Shown here: positions 1 through 64,000 of the stretch, piece after piece
How the letters are laid out: each line of letters begins with the position of its first letter
How positions within the stretch are numbered: position 1 is the first letter of the stretch
Source: Armatimonadota bacterium
GTDB lineage: Bacteria; Armatimonadota; Zipacnadia; Zipacnadales; JABUFB01
DNA: 64,000 nt
Assembly (NCBI GenBank): GCA_013314775.1
Contig: JABUFB010000005.1
Span: 124,001 to 188,000, forward strand
Reading direction: 5' to 3'
Notes under the pieces: generated by a model
Databases searched by the model: none
The model's input: the letters and a program-made list of their open reading frames with translations, nothing else
Told to the model about the DNA's origin: nothing
Translations under genes and position numbers: made by a program

Positions 1-681
1 AACTACATGTCTGTGCTCGGAGGTCCACCTGCGGTGGAGAGGATGCTGGATCGTTCCTGGCAGATCGCGCGGGAGGCGTCGGGCAAGGACCTGCCAATCG
101 CCTTCGATGAGTGGAATGTGGTGGTTGACAACGGCGCGTCCGTCTACTCCCTGCGTGACGGACTGTTTGCATGCGCCGTGTTCAACGCCCTGCACCGCCT
201 CGGACCAAAATGCCCCATGGCGAATCTGGCGCAGCTTGTAAATGTACTGGGGGCTGTCGAGACCACCCAGACGCGGGTGCTGCGCACGCCGGTCCATCGG
301 GCGTTCCAGCTTTACACGGAGACAAGCCAGCCTGTGGGTGTACCAGTGGAGCAGGAGTGCCCGTCCATCGAGACGCCCGGCGGGAGAGTGGATGCCCTGG
401 ATGTGGTGGCATCGCGCAGCGAGGACCGATCGGCGCTGACCATCGCGCTGATCAACCGAATGCCGGGCGATCCGGTAACGGCAGATATACAGCTGGGAGA
501 TTTCGTGGCGCGCGGTTCGGTCAAGGTCTCGGCGCTGATGGCCGACACCCCGGAGACCACGAATACCTTCGAGCATCCCGACCAGGTGACGATCAAGCGC
601 TGGAGCATTCCGGTGGACGACTTGCGCTCGCTGGAAGTGCCTCCGCACACGGCAATGGTGCTTGAATTGGAGAGGGAGTAG
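1..681 (+). CDS. Alpha-L-arabinofuranosidase, GH51 family (C-terminal part, cut by window edge)
   Basis: The reading frame is open from the first base, so this is the 3' end of a gene that starts outside the window. The visible part matches the end of GH51 alpha-L-arabinofuranosidases. It has the nucleophile motif FDEWN (Glu at bases 109-111), then the helix and MANLAQLVNV strand that close the barrel, then the C-terminal beta-sandwich ending in MVLELE. GH51 enzymes remove terminal arabinofuranose from arabinan, arabinoxylan and related side chains. The acid/base Glu would lie upstream and cannot be checked. The stop is 24 bases from the stop of the convergent glycosyltransferase gene. Confidence 0.85.
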   Translation, partial: NYMSVLGGPPAVERMLDRSWQIAREASGKDLPIAFDEWNVVVDNGASVYSLRDGLFACAVFNALHRLGPKCPMANLAQLVNVLGAVETTQTRVLRTPVHRAFQLYTETSQPVGVPVEQECPSIETPGGRVDALDVVASRSEDRSALTIALINRMPGDPVTADIQLGDFVARGSVKVSALMADTPETTNTFEHPDQVTIKRWSIPVDDLRSLEVPPHTAMVLELERE

Positions 682-705
682 CGCGGACGGCCTGCCCGCA
701 CCCTC

Positions 706-2352
706 TTAGTCCTCAGCAATGGGTTGTTTTCGCTCCAGGATGTCCACGAAGGTGCGATATGGCGGAAATGGCCGTCTCACGAACCGGCGCTTCATCGCGG
801 CGTCCGGATCGGGGTTCAGGTTGAGAGTGACCTTGGGCTCAAAGCCCTCCTCCTTCACCATGCGGTCCAGTGACGATGGGCCGGCGCCCTTCCTCTCGCT
901 GGCTCCCGAACCCGGGGAGCGCTCCCAGATGATGCGCTGAGCAGCCGCAACATCGTGTTGCTGCACCGCGTAGGCATTGAGCGCAGGGGTGCCCTGCTGC
1001 TTCAGATACCACAACATCGCGGGATGTCCGGTGATCACCAGGTCTCCGGGCTGATAGGCCTCGCCGATGCGCCTGGCTACTTCTCGCCAGTCGTCGAGCG
1101 CCTGCGTACCAAGGTAGTCGCGCCCGGCAAACATGTTGGCCTGCCCCAAAGCCGCAATCATCGTGGCCGCCAGCAGCCCCATAGCAGCGGGCATCCGATT
1201 ACCGGACCGCATGAGCAGGAGAGCCTTCAGGGCAAGATACGCCGCGTTGCTGGCAAGGTAGTAACAGGCCACCGCCATCCGCGGGAGCCAGATGAACATG
1301 GCAACCGGCACGGCGGCCAGCACGAGGAGCACGGCACAGGGGTTCGGGCCGGTCACGAGACCTGATGCGAACGACGCTCTTCGCCGAAGTGCAGACAGGG
1401 CCCACGCGAGAGCGATTGCGGTCACCAGGGCGTAGGGGACCACGATATGCCAGCGCCAGGGAAGGAGCGTCGCCCCGACGTCGAAGGAGTACAACAGGTA
1501 AGCGATCTTGCCAAGGATGCCCCCCTCAATGGGTGCCCGGTCGAAGCCGGCTGAGCCGCGGATGAGGCCGGGAATCTTGATGGCCACCCACGGGGCGACG
1601 ATGAGCGCAGACAGAGCATGGGCCCCCAGCAGGACTGTCCACAATCGTGCCCGGCGCCGGACGGGCGTGAGTGCGTAGATGATCCACTGGACCAGCACGA
1701 TGCCCGCAAAGGTCAGGTTGTACAGGGCGCCAGCGATACAGGCGAGAATGAGGCCGGTTGTGGTCGCACGGGTTCTCCCCCGAAGGATGATCGAGATCCA
1801 GCACCAGATTGCGAGTAGCGCCAGCGCCGCAAAGGGCATGTACCAGCGCGCCGAGCGGCTGAACAGGACCAGGTGGGGAGAGATCGCCGCCAGGTAAGCC
1901 GATGCAATGGCAATGCGCCTATCGCCTGCAAGATCCCGGACGATGAGATACACCAGGGGGATGAGGAGGATCCCGGCGATCGCAGCAGGAATACGCACCG
2001 CAGCTTCGGACGTTCCCGCCACCCGCACCCAGCACCAGAGCATGAGGGTGTGCAGGGGCGGGTGCACGTCACTCTCGGCGATTTTCATCGTCTCGACGAA
2101 GGGCTGGATCGCCGCATTGACGCTCCAGGCGTCGTCCCCGGTCAGACACAGGCGGCCGAGGTCAGCGAATCGCAAGCTCGCACCCAGGAGCATGATGCCC
2201 GCGAGCCAAAGAGCGTCTCGTGCGTATCTGGGACGGTCGGGCGCGGATACGTCTCCCGTCAAAGGAATCACCGAATTGCCGCTGTAGAATGAAACTCGCC
2301 GGGGGCGAGATTGAGAGCGCAAGCCCGATTTCGCTTTGCACTCCCGAAGCAC
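706..2352 (-). CDS. Integral-membrane glycosyltransferase, GT39/ArnT-like
   Basis: This is a 548-residue polytopic membrane protein. After a basic N-terminus of about 45 residues and one hydrophobic helix comes a loop with GDDAW and, further on, DVHPPLH. This is the acidic first extracytoplasmic loop and HPP motif typical of lipid-phosphate-sugar-dependent transferases of the PMT/GT39/GT83 group. Roughly ten hydrophobic segments follow, then a soluble C-terminal domain. The substrate cannot be read from the sequence. The open frame begins at a GTG with no good ribosome site, so the true start may be some tens of residues further in. The gene lies 24 bases downstream of the ferredoxin gene on the same strand and is probably co-transcribed with it. 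Confidence 0.75.
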   Translation of the reverse strand: MLRECKAKSGLRSQSRPRRVSFYSGNSVIPLTGDVSAPDRPRYARDALWLAGIMLLGASLRFADLGRLCLTGDDAWSVNAAIQPFVETMKIAESDVHPPLHTLMLWCWVRVAGTSEAAVRIPAAIAGILLIPLVYLIVRDLAGDRRIAIASAYLAAISPHLVLFSRSARWYMPFAALALLAIWCWISIILRGRTRATTTGLILACIAGALYNLTFAGIVLVQWIIYALTPVRRRARLWTVLLGAHALSALIVAPWVAIKIPGLIRGSAGFDRAPIEGGILGKIAYLLYSFDVGATLLPWRWHIVVPYALVTAIALAWALSALRRRASFASGLVTGPNPCAVLLVLAAVPVAMFIWLPRMAVACYYLASNAAYLALKALLLMRSGNRMPAAMGLLAATMIAALGQANMFAGRDYLGTQALDDWREVARRIGEAYQPGDLVITGHPAMLWYLKQQGTPALNAYAVQQHDVAAAQRIIWERSPGSGASERKGAGPSSLDRMVKEEGFEPKVTLNLNPDPDAAMKRRFVRRPFPPYRTFVDILERKQPIAED

Positions 2353-2376
2353 CTCTCAGCACCCCGGCGCTCAGGT

Positions 2377-3096
2377 TCAGGCCGCCTTTTCCTTCGTCTG
2401 GTCACCTTTACTCGGGAAGGCCAATGCGCCGACGGGGCAGGCTACAGTGCACTCGGCGCACTTCAGGCAGTCGCGGTCCTCGAGGATTCCAGCGTCCTTG
2501 TGGTCCATGGGCGACAGACCAAAGGGACAGGCCTTCGCGCACAGGCCGCAGGACTTGCAGGCCGACCCGTCGATCTGCAGAGTGTGCTTGTGCCCCCCAA
2601 GCTTGTTCTGCATAGTCCCCATGGGGCAGAAGGAACACCACGCGCGAGGGTGAACCAATACCCCTAGAGCTACGCCGATTGCAGTGGTTGCGAGGCACGT
2701 CACCCAGAACACCCGGCCCCAGTGCATGATGTCCGTCGGGTTCTGGGATATGCGGAAGACCATGAACCCCATCATCGCAGCCAGGACGATCCACCGAAAT
2801 GCCGGCTTGCGCAAGAACTCTGGAATCGGCCGCTTCAGGCTGATTGGAGCGATTATTCGGTCGAGGAAGCTCCCGCGCGGGCAGAGGTTCCCGCACACGT
2901 AGCGGCCACGGATGATTCCACCAATGATGCCGATGAGCATGACGGTGGGGACGATCAGACCGATCAGCGGGTACTTCCAACCCAGGCCGATGGTGATGAT
3001 GACCAAGGGAGCGAGCAACCACTGTGTGGTTCTTCGCCGCACATTGACGCGTGAGGCTTTCTTCTTGCGGGGCGTGGACGCAGTTGTCGCGGACAT
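2377..3096 (-). CDS. 4Fe-4S polyferredoxin membrane protein, NapH-like
   Basis: This is a 239-residue membrane-anchored electron-transfer protein. Two N-terminal hydrophobic helices precede CGNLCPRGSFLDR. Two more helices precede CSFCPMGTMQNK. The C-terminus carries two classical 4Fe-4S motifs, CKSCGLCAKACP and CLKCAECTVACP. This CxxxCP plus double-ferredoxin layout is that of the NapH/MauN/RdxA-like quinol-oxidising group, but no reductase partner lies nearby. I start at the second ATG because AAAGAGG sits 8 bases ahead of it; the first ATG, 18 bases upstream, has no ribosome site. A strong sigma-70-type promoter lies just upstream. The redox partner is unknown. Confidence 0.8.
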   Translation of the reverse strand: MSATTASTPRKKKASRVNVRRRTTQWLLAPLVIITIGLGWKYPLIGLIVPTVMLIGIIGGIIRGRYVCGNLCPRGSFLDRIIAPISLKRPIPEFLRKPAFRWIVLAAMMGFMVFRISQNPTDIMHWGRVFWVTCLATTAIGVALGVLVHPRAWCSFCPMGTMQNKLGGHKHTLQIDGSACKSCGLCAKACPFGLSPMDHKDAGILEDRDCLKCAECTVACPVGALAFPSKGDQTKEKAA

Positions 3097-3136
3097 GGGC
3101 GACGCCTCTTTCATTGGAATATAACTAATTTCTTAT

Positions 3137-3165
3137 AATATATCTGGCGAAGCAGTACCTGTCAA
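3137..3165 (-). promoter_or_regulatory. Sigma-70-type promoter for the NapH-like gene
   Basis: Read on the minus strand, TTGACA (3160-3165) is followed after exactly 17 bases by TATATT (3137-3142) in an AT-rich island within GC-rich DNA. Transcription would begin near 3130, giving a leader of about 34 bases to the chosen ATG at 3096, with the ribosome site at 3105-3111. Confidence 0.75.
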
Positions 3166-3248
3166 TACCTGGAGCTCAGACATCAGAGGTGTGAGCGTTC
3201 GGGCAGTTGAGCTAGCAACATTCTTCGATCCCATGGAGGGGTGTACCC

Positions 3249-5216
3249 ATGAGACCGCTGTTTGCCCTGCTTGTTCTGCTCTTCTCGGCCGCCGCTTGGT
3301 CCGAAATGGCCGTGACCGACGCCAAGGGCAACATCACCGCGATCCAGACCGCGGGAGAGTATATCCCTGTGCAGATCGGTTTGCGCATTCCGGTGAAGGG
3401 GTGGTCGCCGATTCGCTCGCTGAGTGACGCAACCGATGTGAAAATGACCCGGGATGGCGACGCCATCTCCTGGCAGGGCAAGGTGGAGGTGGAGGCCGGG
3501 AAGACCTTCGGGTATGTCCAGAGACTTGAGGAGCGCGAAGGCTCAATCTTGCTGCACTGGGACGTTACCGCCCAGGCCGCCGCGAACATTGAGGGCGTGT
3601 TCCTGTGGCTGGATGTGCCGATCGAGTCATTTTCGGGAGGCACCTGCGAGCTTCTAACGGGAGACGTTCCCACCGCATCGGCCAGCTTCCCAGTCTCGAA
3701 GCCTGAACAGCGTCACTTCGTTCGGGCGACATCGGACCGCATTGTCATGACCGCGCCGAATGGCCGGATTCGCCTCGAAGTTGCCCTCGACCGTGCTCTG
3801 AACGTGGTTGTTCAGGATACGCGGGAGTGGAATGGGGCGGTGTACACTGCCTTCCCGCAGATCGCCGGTGGTCTCGAGGCGGGGCAGACGGCGTCGTTGG
3901 ACCTGGAACTGAAGGTCACCGCACAGCCCGATGAGACCCCGGCCAACCTGTCCCTCGATGCGAACAAGACCCGGTTCCGCCTGCACGGGTTCGGAGGCAA
4001 CTACTGCTTTGGCATCGAGTCGCCGGTGACCCAGTACACCCTGGCGAATCTCAACGTCGCATGGGCCCGCACGGAGATGACGCCTATCGAATGGGAGCCC
4101 GAGAACGATGACGCCGACCCATCACACATGAACTGGGAGGCCTATGAGAGTCGAGACAAGCCAGGCAGCAACCTCCGCCGGGAATTCGAGCTTGCCCGGC
4201 AGATACAGGACAAAGGCATCCCGTATGTGATCAGCATCTGGAACCTCCCCGAGTGGCTGTACAAGGACCCCGGCAAGGGTATCCAGGCCCACCACCGGGA
4301 AGTCTCACCGGAGCTGTGGGACGAGTTGCTGGAGTGCCTTGGATCGTATCTGCTCTATGCGAAGCGCCAGTATGGGGTGGAGCCAGACCTATTCTCCTTC
4401 AACGAGCCGGATTACGGGGTAAAGGTGTACTTCTCACCTGAAGGTCACCGGGAGGCGATCAAGTCTATCGGCGGGTACTTCGACAGACTTGGGCTGAAGA
4501 CGAAAATGCTCCTGGGGGACACCGCTGCGCCGCGCAATACCCACACCTACGGCATCCCGGCATCCGAAGACCCTGAGGCCTTGAAGTACGTGGGGGCCGT
4601 GGCCTTCCATTCCTGGGGCGGAGCTTCACCGGAGCAGTACAAAGCATGGGGCGACTTCGCGGAACGTCTGGGCCTGCCGCTTCTGGTTGCCGAACTCGGG
4701 GTGGATGCAGGTGCGTGGCGGACGCGCTCCTATGACAGCTTCCACTATGCCTTGCGCGAGGTCCAGATGTACCAGGAACTGATCCTGTACGCCCGGCCGC
4801 AGGGAACGATGCAGTGGGAGTTCACCTCGGACTACAGTATTGTCAAAGAGGTCCGAGGAGCGGACGGCACGGTGACCCTCGAGCCTACCGTGCGCTACCA
4901 CTTCGTGCGGCACTTCTGCAACCTGACGCCGCACGATTCCGAAGCGCTCGCGACTGAGAGCGACCATCCGAAGGTGCTCTTCACCGCCTTCCGGAAAGCC
5001 ACCGAGGAAGGGGAGAGATGGGCTCTGCACATCTCAAACCACGGGGCAGCCCGCAAGGTGCGCGTCGCCGGACTGCCCGGTTCGCTGACGAGTCTCATCC
5101 CGACAGTGACCAGCGAGAAGATGTTCTTCCAGCAACTCGGCTCGATTGCTCCGCGGGATGGCGTGGTCGAGATTGAACTGCCGGCGCTGTCACTCACGAC
5201 GCTCACCAGTCCATAG
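3249..5216 (+). CDS. Exported clan GH-A glycoside hydrolase, GH30-like
   Basis: This is a 655-residue protein with a signal peptide at about residues 1-18. An N-terminal beta-sandwich (to about residue 235) precedes a TIM barrel that opens with GFGGN at 247-251, the hallmark opening of GH30-type barrels. The probable acid/base is Glu386 in FNEPDYG and the probable nucleophile is Glu482 in VAELGVD; ISIWNLPEWLY lies between them. A short C-terminal beta domain closes the protein. GH30 members act on beta-glucosidic, xylan or fucosyl linkages, and the substrate here is not determinable. GGAGG lies ahead of the ATG. GH5 or GH39-like assignment is possible, but the two catalytic Glu positions support clan GH-A. 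Confidence 0.75.
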   Translation: MRPLFALLVLLFSAAAWSEMAVTDAKGNITAIQTAGEYIPVQIGLRIPVKGWSPIRSLSDATDVKMTRDGDAISWQGKVEVEAGKTFGYVQRLEEREGSILLHWDVTAQAAANIEGVFLWLDVPIESFSGGTCELLTGDVPTASASFPVSKPEQRHFVRATSDRIVMTAPNGRIRLEVALDRALNVVVQDTREWNGAVYTAFPQIAGGLEAGQTASLDLELKVTAQPDETPANLSLDANKTRFRLHGFGGNYCFGIESPVTQYTLANLNVAWARTEMTPIEWEPENDDADPSHMNWEAYESRDKPGSNLRREFELARQIQDKGIPYVISIWNLPEWLYKDPGKGIQAHHREVSPELWDELLECLGSYLLYAKRQYGVEPDLFSFNEPDYGVKVYFSPEGHREAIKSIGGYFDRLGLKTKMLLGDTAAPRNTHTYGIPASEDPEALKYVGAVAFHSWGGASPEQYKAWGDFAERLGLPLLVAELGVDAGAWRTRSYDSFHYALREVQMYQELILYARPQGTMQWEFTSDYSIVKEVRGADGTVTLEPTVRYHFVRHFCNLTPHDSEALATESDHPKVLFTAFRKATEEGERWALHISNHGAARKVRVAGLPGSLTSLIPTVTSEKMFFQQLGSIAPRDGVVEIELPALSLTTLTSP

Positions 5217-5244
5217 CCTGGCCTGAGCTCACGGAGCTGCATGG

Positions 5245-6180
5245 ATGTCCGGCCGCCAAACTGAGTATGAGCTTTACTTCCGTCTGCGACGAGGAGGCTG
5301 CGGAGTTCCTTTTGCTCTTGCGCGTGCCGAGTGTCATGCGTGTCTCCGGGACTTGCCGGTGGTCGTGACGAGCGAGGCCCCCGCTCGGATGAAGATGCGG
5401 CTAACCTGCCCTCATGAACTTGAGGCCGAGCTGATCCGCCGTGCCGGGTTCCTCGGGTACTGTGTGGCTCTGAGCCGGGTCACACGCGTTCCGGGAGCCG
5501 GGAGCAGACTGAGCCAGGGCCGCAAACATTCGGGGAGAGTCCTGCGCGGCGAGTACCGCGTGGGGGACGATCTTGTTCGGTATGAGCCTATCTGGACTTC
5601 CGACGAGGAGCGCAGGGCGAGTGCCTCGCCGCACCGCCGGGAGTTCCTGCTTGACGTTGACGGCTTCGCGGTCCGTAGTATGGCTCGACGTAGATACAGA
5701 CGCCTGTCGGTCTGTGATGCACGCCTGCTGCTGAACCTGGCGAGACTTGACGAGGGCGCGACGGTTCTCGATCCATATGCAGGAATTGGGGGGATCGTAC
5801 TGGAAGCCCGGCAGCGCGGACTACGCACGATCTGTGGCGACGTAGACCCGGCGCTGCGTCTCGGTCTGGCGGAGTTGTCAGGCGGGCTGGCGGCGGTCTG
5901 GGATGCCACAATGCTCCCGCTGCGTGACTGCTGCTGCGACGCCGTCGTAACCGAGCCTCCCTATCTGGGTGCCGCGCATGGTGCAGTCGTCGTCGCGCTG
6001 CCCGAATTGGCGCGCTGCGTCCGGCCCGGTGGCCGTCTGTCGATGCTTGTTACCCGCGAACTCGGCAGGGAGGTCTTGCGTGCGGCCCACGGAATTGGGC
6101 TGGTGTGTATGGAGACCTACGAACTGCGCCGTGAGGGATGCATGGTTTGTGACGCGGTGGTGCTGCAAAGGCGCGAATGA
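5245..6180 (+). CDS. Trm11/UPF0020-type RNA guanine-N2 methyltransferase
   Basis: This 311-residue protein has a C-terminal Rossmann methyltransferase domain. The SAM-binding strand carries LDPYAGIGG (Asp176 onward). The catalytic motif IV is TEPPYLG (236-242), in place of the usual D/N-PPY/F, as found in the Trm11/TrmG10 branch. The N-terminal third looks like the degenerate THUMP/ferredoxin-like region of that family. Such enzymes methylate N2 of G10 or G26 in tRNA; the exact target is an inference. It lies 28 bases after the GH30-like gene on the same strand, and the functions look unrelated. Confidence 0.7.
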   Translation: MSGRQTEYELYFRLRRGGCGVPFALARAECHACLRDLPVVVTSEAPARMKMRLTCPHELEAELIRRAGFLGYCVALSRVTRVPGAGSRLSQGRKHSGRVLRGEYRVGDDLVRYEPIWTSDEERRASASPHRREFLLDVDGFAVRSMARRRYRRLSVCDARLLLNLARLDEGATVLDPYAGIGGIVLEARQRGLRTICGDVDPALRLGLAELSGGLAAVWDATMLPLRDCCCDAVVTEPPYLGAAHGAVVVALPELARCVRPGGRLSMLVTRELGREVLRAAHGIGLVCMETYELRREGCMVCDAVVLQRRE

Positions 6181-6324
6181 CCGGAAATGGACGGCGCAGG
6201 AGGCCGGTCTCTCGCGCCTTGAAGCGTGTGTGCAGAGGCGTGGGGCCGGGATTGCCGAGTAAGAGCCTGTCGAGACTGAGTAGCAGATGCGAGCCGTCAC
6301 CGCGAACCCATTCGGAGGGAGACA

Positions 6325-6675
6325 ATGCCAATCGTCAATCTGTACGAATTACCCCAGACCCAGACCTGCGTTCGTGGCGGAGAGGGGATGTGCCTCGGCG
6401 CCACGGCCTTTGGCCCGGAGGCATTCAAGAGCAAGATCATGGGCGTTGGGATGACTATCATTCCGCCGGGTTGCAGCATCGGCAGCCACAACCACGGGAA
6501 CGAGGAAGAGATCTACCTGGTCATGGAGGGCGAGGGCATCGCCGAACTGGATGGCCAGCAGCAGCGTGTGAAGAAGGGCGATGTGATGCTCAACGTTCCC
6601 GGCGGCACTCACGGTCTGATGAACGACCAGCCTGAGGACCTTGTGATATTCGCATTCGCGGTATCGGCAGATTGA
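6325..6675 (+). CDS. Small single-domain cupin protein
   Basis: This 116-residue protein is a single cupin barrel. Motif 1 gives metal-ligand candidates His55, His57 and a Glu at 60-62 (SHNHGNEEEIY). Motif 2 gives His96 (GGTHGL). All four usual cupin ligands are therefore present, so a bound divalent metal is expected. The substrate is unknown; the family includes sugar-binding and isomerase members. GGAGGGAG lies just before the ATG. It is separated by about 140 bases from the methyltransferase gene and precedes a small membrane-protein gene. Confidence 0.8.
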   Translation: MPIVNLYELPQTQTCVRGGEGMCLGATAFGPEAFKSKIMGVGMTIIPPGCSIGSHNHGNEEEIYLVMEGEGIAELDGQQQRVKKGDVMLNVPGGTHGLMNDQPEDLVIFAFAVSAD

Positions 6676-6733
6676 ATTTGCGGCGGCATATCTTTGCTCG
6701 GGTGTGGGGACGAACAGAGAAGAGGTCTGCGGC

Positions 6734-6976
6734 ATGCAATGGCCAAAGTTGTTTCTGATCATCCCGGGCGTTCTGGGCTTCATGATCCTGGCCTTCGCCA
6801 TCGTGCTCCTGGTGGTGAAGCTCCTGTGGGCATGGACGATTCCCGACCTGTTTCCGGGAGCCGTGGAACAGGGCCTTGTGGCCGGAACGATCTCCTGGTG
6901 GACCGCTTTCAAACTGGCGGTGTTCGTGGCGGTGCTCACGGGGATAGCCGGTGCGCGTCGCGGGAGTTCGGAATAG
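6734..6976 (+). CDS. Small two-helix membrane protein of unknown function
   Basis: This 80-residue protein is almost entirely two hydrophobic segments (about residues 5-28 and 53-72) with a short loop carrying LFPGAVEQGLV. I start at the internal ATG because AGAGAAGAGG ends 8 bases before it; a longer GTG-initiated frame lacks a ribosome site. I recognise no family. It follows the cupin gene by 58 bases and is probably co-transcribed. Confidence 0.55.
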   Translation: MQWPKLFLIIPGVLGFMILAFAIVLLVVKLLWAWTIPDLFPGAVEQGLVAGTISWWTAFKLAVFVAVLTGIAGARRGSSE

Positions 6977-7368
6977 ACGATGGAGCAATCCCGACGATGG
7001 GACGGCAGGTGCTGTCGATAACCGGCTCCCCCAGTCCAACCTGCGCCGGTGTGTCAGAGTGACTGCGCAGCGAATGGTGACACGGGGGACGGTGTCACAT
7101 ACGACGGCGGCTGACGCCGTGCATCTGCACAGCGGGGACTGTTCGGCGGCCCTGCTATCCGAGCCGGTGTACCGGGATGTGGTGCTGCCGACGAATGGGA
7201 GATTGCCCGGCGTTCACTTTCAGCCGTTCGTCGCCCCGGCGCCCAGATGACCCTTCGCGTCTGGTCACTGGACCGCGAGTCGCCCGCGGGGAACGTGGCG
7301 GCGATCTACGAAACAGTGGAGGAGCGCGCCCAGTCCTGAGCGGCTCCTCCGTGGCTGTCCGACCGAAC
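6977..7368. other. 392-base gap, possibly holding a decayed gene end
   Basis: No convincing complete gene is seen here. Two short frames abut at an ATGA: one ends near 7250 (its last residues read FQPFVAPAPR) and a second begins at 7247 and encodes 30 residues (opening MTLRVWSLDRE) ending at 7339. The codons look coding-like, but the fragments are too short for a protein family. They may be a frameshifted remnant of a lost gene. Confidence 0.3.
7318..7350. terminator. Hairpin between convergent genes, possible terminator
   Basis: GGAGGAGC (7318-7325) and GCTCCTCC (7343-7350) form a perfect 8-bp stem with a 17-base loop, just before the convergent htpX stop. There is no T tract on either strand, so intrinsic termination would be weak. 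Confidence 0.25.
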
Positions 7369-8226
7369 CTATCCTAACCCGCCCTCACGTGCCATCCTCT
7401 CCAGGCGCTCGATGCGTGCCTCAAGCGGCGGGTGGGTGCTAAACAGGTTGATGATCGAGCTCCCGCTGAGGGGGCTGACGATGAACATGTGAGCGGTGGA
7501 TGGCTCCGCGTCCATCGGGATCGCCTCATTGCCCCGCGAGAGCTTCTGCAGTGCCCTGGCAAGTCCCAGGGGATTATGGGTCAGCGCCGCAGCGCTCGCG
7601 TCCGCCTGGAACTCCCGGGACCGCGAGATTGCCATCTGGATCAGCATCGCTGCGATGGGTGCGAAGATCATGGCGAACAGGGCGCCGAGGCCCCCGCCAT
7701 TGCGATCCCGGTCTCCGCCCCCGCCAAAGATTAGCATGGAGTATCCCAGGATACGCGCCAGGATCATCAGTGCCCCCGCGAGGGTGGCGGCGATGGCGCT
7801 GATAAGAATGTCCCGGTTCTGCACATGGGAAAGCTCGTGGGCGATGACGCCTTCCAGTTCCTCCTCAGTGAGCATTCGCACGATCCCATCTGTGACCGCC
7901 ACGGCGGCATGCTGCGGGTCGCGCCCTGTTGCGAAAGCGTTTGGGGTAGGCGTCGGGATCACATACAGCGCAGGCATGGGCAGCCCTGCGCGCTGTGTAA
8001 GCCGCTGCACCATGGAGTAGAGCCTGGGCGCAGAGGCGTAGTCAACAGGCTGCGCCCGGTACATCGCCAGCACGATCTTGTCGCTGAACCAGTAGCTGAC
8101 GAAGTTCATGACCGCGGCGATGCCCAGGGCGATGTACATGCCCTGCCGCCCGCCCGCAAGGTCTCCCACGAACACCACTAGTCCGGTCAACAAGCCCATC
8201 AACAAGACAGTCTTGATTGTATTCAT
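7369..8226 (-). CDS. htpX: HtpX family membrane zinc metalloprotease
   Basis: HtpX degrades misfolded membrane proteins at the cytoplasmic membrane. This copy is 285 residues, the usual length. Two N-terminal transmembrane helices lie at about residues 5-22 and 30-46. The zinc motif is HELSH at 130-134, and two more hydrophobic segments follow it. [11 protein letters not shown], with the third zinc-ligand Glu, comes next. I start at MNTIKTV because GGACGG lies 8 bases upstream and family members usually begin this way; a GTG and an ATG a few codons earlier are possible. It lies 88 bases downstream of tcdA on the same strand. Confidence 0.9.
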
Positions 8227-8314
8227 TCGCATCACCGTCCAACCAGCAGGTGCTGGTTCTCATCGATTCGCTGCCCGTATATATAACGCGTTTCGGCCCC
8301 TGGAAGTTTACATT

Positions 8315-9088
8315 TCAGCCGGATTTCGAACCCGGGAACAGGTCGCCCAGGAGTATGCGCAGAGCCTCGTTGGCTGCGAACAGGCCAAAGATGCCAGTGA
8401 GAGTGGGCAGGCTGCCGAGGGCCCGTCGCGGGCGGCCGCGTGCGAACTCGTCGCACCAAGGCTCGCCAGACTCTTCCGGCGGCACTACGAAACGGGTGTC
8501 GGCGGGTTCATCGCTGTAAATGCAGGAAATGCCGGCATCCAGGCCTCGCGCCCTGAGGGCCTTGCGCACGCGTCGCGCCAGGGGGCAGCACTGTGTGGCG
8601 GAGAGCGGCCCGCAGCGGATGCGCGTTGGGTCGGTGCGCAAGGCCGCGCCCATGGATGAGATGACCGGTACGCCCCGCTGGATGCAGCCTGCCAGCAACT
8701 CAACCTTCGGACGCATGGAGTCGATGGCGTCGATGACGAGATCCGGCGGTCCGGCGAGCACCTGGCCGAGAGTATCCCCGTGGACGAAGATCTTGAACGC
8801 TTCGACCTGGCAAGACGGGTTGATGTCGAGCACCCGCTCGCGGGCCGCTTCGGCCTTTGGCTGCCCGATGGTGGACTCAAGCGCCAGGAGTTGCCGGTTG
8901 ATGTTGCTGGGGCGAATCACGTCGAAATCCACCAGTCGCAGGCGCCCGATGCCCGCACGGGCCAGGGCTTCCGTAGCGTAACTGCCTACCGCGCCCAGGC
9001 CGACCACCGCGACGAAGGCAGAGTGCAGGCGTGCCAGGCCCTCGTCACCCACCATGTGCCGCAGCCTCAGGAAGCGGTCGTCAGGCAA
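8315..9088 (-). CDS. tcdA: tRNA threonylcarbamoyladenosine dehydratase TcdA
   Basis: TcdA (CsdL/YgdL), an E1-like enzyme, uses ATP to cyclise t6A37 of tRNA to ct6A. The 257-residue protein shows the E1 Rossmann motif GLGAVGS, then DFDVIRPSNINRQ with the Asp and Arg that bind ATP, and further on DAIDSMRPK. The C-terminal region ends without the membrane helix found in some homologues. The start is TTG with GGGAG five bases ahead. Its first 22 bases lie inside the upstream TatD gene, so translation is probably coupled. The t6A-forming synthase TsaC is also in this window, about 31 kb away. Confidence 0.88.
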   Translation of the reverse strand: MPDDRFLRLRHMVGDEGLARLHSAFVAVVGLGAVGSYATEALARAGIGRLRLVDFDVIRPSNINRQLLALESTIGQPKAEAARERVLDINPSCQVEAFKIFVHGDTLGQVLAGPPDLVIDAIDSMRPKVELLAGCIQRGVPVISSMGAALRTDPTRIRCGPLSATQCCPLARRVRKALRARGLDAGISCIYSDEPADTRFVVPPEESGEPWCDEFARGRPRRALGSLPTLTGIFGLFAANEALRILLGDLFPGSKSG

Positions 9089-9906
9089 GGCAACTCCCCC
9101 ATGAGTCTGTGGGTATTCCGTACGGTGGTGCGGGCAAGATCGGCGGCCGGGATGTTCCGGATCTTGGCGATGCCGGATACGATTGCCGGCAGGTTCGCGG
9201 GCTCGTTGAGCGCCTCGCCTTCCGGCCCAAGCGTCACCGAAGGCCGGAAGGGTTCAGGGGGTAGCATTGCCGGGGCATCGGTCTCCACGAGCAGGCGTTC
9301 CAGCGGAACCGCCGCGAGGCCCGCTCGGGCGCGCTTGTGGGCCGGATCCAGCACGCTCCCGGCGAAAGAGCAGTATGCACCCATCTCCACCAGGGGCGTG
9401 ACCATCTCCGCTGCACCGCCCCAGGCGTGGATCACCATCCCTGCGCGAGGCGGCCCCATCTCGTCGAGAATACCAAGCAGCATGCCCCATGCGCGCAGGC
9501 AGTGGATCATTGCGGGCAGGCCGAGGCGATTCGCCAGATCAAGCTGGGATCGGAACACCTCCTCCTGCTCTGTCTCGTCACGGTCCCGAACCCAACGATC
9601 GAGCCCGATTTCTCCCAATCCGCGGCAGCCTTCCTTGAGAAATGATTCCAGGCGCTCCAGCCAGCCCTTGGACCGCTCGCGAACGAACCACGGGTGCAGT
9701 CCCAGGCAAGGGATCACCTGCGGCCAGCGGCGGCTGATCTCCAGCACTGTCTCCCAGTCACCTTCGTGAGTTCCGTTGCAGATAAGACAGGCCACGCCAG
9801 CCTGCAGACTCCGGCGGATCATGTCATCCACCAGCCCCTCCAGAACCTCCTCCTGCAGGTGGCAGTGTGCGTCAACCAGGCCTGTCAGCGTCGGCGCATC
9901 GGTCAC
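9067..9906 (-). CDS. TatD family metal-dependent hydrolase
   Basis: This 279-residue amidohydrolase-fold protein has the complete TatD metal site. HCH (14-16) lies in the first strand, GEIGLD supplies the Glu, MIHCLR and IHAWGG supply His ligands, and ETDAPAM supplies the Asp. TatD proteins are reported as 3'-5' exonucleases or D-aminoacyl-tRNA deacylase-like enzymes; the substrate here is unknown. The GTG start overlaps the stop of the upstream DUF5696-like gene as GTGA, and its own end overlaps tcdA by 22 bases, so all three are likely one transcript. Confidence 0.85.
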   Translation of the reverse strand: MTDAPTLTGLVDAHCHLQEEVLEGLVDDMIRRSLQAGVACLICNGTHEGDWETVLEISRRWPQVIPCLGLHPWFVRERSKGWLERLESFLKEGCRGLGEIGLDRWVRDRDETEQEEVFRSQLDLANRLGLPAMIHCLRAWGMLLGILDEMGPPRAGMVIHAWGGAAEMVTPLVEMGAYCSFAGSVLDPAHKRARAGLAAVPLERLLVETDAPAMLPPEPFRPSVTLGPEGEALNEPANLPAIVSGIAKIRNIPAADLARTTVRNTHRLMGELPCLTTAS

Positions 9907-12900
9907 CAGGTCACCCTGAATCTCCCGGCGCCCGGCTGCCCTACTCTGAACACCACGCGCCCGTTTTCGATGCGGTGCGGCACGACACCCATATCTTCCG
10001 CGGTTCCCGCCGCAAGCGCTCGGACCTCTACTCGCGCGAGGTCGATGGTCGCGGCCGGGACCGCCCGCTTCGGGTCTATGCTCACCGTGAACTCTCGGTC
10101 GCGCGGATAGGGGAAGACCGTCAGGCTATCCTGGGCCAGGTTGACCTTCACCGAACCGTCCGTGGCGATGACCCCGAAATCAACCATCGTGCCCGCTGGG
10201 TTGGTATGGGCACTGAAGTCGGCACGGACCGCCGCCCAGCGCTCACAGGCCTCGTCGAAGTCGGCCAGTTCGATGTTGGTGATCTGTCCATCTTGTCGGG
10301 TCACGCGCAGCTCGCCCAACAGATACGCCCGGTCACCCGCCACGGGTCCCTTGAGGGCCACGCGGCCCTGGGCGTCGTAGAGCCCTGCCACGATTGCGTA
10401 GCGGTCCCAGGGCTCGTCCGGTACCGTTATATCATGCGGGCCGTCCACGATGACGTCGCCGGGCTTCCAGTCCCGGACCGGCTTGCTGAAGCCGTGGTCA
10501 TTCTGAAATACAATCCCCTGGTTGCCACCCGCGGATGGGTTGGTGAAATGCACGAAGCTGATAGGGTCACGGTTCAAGACCTGCTTCACATCCCACTCGT
10601 ATGTGAGTCGGATCTTGTCTCCGCCCATATACTCAAAGCTGCGCAGGCGCGGTTGGATGTCGTTCTCGGCCAGATAGGGCATATGGAAATAGGTGCGGGC
10701 GTCGGCGAACAGGTACTCGGGACACCGGGCGAAGTCCGCGAACTTGCCGCCGTCGACTACGGTGCCGACCTCGGTGCCGGGCCCCAATGCCAGGAAGCCC
10801 CACTGCGGGAGAGTGCGGCCCTCCACGTCCCACGGCTCCTCTCCCCAGTTGACCCAGAGGGTGAGGCCAGTCTCGTACTCGATCTTCTGTCGCATCCGTT
10901 CGTTCGCCGCCAGCGCCGCGCTCCCGGTTACAAGCCGACCGTCGACCTCGTAGGCGATCCGCACCGGCCTGCTGTTTCCGGTCAGCCGCTGGACCGCGTG
11001 CATCAGGTGGTGTTCCTTCGCCACCCACTGCACATTAGCGGTCTGGGCGTTACCGATAAACCCCGCATGTCCGTAGGCCAGTTCCTGCGCCCGGTACTTG
11101 TCCACCTGCCAGGGCGCGCCGGTGTCCATGCCCCACTGGTGGTTGTAGCCCCTGGTGAACCAGCGCTCGTAATACCCCATGCCGTGGTTGACCATCTGCG
11201 GGTGGATCTTGAGCAGGTCGAAGTCCAGGAAGGGAACGTGGTTTTCACCGCCGGCGACCTGGGCCTCCACGCCGTCCACCTGCCCCGCCCAGTAGAAATG
11301 GTTGTGGCCCTCGCCGAACAGCGGGCCCTCGTGGGTCTGGCGCATATAGTCGAACAGTTCCGCATCATAGATGACCTTTGCGCGGCACATCGCGGCCATG
11401 GGTTGGTCCGCTTCGTGGTCAAGCTGGTGCCACGGCGGCACGCAGGTGTGCACATCGAGATAGGCCGCAGTAGTGGCGAACCGCCGGTGGATTTCGGGGG
11501 CATTCTGCTGAGCATATCCCAGCGCGCGGTTGCACTTGAGCCCGTAGCTCTGAACGCCGGTTCCCGCATTGAACCAGGCCTTGGATGGTTCGCCGTTTGC
11601 CAGCAGCACGCGCGCCGCCGGATCGTAGGATGGTGCGTCTGGATACAGGTCGATGTAGTTTTCATGCAACGACCAGACATAACCGCACTCATTGGCGGCC
11701 TTGCCGAACTCCACCATGCCCTCATCGCCCCCGTATCGCGCATTGGCGGGCAGGTGGTCCGGGAGCTTCACGTCGTATCCGTAGCACTGCCAGTCGTGGG
11801 AGATGATGGCCAGGTGATCCACGCCATTGTCCTTGAGATTGCGCAGGTTTTCAGCATCGCCCTGGTAAGTGCCCTTGTAGTGGCCCCAGATGTCCAGCAT
11901 CACCCGGTCCCCGAGCAAGTCCAGGTAGCTTGACGGCTGCCATGGAATGTTTGGAAACACCTCGTTCACGTTGGGCGACACGCAGACATAGCCGGTCTCG
12001 AAAAGCGGGTTGCGGGTGCCGTCAGTTTTCGGCTCGTACACGGAAGCGCCCTGTGGGCAGCGCGAGGCATTAGTCTTCGTCCAGTCAAGGTACCTGCCCA
12101 CGAACAGCAGGTCGGCTGGGAGCCACTCCACCGAGCCTCGGCTCCAGTCCGCGGGAAGGTAGGGGATGGTGATGGTCCGGCGCAAGGGAGCTCCGGCCAC
12201 GTTACCCAGCGAGAAACCCTCCGCCACCGGTTCATCGCAGGAGACTTCCACTGTGAGGGCTTTGGCCTGGATGCCGAACTTCCAGGTCGCCCGCACGGGA
12301 CCGCCCGGAAGGGCGTATTCCCAGACCACCCGCACCTTGCCTGCGTCGACACCAGCCGAGACGAGCCTGGCCTTCGCGTCCTTTCCTGTGTCCCCAAAGT
12401 TGATAGCCCCTCCGCCGGCAGGTTGGAAAGGTTTGCCTGCGTCAACAGACACCCGGAGATCGTCAAGCGTCCCGGTCCGTGGCTCGTAAATGTAGGTAAT
12501 GTCCGCATCTGCAGCCTGGTAAACGAACTCGAACCCGTCGCCTGCCCTCCGCACGGCGTTCTGGCAGTCCAGGAGATTTGACGGCGCGATCCCTTGGCCT
12601 GATGCATTGCTCAGACGCACCAGACTGACATCGGCAGTTGCCTTATAAGCGCGACTGTTGACGATCCGTTCCAGCAGGACCGACTGAGCATCAGCGCCAG
12701 CGCCGCAAGTGATCGTTGCGTCGCCGAAGTACGAGTAGTCGAAAGAAGGGCTATTCTTCGGGCCTGGTTCGGTCTGCAGGCGGAGCGTGATCCGCTCACC
12801 CGCATAGCGCGACAAATCAAAATTGTAGTCCCTCCATTCGCCCTTGTCGTAGTGAACCCGCAGGAGTTCCTCCCGGTTATCCTGCTGGATCACCGTGGCG

Positions 12901-13301
12901 CTGAAGGTCACGCCGTCGCTCTTGCCGGGCACGGCGACGTCTGGAAGCATCGCAATCCCGAATCTGAGGGTGATCGGGCGCTGGTCGGGAAGCTGCAGAA
13001 GGTAGTCGACCCAGGCGGGGCCAGTCGGCACGCGCCACGGGCAGTGCAGCAGGATCGCCGGGCGGCCCAGGAGCCACTCCGCAGGGGAGTATGAGATGCC
13101 GCTGGTGGGCTCGAAATGCCCGGTCCACGATGGCGGCATGTCTACCTGGTCGCCCTCGTAGGATCGGTACGAGACCTGATATACCCCGATGTCCGACAAT
13201 GCGGTCTCACCCGGCGGCAACGCGACGGCCTCCGGCTCCCCGATAGCGGGCAAGGCGGCGAGGATCAACAATGCCAACAGCACGGCGTATTCCACGGACA
13301 T
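9903..13301 (-). CDS. Large exported DUF5696-like protein, probable glycoside hydrolase
   Basis: This 1132-residue protein has a signal peptide (about residues 1-22). Beta-rich regions run to about 440. A putative TIM-barrel region follows with DHLAIISHDWQCYGYD, GYVWSLHENYIDLYPDAP, TAAYLDVHTCVPP and GPLFGEGHNHFYWAG, and beta domains end the protein. This arrangement, with its aromatic/acidic barrel strands, resembles DUF5696 proteins and, distantly, GH101-type endo-alpha-N-acetylgalactosaminidases. The catalytic residues are not assigned with confidence. I start at the ATG with AAGAGG 8 bases ahead. The gene is divergent from the sugar ABC importer across a gap of about 175 bases, suggesting shared control and a role in supplying its substrate. 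Confidence 0.6.
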   Translation of the reverse strand: MSVEYAVLLALLILAALPAIGEPEAVALPPGETALSDIGVYQVSYRSYEGDQVDMPPSWTGHFEPTSGISYSPAEWLLGRPAILLHCPWRVPTGPAWVDYLLQLPDQRPITLRFGIAMLPDVAVPGKSDGVTFSATVIQQDNREELLRVHYDKGEWRDYNFDLSRYAGERITLRLQTEPGPKNSPSFDYSYFGDATITCGAGADAQSVLLERIVNSRAYKATADVSLVRLSNASGQGIAPSNLLDCQNAVRRAGDGFEFVYQAADADITYIYEPRTGTLDDLRVSVDAGKPFQPAGGGAINFGDTGKDAKARLVSAGVDAGKVRVVWEYALPGGPVRATWKFGIQAKALTVEVSCDEPVAEGFSLGNVAGAPLRRTITIPYLPADWSRGSVEWLPADLLFVGRYLDWTKTNASRCPQGASVYEPKTDGTRNPLFETGYVCVSPNVNEVFPNIPWQPSSYLDLLGDRVMLDIWGHYKGTYQGDAENLRNLKDNGVDHLAIISHDWQCYGYDVKLPDHLPANARYGGDEGMVEFGKAANECGYVWSLHENYIDLYPDAPSYDPAARVLLANGEPSKAWFNAGTGVQSYGLKCNRALGYAQQNAPEIHRRFATTAAYLDVHTCVPPWHQLDHEADQPMAAMCRAKVIYDAELFDYMRQTHEGPLFGEGHNHFYWAGQVDGVEAQVAGGENHVPFLDFDLLKIHPQMVNHGMGYYERWFTRGYNHQWGMDTGAPWQVDKYRAQELAYGHAGFIGNAQTANVQWVAKEHHLMHAVQRLTGNSRPVRIAYEVDGRLVTGSAALAANERMRQKIEYETGLTLWVNWGEEPWDVEGRTLPQWGFLALGPGTEVGTVVDGGKFADFARCPEYLFADARTYFHMPYLAENDIQPRLRSFEYMGGDKIRLTYEWDVKQVLNRDPISFVHFTNPSAGGNQGIVFQNDHGFSKPVRDWKPGDVIVDGPHDITVPDEPWDRYAIVAGLYDAQGRVALKGPVAGDRAYLLGELRVTRQDGQITNIELADFDEACERWAAVRADFSAHTNPAGTMVDFGVIATDGSVKVNLAQDSLTVFPYPRDREFTVSIDPKRAVPAATIDLARVEVRALAAGTAEDMGVVPHRIENGRVVFRVGQPGAGRFRVTW

Positions 13302-13476
13302 TGGGAGCACCTCTTCACGGGTTCGGACATTTCTGACCCGTCCGTTCTTTCGCCGTAGCCTCGTCGCGTCCTTCCACGAGTGTCAGGAGGAGAACGGCGC
13401 CTGCCGTGCGAAACAGACATTGTGCATACGGACCGGGAGCGTTGCGCCGGGCCGCTATTCCTCTGGAGCCACGTTC

Positions 13477-14814
13477 ATGAAGCAGCTCTTCCTGGCGATG
13501 TTCGTCGTGCTTGCGATCCTCTCGGTGGTGGCGCAGGTGACCAAACCCAGCCGCGAGTTCGCCGGGCGGACGCGGATTATCTGGACCACCGACGACAACC
13601 CTGCGCGGCAGGCCCAGATTAGCATCTTCGATCAGCAGTTCCCGCACCTGAAGCTCACCATCGACCCCGCGAACAATGACATGAGCAAGATCATCGTCCA
13701 GACGATGGCCGGGATCGGGCCCGATGTCATCGACTGCTACAACCGGATGCAGCTTTACACCTACTACCAGGCCGGGATTCTCGAGGACATTACCGACTGG
13801 GCGAAGGAAGCTGGAACCACGCCGGACATCTGCTGGGAAGCGGCCCGGGAGAATATGATGATCGAAGGTCGCCAGTACGGCTTCCCCACCAACCCCGGAC
13901 CGTGGGTCATCTTCTACAACAAGGACATCTTCGATAAGGCTGGCGTGCCGTACCCAAGCGGAGACTGGACCTGGGACGAGTTCGTGGACGTGGCGAAGAA
14001 GCTGACCCTCAAGGAGCCGGGCAGCCGCCGCAATACCACGTACGGAATCATGGGCTATGACATCATGGAGGCGATCTGGCAGAACGGCGGGAGCCTGTAC
14101 AACAAGGACGGCACCCGCTGCGTTCTGGATTCGCCCGAGGCAATCGAGGCGGCCCAGTGGCTCATGGATCTGCAGTTCGTGCATGGTTGTGCGCCCAGCC
14201 CCAGCGAAGAAGAGGCCATGGCTGCGGCCGGCGGTTGGGGGCAGGGCATCATCACCCTCTTCGATGCGGGCCGCCTGGGAATGATCCGTTACGGCCGCTG
14301 GGGGCTCATCGTCTGGCGCAAGAACCCGAAGCTGCGCATTGGCGTCTGCCCTCTGCCTTACAAGAAGCAGAAGGCGACCACCTTCGTGACCCGCATCAGC
14401 GTCCTCAACAAGAAGAGCCCGTACAAACGGGAAGCCTTCAACTTCATGAAGTTCCTGGCCAGCGAGGATTACGGCAACCAGATCAATGACAGCGCCGACA
14501 ACCTCGCTCCGGTAAAGAGACTCTGCTACCTGGACCGCTTTCTGCACAACCCGCAATACCCGCAGGAGGACTATAACGAGGTTTTCCGCGACGAGATGGC
14601 CTGCGCCAGGAGCGTGGAACTGAGCAAGTTCTCGAATCCTTTCGTGGTGGACCGCATCTTCAGGCGCTACATCGACCTGATGCGAAACAAAGAGATGACT
14701 CCCGTCGACGCAATGACTGCGGCGGCGAAAGAGATCAACGAGTCGATCGAGGAGCACGTCGCGAAGTTTCCGGAGCTTCAGGCAGAGTACAGGAGACTGA
14801 CAGAAGCGCGCTGA
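13477..14814 (+). CDS. Sugar ABC transporter substrate-binding protein
   Basis: This 445-residue protein is of the MalE/UgpB extracellular solute-binding type 1 family. It has IIWTTDDNPARQ in the first strand, GIGPDVIDC and later FPTNPGPWVIFYNKDIFDKAG. The N-terminus is a hydrophobic segment with no lipobox cysteine, so the protein looks anchored by an uncleaved helix or is secreted, which is unusual outside Gram-positives but not unknown. I start at the ATG with GGAG 8 bases ahead; the open frame continues upstream without a site. Two permease genes follow on the same strand. Confidence 0.88.
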   Translation: MKQLFLAMFVVLAILSVVAQVTKPSREFAGRTRIIWTTDDNPARQAQISIFDQQFPHLKLTIDPANNDMSKIIVQTMAGIGPDVIDCYNRMQLYTYYQAGILEDITDWAKEAGTTPDICWEAARENMMIEGRQYGFPTNPGPWVIFYNKDIFDKAGVPYPSGDWTWDEFVDVAKKLTLKEPGSRRNTTYGIMGYDIMEAIWQNGGSLYNKDGTRCVLDSPEAIEAAQWLMDLQFVHGCAPSPSEEEAMAAAGGWGQGIITLFDAGRLGMIRYGRWGLIVWRKNPKLRIGVCPLPYKKQKATTFVTRISVLNKKSPYKREAFNFMKFLASEDYGNQINDSADNLAPVKRLCYLDRFLHNPQYPQEDYNEVFRDEMACARSVELSKFSNPFVVDRIFRRYIDLMRNKEMTPVDAMTAAAKEINESIEEHVAKFPELQAEYRRLTEAR

Positions 14815-14852
14815 CCGTCTCTGCTCCACCCATCCCTTGCAGGGGGAAATCC

Positions 14853-15758
14853 ATGACACGACGCGAGAACAACTGGCCCACGGCGCTGCTCTTCCTGGCG
14901 CCCAATTTCCTGGGTTTCCTGGCATTCATGCTGTTGCCGATCGTCTTCAGCCTGGTGATGGCCTTCACCAACTGGCAGATGACCGCCACGGCGCCCCTGG
15001 AGTTCGTGGGTATCGACAACTTCAAGGATCTCCTCACAGATCGCCGTTTCTGGCAGTTCTTCGGCAATACGGTCTATCTGATGATGGGCATTCCGCTGAG
15101 CATCGCCGGGTCGCTCGTCCTCGCGGTGGTTCTCAGTGCGCGCCTGCGTGGCGTGGTCTTGTTCCGCACCATGTTCTACCTGCCCACCATCACCAGCGGA
15201 GTCGCCCTGTTCATCCTGTGGAAAGCCATCTACAACCCGGAATTCGGTCCGCTGAACACCATGCTGGGTGGATTGTTCGACCTGTTCGGCATCCAGGCCG
15301 ATCCCCCCGACTGGCTCCTTTCCATCGCTTGGGCGAAGCCCGCCATCATGATCATGGGCATCTGGACAGCCATCGGTGGCACGAACATGCTCCTTTACCT
15401 GGCGGGGATCAGCAATATTCCGCCGGAACTCTACGAGGCCGCGGAGATTGACGGGGCCGGCCGCTGGGCGATGTTCCGGCACGTCACCTGGCCGCAGCTT
15501 GCGCCCACCACGTTCTTCATCGTCGTCATGAGTGCGATTGGCGGTCTGCAGGGCGGCTTTGAGCAAGCCCGGGTCATGACACGTGGCGGCCCGGCGGAGT
15601 CAACGGTCACCCTCGGCTACTACATCTACATGAAGGGCTTCGAGGAGTACCAGCTCGGATATGCTTCAGCAATCGCCTGGGTCATGTTCCTGCTGATCTT
15701 CGTGATGACCCTGATCAACTGGAAGTTCGGCAAGAGCGCCTTCGATATGGACGTGTGA
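14853..15758 (+). CDS. Sugar ABC transporter permease, MalF type
   Basis: This 301-residue inner-membrane protein has about six transmembrane helices. The first lies at about residues 15-38, and an N-terminal ferredoxin-like loop follows. The cytoplasmic EAA loop reads ELYEAAEIDGAGRW, the site that docks on the ATPase. It belongs to the binding-protein-dependent transport inner-membrane component family (MalF/UgpA/LacF). It lies 38 bases after the binding-protein gene, and AGGGGG precedes the ATG. It pairs with the following MalG-type permease. Confidence 0.9.
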   Translation: MTRRENNWPTALLFLAPNFLGFLAFMLLPIVFSLVMAFTNWQMTATAPLEFVGIDNFKDLLTDRRFWQFFGNTVYLMMGIPLSIAGSLVLAVVLSARLRGVVLFRTMFYLPTITSGVALFILWKAIYNPEFGPLNTMLGGLFDLFGIQADPPDWLLSIAWAKPAIMIMGIWTAIGGTNMLLYLAGISNIPPELYEAAEIDGAGRWAMFRHVTWPQLAPTTFFIVVMSAIGGLQGGFEQARVMTRGGPAESTVTLGYYIYMKGFEEYQLGYASAIAWVMFLLIFVMTLINWKFGKSAFDMDV

Positions 15759-15855
15759 AGCAGACGGAGTCCGGGCACCGGACCCCGAAGGGTTTGGGAT
15801 ACGGCCCCGAGGTGTCTGGCCGGTCATCACTACTCGCGATACACGAGGACGCCCA

Positions 15856-16737
15856 ATGGCGGCACACGACTACCTGGACGAGAAGGAAACGCGAACCGCG
15901 CAGGGGTTCCGCAAGCGCACGCCCCTGCAGGCGGTGGTCACGATTGGCGGCTATGTTCTTCTTACCGCCACGGCGCTGACCATGATGTACCCATTCCTGT
16001 GGATGGTCGCGACCAGCCTCAAGCCACTATCCGAGGTACAGTCGGGCCATTTCCTGCCCATGGAATGGCGATTCGCCAATTATGCCGAGGTCATTCGGAC
16101 CATCCCCTTCGGGCGCTACTACTTCAACAGCGTCTTTGTGGCCGCGTGGGTGACTTGGGGGCAGGTGCTGACCAGCGCCGCTGCGGCTTATGCCTTCAGC
16201 CGTCTGCGGTGGAAGATGCGGGACCAGGTCTTCTTGCTGTATCTCGCCACACTCATGGTCCCGGGCCTGGTCACGCTCATCCCGAACTATTGGGTCCTGA
16301 CCACATTGAAGCTCATCAATACTTACACGGTCCTGATCCTGCCGGCGTGTTTCAGCGCATACGGCACCTTCCTGCTGCGACAGTTCATGCTGACCATCCC
16401 CACTAGCCTGGACGAGGCGGCGGAGATCGACGGCGCCAGCCACTGGCAGATCTTCTGGGACGTGGTGATGCCCCTTGCGCGCCCTGGCTTGATTGTGCTG
16501 GCGATCTTCACCTTCATGGGCAACTATCAGTCATTCTTCTGGCCGCTGGTCATGATCAAGGACGACTTCCTGCGCACCCTGCCCATCGGCTTGCTGTACT
16601 TCGACAGCACCTACGGCCGCGAGACCACCCTACTCATGGCGGCGTCGGTGATGGCAATGATTCCGCTGATCGTGCTGTTTGTGGTGGGCCAGCGCTTCTT
16701 CGTCCGTGGCATCCAACTCGGGGCAGTGAAGGGGTAG
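15856..16737 (+). CDS. Sugar ABC transporter permease, MalG type
   Basis: This 293-residue permease has the MalG/UgpE/LacG layout. A short cytoplasmic N-terminus precedes six helices, with the EAA loop SLDEAAEIDGASHW and the C-terminal VRGIQLGAVKG typical of MalG-type subunits. It lies 97 bases after its partner. No ATP-binding subunit follows, so the transporter presumably uses an ATPase encoded elsewhere, as MsmK-served importers do. The sugar is unknown, but the divergent exported hydrolase suggests an oligosaccharide. Confidence 0.9.
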   Translation: MAAHDYLDEKETRTAQGFRKRTPLQAVVTIGGYVLLTATALTMMYPFLWMVATSLKPLSEVQSGHFLPMEWRFANYAEVIRTIPFGRYYFNSVFVAAWVTWGQVLTSAAAAYAFSRLRWKMRDQVFLLYLATLMVPGLVTLIPNYWVLTTLKLINTYTVLILPACFSAYGTFLLRQFMLTIPTSLDEAAEIDGASHWQIFWDVVMPLARPGLIVLAIFTFMGNYQSFFWPLVMIKDDFLRTLPIGLLYFDSTYGRETTLLMAASVMAMIPLIVLFVVGQRFFVRGIQLGAVKG

Positions 16738-17019
16738 GGGAGACACACCAGACGCGCCGCGGAACAGAGGCATGCCGTGAGGACCCGGGATCGCGGCAAT
16801 CGGGGGGGATGATGAGTGGACTCAGGCAGTCTTCTTACGAAGATCCGTCCGGGACCGGCGGGTGCGCGCGAACGAGCCTGCCGCTAGAATCACACACGCC
16901 GCGCAGACGGAACGCGCGCGGCTGAGAGGAGATCGCTGGGGGCCTCCGGCGACGGCCAACACGGCGAACCCGCGCGGCCTGCCGTTGAGAGGCGACCGCG
17001 CGGGTGCAATAAGTGTCCG
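16738..17019. other. 282-base gap with GC-rich inverted repeats
   Basis: No gene is supported here. On the minus strand, downstream of rpsR, there are two GC-rich stem-forming repeats: CCCGCGCGG/CCGCGCGGG (16969-17005) and, nearer 16910-16925, GCCGCGC/GCGCGGC. The remainder, towards the permease stop, shows nothing recognisable. Confidence 0.4.
16969..17005 (-). terminator. GC-rich hairpin after rpsR, possible terminator
   Basis: CCCGCGCGG at 16969-16977 and CCGCGCGGG at 16997-17005 form a perfect 9-bp stem with a 19-base loop, 14 bases beyond the rpsR stop. It lacks a following T tract, so it could instead be an RNA-stabilising 3' structure or a Rho-assisted end. Confidence 0.4.
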
Positions 17020-17283
17020 CTAGTCGACGACGTAGGGCAGCAGGGCCATGACCCGTGCGAGCTTGATGGCCTTGGCAACCTGGCTCTGATGCTTGCGGCA
17101 ACTGCCAGTTTGCCGGGCCTTGCGCACTCGGCCATGCTCGTCAACGTATTGCCGGAGCAACTCGAGGTTCTTGTAGTCCACGATGTTTACTGCGGGATTT
17201 GCGCACATCGCGCACGGCTTCTTCCTGCGCCTGCGGAAGGGGCGCGGTCGGCGCTGCCCGCCACGACGTCTGTCTTGTGCCAC
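17020..17283 (-). CDS. rpsR: Small ribosomal subunit protein bS18
   Basis: bS18 binds 16S rRNA together with bS6 on the platform of the 30S subunit. The 87-residue protein has a basic N-terminal tail (RRRGGQRRPRPFRRRRKKP). The conserved core VDYKNLELLRQYVDE follows, then TGSCRKHQSQVAKAIKLAR and the terminal LLPYVVD. Cysteines in CAMC and SCRKH give the zinc-binding C+ form. The start is GTG; GAGG lies about 10 bases ahead. The usual partners rpsF, ssb and rplI are not adjacent. A strong promoter lies upstream and a hairpin downstream, so it forms its own unit. Confidence 0.93.
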   Translation of the reverse strand: MAQDRRRGGQRRPRPFRRRRKKPCAMCANPAVNIVDYKNLELLRQYVDEHGRVRKARQTGSCRKHQSQVAKAIKLARVMALLPYVVD

Positions 17284-17328
17284 GTCTGTCCAGCCTCACT
17301 TTCTGATCCTGCGTCGCAAAGCGGGGTA

Positions 17329-17357
17329 ACTATAACAGACATGCCCGGCGTCGTCAA
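17329..17357 (-). promoter_or_regulatory. Sigma-70-type promoter for rpsR
   Basis: On the minus strand, TTGACG (17352-17357) is followed after exactly 17 bases by TATAGT (17329-17334). Transcription would start near 17322 and give a leader of about 39 bases to the GTG start. Confidence 0.72.
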
Positions 17358-17432
17358 TTGAAGCAGAAACTTTGCGGGACCATCAGTCTTGTGGGATCTG
17401 TGCCGGCTGAGGCCGCAGTGCCGATAGACAGG

Positions 17433-20400
17433 TCATTCGCCGGGCTCGGCCTGTCGTCGGGCAGCACAGTCCTCGAGCCTTTTCACCAGGTCCGCAACGC
17501 TGAACGGTTTGGCGAGCAGGACGTCGGCCAGACCACTCATGGCCTCCTCGTCGGGCTCGATGCGGCCCGTGACGACGATTGCGATGGGGCGCGGGTCCAG
17601 ATCCCTCAAGGCCTGCAGCGCCGCAACACCACCGCCGCCAGGCATGACGAGATCGGTCACCAGCGCGTCGAATGGGTAGCTGCGCAGGGACTCTGCGGCC
17701 GCGTCGCCGGACGCCACTGTGACCACCACGTGCCCGCGCTGGGTAAGTACGTCGGTGATCAGTTCCCGCAGGCCTGGCTCGTCCTCGGCGACCAGCACCC
17801 GAAGACCCGAGACCGGGGCGCCGCTTTGCTGCACGGTTCTGCCGGGGCGTGAGGAACGGGCCTCTTCGTCGGTGCAAGCGGGAATGCGCAGGGTGAAAGT
17901 GCTGCCCCTGCCCCACGTGCTGCTGGCCTCGAGCGTCCCGCCGTGGCCCCGCATGATGCCGAGAGAAACCGAGAGCCCGAGACCACTGCCGGGCAGACGG
18001 CTGTCTCCCCGGACGCCCTTAGTCGTGAAGAACGGCTCGAAGATGTGGGGCATGTGCTCGGGCTTGATCCCGGTGCCGGTGTCAACCACGTCTGCGACCG
18101 CCACCCGACCACCGCCCCCGTCTACCTCGCTTCGGGTGCGGAGGGTCACGACGCCACCGACCGGCATGGCGTGGCATGCGTTGATGATGAGATTGAGGAA
18201 TACCTGCTCCAGTTGCCCCGGGTCCGCCATGACTGTGACCCCGCCGCTGCGGTAGTCCCGGACCACCGTAACATCGCTGATTTCCAGTTGGCGCGACGCC
18301 ACGCTCAGGGCGGCATCGATGGCCTGTTCCAGCGTCACCGGTATTCGCATTGGCTCGCGCGGCCGCGCGAAGGTCACGAGATTGTGACAGATCTCGGCCC
18401 CTCGTGCGGTCGACTCAAGCACGACCTCGGTGAGCCGGCTGAACCCCTCGGGGTCACGCCGGTCCTCGGCGAGTTCGGCGGCCAGCATCATGCTCGCCAG
18501 CAGATTATTGAACTCGTGGGCGACCCCAGCCGCGAGCTGCCCGATGGCCGCCAGACGTTGTGCGTCGGCGATGCGTCGGCGCTCTGTGACATCGTGGAAG
18601 ACCCCAAGCAGTGCGCTGATCCCATCCAGCTCAACCCGTCTCGCGCTAATGTCCGCATAGAAGACGCTCCTGTCGCGCCGCAGAACGGGCACGTCCTTGA
18701 CCACGCTCAACTCGCCGCTGGCCATGGCGTGGAACTGGCGCCTGACATCTTCGAAGGATTCCGGCGGATGGATGTCGCGGATGCCCATGGTCAGGAGTTC
18801 ATCGGTGGTATACCCGATCATCTCGCTGAACGCAGGGTTTGCTGTCAATATCCGTTCCGTTGCGATGCCCACCGCCAGAAGCCCTTCATTGGTGGCATCG
18901 AAAAGGGATCGGAAGCGTTGCTCGGAAGCCCTCAGCGCGTCCTCGGCAAGTTGTCTGTCCGTGATGTCGACCGTGAAGCCGATCACCTGCACAGCGCGCC
19001 CAGTCTCGTCATGAACGTTGGCGGCCTTGGTATTCACCATCCGCACTTCGCCGTTGGCACGGATGATGCGGTACGAGAAGTCGAGCTCATCGGCGCTTTC
19101 CGCGTTCAGCACGTACTCCGCAATCCGCCGGTCCGCTGGGTGCACCAGTTCCAGCCAGGCATCCTCCCGGTTCAGAAAATCCGCAGCCGGCCTGCCGGTC
19201 AGCCTCTCGAAAGCTGGGCTAATGTACTCCAGGCGGCGGCCATCAACCGAACTCATCCAGAAAACGGCGGGCATGAGCTCGGCCATTTTCCGGAGTCGCT
19301 CTTCGGAGCTGCGCAATGCCTGTTCCGCGCGCTTACGCTCAATAATGTTCCCCAGGAAGGAGCAATAGACAGCGACCAACTCCTGGGTCACCGGGTCTAG
19401 CGGTCGGCGCTGGCGGGCATTGTCGTTGTAGAAGATTCCCACCACCCGGTCGGCGGCGCGGATCTGGGTCCGGGCCGTCCATCCGGGACCGATGTCGCGC
19501 ATCTCTCGCCCATCCCACTCTACGAGGGCCCCCTGGGACGCAGTCCAGCGGGGCTGTCCCGGCTCGCGCAATCCTGCAGCTTCGGACCGGATGTCCGCGG
19601 GGATGCGCAGTTCGCGCTCATCGCTGGTGGACCCGTCGAGGTGAGTGCCATAAGTCCCGCGCAAATGATCGCCTTCCGTCAGATACACGGAGCAGCGGTC
19701 GAGACCAAGGGCCTCGCGCGGGAGCTCTACGGCTTTGCGCAGAAGTGCGTCCATCTCATCACACTGGAGCAACTCATCCGCAATCGCCACCAGTGATCGC
19801 AGACCGCTGGCCATGAGACGCTGGCGCTGTTCGGCCTGCCTGCGTTCGGTGATGTCATGGACGTAGACGGCAAGCCGCGTGACAGTGCCGTCCTCGCTCA
19901 GGACAGGGTAGATCGAAGTCAGGAAACGGCTATCGCCGCGCGTCTCCTCGAAACGCGCCGGTTGCCTGGTACGCAGGACCATCTCGCCGCGCTGGCGGCG
20001 CAGCTGGACCACCGACGCATCCATGTGCTCATAGACCTCAGTTCCGACAAGGTCTTCGACGCGCTTTCCGAAGGTCCGTGCGCAGGCATCGTTGATTGCA
20101 AGGATCCGCCAATCTGGATCGACGAGAATCGCCAGATCGTTGCTGGCGTTGAGGAGAGCCCACGCTGTATCCTCGCTGGCGCGAAGGGCTGCCTCGGCCT
20201 CGCGACGGGCCGATACGTCTCGCGAGACTCCCAGGACAGAGACGACGTTCCCTGATTCATTCAACAGGGGCACGAGACGAGTGTCCAGCCAGATGTGACG
20301 TGTGCCCAGGTCGATGCAGCTTTCACGGGAAACGGATCTGCCGGTTTCGAAGGCCTCCGCGAGAGCCGCCCGCTGGCTCGCCGCGACGCTCTGCGGGAAG

Positions 20401-20858
20401 AGGGAGGAACGCGGCTGGCCAATCAGGTCTGCGGCCGTGCGTCCCAGGACGTTGGCCGCGACCTCATTGACGTATTCGATCTGGTCGTCGCGCCCGATGA
20501 TGAACACTAGGTCCTGGGTTGCGTCAATGATGCGCCGGAAAATGCGGTCGGTGCCGCTGTCCGACGGGGAGATCACAACTATCCACCCGCCGTTTGCAAG
20601 GGACGCGATCACCACATGCGCCGCTAGCTCGCCCCCGGGCGTTCGGAAGCCGCAGGCGCGGCCAGACGGCCCCGTCGCTTCGGGAGCCCTTCCGTCCAGC
20701 GAGAGCTCCAGCCACGACACCTCTCCCGACCCGTTGCAGAAACCGAAGAGTTCCCGGGCAGCCGGGTTGGCATACGCTATCCGGGAATCGCTATCCAGCA
20801 AGAGCGCGGCGTGCGGGATCGTCTCGCACAGTCCCCGTACATCGGCCCACTCCGACAT
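17433..20858 (-). CDS. Soluble hybrid sensor histidine kinase with five PAS, one GAF and a receiver domain
   Basis: This 1141-residue protein has no membrane segment, so it senses inside the cell. In order it has PAS domains at about 5-100, 110-230 and 235-355, a GAF domain at 360-515, and PAS domains at 525-645 and 650-765. The histidine-kinase core follows, with the phospho-acceptor His781 in VAHEFNN. The ATPase domain carries NLIINACHAM, DTGTGI and GSGLGLS. A C-terminal receiver has phospho-acceptor Asp1069 in VTDLVMPG and LAKPF. The output is presumably phosphotransfer within the protein or to a distant regulator, as no partner gene is adjacent. I start at MSEWADV, with GGGAG 6 bases ahead. 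Confidence 0.9.
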   Translation of the reverse strand: MSEWADVRGLCETIPHAALLLDSDSRIAYANPAARELFGFCNGSGEVSWLELSLDGRAPEATGPSGRACGFRTPGGELAAHVVIASLANGGWIVVISPSDSGTDRIFRRIIDATQDLVFIIGRDDQIEYVNEVAANVLGRTAADLIGQPRSSLFPQSVAASQRAALAEAFETGRSVSRESCIDLGTRHIWLDTRLVPLLNESGNVVSVLGVSRDVSARREAEAALRASEDTAWALLNASNDLAILVDPDWRILAINDACARTFGKRVEDLVGTEVYEHMDASVVQLRRQRGEMVLRTRQPARFEETRGDSRFLTSIYPVLSEDGTVTRLAVYVHDITERRQAEQRQRLMASGLRSLVAIADELLQCDEMDALLRKAVELPREALGLDRCSVYLTEGDHLRGTYGTHLDGSTSDERELRIPADIRSEAAGLREPGQPRWTASQGALVEWDGREMRDIGPGWTARTQIRAADRVVGIFYNDNARQRRPLDPVTQELVAVYCSFLGNIIERKRAEQALRSSEERLRKMAELMPAVFWMSSVDGRRLEYISPAFERLTGRPAADFLNREDAWLELVHPADRRIAEYVLNAESADELDFSYRIIRANGEVRMVNTKAANVHDETGRAVQVIGFTVDITDRQLAEDALRASEQRFRSLFDATNEGLLAVGIATERILTANPAFSEMIGYTTDELLTMGIRDIHPPESFEDVRRQFHAMASGELSVVKDVPVLRRDRSVFYADISARRVELDGISALLGVFHDVTERRRIADAQRLAAIGQLAAGVAHEFNNLLASMMLAAELAEDRRDPEGFSRLTEVVLESTARGAEICHNLVTFARPREPMRIPVTLEQAIDAALSVASRQLEISDVTVVRDYRSGGVTVMADPGQLEQVFLNLIINACHAMPVGGVVTLRTRSEVDGGGGRVAVADVVDTGTGIKPEHMPHIFEPFFTTKGVRGDSRLPGSGLGLSVSLGIMRGHGGTLEASSTWGRGSTFTLRIPACTDEEARSSRPGRTVQQSGAPVSGLRVLVAEDEPGLRELITDVLTQRGHVVVTVASGDAAAESLRSYPFDALVTDLVMPGGGGVAALQALRDLDPRPIAIVVTGRIEPDEEAMSGLADVLLAKPFSVADLVKRLEDCAARRQAEPGE

Positions 20859-20899
20859 TGGCCACTCCCAGGCCCCCTCTTGGTTGTCGCATTTGCCAC

Positions 20900-20928
20900 A
20901 GTTTAGTCGCTCTCGCCCGGAGCGGCAA
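20900..20928 (-). promoter_or_regulatory. Probable promoter for the hybrid kinase
   Basis: On the minus strand, TTGCCG (20923-20928), a 17-base spacer and TAAACT (20900-20905) match four of six consensus bases in each box. They lie about 40 bases ahead of the chosen start. Confidence 0.45.
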
Positions 20929-20995
20929 GATGCGGGATTTCTCGACGCGCACGACCTGTCCACGGACGTGGGTGGTTTCCATGAGCGCCATGATA

Positions 20996-23698
20996 TCAGG
21001 GCGCCCAGGGCTGCTCCGGCAGCTTGCCCGTGTTGATCAGCCGCTCAAGATGCTTGATCAGCGCTTCCACCTGCGCCTTGGCCTGGGGCGCTCGAAACTG
21101 AACTCCGCCGCCGGCAACATACGGGAACCAGCCACCCCAGCCGCATGGTCCACCGCCGGCTTCCAGGATGGAACGCTGGTACATGGCTTCGATGGTCTCC
21201 AGGTCTTTCGCCAGACGCCGGAACTTCTGAAGCTCGGGCGCGAGCTGATCCGGGAGCTCCGCGAACCCAAGCTGCCGCGCCTGGGCGTAAGATTTCACAA
21301 GGCTATCCACCGCCAGGATCAGCCGCGCAACAGTCTCGTGAATGTGTACGTCATGCAGGTAGAACTCGGCTGTGACCACATTTCGGGGTGCTGTGGCGAG
21401 CCAGTGCTCCAGGGTGCTCCGAGCCTTGCGGCAGTGCCCCTCAAGCTCCTGCGCCTGGGACACCATCTCCGGCTTCTCGGCGAGGGTCTCAGCGAGTTTC
21501 GACAGGGGCTGCCCGAGGATCTCCTCCAGTGCCCGGTTGTTGGCCCAGAAGCCCTGCTTGCCGGGAGCGCCGTAGGGGGCGTGGATGGCGTCCATCACCT
21601 GCTGGCCCAGATCGGGGTCGTCCAGCCCGAACCATTGCCGCCCAAAGCGCCATGCGAAGTCTTCCGTTTCCGCCGCCAGCGGATTCCAGGCGCAGTTTGC
21701 GCTGAACACCACGCCGTACAGGTTCAGCTCGAACAGGTTGCGTCCGCCCCAGATACCGTGGACCCAGGTGCAGGTGCATTCGCCCGGCACCCTGCGCCGT
21801 GCGCCCTCTGTCAGGAAGCCCCGGATGTTACCGAAGGTGTTGCGCCAGTCGTTTCCGCCGTCGTAGTAGCGCGTCACCGCCGGCGTGGCCCAGGTCGGGA
21901 ACCCCAGGTCCTGCAGGCGCTTGAGCGACGGATAACTGGCCTGGTTCCCGTAGTGCCAGTCGAAAACCGCGATATCCTTGGAGAGCCTGTCTCCTGCCTT
22001 CTCCGTGAAGCCCTCCTCGTGCCACCAGATCATCATCTTCCTATTGCGCGCCGCCAGCATCTCACGCAGCTTCTCCAGGTGTTCGGCGTACAGCCCTTCG
22101 GGGCCGATCTCCGCCGCCCGGGCCTTGCACTGGTCGCACTTCGCGAACCCGTGGAGGAACTCGTCCCCGCCCACGTGAATGGCTTCGGCGTGAGGGAAAG
22201 CCTGAATGAGTTCATCGAACAGGTCGCCCAGGAACTCGAAGGTGCGCGGGTTGGATGAACAGAAGACCCCGCCGCTCTCGCGCAGGTCCTTGAGCTCCTC
22301 GTGGGCCAGCACATTTCCGGAGTGCCCGAGGGCCTCCTGTTGCGGGACAAGGCTGATGAAATGCTCTTTGGCATAGTCGCTGAGTTCCTTGCCCTTCTCG
22401 ATGGTGAAGCCGTCCCGGCCCTTGAGTCCCAGGAAGGGGTACTTCTCGTAGTAGAAGGTGCCGCCCTCGAAGTAGGGCATGATGTGGCTGATCTTCACCG
22501 CGGCCAGTTCGCGGATCACCCGCTTCCAGTACTCGACGTCGATGACCTTGAACGCCCCCTGGCTCACGGCGATCATGACCAGGCGGCTTTCGATGGCCGG
22601 CCAGTCGGTAATGGTGCACTGCGGAAGCTTCCGGCCTGCCGACGCAAGCTGGCAGAGGGTTTGGGCGCCGTAGAAGAAGCCCCTCGGCGAGTCGGCGATG
22701 ATCTCCGCGCTGTTGCCGAGCACCTCGATCCGGTAGCCCTGGTCGCCATGCCAGTCCGCCGGGCGCTCAGCGGTGGGACGGCTGAGAATCAGAGCGCCGG
22801 CGGGCCCGTCAGTGCCCACGCCCAGTTCCAGGTCCAGTCGCTCCTTGAGGACAGCACGGACGATTTCCACGTCCCGCATCCTGTCCGGGTGATTGGGGTC
22901 CGGGATAATGACGGTGTCTGGAGCGAAATCGAAGGCTCCCTCGCCAAGTGTCACCCGCTGGGGGAAAGGGATCAGCGCGATGCCGAGTTCGGCCAACTTC
23001 GCGCATGCTTCGGCCTGCTGTTCAGCCAGCCGGCGCTCTTCAGCAATGCGCCGCGCCTGTTCCTGCATGGCCACCATGACGTCTTCGCGGTCGGTGTCCA
23101 CGGTCAGGTTGTCCCAACGCGTGCCGCCCTGGTTCGTGGGTGCTTCGTCTACGAGGGCGCAGGTGGTCTCCTGGCCCACGTCGTCCATGGGGAGAATGCC
23201 GGTGTCCCACAGGTCCTGATCTGCGCCCTTCTCTCGGACCGTGAACTGGAATGACGTGCGCGTCAGCGTCGCCCGGGCGGTGTACCATGTATCCGGCCTG
23301 ATCGGCCCGGCCCAGGAGGCGCGCTGCTTCCATGCGCCTTCATGCCGCAGGTGAAGGTTCATGCCGCCTCCCGGATGCACATACACCATATAGTGGTGGC
23401 TGCTCGGGGTCTGCGAGACGAAGGACTGGCACTGGTTGCCGGGAGCAATCTGCTGGAAGTCATACTGGACCGTCCACGTCCCGTCACCCACGGGCAGCGG
23501 GCCAACGTTGACGCCGCTGCGCTGCCAGTTGGGCAGTGGAGTGGTGACCAGGACGCCGTCCGCGATCTTGGCGTCTCCGGTGATCTGGACAAACGGCCCG
23601 GTCTTCTCGGAGCCAAAGTTTTCCGTAATGACCTGGGCCGCCGAAGCACTCAGGCACAGGGCCGCCAGAGCAGGCGCAAAGAGTGTCCACAGACTCAT
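20996..23698 (-). CDS. Exported GH20 beta-N-acetylhexosaminidase-like enzyme
   Basis: This 900-residue protein has a signal peptide (about 1-20). A LamG-like beta-sandwich runs to about 195 and a short coiled linker follows. A GH20b-type domain carries LIPFPQRVTLG, and the GH20 barrel follows. The barrel has QQEALGH and the catalytic Asp512-Glu513 pair in HVGGDE, which acts by substrate assistance in this family. The C-terminal region of about 200 residues is helical. GH20 enzymes release terminal GlcNAc or GalNAc from glycans. The ATG overlaps the stop of the upstream isochorismatase-like gene as ATGA, so translation is coupled. Confidence 0.82.
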   Translation of the reverse strand: MSLWTLFAPALAALCLSASAAQVITENFGSEKTGPFVQITGDAKIADGVLVTTPLPNWQRSGVNVGPLPVGDGTWTVQYDFQQIAPGNQCQSFVSQTPSSHHYMVYVHPGGGMNLHLRHEGAWKQRASWAGPIRPDTWYTARATLTRTSFQFTVREKGADQDLWDTGILPMDDVGQETTCALVDEAPTNQGGTRWDNLTVDTDREDVMVAMQEQARRIAEERRLAEQQAEACAKLAELGIALIPFPQRVTLGEGAFDFAPDTVIIPDPNHPDRMRDVEIVRAVLKERLDLELGVGTDGPAGALILSRPTAERPADWHGDQGYRIEVLGNSAEIIADSPRGFFYGAQTLCQLASAGRKLPQCTITDWPAIESRLVMIAVSQGAFKVIDVEYWKRVIRELAAVKISHIMPYFEGGTFYYEKYPFLGLKGRDGFTIEKGKELSDYAKEHFISLVPQQEALGHSGNVLAHEELKDLRESGGVFCSSNPRTFEFLGDLFDELIQAFPHAEAIHVGGDEFLHGFAKCDQCKARAAEIGPEGLYAEHLEKLREMLAARNRKMMIWWHEEGFTEKAGDRLSKDIAVFDWHYGNQASYPSLKRLQDLGFPTWATPAVTRYYDGGNDWRNTFGNIRGFLTEGARRRVPGECTCTWVHGIWGGRNLFELNLYGVVFSANCAWNPLAAETEDFAWRFGRQWFGLDDPDLGQQVMDAIHAPYGAPGKQGFWANNRALEEILGQPLSKLAETLAEKPEMVSQAQELEGHCRKARSTLEHWLATAPRNVVTAEFYLHDVHIHETVARLILAVDSLVKSYAQARQLGFAELPDQLAPELQKFRRLAKDLETIEAMYQRSILEAGGGPCGWGGWFPYVAGGGVQFRAPQAKAQVEALIKHLERLINTGKLPEQPWAP

Positions 23699-24648
23699 TG
23701 TCCGTCTCCTTCAGGCTTCCGGACCACTGCGCGCCGCAGGGCCGTGGTCATCTCGTGCAGATCGAAAATGTAGCCGAACATGGTGCTGGTCTTCCAGTAC
23801 GCGTACTCGAGGTTCTGTTCACCCACTGCGGATTCCCGGTTCTCTATAGCCACGCAACCACCGCGCACCGCCGAACACAGGTAGCCCTTGCGGCTCATGT
23901 CGCACATGCCGCCGGGAGAGAACCACAGGCACCAGTTGAGCGCCCAACCGCAGTAGATGAGGTGGTCAATGCCCCGGTTCTTGCAGAGCCGATGCAACTG
24001 CCAGGAGTATGCGGCGCAGATGTCTCCCTCCCGGGGCTCGATAACGCTGCCCTCCAGCTTCCAGGGCAGGTTGGGCGCGGAAGCATCGATGGCGGGCTCA
24101 TCCGGTCGGGGCAGGTCAAAGACATCCCGCATGTGGCGAGCCCAGCGGGTTTCGTCCCGTGGGATCACATCTTCATCCGGCGGGGGAGCCTCGCCGGCTT
24201 CCTTCAGAGACGCCTCCCAGACCGGTCCGTCCCCGGGTGCGCCCCAGACATGGGCCACCTGGAGCCCAGCCGCCCGCGCTGCCTCCACCAGCCTTGGCAG
24301 GCGAAAGGCGACGAGGTCCATCGTACGCGGCACCCACTCGACGGTGCCGAGACTGTTGGGCGTCCGGCAGTCGGGGCCGAACTCGGTGTCTGGGGTCAGG
24401 CCCGTGGAGGGCAGGTGCATGAGGACCAGGCAGGTGCGCTTCAGGTTGAGCGGACGCACCTCGCTGTCCCAGCCTTTGAAACCCGCGGCGGCCGAGTCCC
24501 AGCGGGAGAAGTCCGCGGGGAAATGGCGGTAAATATGCCACGGCACGTCAACTGTGGTCGCGTCACTGTCACCATTGGCCGCACCTAAGGAAACGCACAG
24601 TACCAGCATGATGGCAACGCAGAGACCGAGAGCGAAGAGCAACGTCAC
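23695..24648 (-). CDS. Exported isochorismatase-like (cysteine hydrolase fold) protein
   Basis: This 317-residue protein starts at GTG with a perfect AGGAGG 7 bases ahead, which exposes a signal peptide or anchor (MTLLFALGLCVAIMLVL). The fold resembles isochorismatase-type hydrolases: an opening strand TCLVLMHLP and a nucleophile-cysteine strand IYCGWALNWCLW with Cys240. The catalytic Asp usual in the first strand appears to be replaced (LMH instead of a V/I-D-Q/M type), so activity is doubtful or altered. Export is unusual for this family. It is translationally coupled to the downstream GH20 gene, suggesting a joint extracellular role. The substrate is unknown. Confidence 0.55.
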   Translation of the reverse strand: MTLLFALGLCVAIMLVLCVSLGAANGDSDATTVDVPWHIYRHFPADFSRWDSAAAGFKGWDSEVRPLNLKRTCLVLMHLPSTGLTPDTEFGPDCRTPNSLGTVEWVPRTMDLVAFRLPRLVEAARAAGLQVAHVWGAPGDGPVWEASLKEAGEAPPPDEDVIPRDETRWARHMRDVFDLPRPDEPAIDASAPNLPWKLEGSVIEPREGDICAAYSWQLHRLCKNRGIDHLIYCGWALNWCLWFSPGGMCDMSRKGYLCSAVRGGCVAIENRESAVGEQNLEYAYWKTSTMFGYIFDLHEMTTALRRAVVRKPEGDGQ

Positions 24649-24875
24649 TTTGCGACCTCCTGATTCTGCGGCGGGGTCGGGCCCCGGTGGAAATGGGTGC
24701 GCGTCAGCCACGCGTTGGGCATCGTGCGCTTCGTCCCATCACTCAGTAAGAACGCGGTGTGCCGTGGGTCGACCGACTAGACCGTACCCATTTGCCGTCG
24801 CCGAGATCGAAGCTCTGGTCCGGGGACGGACGGTTGGGGTGTTTGTATATTCTCGTCAGCCCCCGGCTCACAGTG

Positions 24876-25685
24876 TCACGGCAGCAGCGATTTCAGGTAC
24901 TCGAAACTCAGCCGGTGGTTTTCGGCGGCAGTCCGTGTCTGCGGCGTCCCTTCTTCCAGGGCCAGTTCGAGCAGGACCGGGCCGCTGAAATCCCGCTGAA
25001 CGAGCTGATGGATCAGCGGGCGGTAGTCCAGGTCGCCATCTTCAAAGGCCTCGGTCCAGATGCCGTCCCGGGACTGCCGCAGGTGGAAAGAGACCACGCG
25101 GTCGCCGTACAGTTCCCATAGTTCCCACGGGTCCGAGCCTCCGCGCCAGCACCAGTGCCAGTCCATACAGAGCCCCACGGCGTCGGGGGATGTATTGCGC
25201 AGGTTGTGGTGGAACTCCCGGGCGCCGTTCACCATCTCCGGAGTGTGATTGTGCAACCCCAGGGCGATCCCCACCGACCGCAGGCCCTCACCCAGCCGCT
25301 GGATCGCTGCCGCCTGGACTGTCAGCTCATCGACGGTTTTCTCGCGTCCGATGGGATCCGGGTTCATGTTGAGGACGCGGAACCCCTGTTCCGCCAGAGT
25401 GGGAGCGAGTGCGAGCAGGTGATCGCAGGTGTTCCGCGCGGCCTCGATCTCGTGCAGTGCGCCACCGGCGTAGAGGCTTACGGGTGTGAGATCGTTGGCG
25501 CGCAGCAGGTCGGCCCAGGCGCGCACACCGGCGGCATCCAGGTCGCCCAGCACTCGCTCTGCGGTGCCCATCCCGATGTCACGCACCGTCGCAAGCACCT
25601 CGTGGTAGTGGTCCTCGATCCGCTGTCCGTCACGCGCGTATACCTGTCCCCATCCGTACAGCTGGGTACCTGTGAGCAAGGACAT
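24876..25685 (-). CDS. Sugar phosphate isomerase/epimerase-like TIM barrel
   Basis: This 269-residue cytoplasmic protein is of the xylose-isomerase-like TIM-barrel family (AP endonuclease 2 fold). Visible strands include GFRVLNMNPDPIG, GIALGLHNHTPEMV and VGLCMDWHWCWRGG, which supply His and Asp candidates for the metal site; VLLELALEEG near the end supplies a Glu. Members isomerise or epimerise sugars or inositols. The substrate cannot be told. GGAGG lies 7 bases before the ATG. Same-strand neighbours are the isochorismatase-like gene, 227 bases downstream, and the exported Cys-His protein gene, 206 bases upstream. Confidence 0.72.
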   Translation of the reverse strand: MSLLTGTQLYGWGQVYARDGQRIEDHYHEVLATVRDIGMGTAERVLGDLDAAGVRAWADLLRANDLTPVSLYAGGALHEIEAARNTCDHLLALAPTLAEQGFRVLNMNPDPIGREKTVDELTVQAAAIQRLGEGLRSVGIALGLHNHTPEMVNGAREFHHNLRNTSPDAVGLCMDWHWCWRGGSDPWELWELYGDRVVSFHLRQSRDGIWTEAFEDGDLDYRPLIHQLVQRDFSGPVLLELALEEGTPQTRTAAENHRLSFEYLKSLLP

Positions 25686-25891
25686 AGGGGGGCCTCCGCC
25701 GGATGTTGCCCGGCCAACCGTGTGTGTCTACCTCGCTACTGGCCAAGTTCGCCGCGGCTTGCCCGAGTACCTCGGCGGAAACCAGATGCGAAGCGCGGGG
25801 ACCGGCCCTCCCCGTGGTGTCTCGGGAGAAGTGCCGGTCCCCGCTGCTGGTTCACATCAGTGCTCTGCAGCCTCTCGGCCACACGCGTACG

Positions 25892-27988
25892 CTAGGGTCT
25901 GATCTGTTCGGTCCGCAGCCGCGCTCCAGCCAAGTTGAGGCGATCCAGCTGCAGGCTCTGCCCCTGTATATTGCGCCAGTTGCCGGGACGCAGAATACCG
26001 GTCTGGGTCGGCTCTATCCTCATCCCCACCAGGCCGGTTGCTGAATGCAGATTCGGCCCATCGACGGCCAGGCGAACCTGGGTGTTGAGTGCTGCCCCTC
26101 CGCGGTTCACCATGCGCAGGGCACTGTTGCCCGTTTCGAGGCTCACCTCAACAGGGTCCGCTCCGGCTCCCTGCAGCCCGCGTATGTCGAAGGTCCGCTC
26201 CTCCGCCGGGCCCGTGATGCCGATGAGCTTGAGCGACTGCAGGTTCATCGCGCTGGGATTCAGCAGGCGCAGCACAGGTTGGTTCGTGTTCACTGCCGAG
26301 CTGCCAAGCCTGATCTGGGCTCCCGTTGCGACGAGATCGGTCACCAGGCCCTTCTGGGTGAAGTTGATGGTGGTGGCCGCGCGGGTCGGGTTCTCGATCT
26401 CGATGGTGTACTCGCGTCCGCGGGAGTTCATGAGCAGCCACGTTTCCGGGTAGTCCGGAGCCGGCGGATTGCCCAGCGGGAAGGTGCGTATGACCCCCGG
26501 TATGCGATTGGCTCCGGTATTCTGGTTCCCGCCCACGTAGTAGGTATTCCCCTGGGGGTCCGAGATCTGCGCCACCCGGGCGGGGGGTGTGACCGACAGG
26601 TAGCTGCTGTCGGCCGCTGCACCCATGCCCGGACCGCCGGCCTCCGTGGGAAGGTTCGGCGCAACGAGAAGCTCTGGCAGGTCATAAGTACCCACCCTGT
26701 TGTACGAACCGTAGGAGAAGGTATTGGCAGCCTTGTTTGTCGTGGCAATGCTCCTGTCGGGGCCGCCGGTCTCAGTAATGGTGTAGGGGGTGTTGTTGTC
26801 GTAGAGCATGAACCGGCGGCTGGCTTCATCGGGCCCGACGTCATAGACGACCACCGCATGGCCGCCGCCGCCGGTGATGCCCATGACCACTCCGTGGGGC
26901 GCGGGCAGGTCTACATGGTCCCGCGCGAAGACCCACGCCTGGTTCGGAGTCTGGTTGTCGATGCGATCCCAAAGGAGCGTGTGCTGCGGCTCGGACAGCT
27001 GGCTTCCTTGCATTTCCATGACGGTCTGCCAGACTTCATCCAGGTTGCGGTTGGTATCGTAGTCCCATACCCACCGTTTGGGATTGGCGATGAACCACGC
27101 GCTGTGCAGAAGTCCGGTCAGGTTGCCGTGCTTCACGCGCAGGCTCGACAGGCTCATGCCGTAGCAGTTGCCGCCACCACCGATACCTTTGTAGCGGGAG
27201 TCATACCAGCTCTGCGCTGCAGGCCGGTGGGTTCCGTCTGCGAACTCTACCGCGGACGCCCCGAAGTAGTTCCGGTATATCGCCCAGGGAATTGTGGGGC
27301 CGCCCCGGTTGGCGACCTTCCAGCCCCATTTGCCCCGGTAGCCGCGAGGCGAGACAATCTGGAAGTTGATGCTCCCACTGGAGCTGTCACCAGTGCGCAC
27401 CTGCATCGGATAGGTCGCGCCCACGGTCACCCCTGTGGTCGGCAACTGGAAGCAAAGGAAGCGCGGGCTGGCGTCGCCCCAGAACAAGATCGGTGTTGTG
27501 CTCAGTTCCACGTTGTTCAGGTAGACTTTGGAGGTCGACCGGAAGTTGTCTCCGATAGCCAATCCGTACTCGCCCTTGGCTCCGTCAGGCGGCGAGACGG
27601 CGCGGAGCACTGGAGGCAGGAGCAGCTTGATTTTCTCCGGGTCAATCCGAGCCCAGGGACTGGGCCTCAGCGCTCGAGTCCCAGGTTCCAGACGCTGAAC
27701 CTTGTCGGCCGGCTCGATCTGCCTGACAAGTTCCTCCTGAACAGGAAGCGGGAGCTTCCTGAATGCGGCCAGGTCCTTTTGCATCGTGGCTTCGGGCATG
27801 TTCTGCGCCTTGAGCAGCGCCGAGAACTCAGCCTCTGGTTGCAGGGACAACTGCACGGCAGGGAGCTTGATGCTTTCCAGGGCTCGGGCTCCCGGAAGTT
27901 GACGTGGCGTACCCTGGCCCCACGAGACGGATGCGACCAGCAGCACGAAGAGCGTAACCATCGAAGCAGTTGGGTGGACTTTACGCAT
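25892..27988 (-). CDS. Exported protein with papain-like Cys-His-Asp/Asn pattern, function unknown
   Basis: This 698-residue protein has a signal peptide (about 1-24). The first 160 residues are rich in leucine, proline and charged residues. A beta-sandwich (IPT/TIG-like, PPDGAKGEYGLAIGDN) runs at about 180-240. A central domain contains GGNCYGMS with Cys275, GGGGHAVVVYD with His377 and LYDNNTPY with Asp397/Asn398. The Cys-His-Asp/Asn order and spacing resemble papain-fold peptidases (C39/transglutaminase-like). The C-terminal half is beta-rich and may bind a surface. I recognise no named family. The start is placed after GGGGAAG, 9 bases upstream. Confidence 0.55.
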   Translation of the reverse strand: MRKVHPTASMVTLFVLLVASVSWGQGTPRQLPGARALESIKLPAVQLSLQPEAEFSALLKAQNMPEATMQKDLAAFRKLPLPVQEELVRQIEPADKVQRLEPGTRALRPSPWARIDPEKIKLLLPPVLRAVSPPDGAKGEYGLAIGDNFRSTSKVYLNNVELSTTPILFWGDASPRFLCFQLPTTGVTVGATYPMQVRTGDSSSGSINFQIVSPRGYRGKWGWKVANRGGPTIPWAIYRNYFGASAVEFADGTHRPAAQSWYDSRYKGIGGGGNCYGMSLSSLRVKHGNLTGLLHSAWFIANPKRWVWDYDTNRNLDEVWQTVMEMQGSQLSEPQHTLLWDRIDNQTPNQAWVFARDHVDLPAPHGVVMGITGGGGHAVVVYDVGPDEASRRFMLYDNNTPYTITETGGPDRSIATTNKAANTFSYGSYNRVGTYDLPELLVAPNLPTEAGGPGMGAAADSSYLSVTPPARVAQISDPQGNTYYVGGNQNTGANRIPGVIRTFPLGNPPAPDYPETWLLMNSRGREYTIEIENPTRAATTINFTQKGLVTDLVATGAQIRLGSSAVNTNQPVLRLLNPSAMNLQSLKLIGITGPAEERTFDIRGLQGAGADPVEVSLETGNSALRMVNRGGAALNTQVRLAVDGPNLHSATGLVGMRIEPTQTGILRPGNWRNIQGQSLQLDRLNLAGARLRTEQIRP

Positions 27989-28099
27989 CGTTCTCACTTC
28001 CCCTCTCACTCAGATAGACGCCTGTTAGCCCCACAACATGCCATTACATTATTCTCGCACCGGGCGCTCTCCGCCAAACCACGATGTTCCGGATCGCGG

Positions 28100-30802
28100 C
28101 TACTCCACCTCCTGGGTGATGATGACATTGTCCACGTACCATGTGGCCTGTGTAGCCAGGCTGGTCACGAATCCCAGCCAGTGCAGTTGCTGGAACTGAT
28201 TGCCCGCGAAAGGCAGGTCCGTCCACCGCTGAGTCTCCTTTCCGAGCGGGGTCAACGAAAGGGAATACGACCGCGCCGCGTCTTCGCCCAGCGGGCAGAC
28301 GAGTTCCACCCGTGTCCAGCTCTCCAGGGGCAGCGTGGTCAGCCGGCGTTGGCCTGCCAGAATATCCCCGTCGGCCTCGAAGGTGATGCTCGGGCCGATG
28401 CAGGCGGGATAACCGGTTTGGTCGCGCAGTTCCACCAGCAGAGCGCCCTCGCCGCCCAGGTACACGTCGAAGCTCAGACGGGCGGTTCCGTCGGTGTAGC
28501 GCGGCTGGTAGAAGAAGTGGGGCTCCCAATCATTGCTCAGGCCGGGGCGGTCGGTGATCTTCAGACTACGTGCGCCTTCTGCTGCTTTCTCGTCGGTCAC
28601 CCGGATCGATGCGCCGCCCTGTTCCCCCGAGACGAAGGAGTTCGCCGGACGCGCGCCCACGGGCGTGTCTTCGAAGCCATCCGCCACCGTCAGCGGTTTG
28701 GGCGGTGGAGGCGGCTCGGGTAGCTTCGTCGGCGAGTGCTGGACCAGTTGCGCACGGGCGACCCACTGAGGGTCGCCATACAGGCCCACCGTCGATGTGT
28801 CGATGGACTTGATCCCCAGTGCCGGCGCCGGCGAGTCCTCCCGGAGCCGGAAGTCGTATGCGCCGGCGTCAACAAACTTCGGGTCGGCGATGATGGAATG
28901 GGTGTCCAGCCCCATCTCTTGCCACTTCGCCCACCTGTGGCCGAAGAAGCGGATGTCGGGGTCAGTCGGGTTCCAATAGCAGTTGTAGTCCCACTCGCCG
29001 ATGGGTTCGTTGCGAGTCAGGCGCTCGCGCAGCCGGGTCTCAGCCATGGGGATGAACAGATCGCCCTGGGTGATGTAGATTATATTGCGGCGGAAGACAT
29101 TGGGCTCCACGGCGGGCCAGCAGGGCCAGAGCATCTGTTGCGCGGAGAAGGCGAACACGTTGTTCTGGATGATGTTCGCATGCCCGCCGTTGTGCTTCAT
29201 CAGGCCCCCGCTGAGAGTGTTGTAAACCACGTTGTTTTCCACGAGATAACCGTTGGTGGTGGCGTCCAGGTAGATGCCCCAACCGATAGCGCTGTAGGGC
29301 CACACGTCGTGAAAGACATTATTGCGGATAACACTGCCCGGCGAGGTCCCCAGGGTGTAGATGGCCCCGCCGTCATTGAGCATCCCGTTCATCACATGGT
29401 GGACATGGTTGAACTCGATGATATTGTCGCGGGTGCGGTTGGGCGCGTCGTCCCAGTTCCAGCCGATGGACATGCCGGAGTAGTTGAAATCGTGGACTTC
29501 ATTATGCGAGATTACGTTGCGGCTGCTTTGCGCCACCCAGATGCCCACTCCCGAAGCGTAGACGTGCCCACCATCATACAGGTGGCAGTTGTCCAGGACG
29601 TTTCCGGCAGATTCTCCGGCATCTTCGGGCGCTCTGACGGTTTCCCCGATCCGCACCGCTCCCGCACCCAGGTCCCGCACGATACACTGCCGGATTACAT
29701 TGTCCCGGCAGCCCCGCCGCAGCCAGATCCCGTAGCCGCCAACGTGGGCCAGTTCACACCCCTCGAAAGCGCAACCTGAAGCGCCGTCAGCCATGATCGC
29801 CGCGGGCACCGTGAAGCATGCCTGGGCGTCACTGTGCCCCCTCGGGTCGATGGTCCAGTCCTGGTGCTCGAAGGTGATGCCGGAGAAGGTCACATTGCAC
29901 ACAGCCAAGCCCAGATCGGGTTCGCCCCGCAGTGCTACCAGCGTTGCCAGCCGTGGGGCGATGACCTGCGCCCGCGCCATGTCCTCGCCGGGCATTGGGA
30001 TATACCTGAGAACCCCGCTCTGCCGGTCGAGATACCATTCTCCCGGTTGATCCAGGAACTCCGGGGAGTTCTCGGCGAAATACCGCTGCTTCGGTCCCCA
30101 TCTCTCGAAGGGCCAGGCGGCCGGGCCGGTGAAAGTGACCTCGGAACTCTCCTCGTTGATGCTCTTGATGAAGAGCCGGGAGACATCCCAGGAGTGGAAG
30201 ACCACCACGTTCACGTCCTCCAAGCCGTCCCAGGTCTCGATGTCACCTGGAACGAAGCGGAAGGCGACATTCGACGGCGCGCTCGCCCCCGGTGGCAGGA
30301 CGGTGCCGGCGGTGTAGAAGTAGCCCTCGTTGGGGGTGCGCGCTCGGGTGCGGCGCGTGCCATTTACGAAGAGCTGCTTCGGGTACCAGCGACCCTCTGC
30401 AACCCCGGGCACAAGCGCCTGCCACACACCGCCTTCGCCCCGCTGCCAGCCAGTGATCTGCGTGCCACCGCTGAGCACCGGCTTCTCGCCCGGATAGGCG
30501 GCATAGGTGATGGGAGCCTGCTCGGACCCCGAGTCCAGCGGTGTAAGGACGAAGGGCTCGGACAACTCGTATCGGCCGGCCCGCATGAGCACCCGGGCCG
30601 GCTCATTCCTCGCGGGCATGGCGCGCAGGCGATCCCGGGCTGCGAAGATGGTCGCCAGCGGACCGTCGGTTCCCGCTTCGTTGGGGGCGGGAATGCTGCC
30701 GGTCCAGGCATCGTTCCCGTTCGGGGCAACGTAGAGCGTGACGGGCTGGGCAAAGGCCGCTGTTGCGGCAATCAGCGCACAGAGGGCAAGCCCTGGTTTC
30801 AT
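28100..30802 (-). CDS. Exported parallel beta-helix protein, GH141-like
   Basis: This 900-residue protein has a signal peptide (about 1-18). YVAPNGNDAWTG and ATIFAARDRLRAMP open a right-handed beta-helix as in GH141 and related PbH1 proteins. The DSGSEQAPITYAAY segment and many NVISHNEVHDFNYSG/NIIQNNVFAF-type coils support the repeat. A C-terminal jelly-roll of about 200 residues follows a proline-rich linker (LPEPPPPPKP) and looks like a carbohydrate-binding module. GH141 members include fucosidases and xylanases; the activity here is inferred only. I start at the ATG with GAGG 8 bases ahead, since the open frame upstream runs into the divergent PL22-like gene. Confidence 0.7.
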   Translation of the reverse strand: MKPGLALCALIAATAAFAQPVTLYVAPNGNDAWTGSIPAPNEAGTDGPLATIFAARDRLRAMPARNEPARVLMRAGRYELSEPFVLTPLDSGSEQAPITYAAYPGEKPVLSGGTQITGWQRGEGGVWQALVPGVAEGRWYPKQLFVNGTRRTRARTPNEGYFYTAGTVLPPGASAPSNVAFRFVPGDIETWDGLEDVNVVVFHSWDVSRLFIKSINEESSEVTFTGPAAWPFERWGPKQRYFAENSPEFLDQPGEWYLDRQSGVLRYIPMPGEDMARAQVIAPRLATLVALRGEPDLGLAVCNVTFSGITFEHQDWTIDPRGHSDAQACFTVPAAIMADGASGCAFEGCELAHVGGYGIWLRRGCRDNVIRQCIVRDLGAGAVRIGETVRAPEDAGESAGNVLDNCHLYDGGHVYASGVGIWVAQSSRNVISHNEVHDFNYSGMSIGWNWDDAPNRTRDNIIEFNHVHHVMNGMLNDGGAIYTLGTSPGSVIRNNVFHDVWPYSAIGWGIYLDATTNGYLVENNVVYNTLSGGLMKHNGGHANIIQNNVFAFSAQQMLWPCWPAVEPNVFRRNIIYITQGDLFIPMAETRLRERLTRNEPIGEWDYNCYWNPTDPDIRFFGHRWAKWQEMGLDTHSIIADPKFVDAGAYDFRLREDSPAPALGIKSIDTSTVGLYGDPQWVARAQLVQHSPTKLPEPPPPPKPLTVADGFEDTPVGARPANSFVSGEQGGASIRVTDEKAAEGARSLKITDRPGLSNDWEPHFFYQPRYTDGTARLSFDVYLGGEGALLVELRDQTGYPACIGPSITFEADGDILAGQRRLTTLPLESWTRVELVCPLGEDAARSYSLSLTPLGKETQRWTDLPFAGNQFQQLHWLGFVTSLATQATWYVDNVIITQEVE

Positions 30803-30943
30803 ATTCAGCACCTCGGTTCGGTTTACTCTGTCATGACTCCTGTTCGCGCGACACAGCCCGGTCTCCTGCGCGTCATTTGCGGTTGAAGGTCGGGGGCCGG
30901 GGAGAGGGGAACGCGGAGACACTAAACAACGAGGGAGTCCGTT

Positions 30944-31969
30944 ATGTTCGAGCCTGTCGCTCTTGAGGTCTACAAGCGCCCGTCTCTTGTCCCGGGGCTG
31001 GAAATCACCGACTTCGCGTCGCCGGACACCGAGCTGATCTGCCCGTACTTCCACCAGCGCTTCTTCACCGCCGATAGTCGAAGCTTCATCTGTCAGGGGA
31101 CCTTCGAGGGGACCCCTGAGGCCGTCGTGGTGCGGATGGATGAGGCGAAGGCGTGGCGCCTCACCAAAGGCGGGGCCAATGTGCATACAGCGGACCTGGC
31201 GCCGGATGCTCGCACCCTGTACTTCACCCGCGATCAAGCCCTCTGGTCGGTGGATGTGGAGACCGGGGCTGAAGCGCGGCTGCGGGACCTGCCCGCCGAA
31301 AACGGGTACGTCTGTCTGCGTTGCGTCCACCGCAATGTGGACGGGAGCCTGATCGCGCTGGCCGCGAACCGTGAGCACGCCAGCGGTGCCAGAGAAGGCC
31401 GGGTGTGGGCGATCCCCACGGACGGCGGCCCGGCGCGGGTCATCATTGACAGACCTTTCCAGATCGGCCACGTACAGTTCTCGACCACCGACCCGGACCT
31501 GGTCATGTATTGCCACGAGACCGGCGGATCATCGCCTCAGCGCATGTGGCTGGCCCGGGTGGACGGCAGACATCCCGGAGCGCTCTTCTACCATCCCGGC
31601 CACCCGTGGGTGACTCACGAGACATTCACCCGCAATGGCGAATGGGTGGTGTTTGTGCAACACCCGGACGGGATGGGCATGATTCGGCCGGATAACACGG
31701 ACTACCGCGCTCTGGACGCTCCTCGCGCCTGGCATCCGGGCCCCACGGCTGACGGGAGCTCGATCATTCACGACACCCACGCCGGGGAGGTACGCCTGCT
31801 CCTGCTGGGTGAAGAGGTTCAGCTTGTGACACTCAGCCGGTCGGAACTCGCGCCCGGTGGCCCCCACCCGCACCCGTGTTTCGCACCCGACGACCGGACG
31901 GCGATCTGGACTTCCAGTGGGAGCGGGAAGGCCTGCGCATCCGTTATCGACCTGCTTGGCGTGGTCTGA
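30944..31969 (+). CDS. Oligogalacturonate lyase-like beta-propeller (PL22-like)
   Basis: This 341-residue protein has no signal peptide. Repeated blades such as NVHTADLAPDARTLYFT, HVQFSTTDPDLVMY and PHPHPCFAPDDRTAIWTS, with H-C/H-E and PHP motifs, match the seven-bladed propeller of oligogalacturonate lyases (PL22). These cleave unsaturated digalacturonate in the cytoplasm by beta-elimination. The His-rich blade loops are consistent with the metal site, though I cannot assign each ligand. The gene starts after GAGGGAG and is divergent from the GH141-like gene, about 140 bases away. A non-catalytic TolB-like propeller remains possible. Confidence 0.6.
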   Translation: MFEPVALEVYKRPSLVPGLEITDFASPDTELICPYFHQRFFTADSRSFICQGTFEGTPEAVVVRMDEAKAWRLTKGGANVHTADLAPDARTLYFTRDQALWSVDVETGAEARLRDLPAENGYVCLRCVHRNVDGSLIALAANREHASGAREGRVWAIPTDGGPARVIIDRPFQIGHVQFSTTDPDLVMYCHETGGSSPQRMWLARVDGRHPGALFYHPGHPWVTHETFTRNGEWVVFVQHPDGMGMIRPDNTDYRALDAPRAWHPGPTADGSSIIHDTHAGEVRLLLLGEEVQLVTLSRSELAPGGPHPHPCFAPDDRTAIWTSSGSGKACASVIDLLGVV

Positions 31970-32057
31970 AGGGACCCGCGGGAGCAGGATGGGGCAGGCC
32001 GCTGGAGAATAGGACAAGGTCGGCTTCGCAAATCTCGCAGACCGGGGTACGAAGAGG

Positions 32058-33332
32058 ATGACCGATCAGATCGGTCTCGAGCCTGAACAGGTGCTTGGTT
32101 TGGTGAGTACCATCATCTTGTGCCTGCTCATCGGGTGGGAGCGCGAAGAGAATCGGGCCACCGACAAGGTCTACATCATCGGCGGGGTGCGCACATTCCC
32201 GATCATCGGGCTAATCGGGTATGGAATCACTCTTGTCTCCGAGGGGAACCCGATCGGGCCTGCGGTGGGGCTTGCCGCTGTGTCCGCGTTTCTGCTGGTC
32301 TCATACCTGCACAAGCTGCGAGACGCCGACCATGGCGGCACCACCGAGCTTGCCGCGCTGCTGGTATACGTCGTCGGAGTTCTGGTGGGTTCCGGGCTGA
32401 TCTGGGTCGCGGCGTCCCTGACCGTGGCAACCGTGCTTCTCCTGCACGCAAAGGCGCCGCTGGAGAACCTCGCGACCGGGATCGACCGGCGCGAGATCGC
32501 CACCCTGGTCCAGTTCTTGCTCCTCGCCGTGGTCATCCTGCCGGCGCTGCCCAACGAGGAGTACACCCGCTTCGACCTCAACCCCTTCACCACCTGGCTT
32601 GTTGTGGTGGTAGTGAGCGGGATCTCGTATGTGAGTTATGTCATCCAGCGCTTGATGCGTGGGCGCAGGAGTGAACTTCTGTCCGCGGTGCTGGGCGGCA
32701 CATACTCCAGCACCGCCACCACCGTTGTCCTTGCGAAGCGCTCCCACACCAGCGACGACACCCGGCTATACGTGGGAGCCATCACCCTCGCGAGTTCCGT
32801 CATGTATCTGCGGGTGGCGATTCTGCTTGCCCTGTTCAACGCTGAACTTGCCTGGGCGCTGTCCATGCAGCTTGCCATTCTCGCCCTCATCGGCAGTGCG
32901 GTCGGGTATGGTCTCGCCACCTTCCGGCGGGAGACCCCCGCCCAGCGAGCGGAAGCGGATGAGGGGCCTGTGCGCAACCCGCTGGAGATCTGGGCTGCGG
33001 TGACTTTTGCAGTGCTGTTCACAGTGGTTACGGTCGCTACGCGCCTGGTCACTGAAAGCGTCGGCAAGGCGGGCCTGTACGCGCTTGCGCTGCTCACGGG
33101 CGTGACAGACGTGGACGCCATGATCCTGAGCCTCACCCAGACCGCAGGCAGCACCAGTGGGCCTGCGCTGCACGTCGCAGTAGTGGCGATCCTTCTCGCC
33201 ATGGCCGGGAACAACGTCGCCAAAGGCGTGTACGCGCTGATGTTCGGCCGGCGGGCGGTCGGGTTCGGCGCACTGGTGGCGTTGGTGGCTCTGGCCGCCC
33301 TCAGCCTGGTGGCCCTGATCGGCACGACATGA
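32058..33332 (+). CDS. MgtC/SapB family membrane protein with DUF4010
   Basis: This 424-residue polytopic membrane protein has about 12 hydrophobic segments. The N-terminal third holds the MgtC/SapB signature GWEREE and GGVRTFPIIGLIGYG. The rest is the DUF4010 region with LGGTYSSTATTVVLAKR and GVTDVDAMILSLTQ. The function of DUF4010 proteins is not settled. They are probably transporters or regulators of cation or phosphate balance in the inner membrane. It follows the PL22-like gene by 88 bases and precedes the giant glycosidase gene; the link is unclear. Confidence 0.8.
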   Translation: MTDQIGLEPEQVLGLVSTIILCLLIGWEREENRATDKVYIIGGVRTFPIIGLIGYGITLVSEGNPIGPAVGLAAVSAFLLVSYLHKLRDADHGGTTELAALLVYVVGVLVGSGLIWVAASLTVATVLLLHAKAPLENLATGIDRREIATLVQFLLLAVVILPALPNEEYTRFDLNPFTTWLVVVVVSGISYVSYVIQRLMRGRRSELLSAVLGGTYSSTATTVVLAKRSHTSDDTRLYVGAITLASSVMYLRVAILLALFNAELAWALSMQLAILALIGSAVGYGLATFRRETPAQRAEADEGPVRNPLEIWAAVTFAVLFTVVTVATRLVTESVGKAGLYALALLTGVTDVDAMILSLTQTAGSTSGPALHVAVVAILLAMAGNNVAKGVYALMFGRRAVGFGALVALVALAALSLVALIGTT

Positions 33333-33385
33333 CGCCCGCACCCGTGTTCTCTCCGGGCGGGCATTCGCAACGAGGAGACATTCGC

Positions 33386-36300
33386 ATGAGACTCGCGCTG
33401 CTGGCCATGACCGCGGTAGTGGCCATTTCGCCTGCCACCTGGGCTGACGTGGCACTGCAGGGCTTTGAGGACATCACCCAGTGGGCCGACAACCGCGACG
33501 GCGGCAATGCGCCCGCGATCGACGCAGACACCGGCTACATGCACGAGGGCCAGGGAATGCGCATCAAGTACACCGATGCCCCGCCCCACTGGGGCAATCT
33601 CACGGGCCCGTGCACCGTCCCCCCTGAAGCCCGGGCATTGCGTTTCTGGGTCTACAAGCACTCGTGCGAACCCTCCGCGGCAATGCACATCTGGCTGTTC
33701 GAGCCCGACGGTGACGCCTGGCTGCAGAAGGTGTTCCCCGGCGGAAAAGACCTGGTGGAGCTTCCCGAAGGCTGGCATCTCGCGCGGCTACCCGTGGCAG
33801 GCTTCCGGTTTGATCCGCGGGGAAGGCGGAACCGGGAGATGCTCAGCGTCAACCGGATGCTGATCGGGTGCAATTACGGCGATCTGGAGGTCACTGTGGA
33901 CAGCATGATCTGGGAGACCGGACCGGGTGGCGAACCACTGCCACTGCCGCGAACAGAGAACCTGACGATCAAAGAGGGCGACGCGGGGAGCGTGGGCGTC
34001 CTGGACATGGGCGGCGGGCTGCCCGACGGATTCGTCCCGGCGCACAGCCCGAGTGAGCTCGCGTCCGCGCTGGCTGACCTGGGCTTCGGCGGGACAGTTC
34101 TCAAGGCCGGAGACCTCGCAGATCCGGTGACCCTCACGCCGGACAACTTCGACGCGGTGCTCCTCCCCTGCGGCCCGTACTTTCCGGCTGAAGCAGCCGA
34201 TGCGTTCGCCGCCTACCTGCGGGCGGGAGGCAGTTTCCTGTCAACCGACGGCTACGCGCTGGACCAGTTGCTTTTCCTCACCGAACGCGGCTGGACAGCG
34301 ATCGGCACCGAAGTGACCGCCGCTGAGATGGACAGCACCGCGGATAAGCCCGCTCTGCGCCGCCTGAATACCCGCGTGGGCAAGCCGGGCGATGCCATGA
34401 GCCTTGAGCCCGACCAGATCGGGGTCTTCGACCCCCAGTATCCGCTGCAGCACGCCGATCAGTTCCGTACAACGGGCTGCTATGCGCAGACGGGGGACAC
34501 TCCAACGTACCATTTCGCGGAGCCGGTGCAAGGGTTTTCAGCCTCCGGGCTGACGGGCGTGAACAGCCCGGTCTTCCCGGAAGTCTACCGGCGCTGGATT
34601 CCGGTGCTGGAGGCCGTGGAGAGCAGGTCGGGTGTGGTGCGGGGCACGGCGCTGTCGATCATGCACAACTTCTCGGGGCACTACAAGGGTTCCAGTTGGG
34701 CTTTCAGCGGGATCACATCCGGGCAGGATATCTTCCTGGCCGATGCGAACCGCCGCGCGCTCCTGGGGCGAGTGCTGAAGGACATCACCGAAAAGGTGTA
34801 CGTTCAGGCGCTGGCGTCCGACCTTGCCTGCTATGAGCCCGGCGAGACCGCGAAGCTCACCGCGACCGTTGTGAACTTCGGTAAGCGCGCCGCGAACCGG
34901 AAGCTGGCCGTTGAGGTAGGCAATGCCACAGTTCTTGAGAGCGACCTGGCAATAGAGCCTGGCGCGAGCGTGACCGTGGAAGTCAGCGTGCCGGTGGATG
35001 ACCTGGGCGGTCTGGACCTGGTGCCTTGCGCCGCCGTTCTGTCCGAAGGTGGGCGCATCGCCGACCGGTTCGAAACCGCATTCTGCGTCCGGAACGAGGC
35101 AATCCTGGCAAGCGGGCCGAAGGTCGCCTGGAAGGGGAACTACCTCACCGTGGACGGCCGGGCGAACTTCCTGGTGGGCACCAACCAGACGGGCATGATG
35201 TACTTCTCGGCCAACGAGACCCCGGCTATCTGGGACCGGGATTTTCGGTCCATGGCTGAGCGGAACTTTCATATCATGCGCATCCTGCATTTCTCGCCCT
35301 ACTCCAAGGGCGGATACGAGGGACGGCCCACGAATAACCCGTTGGATCTGACGGAGCGACCTCTGCGACTGGTGCGGCAGATGGACGCAATCGTGCAGCT
35401 CGCCCAGAAACACCGGGTTGCTATCTTCCTTTCGCTGCACGACTGGATGGGCGTTACCCTCACCGACCAGGAACTGGCCGCCCAGCGAGACTGGAACCGA
35501 TTCTGGACCGAGCGCTACAAGAGCGTCCCGGGGATCTTCTACGATGTGCAGAATGAGCCGTCGGTGGATGTGCCCGACCGGCCGGACGTGGTGGCTCTGT
35601 GGAACGCCTTCCTGCAGGAGCGTTACGGGTCCAGCGAGGCGCTTCGGGCGGCCTGGACCATCAGCCCGCCGGAGGCCGACCTGCCCAATGTCCCCATTGG
35701 GAAGGCCAGTGGCGAGTGGGACGATGTCCGGGCAGCCGACCGCAAACGGTTTGAGGCCGAGCTGCTGAATCGCTGGGTGAAGGTGAATGTGGAGGGGATA
35801 CGCGAGGGCGACCCGGACGCCATCGTCTGCGTGGGCTACCTGCCCAGCATGCCCCCCGCAGACAAGATCCTGGGCGTGCGGCACACGGACTTTTCGAACA
35901 TGCACTACTACGGTGCCACCGACCGCATGCCGCTTGAGCTCAAGCCCATCGACCGGCGCTTCGTGGGCAAGGGTTTCAGTCTGGGTGAGTTCGGGGCGCA
36001 GGAGGCCCACGATGCTCGGGTCAATGGCAATTACGGGGTGCCCGTGGATGCCTCGGTGCAGCGGTTCCAATCGTACATCCACTACGCCGCGGGAATGGGC
36101 GCGGCCTTCATGGCCAACTGGGATTGGAAGGACTTCGACGAGTGTGTCTTCCCCTGGGGGCTCATGCACCACGGCACGAATCTCGCCAAGCCGTGGCTCA
36201 ACACGCTGCAGCAAGCCAGCCTGCTTCTGGCGACGAGCGAACTGGAGTATGAGTCCCCGAGCGTGTTCATCCTCGCACCCGACAGCCACCGCATCGGCCC

Positions 36301-37315
36301 GCGTTTCAATGATCTGCATGGCGCGCTTCAGAACTGCGTGGCCGGGCTGCTGGACCAGCGGGTGGACTTCGGCGTCATCAATGAGGAAGACATCGAGGGG
36401 CTGCCCGAGACCGCGCGGGTGATCTTCTGGCCCTTGCCGTACTGCCCGGATGACGCGACTTTCGAGATAGTGCGGCAGTGGGTGGAAGCAGGCGGGACGC
36501 TATGCTTCACCGGCGGAATCGGTTTCGACCGCACTCGCAAGCCCAACCGCTCCGAGCGTTACACCGCTCTTGGTCTTCCACAGGAGGAGCCCGTCAAGCC
36601 CTTCGAGACCCCGGATCAGGCGTGGAAGCGCGACTTGATTGAGGGCGCGGCAGGTCGAGGCAAGGTGCTCTTCGCGCCATACCCGGCAGAATTGCGGGGC
36701 TCCGAAGGACTGTTCGGCCTGTATGCCCGAGCGCTGGAAATGGCGGGGATCGAGCCAATCGCCATCGAACCCGCCGATGCCCCGGTCCGGGCGCAATCAG
36801 TGCCAACTGCCGGCGGCGGCCGGGTGTTCATGGTTGCTCGGACCGGCGGAGCGGAGGACCGCCTGCGCATCACCCTGACCGCGGCGAGCGTGACCATTGA
36901 GCTGGCGCAGGGCGGCAGCGCCTTCGTGATCATCGGCGCGCAGGGAGAGCTCATCGCCGCCGAGAGCCAGGGCGCGTTGAGCATCGGGGATGAGCTGTTG
37001 GCCGAAGCGAGCGGGTATTTCGGAATCTGCGCCCTGGACGGCAAGGACTTGCGGGATTCCCGGCAAGTCCTGGTTCTCCCGCACCGGTGCGACCAGATCA
37101 GACTGGGGACAGTGGCAGGCGAAGCCGCGATGCAGGTTATGCGCGTGACGCCGGGACTGGCGGATTCGGATCCGGTCGCACTCAGCAGGACACTCAGCTT
37201 CGCGCCTGGCGCCGGCGGGCAGATCGCCCTGATCGCTCCCGCCGAAGAGATGGCTAAAGCCCGGCAGCAACTAGCGGACATGACGAACCTTCGCGTCGGT
37301 GCAGGAGCCGACTGA
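33386..37315 (+). CDS. Giant exported multidomain clan GH-A glycoside hydrolase
   Basis: This 1309-residue protein has a signal peptide (about 1-20) and a beta-sandwich to about 190. A first alpha/beta domain of glutamine-amidotransferase type (about 205-330, NFDAVLLPCGPYFPAEA, AYLRAGGSFLSTDG) and a CARDB-like beta domain come next. The GH barrel has Glu724 in VQNEPS as acid/base and Glu868 in GEFGAQ as nucleophile. A second amidotransferase-like domain follows (RVIFWPLPYCPDD, EAGGTLCFTGG) and beta modules end the protein. The barrel plus amidotransferase-like domain recalls GH42-type beta-galactosidases. The start has GAGGAG 8 bases ahead. Confidence 0.72.
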   Translation: MRLALLAMTAVVAISPATWADVALQGFEDITQWADNRDGGNAPAIDADTGYMHEGQGMRIKYTDAPPHWGNLTGPCTVPPEARALRFWVYKHSCEPSAAMHIWLFEPDGDAWLQKVFPGGKDLVELPEGWHLARLPVAGFRFDPRGRRNREMLSVNRMLIGCNYGDLEVTVDSMIWETGPGGEPLPLPRTENLTIKEGDAGSVGVLDMGGGLPDGFVPAHSPSELASALADLGFGGTVLKAGDLADPVTLTPDNFDAVLLPCGPYFPAEAADAFAAYLRAGGSFLSTDGYALDQLLFLTERGWTAIGTEVTAAEMDSTADKPALRRLNTRVGKPGDAMSLEPDQIGVFDPQYPLQHADQFRTTGCYAQTGDTPTYHFAEPVQGFSASGLTGVNSPVFPEVYRRWIPVLEAVESRSGVVRGTALSIMHNFSGHYKGSSWAFSGITSGQDIFLADANRRALLGRVLKDITEKVYVQALASDLACYEPGETAKLTATVVNFGKRAANRKLAVEVGNATVLESDLAIEPGASVTVEVSVPVDDLGGLDLVPCAAVLSEGGRIADRFETAFCVRNEAILASGPKVAWKGNYLTVDGRANFLVGTNQTGMMYFSANETPAIWDRDFRSMAERNFHIMRILHFSPYSKGGYEGRPTNNPLDLTERPLRLVRQMDAIVQLAQKHRVAIFLSLHDWMGVTLTDQELAAQRDWNRFWTERYKSVPGIFYDVQNEPSVDVPDRPDVVALWNAFLQERYGSSEALRAAWTISPPEADLPNVPIGKASGEWDDVRAADRKRFEAELLNRWVKVNVEGIREGDPDAIVCVGYLPSMPPADKILGVRHTDFSNMHYYGATDRMPLELKPIDRRFVGKGFSLGEFGAQEAHDARVNGNYGVPVDASVQRFQSYIHYAAGMGAAFMANWDWKDFDECVFPWGLMHHGTNLAKPWLNTLQQASLLLATSELEYESPSVFILAPDSHRIGPRFNDLHGALQNCVAGLLDQRVDFGVINEEDIEGLPETARVIFWPLPYCPDDATFEIVRQWVEAGGTLCFTGGIGFDRTRKPNRSERYTALGLPQEEPVKPFETPDQAWKRDLIEGAAGRGKVLFAPYPAELRGSEGLFGLYARALEMAGIEPIAIEPADAPVRAQSVPTAGGGRVFMVARTGGAEDRLRITLTAASVTIELAQGGSAFVIIGAQGELIAAESQGALSIGDELLAEASGYFGICALDGKDLRDSRQVLVLPHRCDQIRLGTVAGEAAMQVMRVTPGLADSDPVALSRTLSFAPGAGGQIALIAPAEEMAKARQQLADMTNLRVGAGAD

Positions 37316-37341
37316 CGGGATCGAAACCGGGAGGAACCCCC

Positions 37342-37887
37342 ATGATCGGGTGCTCCGAATTCTGCGGGTACTATGACTGGACCTTCGAATGGCTGCGACG
37401 TAACTACGGCGAACAGGCAGTACGCAGGTACTGGGAGGAAGCGATCTACCGCGATTCCCAGACCCACGCGCAGGAACTCATCATCCCGAAGGGCATCGCG
37501 GGCATGGTGGAGTACTGGGGGCATACACTCGCCGAGGAAGAGGCCGGCTACACCTGCTGTTATGATGAAGACGCGGGGTATTACCGCATCGACATGTACG
37601 CGTGCCCGTCCAAGGGATACAACCTCAAGCACGGGTATGCCTACTACCACGACTACTGCGACCACTGCATGGGCTGGATCAAGCCCATCATGGATCGCGC
37701 GGGGTTCGTGATTCACCACGACCACAACCACGCGGGACTGTGCTGGTGGGAGATTCGCCGGGCCCAGGATGACCCGGGGCCGTCCGGCCCTGGCGAGCTG
37801 ACCGAAGCCGACGTCCGCTTGCGCGAGGACTACGACACAGGCCACCACCACACCTGGCGCGCCAGTGTGTTGGAGGGCGCCGACTGA
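37342..37887 (+). CDS. Cys/His-rich protein of unknown function
   Basis: This 181-residue protein starts 26 bases after the giant glycosidase and is followed 50 bases later by the oxidoreductase. It has no signal peptide. Two Cys/His clusters stand out: YACPSKGYNL with YCDHCMGW in the middle and IHHDHNHAGLCWWEI near residue 140. These suggest a bound metal or a redox site. The end of the pattern is reminiscent of the L-2-amino-thiazoline-4-carboxylic acid hydrolase-like fold, but that is a weak impression. I do not recognise the family with confidence. Confidence 0.55.
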   Translation: MIGCSEFCGYYDWTFEWLRRNYGEQAVRRYWEEAIYRDSQTHAQELIIPKGIAGMVEYWGHTLAEEEAGYTCCYDEDAGYYRIDMYACPSKGYNLKHGYAYYHDYCDHCMGWIKPIMDRAGFVIHHDHNHAGLCWWEIRRAQDDPGPSGPGELTEADVRLREDYDTGHHHTWRASVLEGAD

Positions 37888-37937
37888 CTCCCGGAACAGC
37901 TCATCGGCCGCACATCAACACCACCGGAGGCCCGCGA

Positions 37938-38978
37938 ATGAGCAAGCTCAAGGCCGTGATCGTCGGAGCCGGACGCATGGCTGGAACCATCGACGATGAG
38001 GTGCGGGGCGAACTGGACTGGACGCTCCCGTATTCCCATGCCGCGGGATATGCCGAGTTCCCGGACATCGAACTCGTGGCCATTGCCGATATCGACCCCG
38101 CAAAGACCGCAAGCCTGCAACACCGTTACGGCATCCCCCGCGCATACACCGATTACCGCGAGATGATCGTCACCGAGAAGCCGGACATCGTGAGCGTCAC
38201 CACGCCCGGCACCACGCACGCCGAGATCGCGGTGTTCGCGGCCGAAAACGGTGCACGGGGCATCTACTGCGAGAAAGCCTTCGCGTGCTCCCTGGAGGAA
38301 GCCGATCGGGTGGTGGAAGCGGTGGAGCGCAATGGCGTGAAGTACAACATGGGCACACTGCGCCGCTGGAACTCCGGGGCGAACCGGGCGAAGCAGCTCA
38401 TCGACGACGGAGAAATCGGCGCCGTCAACAGCGTCATCAGCTACAGTTGCGGCTCACTGCTGCACAGCGCCAGCCATTTTATCGACATGATTCTCTACTT
38501 CGCCGACGACGCCCCGGTGGAGTGGGTGCAGGGGAATATATCGGGGAACTTGGAACCCACCGCGACGCGCAGCGACAACGACTTGGGTGGAACCGCGATC
38601 ATACAGTTCGCCAGTGGCGTGACCGGATACCTCATGAACTCGCCGCTCTGGGCGCAGTACGAGGTGGTCTGCGACGCGGGAGCTATCCGCACCGTGAACG
38701 ACTGCGAGCAGTGGGATCTGTGGAAGATGGCCCAGGGCACCAGGTACCGACACTATGAGGCGCACCCGTTCCCGGAGTACGAGCGGGAAAGCTCCACGGT
38801 GCGTCTCATCCGCGACCTCGTGCAGGCCATGGAGACCGGCGGCGAGACCCAGCAGGGGGTGCGCAAGGCGGCGATGACGGCGGAAATCGCTTTCGCAGTG
38901 GTGGAGTCCCACAAACGCGGCGGCGCCAGGGTGACGCTGCCGGTGGAAGACCGCACCTTCTGGATGTTCACCCACTGA
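37938..38978 (+). CDS. Gfo/Idh/MocA family NAD(P)-dependent oxidoreductase
   Basis: This 346-residue protein has an N-terminal Rossmann domain opening KAVIVGAGRMAG. ADIDPAKTASLQHRYGIPRAYTDYREM and then CEKAFACSLEEAD follow, where CEKAF replaces the usual catalytic EKP motif. The C-terminal domain carries GTLRRWNSGA, consistent with GFO/IDH/MocA dehydrogenases. These oxidise hydroxyl groups on sugars or inositols, including sugar-acid and amino-sugar substrates. GGAGG lies ahead of the ATG. The neighbour 19 bases downstream is the convergent symporter gene. Confidence 0.85.
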   Translation: MSKLKAVIVGAGRMAGTIDDEVRGELDWTLPYSHAAGYAEFPDIELVAIADIDPAKTASLQHRYGIPRAYTDYREMIVTEKPDIVSVTTPGTTHAEIAVFAAENGARGIYCEKAFACSLEEADRVVEAVERNGVKYNMGTLRRWNSGANRAKQLIDDGEIGAVNSVISYSCGSLLHSASHFIDMILYFADDAPVEWVQGNISGNLEPTATRSDNDLGGTAIIQFASGVTGYLMNSPLWAQYEVVCDAGAIRTVNDCEQWDLWKMAQGTRYRHYEAHPFPEYERESSTVRLIRDLVQAMETGGETQQGVRKAAMTAEIAFAVVESHKRGGARVTLPVEDRTFWMFTH

Positions 38979-38996
38979 CAGGGGAGCAGTGTGGTT

Positions 38997-40505
38997 TCAC
39001 GCCTCACTTTTCGGCGGGTTGAGACGTCGGAACAGGCCGTCCACTCGCGCCTGCTCGTCGGCGGTCATGCGACTGATCGCGCCCTCGCCCATAAAGATCG
39101 CGAAGGCGACCAGTAGCTCGGCCCCGGTGCTCATGGTCCACGCGAGGGCCTCCGGCGGCGCATCTCCCCACAGCGCCATTCCCAGCGCCGTGGCGCCCCA
39201 GTACTTGACCACCACGAAGGTGACAAAACCCCCGAGCCACGATAGCAGTGCTCCGCGCCAGGTCGTCCAGGGAACCAGCATCCCGAACAGGAGAGGGATC
39301 GACACTGGCCCGAGAACCGCCGCGTACCAGTTCACCATTGCATCGAAGGCGCCGCCCAGGCTTTCCGTGGCGAGCCCGCAGGCGATGGTGATCGCCCCGA
39401 ACACGCCGGTGGCGATCAGGCCAATCTTCAGCAGCTTTTCGTCACTCGCCGTGCGGTTGATGACTCGCCCGTAGATATCCTTGGTGAAAACAGCCGCGAG
39501 GGCGTTGATGTCGGAGTCCACCATAGACATGGTCGCCGCGAACATTGCAGCGACCATGAGCCCCAGAAGGCCGGGCATGATGCTTGGCAGCTGTTGCTGG
39601 GCCACCGCGATGTAGGCCTGCTCCGGGTCGACGAGGTCACCAACCAGCATCGGGGCCGCCCAGACCGGTATGTACAAGGCGATCGGGTAGAGCAGGTATA
39701 AGAAGGCGGACAGAAGCGCCGCCTTTTTCGCCTCGTCGGGCTTGCCCATGGAGTAGAACCGCTGGGCAAGCCCCCACGCCCCGCCGTTATAGCTGAGCAT
39801 GATCACGAAGAAGTAGACCACCAGACGATACGCGGGCCACTGTTTGCTGAAGAGCGTAAAGGGCAGGGACTTCGGGCTGTTCCAAAGGCCGTGCCAGCCG
39901 CCGACTGCCGCAAGGACGACAGGGACCAGCGCGAGAGTGATCCCGAACTGCACCACGAACTGGGCGAAGTCGGTCATCAGCTCAGCCCACAGGCCGCCGA
40001 TGAGAACGTAACTGACGGTGAGCACTCCACAGCCGATGATCGTCCCGGAGATTGACAGTCCGGTGCAGGCGTTGATGACTTTGGCCAGGGAGTAGAGTTT
40101 CGTCCCCTCGTCCACAAACTTCAGTGCGATGCCGCTCCAGGCGATGCACTGTCGGACCGTGTTGTTGAAGCGCTCCTCGAGATACTGGACCGGTGTCATG
40201 ACCGCGAGCCTGACCCAGCGCGGCGCCCAGACATACGCGCCGGTGACCATCGCCAGGAAACAGGGCAGCGCGAAGATGGTCCAGACGTTGAAGCCCAGCT
40301 TGTACCCGACGCTGGCGTAACCCACGAAGGCGAAGGCGCTGTATCCGGAGACGTGGTGGCTGAGTGCCGCGAGCCACCAAGGAATCCGGTGGCCGCCCGC
40401 GAAGTAGTCATCCAGGCCGTGGATCATTCGACGGGCGAAGAACCCGATGAGCGCCACGCCCATGAAGTAGACACCGATCACACCGTAGTCGATGTTCGTC
40501 AGCAT
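38997..40505 (-). CDS. Sodium/solute symporter (SSS family)
   Basis: This 502-residue inner-membrane protein has about 13 hydrophobic segments. It opens with YGVIGVYFMGVALIGFFARR and LDDYFAGGHRIPWWLAALSH, the SSS signature region; SGYSAFAFVGYAS follows in helix 2. The sodium-site neighbourhood carries MSMVDSDINALAAVFTKDIY. Substrates of this family include sugars, inositols, sialic acid, amino acids and proline. The sugar-gene context suggests a sugar or sugar acid. I start at the ATG with GGGAGGG 6 bases ahead, as the longer frame overlaps the divergent tsaC region. Confidence 0.85.
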   Translation of the reverse strand: MLTNIDYGVIGVYFMGVALIGFFARRMIHGLDDYFAGGHRIPWWLAALSHHVSGYSAFAFVGYASVGYKLGFNVWTIFALPCFLAMVTGAYVWAPRWVRLAVMTPVQYLEERFNNTVRQCIAWSGIALKFVDEGTKLYSLAKVINACTGLSISGTIIGCGVLTVSYVLIGGLWAELMTDFAQFVVQFGITLALVPVVLAAVGGWHGLWNSPKSLPFTLFSKQWPAYRLVVYFFVIMLSYNGGAWGLAQRFYSMGKPDEAKKAALLSAFLYLLYPIALYIPVWAAPMLVGDLVDPEQAYIAVAQQQLPSIMPGLLGLMVAAMFAATMSMVDSDINALAAVFTKDIYGRVINRTASDEKLLKIGLIATGVFGAITIACGLATESLGGAFDAMVNWYAAVLGPVSIPLLFGMLVPWTTWRGALLSWLGGFVTFVVVKYWGATALGMALWGDAPPEALAWTMSTGAELLVAFAIFMGEGAISRMTADEQARVDGLFRRLNPPKSEA

Positions 40506-40607
40506 GCTGGGCCCTCCCGTGGCTTGACGACCCGGCGGAGCTGGTGCGGTCTGGTGGGAATGTTGGCCGGCTGCTGCGCTTTGACCTTCATATGCGTGAG
40601 AGGACCG

Positions 40608-41252
40608 ATGCAGACCCGACTCATCCATGTGACGCCCGAGAACTCCGCCCACGCTGCCGCGGAAGCGCTGGAAGTCCTGGTGGATTGCGGACTGGTGGCG
40701 ATCCCCACCGACACCGTGTATGGACTGGCGGTGCGCGCCGACGACGACCGGGCCGTGCTGCGTTTGTTCGAGGTCAAGGGCCGCCCGGAGACCAATCCTC
40801 TGCCGATTCTCATCCCCGACGCGCAGTCCATCGGCCGCGTCTGCTCTCTGGTGCCCGAGGCTGCGCTGGTCTTAGCCGAGCATTTCTGGCCAGGTCCGCT
40901 CACCCTCGTGGTGCCGAAGGCGCCGGAGATCAACGACCGTGTCACCGCCGGGAAGAAGACCGTTGGCATTCGTGTGCCGGATCATTTCGCCGCGCGGGCA
41001 GTGCTGGCAGCCTGCCCTTTCCCAGTGGCCGTGAGCAGCGCGAACGCTTCCGGACAGGCCCCGGCAACCGATGAGAAGCAGGTCATCGCGGCTTTCAGTG
41101 GGATGGTCGAGTTGATCATCGCTGGGGGACAATGTCCTGGAGGCGTGCCCTCGACGGTGGTGGACGTCACCGGGCCCCGGTGGGCTGTACTCAGGCAGGG
41201 CGCCCTGAGTGAGGAGGAGATTGCCGGCGTGCTTGGCCCTGCCCCGGACTGA
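40608..41252 (+). CDS. tsaC: L-threonylcarbamoyladenylate synthase (Sua5/YrdC/YwlC)
   Basis: This enzyme makes threonylcarbamoyl-AMP from threonine, bicarbonate and ATP, the first step of tRNA t6A37. The 214-residue protein has the family landmarks IPTDTVYGLA, VKGRPETNPLPI, FWPGPLTLV, VGIRVPDH and VSSANASGQ, and ends with STVVDVTGPRWAVLRQGA. Its length fits the short TsaC type without the Sua5 C-terminal domain. GAGAGG lies just ahead of the ATG. ychF follows 37 bases on. TcdA, which modifies the product further, is also in the window but unlinked. Confidence 0.88.
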   Translation: MQTRLIHVTPENSAHAAAEALEVLVDCGLVAIPTDTVYGLAVRADDDRAVLRLFEVKGRPETNPLPILIPDAQSIGRVCSLVPEAALVLAEHFWPGPLTLVVPKAPEINDRVTAGKKTVGIRVPDHFAARAVLAACPFPVAVSSANASGQAPATDEKQVIAAFSGMVELIIAGGQCPGGVPSTVVDVTGPRWAVLRQGALSEEEIAGVLGPAPD

Positions 41253-41289
41253 CCGCCGGGGAAAGATCGCAGACACAGGGAGGACTGCT

Positions 41290-42315
41290 ATGCGCATCGG
41301 GATAACGGGATTGCCCGGCAGTGGGAAGACCACCTGTTTCCGGGTGCTCAGCGGACAGCGCCCGGCGGACACACACCACGGCGCCGCAATCGCCAGCGTG
41401 CCCATTCCCGACCCGCGGCTGGACAGAATCGCGCAGTCGGAGAACCCGAAGAAGGTCAGCTACGCGGACGTCACTTTCGTGGATTTCGAGGGGCAACATG
41501 CCGTGGACCGGCAGCTGGCTTCCGAAGTGGATGCCCTTGCGCTGGTCATTCAGTGCTTCGGGGACTTGGACTCTCGTGGGGAGCCGCTGGATCCGGGCGC
41601 GGATTTTGAGACGATCTTGCTCGAAATGGCGCTGAGCGACCTGAAGGTCATCGAGGGCGCACTCGACCGTCTCAGCAAGGGGCCGAAGACCGACCGCAAG
41701 CCCCAGGTAATGGACCTGCTGCAGCGCTGCCGGGACCATCTCAGCGCTGGAGGAAGCCTGCGCCACCTGGAGATGGGTTCCGAAGACGCCAGGTACCTGA
41801 AGGGTTTCGCGCCGCTCACGATGATGCCGCTTCTCGTCGTATGCAATGTAGCGGAGGATGACCTGAAAGGCGGTCGCGCCCGTTGCGTGGGCGAGCAGGC
41901 CGAAGCTCTCGGCCTGCCACATATCGAGTTCTGCGCCGAGCTTGAGGAAGAGATCGCAGAACTGTCGGCTGAGGACCAGGCGGCTTTCCTGGCGGACTAC
42001 GGGCTGGAGTCCTCTGCGCGCGACCGCTTCCTGCGTGCCTGTTTCGAAATTCTCGACCTCATCACGTTCTTTACCACCAATAACAACGAAGCCCGGGCGT
42101 GGACACTGCCTCGCGGCACGCTCGCACCCCAGGCCGCCGGGAGGATCCACTCCGACCTTGAGCACGGGTTCATCCGCGCTGAAGTGACCGCTTTCAAGCA
42201 CTTCGAGCAGGTGGGGTCAATGCACGACTGCAAGGCGCAGGGATACACCCGCGTTGAGGGCAAGGACTACGTGGTACAGGACGGAGACATCTTGCAGATC
42301 CGTTTCAGTCGCTGA
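41290..42315 (+). CDS. ychF: YchF/OLA1-type GTPase with an atypical P-loop
   Basis: YchF/OLA1 is a ribosome-associated nucleotidase. The 341-residue protein starts with MRIGITGLPGSGKTT, where family members normally have GLPNVGKST. G3 is DFEGQ where DxxG is followed by an unusual Gln, and the G4-like motif is NVAEDDL. The C-terminal TGS domain is intact (ITFFTTNNNEARAWTLPRG, HSDLEHGFIRAEV, KDYVVQDGDILQIRF). At 341 residues it is slightly short. GGGAGG lies 6 bases before the ATG. The stop overlaps the convergent gene's stop by 11 bases. Confidence 0.82.
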   Translation: MRIGITGLPGSGKTTCFRVLSGQRPADTHHGAAIASVPIPDPRLDRIAQSENPKKVSYADVTFVDFEGQHAVDRQLASEVDALALVIQCFGDLDSRGEPLDPGADFETILLEMALSDLKVIEGALDRLSKGPKTDRKPQVMDLLQRCRDHLSAGGSLRHLEMGSEDARYLKGFAPLTMMPLLVVCNVAEDDLKGGRARCVGEQAEALGLPHIEFCAELEEEIAELSAEDQAAFLADYGLESSARDRFLRACFEILDLITFFTTNNNEARAWTLPRGTLAPQAAGRIHSDLEHGFIRAEVTAFKHFEQVGSMHDCKAQGYTRVEGKDYVVQDGDILQIRFSR

Positions 42316-43120
42316 GGTCCTCAGCAGACCACACCTGCAGTGAGCGGCAGCCGGGACAGCGCCAGCGCACGCTGCTCCCTGGCCTGGCGTCGAGCCCCAC
42401 CGTGCCGCAGGCGGCGCAGCTGACCGGGATCCAGCCGCCCCCGTCTTCCGTGGTTTCCAGCGGCTTCACCGTTTCGTGCAGATACGCGTTGCCGCGCTTG
42501 CCCACCCGGACAATGGCCCCCAGACTGTGCAGGCCATACGCGATCTGCCCCGCCAGCCACCGGTTCACTCCCTGGGCTTGGGCAAGATCAGCCACAGTGA
42601 ACGGGCTAGGCAGGTTGGCGGGCAGGAGCGCCAGGTAATCCTCTGGCTCCGCGAAGCGCTGCACTTCAAGGACTTCCACCAGTTCGCGGCCAATGAGCGA
42701 TGCGCGCCTGTGATACCGACCACGCCGGGTCTCCGGTGTGCGCAGTTCGCGTTCGACGGTCCAGACCACCTCGAGACTCACCGTGTCCTTCGCCAGCACC
42801 TTCGCCATCCGCCCCAGTTCCGGGAATATCTCGCTGATGCGACCCTCCTTCGGAGAGCGGCGGGCCGAGATTTCCGCGCCGGTCTCCGGGTCCACGCGCA
42901 CAATCACTTTCGTCCGCGGAACCGGCCAGACCACCACGACGGGCATCTGATCGGCGAGCTTGTCCACTTTGTCGCTGATCTTGAAGAAGCTGCCGGTCTG
43001 TATCTCGTACGCCACGCCGTCCCGCAGCACGTCGAGCCGGTATCGGCCGAAGCGCACCTCGATCTGCCCCGTCTCGCCGGCGTAGTACTCCTGGAGTCCG
43101 CCATGCAATTGCGTTGGCAT
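42305..43120 (-). CDS. Protein of unknown function with C-terminal zinc ribbon
   Basis: This 271-residue cytoplasmic protein opens with a restriction-endonuclease-like stretch: GQIEVRFGRYRLDVLRDGVAYEIQ and later VVVVWPVPRTKVIVR. A DNA-binding-type winged-helix region (FTVADLAQAQGVNRWLAGQIAYGL) lies in the C-terminal half. Two CxxC pairs (CAACGTVGLD, WRCPGC) form a zinc ribbon at the end. The beta-strand core with a YEIQTGSF motif is reminiscent of PD-(D/E)XK-fold proteins; that is only an inference. I start at MPTQL, with AGGA 8 bases ahead. It lies 43 bases downstream of the ceramidase-like gene and its stop overlaps the ychF stop. Confidence 0.5.
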   Translation of the reverse strand: MPTQLHGGLQEYYAGETGQIEVRFGRYRLDVLRDGVAYEIQTGSFFKISDKVDKLADQMPVVVVWPVPRTKVIVRVDPETGAEISARRSPKEGRISEIFPELGRMAKVLAKDTVSLEVVWTVERELRTPETRRGRYHRRASLIGRELVEVLEVQRFAEPEDYLALLPANLPSPFTVADLAQAQGVNRWLAGQIAYGLHSLGAIVRVGKRGNAYLHETVKPLETTEDGGGWIPVSCAACGTVGLDARPGSSVRWRCPGCRSLQVWSAEDLSD

Positions 43121-43163
43121 CAGCAGGTCCTGCGGACAAACACGGGGATTGGTGCCCACGGAA

Positions 43164-44525
43164 TCATTCGAATACACCCCGCAGTTGTTCCAGAACACAA
43201 GCGACCATCTTCTCCGGACCGCCTCGACCCACGCGACACCACGCGCCTTCGCTCACCTCGTACCCGCCGTCATCCCACGCGCTCTCCGGCGCGAGATACC
43301 CCACGCAGCCATTTGCGCACTCGGCGATCATTGTGTGCCGGGCGGGTGATTCCGCTTTTGTCTGCAGCCCGAGGCCGCAGAACAGTTCGCCCGGAAATGC
43401 CGCAAGGGCCGTGTCTCCTATCCGCAGAGCCTGCAGCTCAACGGCGACGGGGTCCTGGCCGAAGAGAGACAGCCGGTATGTCTCCCGCCAGCGCCGGGCG
43501 TTTCCGTACGCGGTCGCATAATCAGCTGAGTCGCGGGGCGTCGCGGAAAGGCGCAGTTCAGCGGCTTCCAAGGCAGCGCGCGCATCATCGATCGTTGGCG
43601 CGGGGCGCGCGTCGACCCGGATCGACTGCAGGCTGCCCTTGAGCGCCGGCTCGCACTGGCCTTCGGCTATGCGCGCATTACCGACAGCTTCCAGGATGCC
43701 TCCAGCGAGCATCAGGCCGTAGGTCTCCACATCGCGCCAGTCCCCGGAAGCGTCGCCGATGGGGTTGATGTCCCCGGATGCCCCTTGCAGGAACAAGCAG
43801 CGGGACTGACTACCCAGCGCGTCTTCAACGATCTGCGTGGCACGTCCAGGGAAGTCAGCGGAGACCAGCGGTTGTACCTGTACCGTGACCGGGTGACAAG
43901 CGTAGTTCGCGATTACGATGGGCCCGGAACCGTCACATTCCAGGACGAGCGCAGCCAGCTCCGTGTCCACCGGGCCTGGGTCCACGATCTCGGCGTCCTC
44001 GGGCTTGCGCTTCGCCGAAAAAAGCCGGCCCAGTGTGTCTTTCATGCGCCGATTGCTGCCGAGGCCCACAAGTTGCGCCGAACCGGCGCGCAGAGTGGCC
44101 GGCCGCATGTCGCGCCAGGCGAGAACCAGAGTATCGGCGAGCTTGTCGGCGAAAGTCTCCAACCACGCCCGGCAGTCATCGCGCTCCCAGATGCGGGTGA
44201 TGCCGTAGGTCTCAGGCGTGGAGTGCGCATGGGTCGCGGCCAGCAGGATGCACTCGTGCGGCAGGCCGGTCTCGTGAGCCACGCGGGTGCGGATGCGATC
44301 GATGAAGTCTCGCTCCGGTCCCAGTAAGTCGCGCGAAAGACCGAGAGCATCGACGCTGAGTATGCCCACCGCTCCGTCGTCCGTGGCCAGAACGGCGGCC
44401 CGCGCGAAAAGCGGGTCATGAATGCCTTCGAACAGCGCCTGTCGCGGGTCGAAGCCCAGGTACGGCACATGCAGCGGAGCGGTGATGTCCGTTTTCCACG
44501 CGCCGGCGCGGAGTGTCGTCTGCAT
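43164..44525 (-). CDS. Neutral/alkaline ceramidase-like hydrolase (N-terminal domain type)
   Basis: This 453-residue protein has the ceramidase N-terminal domain layout. It opens with AGAWKTDITAPLHVPYLGF and LFARAAVLATDDGAVGILSVDALGL. ILLAATHAHSTPE holds His ligands, YACHPVTV holds another, and LFLQGASGDINP follows. In ceramidases these residues hold the zinc that cleaves the amide. No signal peptide is evident, unlike secreted ceramidases, and the C-terminal Ig-like domain is absent. The natural substrate is thus open. AGGAGA lies ahead of the ATG. The MttB-like gene lies 90 bases upstream on the same strand. Confidence 0.72.
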   Translation of the reverse strand: MQTTLRAGAWKTDITAPLHVPYLGFDPRQALFEGIHDPLFARAAVLATDDGAVGILSVDALGLSRDLLGPERDFIDRIRTRVAHETGLPHECILLAATHAHSTPETYGITRIWERDDCRAWLETFADKLADTLVLAWRDMRPATLRAGSAQLVGLGSNRRMKDTLGRLFSAKRKPEDAEIVDPGPVDTELAALVLECDGSGPIVIANYACHPVTVQVQPLVSADFPGRATQIVEDALGSQSRCLFLQGASGDINPIGDASGDWRDVETYGLMLAGGILEAVGNARIAEGQCEPALKGSLQSIRVDARPAPTIDDARAALEAAELRLSATPRDSADYATAYGNARRWRETYRLSLFGQDPVAVELQALRIGDTALAAFPGELFCGLGLQTKAESPARHTMIAECANGCVGYLAPESAWDDGGYEVSEGAWCRVGRGGPEKMVACVLEQLRGVFE

Positions 44526-44615
44526 GGTGAGTTCTCCTTGATGCCGGTCATGCAGGAGCTGGTTCCGGTAGCGCTGATGATTCGCGCCGGGCCCCCACAC
44601 TTTGCCAGTCGGCAC

Positions 44616-46097
44616 TCAATCTGCCTGCCTGGGCTTCCGCTTCGCCACGAAGGCATCCGCCTCGGCCACGATCCCCACCACTTGCTTTCGCTGCTCTTCG
44701 GTGAGCGGGCACTGATTCTCGGCGGACTCGCACAGGCGCAAGGCCTTCTCACGGGCGCGATCCAGCATGGTGCGCTCGTCCTGCATCCAGGCGCTGGGGA
44801 AGCGCCGGTCCATGAGTTCGGCCGCCCAGAGTTCGTCCCGGAAATGCAGCGCCGTATGCTCGTGAACCAGGTACTTCGCTCCCTGTGGCGCGATTTCGCC
44901 GATTACGCCGGCGGCCAGTGTATGCTCATCCACCCGGGCACCGCGCGCAAGTCGCTCGAGAGTGTGCACGAGTTCGAGGTCAAGCATGAGCTGGGTCGCG
45001 CTCGCGGCATCACTGGCCGCCAGGACACCCAGCGAAGCGAAGCTGCGCACGCCCGACGCGAAAGCCCACATGGCGTCCAGCGCCTTTTCCATACAGGACT
45101 GGGCACCCGGGGTTTTTGCGGTGGTGGACAGGGCGCCCACGGCGGTGTAGGTGCCCCCGAAGACCCATGCACCCATCTGCCTTGCCATGAGGCTCAGAAT
45201 CTGGCCGTCAGGAGAGTTGGCCACCGGGGTTCCGGCGCGCATGTCGAAGCCCAGCATGGATTCCGTCCAGCCAGTCACCCGGTCATCCAGTGCGAGGGTC
45301 ACGGTGTTCAGCGCAAGGCACTCGGCCACGCTCTGCACCAGGGCCCCAGCGAGAGTTCCGGGGGCGGTAGCCCCTGCGACCGGCATGGCAAAGACACGGA
45401 AAGGCAGGCCCATCAGCTCCCGCGCGCGCATGGCGATGTCAATAGCCTCGCGGGAGATCATGAAGGGCGAGTTTACATAGCACGTAGTGTTGAAAACCGG
45501 CGCTTTGCGGACCTGTTCTTCGGAGCCGTCCACCACCGCCTGCAGAGCGATGAAGAACGGGATCAGGTCGGCGTCGTAGACCGAGACGCGGCAGGGCACG
45601 CGGCTGTTGAGGATGATGGTGGCGAAGGAATGCACATCGCAGGTCGCCACGGGCACGTCCTGCGGGATGTATGTCGGGTGGCCACGCTGGAGCCCCGGAA
45701 TGGCGTCACACAGGCGCGACCACTCAGCGAGATCTTCTGTTGTTGCGGGCCTGAGGGAACCGGTTCGCGTGTCGCAGCAGTGAAAGCCTTGTCCGTTGGT
45801 CTGGAAGCTAATCGTCTCGGCGTCGACAATTGCCGGACCGTAGGGCCCATTCCTCTGGCGCTCCGTCTCAATCCGCGCCAAGACCTTGTCGCGCACGGCC
45901 TGCGTGAAGTGGATCCTGTCGCCGCGCACGTCGCAGCCGTACTCGCGCAGGGCCTGCATGAAGTCATCGGGACCGGGAGCGCGCAGGGGCACCTCGGCCC
46001 ACACCATCAGGGCAGTGTCCCAGATGCGCCTGATCTCGTCCTCGCTCAGGACTTGCGGGCTGTGTGTGGTGAGCTTCACGCGGGTCTCCGGGGGCAT
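44616..46097 (-). CDS. Trimethylamine methyltransferase (MttB) superfamily protein
   Basis: This 493-residue protein is of the MttB superfamily, whose members transfer a methyl group from quaternary or tertiary amines to a corrinoid protein. Visible motifs include VLSEDEIRRIWDTAL at the start, the barrel segments ETISFQTNGQGFHCCD and PVAGATAPGTLAGAL, and an NSPDGQ loop. There is no in-frame amber, so this is the non-pyrrolysine, MtgB-like branch. The start is uncertain: I chose the ATG near where homology begins, but a TTG 63 bases upstream is possible. No corrinoid protein or activator gene is in the window. Confidence 0.78.
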   Translation of the reverse strand: MPPETRVKLTTHSPQVLSEDEIRRIWDTALMVWAEVPLRAPGPDDFMQALREYGCDVRGDRIHFTQAVRDKVLARIETERQRNGPYGPAIVDAETISFQTNGQGFHCCDTRTGSLRPATTEDLAEWSRLCDAIPGLQRGHPTYIPQDVPVATCDVHSFATIILNSRVPCRVSVYDADLIPFFIALQAVVDGSEEQVRKAPVFNTTCYVNSPFMISREAIDIAMRARELMGLPFRVFAMPVAGATAPGTLAGALVQSVAECLALNTVTLALDDRVTGWTESMLGFDMRAGTPVANSPDGQILSLMARQMGAWVFGGTYTAVGALSTTAKTPGAQSCMEKALDAMWAFASGVRSFASLGVLAASDAASATQLMLDLELVHTLERLARGARVDEHTLAAGVIGEIAPQGAKYLVHEHTALHFRDELWAAELMDRRFPSAWMQDERTMLDRAREKALRLCESAENQCPLTEEQRKQVVGIVAEADAFVAKRKPRQAD

Positions 46098-46169
46098 ATC
46101 AGCCGACCATTGCTTCGCCCGAGCATTGGGGAGGCCCTCCGTGTGGACTGCGGAAGTCAAGATGCTGCG

Positions 46170-46643
46170 TCACACCGAGCCGTCCCGGGGCTCGGAGTCT
46201 GTGCGGCACAACTGACGCGCCCGCGGGCAGTAGAGCGTGAAGCCGAAGGCTACCGCCGACAGGGCGAAGGCGCCGATCAGAAAGAGCAGTACGGGATGCA
46301 ACTGGCTGTCGAACAACCGGGTGCCCAGGAGCCAGCCGAGAGCGCCGCCCAGCAGGTTTATGAGACAGCCCAGAGTGCCGCCATAGCATCGTTCTTCAGT
46401 GGTGGTCTTGCGCACGAACATGCAGGACACCATGGCGCCTATCCAGATACCTATGAGCAGGGCAGCGATGAGCCCGATGACCGTGAGTGTGCTGCGGTCT
46501 GCCCCGAGGCTGACGGTGTCCAGCAGTTCGCTTCTGTCCAGCAGCAGCCAGATGGCTCCTGCGGCTACCGGCCCTCCGACAAGGGCGCCCAGTGCGGCGT
46601 GCCGAAGCATCCTCGAGCAAAACAGCGCATCGTCCTCATTCAC
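46170..46643 (-). CDS. Small polytopic membrane protein of unknown function
   Basis: This 157-residue protein has four hydrophobic segments (about 14-34, 51-74, 87-104 and 115-137) with short charged loops. I see no catalytic motif and do not recognise a family. It starts at a GTG with AGAGG 9 bases ahead. It is the first gene of the minus-strand group that leads into the MttB-like gene 72 bases downstream. Confidence 0.5.
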   Translation of the reverse strand: MNEDDALFCSRMLRHAALGALVGGPVAAGAIWLLLDRSELLDTVSLGADRSTLTVIGLIAALLIGIWIGAMVSCMFVRKTTTEERCYGGTLGCLINLLGGALGWLLGTRLFDSQLHPVLLFLIGAFALSAVAFGFTLYCPRARQLCRTDSEPRDGSV

Positions 46644-46777
46644 GGCGAACCGCCTCTGTTGAACTACAGACGCAGGTACTCCCGCGGGTGCACAGAGCGC
46701 AGTATCTACTTCGATAGCAGGCGTCCGATTCCTGCACGTGATGCGGATGCGGAGGGCAAATGAGACCGACCAGCGAA

Positions 46778-46791
46778 TTAGTGCATACTAA
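46778..46791. promoter_or_regulatory. Short inverted repeat upstream of the GH123-like gene
   Basis: TTAGT-N4-ACTAA lies in the AT-rich part of the gap before the GH123/DUF4091-like gene, about 60 bases from its start. It could be a regulator site. No clear -10/-35 pair is visible next to it. Confidence 0.3.
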
Positions 46792-46851
46792 TGGCAATTG
46801 GTTCTGTCACCACAGACAGCAGATTTCGCCACCGGGAGACGTGGTCCGACT

Positions 46852-49839
46852 ATGCGCCTGAACGCTTTCATCATCGTCGCAATACTGTGCAGCCTGAGCT
46901 TGAGCATGCCCGGGTTTGGGGAGGGCCTCGTACGCAATTCCGACTTTTCGGAGCAGGACGCAGCGGGAAAGCTGCCTGCCCACTGGAACATGGATGCCGC
47001 TGCCCGGGCGCTCTACTCGAACCCCAATGATGACGGGCACAGCGGATCTTTCTCAATCCGCTATGAATCCTTGAACGCCGCGCCTGCCGGCCTTGTGACG
47101 CAGACGGTGGCGGTCGAGCCGAATACCGACTACGTCCTCACCGCCGCGCTGAAAAGCGACGGCAAGGTGAAGCCCTTCGTGGAGGCGCTGGTGGAGGGCA
47201 CCACCAACCGCGCCGCCGGGGTGATCTCCGACGGCACCACGACCTGGAAGATTTTCTCGGCCCGCTTCAACAGCGGCGAGGCGCGTGGCCTCGTGGTGCG
47301 CGTCTTCGGCGACCGCGAGATGGCGAGCACCGGCACATCTGTTCCGGGCAGGTCCGGTGTGGACGACGTCCAGATCTACCTGGCGGCGGACGCCCCAGCG
47401 GAGATGCGCCCCGCCGACCTGTTCGAGCCGCCGGGTCCCAATGTGGCGCTGGGGAAGAGCTACACCCTCTCGCCGGCCCCCAACTATGGCTATTCGACCG
47501 ATCCGGATGACCGCGTTCAGCTCACGGACGGGATCTACACGGTGGGCTACTTCTGGACCCAAAAGACCACTGTTGGATGGTCCAACGCGGTGCCGGCGAT
47601 CATCACTATCGACCTTGGGGAGATATTGCCTATTGCCGGGCTCTCCTACAGCACCGCTGCAGGGGTGGCAGGGGTCACCTGGCCGGCGAGCATCGGGGTC
47701 CTTGTCAGCGATGACCAGGCCCAGTGGCGGCGGGTAGGCGACCTGGTGGAGATGGGCACACGCAATGGCGCTCCCCCCAGCGACGGCTACCGTCAGTTCC
47801 GCTTCGCAACGGGCGACCTCAGGACCCGGGGCCGGTATGTTGCGCTGGTCGTCGACTCGGCGCCGTACTGCTTCGTGGATGAAGTCGAGGTCTACCTGGG
47901 ACCTGACGAGCTGATGACCGCGGAGCTTACGGGGCCGGTGGTCGCCAATCCGAAGGAACATTTCACCGAAATGCGCGTGCGGTCGGCATACACCTGGCGG
48001 ATGCGGGCGGATCTTGCAGCGGCGCGTGATGCCGTAGAGAAGTCCGACCTACCGGCAGATGAGAAGGCGACGCTCTTGCAGGAGGCTGACAAGATCGCGG
48101 CAGAGATGCCTGCGGTGGTGCAGGATCTGCCATCCGACTTCACCACCGTCCTTCCGCTGAACCCGTTGCATGCCCGGACCTATGCGCTCAACGCTCCTGT
48201 CCTGCGGTCACGCGGCCTGCCGCGCTTCTCGGTCTGGCAACGCAACCGCTGGGACATGCTGGCACCCACCGACGCGCCGGATGCCCTCGAAATCGCACAG
48301 ACGCCCGCACTGTCGGTCAAGATGATGCGGGGCGAGTACCGGGCCGAGACCTTCAATGTCACCAATGCCTCGGACAGCGATTTCGACCTGAACTTCTCGA
48401 TCGAGGGGCTTCCGGGCGGGTCGAACCCCGATTACATCAGCGTCCGCGAGGTACTCTTCACGGACACACGCGATCGCCGACCTGTCGCCGCTGCGCTTCC
48501 TGATGCCGCCCGCACCGAGAGCGGCTACAAGGTGACCGTGAACGCCGGCTGCTCAAAGCAGGTCTGGCTGTCCTTCAACCCGCGCGATGTGGACCCGGGT
48601 GAGTATGCGGGAACCGTCAAGCTGTCGGCCATGGTAGACAGTGGTATGCGGACCGGGGAGAAGGTGCTCGAGAACGTGACCGCGGAGCTACCGCTGTCCC
48701 TGGAGATCGCCCCCTTCGACTTCCCGGAAGAGGTGGACATCGCTGTCGGCGGCTGGGACTACACCAACGGCATGGGGGCTTACGATGTGACCCCCGGCAA
48801 CATGCCCATGTTCATCAACAATCTGCGGGAGCACTTCGTCAATACGCCCTGGGCAAACGCCGGTGTCATGCCCTCCCAGGCTGAGTTCGACGCCGAGGGC
48901 CGGCTGACTTCGGAATTGGACTTCGCCGCCTTTGACGCCTGGGTGGAACGCTGGCCGGATGCTCGCTACTACTGCGTATTCATGTCCGTCGGCGACTCGT
49001 TCCACGGGGAGAAGATGGGCACCGACAGGTTCAACCGCATGGTCGGCGACTACTTCCAGGTGTGGACTTCGCACATGGCCGACTTGGACATTGACCCGGG
49101 CAAGCTGGCGGTGCTGCTGGTGGACGAGCCCCACCAGGCGTCCCAGGTGGAGACCATCATCGCGTGGGCGAAGGCGATCCAGGCCGCTACGCCCGAGGTC
49201 GTCATCTGGGAGGATCCGACCTACAAGGACCCGCGCGAGGCGGATATGGAGATGTTCGAGACGATGGACGTCATGTGCCCCAATCTGCCGATGTTCATGA
49301 GTGGTACTGAGGAGGCCCGGCAATTTTACGTGGACCAGCAGGCCGCCGGCCGTGAACTGTGGTTCTACTCATGCTCGGGGCCGGCGCGGCTGCTAGACCC
49401 GTATTCCTACTACCGCGGGCAGTTCTGGTGGGCGGTCGAGTACGATGCGAAGGGCTCGCACTACTGGGCCTTCGGTGACGAGGCGCAGTCCGGCAACTCC
49501 TGGAACGCCTATCTGGCCACGCGGAACCAGTACTCGCCGCTGTTCATCACTCCCACCAGCATCACCGACGGTAAGCAGATGGAAGCGATCCGCGAGGGCG
49601 CCCAGGACTTCCAGTATTTCGTCATGCTCCGTGCGCGGGTGGAAGAGCTCGAGGCTGCAGGCAGGCAGGGACCGCAGCTCGAGGCTGCGAAGGCGCTGTT
49701 GGAGACGGGGCCGCGCCGGGTGATCGACGACATCAAGATCGGCACTCTCGGCTGGGGCGAGGACAAGGACCGCGGCGTGATGGACCGCGTGAGGCTCGAG
49801 GTCCTGGATGCGCTCACGGAATTGGCTGAAGCGAAGTAG
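46852..49839 (+). CDS. Exported GH123/DUF4091-like glycoside hydrolase with discoidin-like domain
   Basis: This 995-residue protein has a signal peptide (about 1-23). A carbohydrate-binding-type sandwich follows, then a discoidin/F5-8C-like domain (about 190-350: VALGKSYTLSP, TIDLGEILPIAGLSYS). A helical spacer leads to a DUF4091/GH123 barrel. The Asp758-Glu759 pair lies in LLVDEPHQ, as in GH123 enzymes that use substrate-assisted catalysis. SITDGKQMEAIREGAQDFQYFVMLR near the C-terminus is a typical DUF4091 ending. GH123 acts on beta-linked N-acetylgalactosamine; the specificity here is an inference. Confidence 0.75.
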   Translation: MRLNAFIIVAILCSLSLSMPGFGEGLVRNSDFSEQDAAGKLPAHWNMDAAARALYSNPNDDGHSGSFSIRYESLNAAPAGLVTQTVAVEPNTDYVLTAALKSDGKVKPFVEALVEGTTNRAAGVISDGTTTWKIFSARFNSGEARGLVVRVFGDREMASTGTSVPGRSGVDDVQIYLAADAPAEMRPADLFEPPGPNVALGKSYTLSPAPNYGYSTDPDDRVQLTDGIYTVGYFWTQKTTVGWSNAVPAIITIDLGEILPIAGLSYSTAAGVAGVTWPASIGVLVSDDQAQWRRVGDLVEMGTRNGAPPSDGYRQFRFATGDLRTRGRYVALVVDSAPYCFVDEVEVYLGPDELMTAELTGPVVANPKEHFTEMRVRSAYTWRMRADLAAARDAVEKSDLPADEKATLLQEADKIAAEMPAVVQDLPSDFTTVLPLNPLHARTYALNAPVLRSRGLPRFSVWQRNRWDMLAPTDAPDALEIAQTPALSVKMMRGEYRAETFNVTNASDSDFDLNFSIEGLPGGSNPDYISVREVLFTDTRDRRPVAAALPDAARTESGYKVTVNAGCSKQVWLSFNPRDVDPGEYAGTVKLSAMVDSGMRTGEKVLENVTAELPLSLEIAPFDFPEEVDIAVGGWDYTNGMGAYDVTPGNMPMFINNLREHFVNTPWANAGVMPSQAEFDAEGRLTSELDFAAFDAWVERWPDARYYCVFMSVGDSFHGEKMGTDRFNRMVGDYFQVWTSHMADLDIDPGKLAVLLVDEPHQASQVETIIAWAKAIQAATPEVVIWEDPTYKDPREADMEMFETMDVMCPNLPMFMSGTEEARQFYVDQQAAGRELWFYSCSGPARLLDPYSYYRGQFWWAVEYDAKGSHYWAFGDEAQSGNSWNAYLATRNQYSPLFITPTSITDGKQMEAIREGAQDFQYFVMLRARVEELEAAGRQGPQLEAAKALLETGPRRVIDDIKIGTLGWGEDKDRGVMDRVRLEVLDALTELAEAK

Positions 49840-49937
49840 CACCCGGAAATCCGTGCCTGGGTCAGCGACCGACATGGGCGGCGGGTGTCGAGTAGTGAGC
49901 AAAGACTCCGCCTGCAATCCTCAACGGAGGCACTCAC

Positions 49938-52900
49938 ATGCGCCTGTGCATAGTGCTTTATCTGGCCACTGTCACCTTCTGCGGGCTCGCCGCACCCACC
50001 ATCTTCTGGGCCTCCGACCCCGTGGGACCGGACGATACGGTCCTGGTTTGCGGAGATGGTTTCGGCGAGGCGCCGGTGGTCGAACTGCGGGGGTTTGAGC
50101 GCCTGCTGTCTCCGGGGTCTCTCGGCGCTAGCTGGCCCGCGGATACGGTCAGACCCGAGGTCATCCACCCCTCCGACCAGACCCTGAAGTTTGTCATCCC
50201 GGCTGACCTCGCCGGTCCCGTCTACGCATTCCGGGTGATCGGGCCGGACGGGCCCTCGGCTCCCTGGCCGCTGAATCTGCCGACGGTGTACTGGGTACAG
50301 GGCGACCAGGGCACCAGCGCATCCCCCGGTGGTTGGGTGCGCATTTTCGGTCGGTGCATCAGCAAGCCCCCCGACGAACCCACTGTCACGCTTCAAGGTG
50401 GCGCCCTCGGCAAGCCTCTGAAGGTGGTGCCAACCCACTCCCAGTGGGACGTCACCGCGCAGATTCCCGAAGACACGCGCCCGGGAGAGTACACGCTTGA
50501 GCTGAATAGCGGTCACGGTTCGGCAGCTCGCGGCAGGGAGCTCTTGCGCATCAGCGTCCGGGTCCCTGAGGTCTGGCCCGAGCAGGTCTTCAACGTCATG
50601 GACTTCGGCGCCTCCGGCGACGGCCAGCCCCAGGACGATGGCGCGGTGCGCGCGGCACTGAAGGAGGCCGAGAAGAACGGTGGCGGCGTGGTGTACTTCC
50701 CGCGTGGGCGCTACTACATCATGGGGACACTCAACATCCCCACTCGCACGGTTCTCCGGGGTGAAGCGGCGAAGCTGTCCTGCCTCTTCTGGCCGGACAG
50801 CGATGAGGCGTACACGCTGGTGCAGGGGACCCACCATTTCGGCCTGGAGGACCTCACGCTCTACGCCAGCAATCATCTCCACTGCATCGCCGGCGAAATA
50901 GGGACACCTGAGGCCGGCCACACCTTCTTGAGGCGAGTGACTGTTCGCGCAGACATGTACCGGGGGCATCTCACCCAGGAGCAGGTGGCAGACCGGATGC
51001 GCGCAGCCATGCGCCTGTCCACAGGCGGTGGCGACACGGTGCGTCTCGGCGGTGAGAACGTGGAGATCATCGGCTGCGACTTGTACGGCTCCGGGCGCTC
51101 GCTTTACCTGCTAGCGGCCAGGGGCGCCCGGGTATCCAACAATGTCTTCTACAATGGCCGCTGGGGCTGGTACTGCCTGGACGGCTCGGATGGTCTGATC
51201 CTCGAAGACAACGTCATCACCAGCGCGGACCTCATGTCCACCGGCGGCAGCCTCAACTGCTACACCACCGCGCGGTCGCAGAATGTTTGGTATGCCCGCA
51301 ATCGCCTGGAGCGCGCCCATGGATGGGATCGCGAGGCAATGACTTCGGACGCGGGATACGGCGCGTTTTTCGGGAAGGCGGTGGAAGTCGGCCCGGACTG
51401 GCTGGTCTTGGACAATGACCCGGAATGGCGCCGCAAGAAGGACTGGACCGGTGGCGGCGTATTCATTCTCGACGGCAAGGGCATGGGCCAGTACCGGCAG
51501 ATTGCGAAGTACGAGGGCCGCCGGGTGGAGCTGGATCGTCCGTGGGATGTGGCTCCGGACACGAGTTCAACCATCACGATCACCATGCTCCAGCACCGGT
51601 ACCTGTTCGTGAACAATAGCTTCGAGGACGTGGGCATTGCGCTCCAGTACTACGGGACTTCCATCGACCACGTGGCCTCAGGCAATACATGCACCCGCGG
51701 CGGCGGATTCTACAATTCCGGTCGCTGGTACCGCCACTTCCAGCCAAGCTGGTACTGCCAGTTTCTCGATAATATGATCGACGAGGGCAACTGCTATCGC
51801 TTCGGGCCCAACAACTCCACGAACTCCGGGCTCTCATTCATCGGTTCGGAGGGCCTGCAATCCCAGGGTGGGCAGGCGCCGCTGGCTCTGTGCAGTGTGC
51901 ACCGCCGCAACCAGCTTCTGAACAACGCGGAACTGCGGTTCATCGGCGTCAGCAGAGACTTCCCAGGCCTGCGAGACGCGGTGGCCGAACACAATCTCAT
52001 CGAAAACTCGCCACGCGGGATCTTCATGGACGACGGTTGCCGGGGCGTGCTCCTGCGGGAGAACACTTTCACCAATGTCGCCGATGAACTCGTTACCCCG
52101 GCGATGATCGCGGCGAAGCTGCAAGCCCAGCGGGCCGCGCTCATCGATCTGCAGGACCCGGTGCTGGTGCTGAATTTCGACGAGACCGCGGGCGGCAGTG
52201 TGCCCGACCAGTCGGGGCACAACTTCTCGGCAGTGCCCACCGGGACTATCGAGTATGAGGCCAGCCTGTCCGGGAAGGCGCCGCGTTTCGACGGCTCGGC
52301 GTACTTCATGGTGCGCGATCGGCAGATGCTCAAGTTCCCGCGCATCACGCTGTCCGCGTGGGTCTGGCCGGACCAGATCAAGGGCCGCTGGGGGGTGCTG
52401 GCCAAACGCAGCCGGGGTTCCGCCGCGCCCTATGTGCTGGCTCTGCGCGAAGGCGGGATCAGCTTCGAGGCCACCGACACCGAGGGCAAGTGGTCGTACA
52501 ACATGACCACGAAGCCGGTCATTACGCCGAACGCATGGAACCACGTGGCGGTTACCTGCGAGGAAGGCGTGGGCATCCGCGTTTACTGCAACGGACAACT
52601 GGTGGGCGAGAAGCAAGTGACCGGGAAACTTGTGGAGACCGACGACATTCTCACCATCGGTTACGAAAACTGGGGCGGTCCGGAGAGTAAAGCAGGAGAG
52701 TCCGGGAACTTCCGCGGGCTCATCGACGAGGTGCGCGTCTGGTCGCGCATCCTGTCGCCCGAAGAGATCGCAGCCCAGTATGAGTCCCTCAAGACCCAGG
52801 CTGCGCAGGACGCTGAACGCCGCGAGAAGGAGCGCGCGGCGGCCGAGGAGCTATCGAAGCGCTTCGCCACCGAGATCGTCTCAGCCGGCGGCGTCAACTG

Positions 52901-53405
52901 GAAGCTGGTCGTGGCCGACGATTTCGAGCGCGCCGACATTGGGGCCGACTGGAAGACACTGCGCGGCAAGTGGACCGTCGTCAACGGCACGGTGCAGTGT
53001 AAGGACGTGTCTTTCCTGGGGCTTGCGAGGAAGGTCAAGGCTCCGGTGCGCATCGAGTACGACGCGCGCTCCCAGCACCCGGGAGACCTGACCGCCTTCT
53101 GGGGTACGGAGCGAGACGGCTACCAGGGCGGATACTTCATTGGGTTCGCTTCCAACGGAAACACAGCCAACAAGATCCTGCGGCTGGGTGAAGATGTGGT
53201 CTCCAACGAAAGGCCCAACGCGACGCCGGGAAAGTGGCACCACATCATCGCCCAGGTGATCGGGGATCGCGTGCAGCTCATCGTAGATGGCGAACTCGCG
53301 CTGGAGTACAGGGACCCGAAACCGCTCACAGACCCCGACATGCCGGGTCTCATCGCCTGGGGTGAAGGCGAGTTCGACAACGTGCGCATCTACTCCGGGC
53401 AGTAG
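49938..53405 (+). CDS. Exported pectate-lyase-fold beta-helix protein with two LamG-like modules
   Basis: This 1155-residue protein has a signal peptide (about 1-19). IPT-like domains lie up to about 215. A pectate lyase superfamily opening (NVMDFGASGDGQPQDDGA, Asn219) leads into a beta-helix to about 730. A first LamG-like sandwich at about 740-935 carries VLNFDETAGGSVPDQSG and RITLSAWVWPDQIKG. A charged coiled linker (QDAERREKERAAAEELSK) follows, and a second concanavalin-like domain begins near 980. The enzyme activity is not determinable; the fold fits a polysaccharide lyase or glycoside hydrolase. GGAGG lies ahead of the ATG and may be partly sequestered by a hairpin. Confidence 0.7.
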   Translation: MRLCIVLYLATVTFCGLAAPTIFWASDPVGPDDTVLVCGDGFGEAPVVELRGFERLLSPGSLGASWPADTVRPEVIHPSDQTLKFVIPADLAGPVYAFRVIGPDGPSAPWPLNLPTVYWVQGDQGTSASPGGWVRIFGRCISKPPDEPTVTLQGGALGKPLKVVPTHSQWDVTAQIPEDTRPGEYTLELNSGHGSAARGRELLRISVRVPEVWPEQVFNVMDFGASGDGQPQDDGAVRAALKEAEKNGGGVVYFPRGRYYIMGTLNIPTRTVLRGEAAKLSCLFWPDSDEAYTLVQGTHHFGLEDLTLYASNHLHCIAGEIGTPEAGHTFLRRVTVRADMYRGHLTQEQVADRMRAAMRLSTGGGDTVRLGGENVEIIGCDLYGSGRSLYLLAARGARVSNNVFYNGRWGWYCLDGSDGLILEDNVITSADLMSTGGSLNCYTTARSQNVWYARNRLERAHGWDREAMTSDAGYGAFFGKAVEVGPDWLVLDNDPEWRRKKDWTGGGVFILDGKGMGQYRQIAKYEGRRVELDRPWDVAPDTSSTITITMLQHRYLFVNNSFEDVGIALQYYGTSIDHVASGNTCTRGGGFYNSGRWYRHFQPSWYCQFLDNMIDEGNCYRFGPNNSTNSGLSFIGSEGLQSQGGQAPLALCSVHRRNQLLNNAELRFIGVSRDFPGLRDAVAEHNLIENSPRGIFMDDGCRGVLLRENTFTNVADELVTPAMIAAKLQAQRAALIDLQDPVLVLNFDETAGGSVPDQSGHNFSAVPTGTIEYEASLSGKAPRFDGSAYFMVRDRQMLKFPRITLSAWVWPDQIKGRWGVLAKRSRGSAAPYVLALREGGISFEATDTEGKWSYNMTTKPVITPNAWNHVAVTCEEGVGIRVYCNGQLVGEKQVTGKLVETDDILTIGYENWGGPESKAGESGNFRGLIDEVRVWSRILSPEEIAAQYESLKTQAAQDAERREKERAAAEELSKRFATEIVSAGGVNWKLVVADDFERADIGADWKTLRGKWTVVNGTVQCKDVSFLGLARKVKAPVRIEYDARSQHPGDLTAFWGTERDGYQGGYFIGFASNGNTANKILRLGEDVVSNERPNATPGKWHHIIAQVIGDRVQLIVDGELALEYRDPKPLTDPDMPGLIAWGEGEFDNVRIYSGQ

Positions 53406-53436
53406 GTTTGCCCCTGCCTCGCAAGGAAGTTCGCGG

Positions 53437-54936
53437 CTACCTCAAGCCCGAGGTTACCGTCTGCGCGGTCTCATACCGTGCGCGGCCCACTGCAGTGATG
53501 TGGCGATCATGCGCGCGATCCTCCCGTCGACGCCGAGGTCGGTATGGGGGAAAGGCAAAGGGCTCAGGATGAGCGCGCACAAGGCGGGCGAACCCCAGTT
53601 GGGCATGGCTGGATCCCCGGGTCGGTGAGCAGGGAAGAGGAGTGCCCCCCGGTGCGGCCTGAGTACCCGGCCCCAGGCAGACCAGGCGCCCCTCCGAATT
53701 CTTCGCATACAGGCATCCGTTGGCGATGGTGACATGGGGCCAGCAATAGCCCTTGAGCAGGCCGTTCTGCGAGGCAAGCTCCCGGTAAGACTCCCACGCG
53801 CGCGAGACGTCCACCAACACCAACCGCCCGCGGCCCAGCACGACGAGTCGGCCGTCGGAGGTGACCACGCACGAACTGTCGTCGCCGAACCTCCCGCCGG
53901 ACCAGATCGGCTCGCCTGTCTCCCAGTCCAGGCACCAGAGCTTCTGCCAGGCGTGGTACACGCGGCCTTCGCGGAACACCGGGCTGCAGACTTTGCTGTA
54001 TTGGGGCACTGACCAGACTTCGCGGATGCCGCCCGCACTCACGTGCAGCCGGGCGATGCGGCTTATGTTGTATCCGGACGTCACCACCACCGAATCCCCC
54101 ACCACCAGCGGGGTAGCGATGCCGTTGGCGAAGTGCGTCTGCCAAGGGTATGTGGCCAGCGTCTTGCCCTCATTGCCGGGGTCAAGGCGCGTCACGAGCA
54201 CGTTGTGAAGGGTCAGCACCACCACGCAGGGGATGCCTTCGACGATGATGGGCACCGGGCTGCCGCTGTGGCCCGCTGGGTCTTTGCATTCCGAGTACCA
54301 GAGAGGTTGGCCGGTGTGCTTTTCGAAGCTGACCAGGTTGCCCTGACCGCAGCCCACTTCGACCAGCAACTCTTCGCCCAAAACTAACGGGGATGACGTG
54401 TAGCCATAGTCCCGCTGGCCGCCTCCGACGTCGGGCCGCATGGGAACCTCATATTCTTCGTACAGATTCACGCGCCAGATAAGCCTGCCATCCTCAGCGG
54501 CCCGGCACTGGAGGTCGCCGTCGATGCTGAGGGTGAACAGCAGGCCCGAGTTGATATCAAGGGTGGGCGTGGACGACGGCCCCTTGTAGAAGACCTCGTC
54601 GCCCCGGTGATAGCGGCCGTACTCTGCAGACGGGCTGCTCTGCTGCCAGACGACCTCGCCCGTAGCGGCGTCCAGGCAGTGAATGGTGTCCCTCCCGTCG
54701 CGCCACCCTGTTGCGAAGAGCTTCCCTCCCGCGATGATGGGTGAACTTGCACCGACGCCGACGGAAGCCTCCCAGCGTTGCTCTATCGGCCACCGGGTGC
54801 CGTCCCATCCCGATGGCTCGTCGACGCTGCCATCCCTGTCGAGCCCGCGCCAGTGGGGCCAGTCTGAGCCGAAGCCCACACTCGCAGCAAGGATGTAGAC
54901 GGTGATCATGAATGACAGCGATCCTGCCTTCGACAT
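53437..54936 (-). CDS. Exported PQQ-type beta-propeller protein
   Basis: This 499-residue protein has a signal peptide (about 1-20). DWPHWRGLDRDG, the usual opening of PQQ-like propellers in planctomycete-type bacteria, follows. Repeated tryptophan-docking blades such as HCLDAATGEVVWQQ, FTLSIDGDLQCRAAEDGRLIW and WCLDWETGEPIW follow. Propeller homology ends near LVCLGPG. The remaining 60 residues are proline- and arginine-rich and do not look like the family, so a frameshift or changed stop is possible. AGGAGG lies 5 bases ahead of the ATG. The stop faces the stop of the beta-helix gene. Confidence 0.75.
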   Translation of the reverse strand: MSKAGSLSFMITVYILAASVGFGSDWPHWRGLDRDGSVDEPSGWDGTRWPIEQRWEASVGVGASSPIIAGGKLFATGWRDGRDTIHCLDAATGEVVWQQSSPSAEYGRYHRGDEVFYKGPSSTPTLDINSGLLFTLSIDGDLQCRAAEDGRLIWRVNLYEEYEVPMRPDVGGGQRDYGYTSSPLVLGEELLVEVGCGQGNLVSFEKHTGQPLWYSECKDPAGHSGSPVPIIVEGIPCVVVLTLHNVLVTRLDPGNEGKTLATYPWQTHFANGIATPLVVGDSVVVTSGYNISRIARLHVSAGGIREVWSVPQYSKVCSPVFREGRVYHAWQKLWCLDWETGEPIWSGGRFGDDSSCVVTSDGRLVVLGRGRLVLVDVSRAWESYRELASQNGLLKGYCWPHVTIANGCLYAKNSEGRLVCLGPGTQAAPGGTPLPCSPTRGSSHAQLGFARLVRAHPEPFAFPPYRPRRRREDRAHDRHITAVGRARYETAQTVTSGLR

Positions 54937-55030
54937 GCGCGCCTCCTGTGGATCGGGGCCTGTACAGATTGCAGGACTCCGGGCCGCGACGGTGAATTGC
55001 CCGGCATCACGGCCTAACGGGAGACCACAG

Positions 55031-57004
55031 ATGGCAACCTTCGACCTTTCACAACTGGACTGGCATTGGCTGGGCTGGCGTCCGTGGACCTGGAAACTCT
55101 TCACATCTATGGAGACGGGACGCCGCCTGCACAATGATATCGGCCCTGTTCCCGCTGTGGTGCCCGGAACCCTTCAGGAAGCACTGTTCCGGGCCGACCT
55201 GCTCCCCGACTGGCATGTGGGCATGAACTCGCTGGCGTGTGAGTGGGTGGAGCACCGTCACTGGGAGCTCACGACGGTCTTACCCGGGGCTGTTGCAGCT
55301 GACGCCGAGAGAATCGTGCTTCATGCGGGGGGCCTTGATTACTCAGGCTGGGTATTCATAGATGGCGAGCAGGTGGCGGAGTTCGCCGGGGTCCTGAAGC
55401 CCACGGAGATCGATCTGACAGAGCAATTGGCCGACGGGGAAGATCACCGCCTGCGCATCATCTTCGACACTCCGCCGCCGGAACAGGGGCAGATCGGGTT
55501 CACCTCGAAGTCCCGGTACTTCAAGCCACGGTACAACTACAGTTGGGACTGGTGCCCCCGGTTTGTGCCCATCGGGACTGTGGGCTGCCTGGAGTTGCGC
55601 ACGGATCTGGACGCGAGCTTCCGACTGGTGCGCGCCTGGACGGACCTTGCGGGTGACCTGAGCGCAGGAACCGTGAATGTCACCCTCGCTCTGGACGATG
55701 CGGCTCCGGCAGGCTGGTCCGTGCAGTTCACCGTCCTGGACGGCGATGCACCTGTGGGCACCCTGGTGGTCCCACTGGAGCAAGGCGAGCGACAGGTACG
55801 CATGGAGGATCTCGTGGTCGAGCCCTGGTGGCCCAATCTCCACGGCCCGCAGAAGACCTACGCGCTACTATCGCAGGTCCGCGATGACTCCGGCGCTGTG
55901 CGCTGGGAAGACCGTCGCAACATCGGGTTCCGGCGCATACGCTGGATTGCCAATGAGAATGCGCCTGAGGACGCCATGCCGTGGATCTGCGAGGTCAACG
56001 GACGCCCCAACTTCCTGCAGGGCGTCAACTGGTCGCCCATCCGCATGGCCTGGGCGGACACCACCCCTGAAGAGTACAAGCGGCGGGTGGACCTGTACAA
56101 GGAGATGGGCTGCACCATCCTCCGGGTCTGGGGCGGCGCGTACCTGGAGACGGAGACTTTCTATGACCTGTGCGACGCCGCCGGGATTCTGGTCTGGCAG
56201 GAGTTCCCGCTGTCTTCTTCCGGGATTGACAATTGGCCGCCGGAAGATGAGCAGGTTATCCGGGACATCACGGGCATCGCCGAGTCATACATCAACCGCC
56301 GGGCCCATCACCCGTCGCTGTTCATGTGGTGCGGGGGCAACGAGCTTCAGGGCACCCCGGACGGGGGGAAGACCGGGTGTGGCCTGCCTGCGCCACCGGA
56401 CCACCCGTGTCTCGCCGCGCTGGGCGAGGTGGTGGCGCGCCTTGACCCCACCCGCCGGTTCCTGCACACCTCCGCCAGCGGTCCCACTTTCTACGCAAAC
56501 CCGGAGAACTTCGGCAAGGGCATCCACCACGAGGTGCATGGTCCCTGGGGATTCGACGGGAACATGGACGGCTTCAAGGACTACTGGAACCGCGACGATG
56601 CCCTCTTCCGGGCCGAGGTCGGGGTCCCGGGAGCAAGCGATGAGGCGCTGATCCGTCGGTACTATCCTGAAGGCGCGTGGTGGCCGCCGACCAATGACAC
56701 CTGGGCGCACTCCTCGCTGTGGTGGCTCATGTGGGAGACTTACGGACATCTTGGTCAACTGCGGCCCCATCAGGCTCTGGCCGAGTATGTCCGGCAGACC
56801 CAGGAGATGCAGGGCGAAGCCTATGCCTGGGCTGCGGCGCGCTGTAAGGAGCGATTCCCCCGCTGCGGCGGGTTCATCATCTGGCACGGGCATGACTGCT
56901 TCCCTTGCGCCGTGAACAACTCGATCATCGACTTCGAGGGCAACCCGAAGCCCGCTTACTATCGAATCAAGGAGGTCTTCCGGGCGGAAACCGGCGGAGA
57001 CTGA
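55031..57004 (+). CDS. GH2 family beta-mannosidase-like enzyme
   Basis: This 657-residue protein, without a signal peptide, has a GH2 layout. An N-terminal jelly-roll is followed by an Ig-like sandwich. The TIM barrel opens with FLQGVNWSPI and has RVWGGAYLETETFYDLCDAAGI. The acid/base is Glu438 in GGNELQG and the likely nucleophile is Glu529 in RAEVGVPG. This fits beta-mannosidases, which release terminal beta-mannose. At 657 residues it is shorter than most, which have extra C-terminal domains. GGGAG lies 7 bases before the ATG. It is divergent from the propeller gene and may hydrolyse mannosides in the cytoplasm. Confidence 0.83.
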   Translation: MATFDLSQLDWHWLGWRPWTWKLFTSMETGRRLHNDIGPVPAVVPGTLQEALFRADLLPDWHVGMNSLACEWVEHRHWELTTVLPGAVAADAERIVLHAGGLDYSGWVFIDGEQVAEFAGVLKPTEIDLTEQLADGEDHRLRIIFDTPPPEQGQIGFTSKSRYFKPRYNYSWDWCPRFVPIGTVGCLELRTDLDASFRLVRAWTDLAGDLSAGTVNVTLALDDAAPAGWSVQFTVLDGDAPVGTLVVPLEQGERQVRMEDLVVEPWWPNLHGPQKTYALLSQVRDDSGAVRWEDRRNIGFRRIRWIANENAPEDAMPWICEVNGRPNFLQGVNWSPIRMAWADTTPEEYKRRVDLYKEMGCTILRVWGGAYLETETFYDLCDAAGILVWQEFPLSSSGIDNWPPEDEQVIRDITGIAESYINRRAHHPSLFMWCGGNELQGTPDGGKTGCGLPAPPDHPCLAALGEVVARLDPTRRFLHTSASGPTFYANPENFGKGIHHEVHGPWGFDGNMDGFKDYWNRDDALFRAEVGVPGASDEALIRRYYPEGAWWPPTNDTWAHSSLWWLMWETYGHLGQLRPHQALAEYVRQTQEMQGEAYAWAAARCKERFPRCGGFIIWHGHDCFPCAVNNSIIDFEGNPKPAYYRIKEVFRAETGGD

Positions 57005-57290
57005 CGTGTAACCTGCATGTGGTGAGGGCGCTGTCCTCCTCGGCAGTGCTCTCACCCCAACCCACCTGGCGGGGCCTGACGTGGCGCCCCGACCTCCCCC
57101 CCGATTGCCTGGTCTGCGCTTCACCCCCCTGCTGCCCCCTTCCCGCCGGATCTTCTGATTCCCCATATAAACTTGAGGTTGGACAGTTCCCTTCTGTGTA
57201 TAATCTAATTATATAGTGATGCGTTTGTGCATTCGCGGGCTCGCCGGGGTGCAGGCGCAACCGCAGGTACACAGCACAGGAGTGGGTCAT
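57005..57290. other. 286-base gap with AT-rich promoter-like stretch
   Basis: The first 150 bases after the GH2 stop are pyrimidine-rich on the plus strand and hold no gene. The AT-rich stretch near 57163-57220 is probably the promoter region of the DUF255 gene. Confidence 0.4.
57199..57204 (+). promoter_or_regulatory. Possible -10 box for the DUF255 gene
   Basis: A perfect TATAAT lies in an AT-rich island 86 bases before the DUF255 start. No well-spaced -35 is visible; TTGAGG is 20 bases upstream of it and TTGGAC only 14. Confidence 0.4.
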
Positions 57291-59408
57291 ATGACGGACT
57301 CGGGACATGCCGGTCACCAGCCGTCCCAGCCGAATCACCTTGCAGGTGAGAAGAGCCCATACCTGCTCCAGCACGTCCTCAATCCCGTCGACTGGTATCC
57401 ATGGGGCGATGAGGCCTTTGAGAAAGCGCGCCGTGAAAACAAACCCATCTTCCTGTCAATTGGCTACTCCACGTGCCACTGGTGTCACGTCATGGAGCGC
57501 GAGTCCTTCGAGGACCCGCGTGTGGCTGAGTTGATGAACGAGGCTTTCGTGTCCATCAAGGTAGACCGCGAGGAACGTCCGGACATCGACAATGTGTTCA
57601 TGGCGGTCTGCCAGATGATGACCGGTGGCGGGGGCTGGCCACTGACTATCATCATGTCTCCCGACATGCGGCCGTTCTACGCGGGTACGTACATCCCCCG
57701 GGCGACGCTTTTCGGGCGAATCGGGATGTTGGAGCTGATTCCACGCATCAAGCAGCTATGGCACCGGGACCGAGAGAAGCTGCTGGCGATAGGGGATGAG
57801 ATCGCCGGGGCGCTCAGAGCGGAGCGGTCCAGTGCCGGTGATGAGGTCGGCGAAGGCGCGCTTGACGAGGCATACCGCGAGTTTGCGGAGCGCTACGACC
57901 CGGTTCATGGCGGGTTCGGCAGAGCCCCCAAGTTTCCGTCACCCCACACCCTTTCCTTCCTGCTGCGTTATGCGGAGCGGACGGGCGAGGTGCATGCCCG
58001 GGAGATGGTGGAGGGAACCCTCCTGGCCATGCGAAAGGGCGGAATCTTCGATCAAGTCGGCCTGGGCTTCCACCGCTATTCAACGGACCGCGAGTGGCTG
58101 GTTCCGCATTTTGAGAAGATGCTGTACGACCAGGCCATGCTCCTCATCGCCTGTGCCGAGACCTATCAGGTCACGGGAGACCCGCGCTTTGCACAAATGG
58201 CGCGGGAGATCGTGGAGTACGTCCGGCGCGACATGACCAGCCCGGATGGGGCCTTCTACTCGGCAGAAGACGCGGATAGCGAGGGCGAAGAGGGGCGCTT
58301 CTACCTCTGGACGGATGCGGAATTGCGCGAGGTGCTGTCCACGGAGCAGTACCAGCTTGCTCGGCGCGCATACGGGGTGACCCGCGCCGGGAACTATACG
58401 GATGAAGCCTCGGGCAGGCAGACGGGACGCAACATACTGCACCTCACGGACGAGCCGGAGGAGCTTGCGCGAGACCTGGGCATGGCCCCGGAAGACCTGG
58501 CGCGGGAGCTGGAGGCAGTCCGGCAGCGTCTCCTGGAAGCCCGGGGCAGGCGCGTCAGGCCGTTGTGCGACGACAAGGTCCTCACCGACTGGAACGGGCT
58601 GATGATCGCCGCGCTGTCGATTGCCGGCCGGGCGCTGGACGAACCATCCTGGATCGTCGCCGCCGAGCGGGCCTTCAGCTTCGTCGTGCACAACCTGCGC
58701 GTCCCCGGAGGACGATTGCTGCACCGTTTCCGCGAAGGCGAAGCCGCCGTGGATGCAAACCTGGACGACTTTGCCTTCCTGAGCTGGGGGCTCATTGAAC
58801 TGTATCAAGCAAGCTTCAAGACCCGTTATCTGCAGTACGCACTCCAGTTCACGGAGCAGATGCTGGCGAAGTTCAGCGATCCGGATGGCGGGGGGCTCTA
58901 CTTCACGGCGGAGGACACCGAAACTGTGCTCGCCCGGCGCAAGGAGTACTATGACGGCGCCATACCTTCCGGCAACTCGGTGGCCGCGCTCAATCTGCTG
59001 CGACTGTCGCACATCACCGGACGATCGGAATTCGCGCAAGCAGCACAAGGGATCATCAGGTCAACAGGGCAGTCTGCCAACGCCATGCCTTCGGCTCACG
59101 CACAGTTGCTGATCGCCCTGGACCTTGCGCTGAACAAGCACCGGGAGATCGTGGTCGTCGGCGACCCGGACGCGCCGGAGACCCAAGCGATGGTGGCTGC
59201 GACCCGTGGGTTCTTCGCCCCCCACACGGCCGTCCTGCGCATTGATCCCCGGCGCGAGGACGACGAAATCTTGGGCATTGTGCCGGGGATCAGGGCCCTG
59301 AGTCAGGTCGAAGGCAAGCCGACGGCCTACGTCTGCGAGGACTTCGCGTGCCACTCACCGGTGACAGACGCCGATGCGCTCCGGTGTATCCTGCACGGGG
59401 GCCGCTGA
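57291..59408 (+). CDS. DUF255 thioredoxin-like/YyaL family protein
   Basis: This 705-residue protein is of the YyaL/SSP411 family. It has an N-terminal thioredoxin-like DUF255 domain with [19 protein letters not shown] and the CHWC motif at Cys62-Cys65 ([18 protein letters not shown]). The rest resembles an (alpha/alpha)6 barrel of the GlcNAc 2-epimerase type, with [32 protein letters not shown] and [19 protein letters not shown]. The molecular function is unsettled. I start at the ATG with AGGAG 8 bases ahead; the longer frame has no ribosome site. A strong terminator for the convergent gene lies just beyond the stop. Confidence 0.9.
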
Positions 59409-59424
59409 TCCGCAAGATGCGGGC

Positions 59425-59478
59425 AAAGAAAAATGCCGGACAGCAGCGCGGGGGGGGCTTCCGCGCCGCCATCCGGCA
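59425..59478 (-). terminator. Rho-independent terminator of the TadG-like gene
   Basis: On the minus strand, TGCCGGA/TCCGGCA (59434-59440 with 59472-59478) and an inner GCGCGG/CCGCGC stem, joined by a 5/5 internal loop, form a long hairpin. TTTTTCTTT follows immediately (plus-strand 59425-59433). It lies 24 bases beyond the stop of the minus-strand gene. Confidence 0.85.
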
Positions 59479-59501
59479 AAACGTTGGATTTGGTTGGTTG
59501 A

Positions 59502-60518
59502 CTACATCATCAGCTGGCCGGGCTTGATACCGAGAACTTTGCCGCCGGGCTTCATGAAGTCGATGAATCGGCCCTGGATGTAGCGGTCGGTACCGTTGGT
59601 GATGACGTCCTCGAGCCAGAATGCGCCAAACTTGTGGATCCTGAATCGCGCTCCGCTCCCTGTCCCGTCCAGATACTCCACGAAGGGCACGATCAGGATC
59701 CGCGGGTTGTCCACGTGGAAATCGCCGATGCCGAAAGTATCCGAGGCGTAGATGCCCTGGGTGCCGCGCTTCAAGCGTGAATCCCAGTCGTTCTTGAGCG
59801 GGCCCCGCCATTGGTCTACAGCGAGACCGGTCTTCGCCCAGACGATGTCCCCCTCTTCAGCCCGCTGGAGTTCTTCCTGTTCCAGTGAAATCGTGCCCTT
59901 GAGCGCCGCCTGGAAGTCCACGCCACCCTGGGGCTGCAGGAACCCGAAGCTGCCGGGAATGCCGCAGTGTGGTGCATCCGCCATGAGAAGCTGCACTTGC
60001 TGCCCGTACGTCACGGGCGTGGTGTACCAGATCCAGATGGGCGCGATGCACATTCCGCCAAGATAGGCGGTCGCGATGGCTTCCCTGCGCACCGTGATGC
60101 CGTTCACGCCGATAACGCGGAGGAAGTTGTACGGCACCCACTTGCTTGACGTGACCTTGAGCGCTCCGTTGCGAGGCGCCGTCCGACCGTCGCCAAGTGC
60201 GCCGCCTTCCGGCACGAAGGTCACGCTGGTCCAGTACCTGGCCCCGGTGCTGTCGGTTTGCCGGGGCACATTGGCCCATGCAGTGACCCAGGCCACATAC
60301 TGGGCGTAGTCTGGTGTCCTGATCTCCTGGGCCCCGGCAAGAGCCCCGGCGTCAGCAATCTTCTGGCACTCCTGAGCCCCCAGGGCCGCGAGACCGATGT
60401 CAAGGGTGAATCCGGCGAAGGCCACTATGACAGCCATGCCGAGAATCATCGTCGCGACGACGGCACCTCGTCGCGCGTGCATTTTGCGGTTTATGTCTGC
60501 CAGGTTGACGCGGGCCAC
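59502..60518 (-). CDS. TadE/TadG-like Flp pilus-assembly protein
   Basis: This 338-residue protein opens with RRGAVVATMILGMAVIVAFA, the basic-then-hydrophobic segment of the Tad_N/TadG family, followed by the typical TLDIGLAALGAQECQKIADAGALAGAQ. The rest is an extracytoplasmic domain of unknown structure. Tad pseudopilins help form Flp-type pili for surface attachment. No other tad genes are in the window. The start is GTG at the first codon, though an ATG at codon 13 is possible. It lies 200 bases downstream of the response-regulator gene. Confidence 0.72.
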   Translation of the reverse strand: MARVNLADINRKMHARRGAVVATMILGMAVIVAFAGFTLDIGLAALGAQECQKIADAGALAGAQEIRTPDYAQYVAWVTAWANVPRQTDSTGARYWTSVTFVPEGGALGDGRTAPRNGALKVTSSKWVPYNFLRVIGVNGITVRREAIATAYLGGMCIAPIWIWYTTPVTYGQQVQLLMADAPHCGIPGSFGFLQPQGGVDFQAALKGTISLEQEELQRAEEGDIVWAKTGLAVDQWRGPLKNDWDSRLKRGTQGIYASDTFGIGDFHVDNPRILIVPFVEYLDGTGSGARFRIHKFGAFWLEDVITNGTDRYIQGRFIDFMKPGGKVLGIKPGQLMM

Positions 60519-60719
60519 TGCTTACCGCCCCCGATCAGATCCGTCCCCCAGCCCCGACGGGCACTTCAGGCGCTAAAGTGGGCCGTGGGGCTGGGCCCAA
60601 GGCCTGTCTCGCGCCAGCGATCTGAGCCTGCTATGATGCTACCTTGAGCAGGGGAAGTTGACACTCAGGGGAATCCTGAGGGGGGGGTTCGAAATACCTT
60701 ACCAGTTCTGTCGCGGTCT

Positions 60720-61391
60720 TTAGTGCTCGAGGGACGTCAAGCCCTCGCGGATCGCGTACTTTGTAAGGCCGGCAACCGTGTCGATACCGAGCTTTTCCAT
60801 GATCTGGCGGCGGTAGGTTTCGATGGTCTTGATGCTCACGCTCAGGCGCCCGGCAATCTGTTTCGTTGCGCAGCCCTCGGCGATGAGTTGGAGAACCTCG
60901 CGCTCACGGGGGGTGAGCAGGTCGCGCGAGGATTCCTCGCCGGCATCGGCGGCGCGCACGTACTCGTCGATGACTAGGGAAGCGATGGAGGGGCTGAGGT
61001 ACTTCTCACCGGCAGCCACAGTCTGGACCGCCTGGACCAGTTCCTGAAAGGCGCAGTCCTTGAGGAGATAGCCCGACGCGCCAGCGCGGAGCATCGCGCT
61101 CACAAAACGCTGGTCGGCGTGCATGGACAGGGCGACCACACCCACCCGCGCGTTGTCGGCGAGTATCTGTTCCGTGGCCTCGATGCCGTTGAGATCGGGC
61201 ATCGCGACATCCATGATGATCACATCGGGGTGCAGTTCAGCGGCCAGCGCCACTGCCTGACGCCCGTTTTCGGCATGGCCCACCACCTGGATGTCCTTCG
61301 CCTTCTCAAGCAGTGAGGACAGGCCTTCGCGGAAAATCTTATGGTCGTCAGCAAGCATGACCCGGATCATCGTTTGGCTCACCTGATCCAT
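60720..61391 (-). CDS. NarL/FixJ-type response regulator
   Basis: This 223-residue protein has an N-terminal receiver with phospho-acceptor Asp61 in VIIMDVAMPD and a conserved Lys in YLLKD. The C-terminal LuxR-type DNA-binding domain has LLTPREREVLQLIAEG and the recognition helix SIKTIETYRRQI. Phosphorylation would activate promoter binding. The gene overlaps the end of the histidine-kinase gene by 44 bases, so the two form a coupled two-component pair. A start 21 bases downstream is also possible. Its targets are unknown; the downstream TadG-like gene is a candidate. Confidence 0.93.
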   Translation of the reverse strand: MDQVSQTMIRVMLADDHKIFREGLSSLLEKAKDIQVVGHAENGRQAVALAAELHPDVIIMDVAMPDLNGIEATEQILADNARVGVVALSMHADQRFVSAMLRAGASGYLLKDCAFQELVQAVQTVAAGEKYLSPSIASLVIDEYVRAADAGEESSRDLLTPREREVLQLIAEGCATKQIAGRLSVSIKTIETYRRQIMEKLGIDTVAGLTKYAIREGLTSLEH

Positions 61392-63198
61392 TCTGCTCCG
61401 CTTTCAGGGGCGCCGTCAAGATAGCCCGCACTCCCTGGCCCGGCGCGCTGGTGATCTCCAGCGAACCACCCGCGCGGCGGATCCGCTCGTTGATGCTCAG
61501 GAGACCGAACCCGGTCGCTTGCTCCACCGGTCTGACTCCTTCCGGCAGGCCTATGCCGTCGTCGGCAACCTCCACCCGTACGTTGGGGCCATCGGTCTTC
61601 AGGTCGATGGTGACGGTATTGGCCTGGGCGTGCTTGACTGCGTTGGTGAGCAGCTCCCGCACCGCTTTGAAGACCACGGCAGCCACGTCATCGTCCAGGG
61701 GTTTCGGTGTGCCGTCATCCCGCAGTCGGCAGGTCAGCCCCTGGCAGAGGGGCGTATCAATCAGCCACGAAATTGCGGCGGAAAGGCCCAGTTCGCGAAG
61801 CACCGGCGGGCTCAGTTCGAAGGTGAGGGAGCGCGCCTCGCGGATGGCCTGCTCGAGAAGGCGGCTGATCTGGTGGAGGTCGTCGGCGAGATCCGCGCCC
61901 GTGTCTCCGGACTCCAGGGCTTCCACGCGCATTTTGGCAGTCGCGACCAATTGCGAGACGCCGTCGTGCAATACGTCTGCCAATTCGCGGCGTTCCCGAT
62001 CTTCGGTGGTGGCAAGGTCCGCGGCCAGGATTCTGAGTTGAGACTGATAGGCGATCAGCCGCTCCTCCGTCTCCTTGCGACGCTCAATATCCTGTTCCAG
62101 CAAGCTGTTGGCCACCTGGAGTTCCCGCGAGCGTGCGGCCAGCGCCTGTTGGGCGTCTGCGAGTTGCGAGAGCATCTGGTCGAACTCCCGGGCGAGAAAC
62201 CCGAGCTCATCGGTGCGCGATGTGCCGCTGCGCAGCATGAGGTCGCCTGTCTCCCGAACACTGCGGACCTGCCGCCCCAGCGCCTGAATTGGGGCGATGA
62301 CGATGTATCGCATGAGAACGACCACCGCGCCCAGGACCAGCAGACCGCGGTACATCGCCGTGAGAATAGCATACCTGCCCACGTAATGCCCGCGTTGCGT
62401 GATGGTCCGGGGGATGCTTGCTCGCACGAGCAGAGCCGGTTTGCCTTCGAGGTCGGCGACAGTGCGGAATGTATGCAAGTGGTCGCCGCTGTTGGCCACT
62501 GTGATGAATTCAGGTTGCGACTGCAGGTTTGCCAGCGCCCAGCGCGACTGGGGGTCCAGGGGATGCCCGTCCAGGACGGATATTCGCAGCTGGGTTCCCG
62601 CTTGCCGGGACCAGCGATCAGCCACGCTGGCCGTCAGGTAGCGTCCCATGATCAGTGTCCCGCGCGACGGGCCGCTTGTGTCGCTGCGGCGGATCGTTCT
62701 TGCCACGAGAAGCATGGGGCCCTGTGCGGTCATCATCACTCCGGACAGGGTTCGCCCCCTGGTCCCCCCGAGCAGGGCGGGATGGTCTCTTGGCAGCTGA
62801 ATGGGCGGGAACTCGGGCAGGACGATTGCGTTGGTCGATCCAGGGGCGAGAGCGCGCCCGTAGACCACCTTCCCGCTGACATCGCAGATGAATATCAGGT
62901 CCAGATGGCTGTCGATGAAGGTGGACTCGACCAGGTTCGTACGAACGTACTTCGGGTCCCCGGTCACTACGTAGTCGTAGGTGCTATCCCAGGCGGCCCA
63001 GTCCTCGCACAGGATTCCGAGCTGCCGTAATTCCTCGTCCATGATGTTGATGCAGCGAGCCATGTCGGCCCGGGCCCAGTCCCGCTCCAGCTCGTGGAAA
63101 TGGGGCATGATGAGCCGCTGTTGGGCCACATAGTCAATCGCGGCCTGCACCAGAACCAGCGCGGTCAGAATTGCCACCATCTTGGCGGTGAGTGACAA
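61348..63198 (-). CDS. CHASE4 sensor histidine kinase of the NarX/DegS type
   Basis: This 616-residue kinase has a first membrane helix at about 5-25 and a CHASE4 extracytoplasmic sensor domain (about 40-200: WAAWDSTYDYVV). A second helix lies at about 275-300, then a HAMP linker and coiled coil. The HisKA_3 domain has phospho-acceptor His411 in LADVLHDGVSQ. The ATPase domain has LTNAVKHAQAN and FGLLSINERIRRAGG. CHASE4 ligands are unknown. The start is TTG, with GGGGG 6 bases ahead; ATG at codon 7 is an alternative. It lies 24 bases downstream of the partial gene and overlaps the regulator. Confidence 0.9.
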   Translation of the reverse strand: MSLTAKMVAILTALVLVQAAIDYVAQQRLIMPHFHELERDWARADMARCINIMDEELRQLGILCEDWAAWDSTYDYVVTGDPKYVRTNLVESTFIDSHLDLIFICDVSGKVVYGRALAPGSTNAIVLPEFPPIQLPRDHPALLGGTRGRTLSGVMMTAQGPMLLVARTIRRSDTSGPSRGTLIMGRYLTASVADRWSRQAGTQLRISVLDGHPLDPQSRWALANLQSQPEFITVANSGDHLHTFRTVADLEGKPALLVRASIPRTITQRGHYVGRYAILTAMYRGLLVLGAVVVLMRYIVIAPIQALGRQVRSVRETGDLMLRSGTSRTDELGFLAREFDQMLSQLADAQQALAARSRELQVANSLLEQDIERRKETEERLIAYQSQLRILAADLATTEDRERRELADVLHDGVSQLVATAKMRVEALESGDTGADLADDLHQISRLLEQAIREARSLTFELSPPVLRELGLSAAISWLIDTPLCQGLTCRLRDDGTPKPLDDDVAAVVFKAVRELLTNAVKHAQANTVTIDLKTDGPNVRVEVADDGIGLPEGVRPVEQATGFGLLSINERIRRAGGSLEITSAPGQGVRAILTAPLKAEQNGSGEPNDDPGHAC

Positions 63199-63222
63199 GT
63201 GTGCCCCCGCTCCTCCCTGGGA

Positions 63223-64000
63223 TCATCCGTCAGCGTCGATGGTGTTGCTCAGTCCGTCGAGCGGCGCGCCATCGGGCCCGAGTACTTGCAAGTACAGTCC
63301 CCACTGCCCGAACTCATTGGCGACCTTGTACAGCACGGTGTTCTTCCCCCTTTTCAGGCGCACCGGCACCTGGTCCTGGCCGGGGTCCGGCGGCCGCGGT
63401 TCAGGATGGGAGAGCACCAGGTCTCCGTTGAGCCACACCTTGCAGCCATCGTCCGTGCCGACCCAGAGCACGGCATCCGTGTCCTGTTCCGCGACAAGAT
63501 ATGTCACGGCATACGCAATGGCCTGGTCCTTGGGCGTGATGAGCGGCTCGAGATTGACAAACATCGGCGCGTTTCCACTGGCTTCCGGAAGCCGCCAGCG
63601 GGTCTCGACCCACTTCGCCTGGCCGTCCATTCCCGAATAGCTGCGGGTCACGTCCAGGACGGTCTCTGGTTCATAGACAGTCTCCAGGCCCTTTCCGTCG
63701 CGGTTGCTGAAAGGACCGACGATTCGCCATTGCTGCACGAACGTGCAGTCAAGACCTGCGACGACCCGGACCGGCAGCGACGCACCAGCCCACGAGACGC
63801 CGCCCTCGGCGCCCAGTTCCAGCAGACCCACGGGCGGGTTCTGCTCTGTCCGCGGAGCAACTGCGACAAACTCCACCGTTCCCCCGGCCCCACGTTCGAA
63901 AAATGCTAACGACTGGTCAGCCTGCCCGGCCAACGTCCATCCCGGCGGAAGCACCGGCGTCAGCGCCAGTTCCGACCCGGGAAGGTTGATACTGCTGCTC
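63223..64000 (-). CDS. Exported-type beta-sandwich protein (3' part, cut by window edge)
   Basis: The frame is open to the right window edge, so the start is missing. The visible 258 residues hold two beta-rich parts. The second carries QWRIVGPFSNRDGKGLETVY, then VLWVGTDDGCKVWLNGDLVLSH and KNTVLYKVANEFGQWGLYLQV. This is the repeated pattern of PA14/CBM-like sandwiches seen at the ends of large exported enzymes in this kind of organism. The catalytic part, if any, lies outside. It precedes the kinase gene by 24 bases on the same strand and is perhaps co-transcribed. Confidence 0.6.
   Translation of the reverse strand, partial: SSSINLPGSELALTPVLPPGWTLAGQADQSLAFFERGAGGTVEFVAVAPRTEQNPPVGLLELGAEGGVSWAGASLPVRVVAGLDCTFVQQWRIVGPFSNRDGKGLETVYEPETVLDVTRSYSGMDGQAKWVETRWRLPEASGNAPMFVNLEPLITPKDQAIAYAVTYLVAEQDTDAVLWVGTDDGCKVWLNGDLVLSHPEPRPPDPGQDQVPVRLKRGKNTVLYKVANEFGQWGLYLQVLGPDGAPLDGLSNTIDADG

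Follow-up and report, generated by a model that had tools for sequence, protein, structure and literature searches.

Within the window, the whole 64,000-nucleotide stretch of Armatimonadota DNA that was analysed, a minus-strand gene encodes a protein of 698 amino acids (Table 1), or of 705 amino acids if an upstream GTG is taken as an alternative start. The open reading frame claimed for this region in the earlier note proved to be real. Comparison with a 90% identical copy on the public MAG contig JAGPGE010000437 (Armatimonadetes bacterium, MAG JAGPGE01) gave a dN/dS of 0.11 (183 synonymous and 80 non-synonymous changes), indicating purifying selection on the reading frame. Coding was further supported by a GC3 of 0.78 and by same-frame homologues with identities as low as approximately 24–28%. 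The gene is single copy in its own genome, and another genome of its genus carries a copy that is 90% identical. Antisense to it runs an 892-amino-acid ORF (26045–28723, plus strand) that matched in blastp only ORFs at homologous loci; it looks like a shadow of the minus-strand frame.

Neighbouring genes encode GH141-, GH20-, beta-helix- and TIM-barrel-type proteins, the glycan-degrading setting pointed out in the earlier note. All-against-all comparison of the ORFs in the window and at twelve loci with relatives revealed no conserved neighbour. With no neighbour kept beside the gene, its function can hardly be read from the glycan setting. Elsewhere, the window encodes a multi-PAS hybrid histidine kinase with a receiver domain (17436–20963, minus strand) and a DUF5696 protein (9906–13310, minus strand).

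Table 1 Features of the gene and of the protein it encodes (window positions)
Feature	Position	Strand	Basis
Whole gene	25892..27988	-	698 aa; ATG start at 27988, stop at 25892
Signal peptide, residues ~1-25	27914..27988	-	Basic start and hydrophobic stretch; likewise in homologues with intact N-termini
Helical segment, residues ~50-93	27710..27841	-	Conserved L79, P80 and Q84; AlphaFold2 helices at pLDDT ~45-53, rest of model unreliable
IPT/TIG-like sandwich, residues ~121-213	27350..27628	-	Weak TIG matches; missing or substituted in other branches
Proposed papain/C39-like catalytic domain, residues ~214-430	26699..27349	-	Densest invariant block; C39_2 profile match
Cys275, proposed nucleophile	27164..27166	-	Invariant in all aligned members and in L210
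His377, proposed general base	26858..26860	-	Invariant, L210 included; pairs with C39_2 His
Asp397, proposed third triad residue	26798..26800	-	Invariant, L210 included; pairs with C39_2 Asp
Beta-rich C-terminal module, residues ~465-698	25895..26596	-	QI.D..G and RIP motifs

The signal peptide and the beta-rich C terminus described in the earlier note are both visible in the sequence. Its IPT-like sandwich held up in part: a resemblance to TIG domains is present but weak, with TIG matches in 5 of the 23 family members (best E value 0.0055) and an NF058597 match at residues 126–210 with an E value of 0.002, under the cut-off of that model. Across the phylum, large proteins that are otherwise unrelated also contain stretches resembling this region. 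In the C-terminal module, D477 and G480 are invariant in the A1 alignment. The protein contains two cysteines only, at positions 179 and 275, the former of which lies within the IPT-like region.

Full-length or near full-length relatives were found in 20 of the 46 genomes of the class and in two more genomes from another class (G053 and G245), and a profile of the catalytic domain retrieved relatives from 27 of the 291 genomes of the phylum. Four architectures were seen. Besides the IPT-like form of the window gene, there is a form with four LGFP repeats (L060 and L061), which also carries the C-terminal module; a branch with a long N terminus that we call GGHC (L062, L167–L173 and L176), in which L062 ends in a LamG domain; and a minimal form, L210 (570 amino acids; L210:793-2505, minus strand), in which the signal peptide is followed directly by the catalytic domain and then only by the C-terminal module. 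The GGHC branch has a stretch related to the C-terminal module, as judged from the A2–A5 comparison, the score of which is inflated by the presence of L062 in both sets. With shared sequences removed, the main family and the GGHC branch matched with an E value of 2.8e-9 and a score of 68 against a shuffle maximum of 20, indicating that the two branches are homologous. The constant part of these proteins is the catalytic domain with the related C-terminal stretch, and the exchangeable part is the N terminus.

Cys275 (in GGNCYGMS), His377 (in GGHAVVVYD) and Asp397 (in LYDNNTPY) sit where the earlier note had placed a papain-like site. Across the 23 family members, Cys275, His377, Asp397, Asn398, Asn399, Pro401 and Tyr402 are invariant. 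When the alignment was widened to 30 catalytic domains of three architectures by including the LGFP and GGHC branches, Cys275, His377, Asp397, Asn399 and Pro401 remained invariant. L210, which is counted outside this set as a 31st and more divergent domain, keeps the Cys, His and Asp (motifs GNCGGMS, AHTVIPY and IWDSVVSP) and has lost both Asn residues. The third residue had been left as either Asp397 or Asn398. In the LGFP and GGHC branches, Asn398 gives way to Pro, and in L210 both Asn residues are lost, which singles out Asp397. Conservation of Cys275 and His377 had been set beforehand as a check on the papain-like reading, and both are kept in all homologues aligned. Judged from the alignments, the Cys–His–Asp pattern is far beyond chance, because the three residues are invariant both in the 23 full-family members and in the 30 wider catalytic domains. 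Papain and C39 enzymes carry, a few residues ahead of the Cys, a Gln that builds the oxyanion hole. No Gln before the Cys is conserved in the aligned family, and Q259, at position −16, is not conserved.

The absence of a recognised family, as the earlier note had it, was confirmed across Pfam, NCBIfam, PHROGs and the sequences of the PDB. Scans of the protein, the family profile and the relatives against the first three returned no model matching the catalytic region, and sequence searches of the PDB gave no match to it. Pfam PF13529 did not match the protein at E values up to 10, and thus not above its gathering score, nor was the gene returned when its own genome was searched with PF13529 at E values up to 1. 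Plasmid and phage tblastn searches yielded nothing for the catalytic region, the plasmid matches that did appear being due to the LGFP repeats; scanned viral contigs contained no relative; and a literature search found no paper on this protein family. The BtrH_N proteins of the phylum were considered as relatives and judged unrelated by inspection, the family features being missing by eye. In TPR-type lipoproteins of the same order (L186, L188, L189, L191 and L193), the C-terminal part weakly matches BtrH_N; that part looks cysteine-poor by eye and is possibly a degenerate papain-like domain.

For comparison with known enzyme families, Peptidase_C39_2, Peptidase_C1 and Transglut_core profiles were built from the same phylum and aligned with the family profile by HHalign, with shuffled columns as a control. 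The family profile scored 30.3 against C39_2 (E value 5.8e-4), above all shuffles (mean 12.1, s.d. 2.6, maximum 19.5, n = 60), at an HHalign probability of 29% and with a confident alignment over the His–Asp half only (45 columns). In a relaxed alignment, the Cys, His and Asp were each paired with the same residue of C39_2. The GGHC branch alone scored 21.5 against C39_2, just above its shuffle maximum of 20.3 (n = 40). The score of 17.7 against papain C1 fell inside the shuffles (maximum 22–24; 24.2), and that against Transglut_core was 12.1, compared with a shuffle mean of 12.5, so the transglutaminase likeness raised in the earlier note was not upheld. At the profile level, these comparisons point weakly, but specifically, to a papain fold of the C39 kind. 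Of the papain-type reading, then, the conserved Cys–His–Asp site and the weak, specific link to C39_2 stand, and Asn398 and the transglutaminase core find no support.

On this basis, we propose that the gene product is an exported cysteine enzyme whose catalytic domain is papain-like and closest to the C39 type, and that it most likely acts as a peptidase outside the cytoplasmic membrane (probability approximately 0.6); the papain fold, peptide-bond hydrolysis and the substrate are all parts of this proposal that we infer. The attack on the scissile carbonyl would come from Cys275, located where a helix is presumed to begin. Cys275 would be activated by His377, at the head of a hydrophobic strand, and His377 would be held in orientation by Asp397, where the next strand ends. 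The IPT-like N terminus, or the LGFP repeats and other modules in relatives, may bring the enzyme to a surface or a substrate. As far as the sequences tell, this is a family unnamed in the libraries searched, of a familiar enzyme type, and not a new kind of system.

The same triad could instead serve a papain-fold acyltransferase, amidase or crosslinker acting on cell-wall peptides or surface proteins, which we regard as unlikely. The Cys–His–Asp order would be identical, the LGFP repeats of one branch and the LamG domain of L062 are surface- or glycan-binding modules, and the LGFP portion of L061 is matched by an endolysin model from PHROGs; however, the transglutaminase core signal did not rise above shuffles, the BtrH_N proteins of the phylum show none of the family features by eye, and the sole profile link is to C39-type peptidases. 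Somewhat less probable still is a non-papain fold, with either a convergent Cys–His–Asp site or a structural or metal-binding cluster of these residues. The lack of any sequence match to known peptidases, the weak profile signal and the missing Gln would fit such a fold, as would the low pLDDT of the AlphaFold2 models made from two-sequence input (34.9 for residues 211–430 and 31.6 for the full length), but the order, spacing and local contexts of the three residues fit C39_2, whose score exceeded all 60 shuffles, and a disulfide role is unlikely because only one Cys is conserved across the family. That the domain makes a single cut in its own polypeptide or a partner during export, as opposed to being a turnover enzyme, is very improbable: the gene is stand-alone and single copy, and the C39 domains of ABC transporters, which cleave leader peptides, offer a precedent, yet no partner gene is conserved alongside.

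Beyond the exported peptidase proposed here, we tentatively suggest, at somewhat less than even odds, a new papain-fold family that may be largely confined to the phylum, that would build its oxyanion hole without the usual Gln, and in which N-terminal surface-binding modules (IPT-like, LGFP and others) would be exchanged around a catalytic domain and a beta-rich C-terminal module that stay linked. Should the papain-like reading hold, exported proteins of the phylum that the searched libraries leave unnamed would gain a testable triad and a place in the peptidase classification, and would provide an example of a papain-type active site lacking its customary Gln; the broader significance is limited because secreted papain-like enzymes are common.

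Among known systems, the transglutaminase core (PF01841) shares the Cys–His–Asp order but gave a profile score below the shuffle mean. IPT/TIG domain proteins (PF01833) weakly resemble residues ~121–213, but the scores of the protein lie below curated cut-offs and the region is missing or substituted in other branches of the family. Peptidase_C1 (PF00112) has the same Cys–His order, with the Cys at a presumed helix start, whereas the family has Asp where papain has the Asn of Asn-Ser-Trp and has no conserved Gln before the Cys. Peptidase_C39_2 (PF13529; papain-like, clan CA) differs in that the family has GNC(Y/F)GM in place of the usual C39 Cys motif, likewise has no conserved Gln before the Cys, and carries the IPT-like and C-terminal modules; it shares with the family the Cys–His–Asp order, the three residues in register with a score above all shuffles, a hydrophobic strand beginning at GH and a next strand ending in D.
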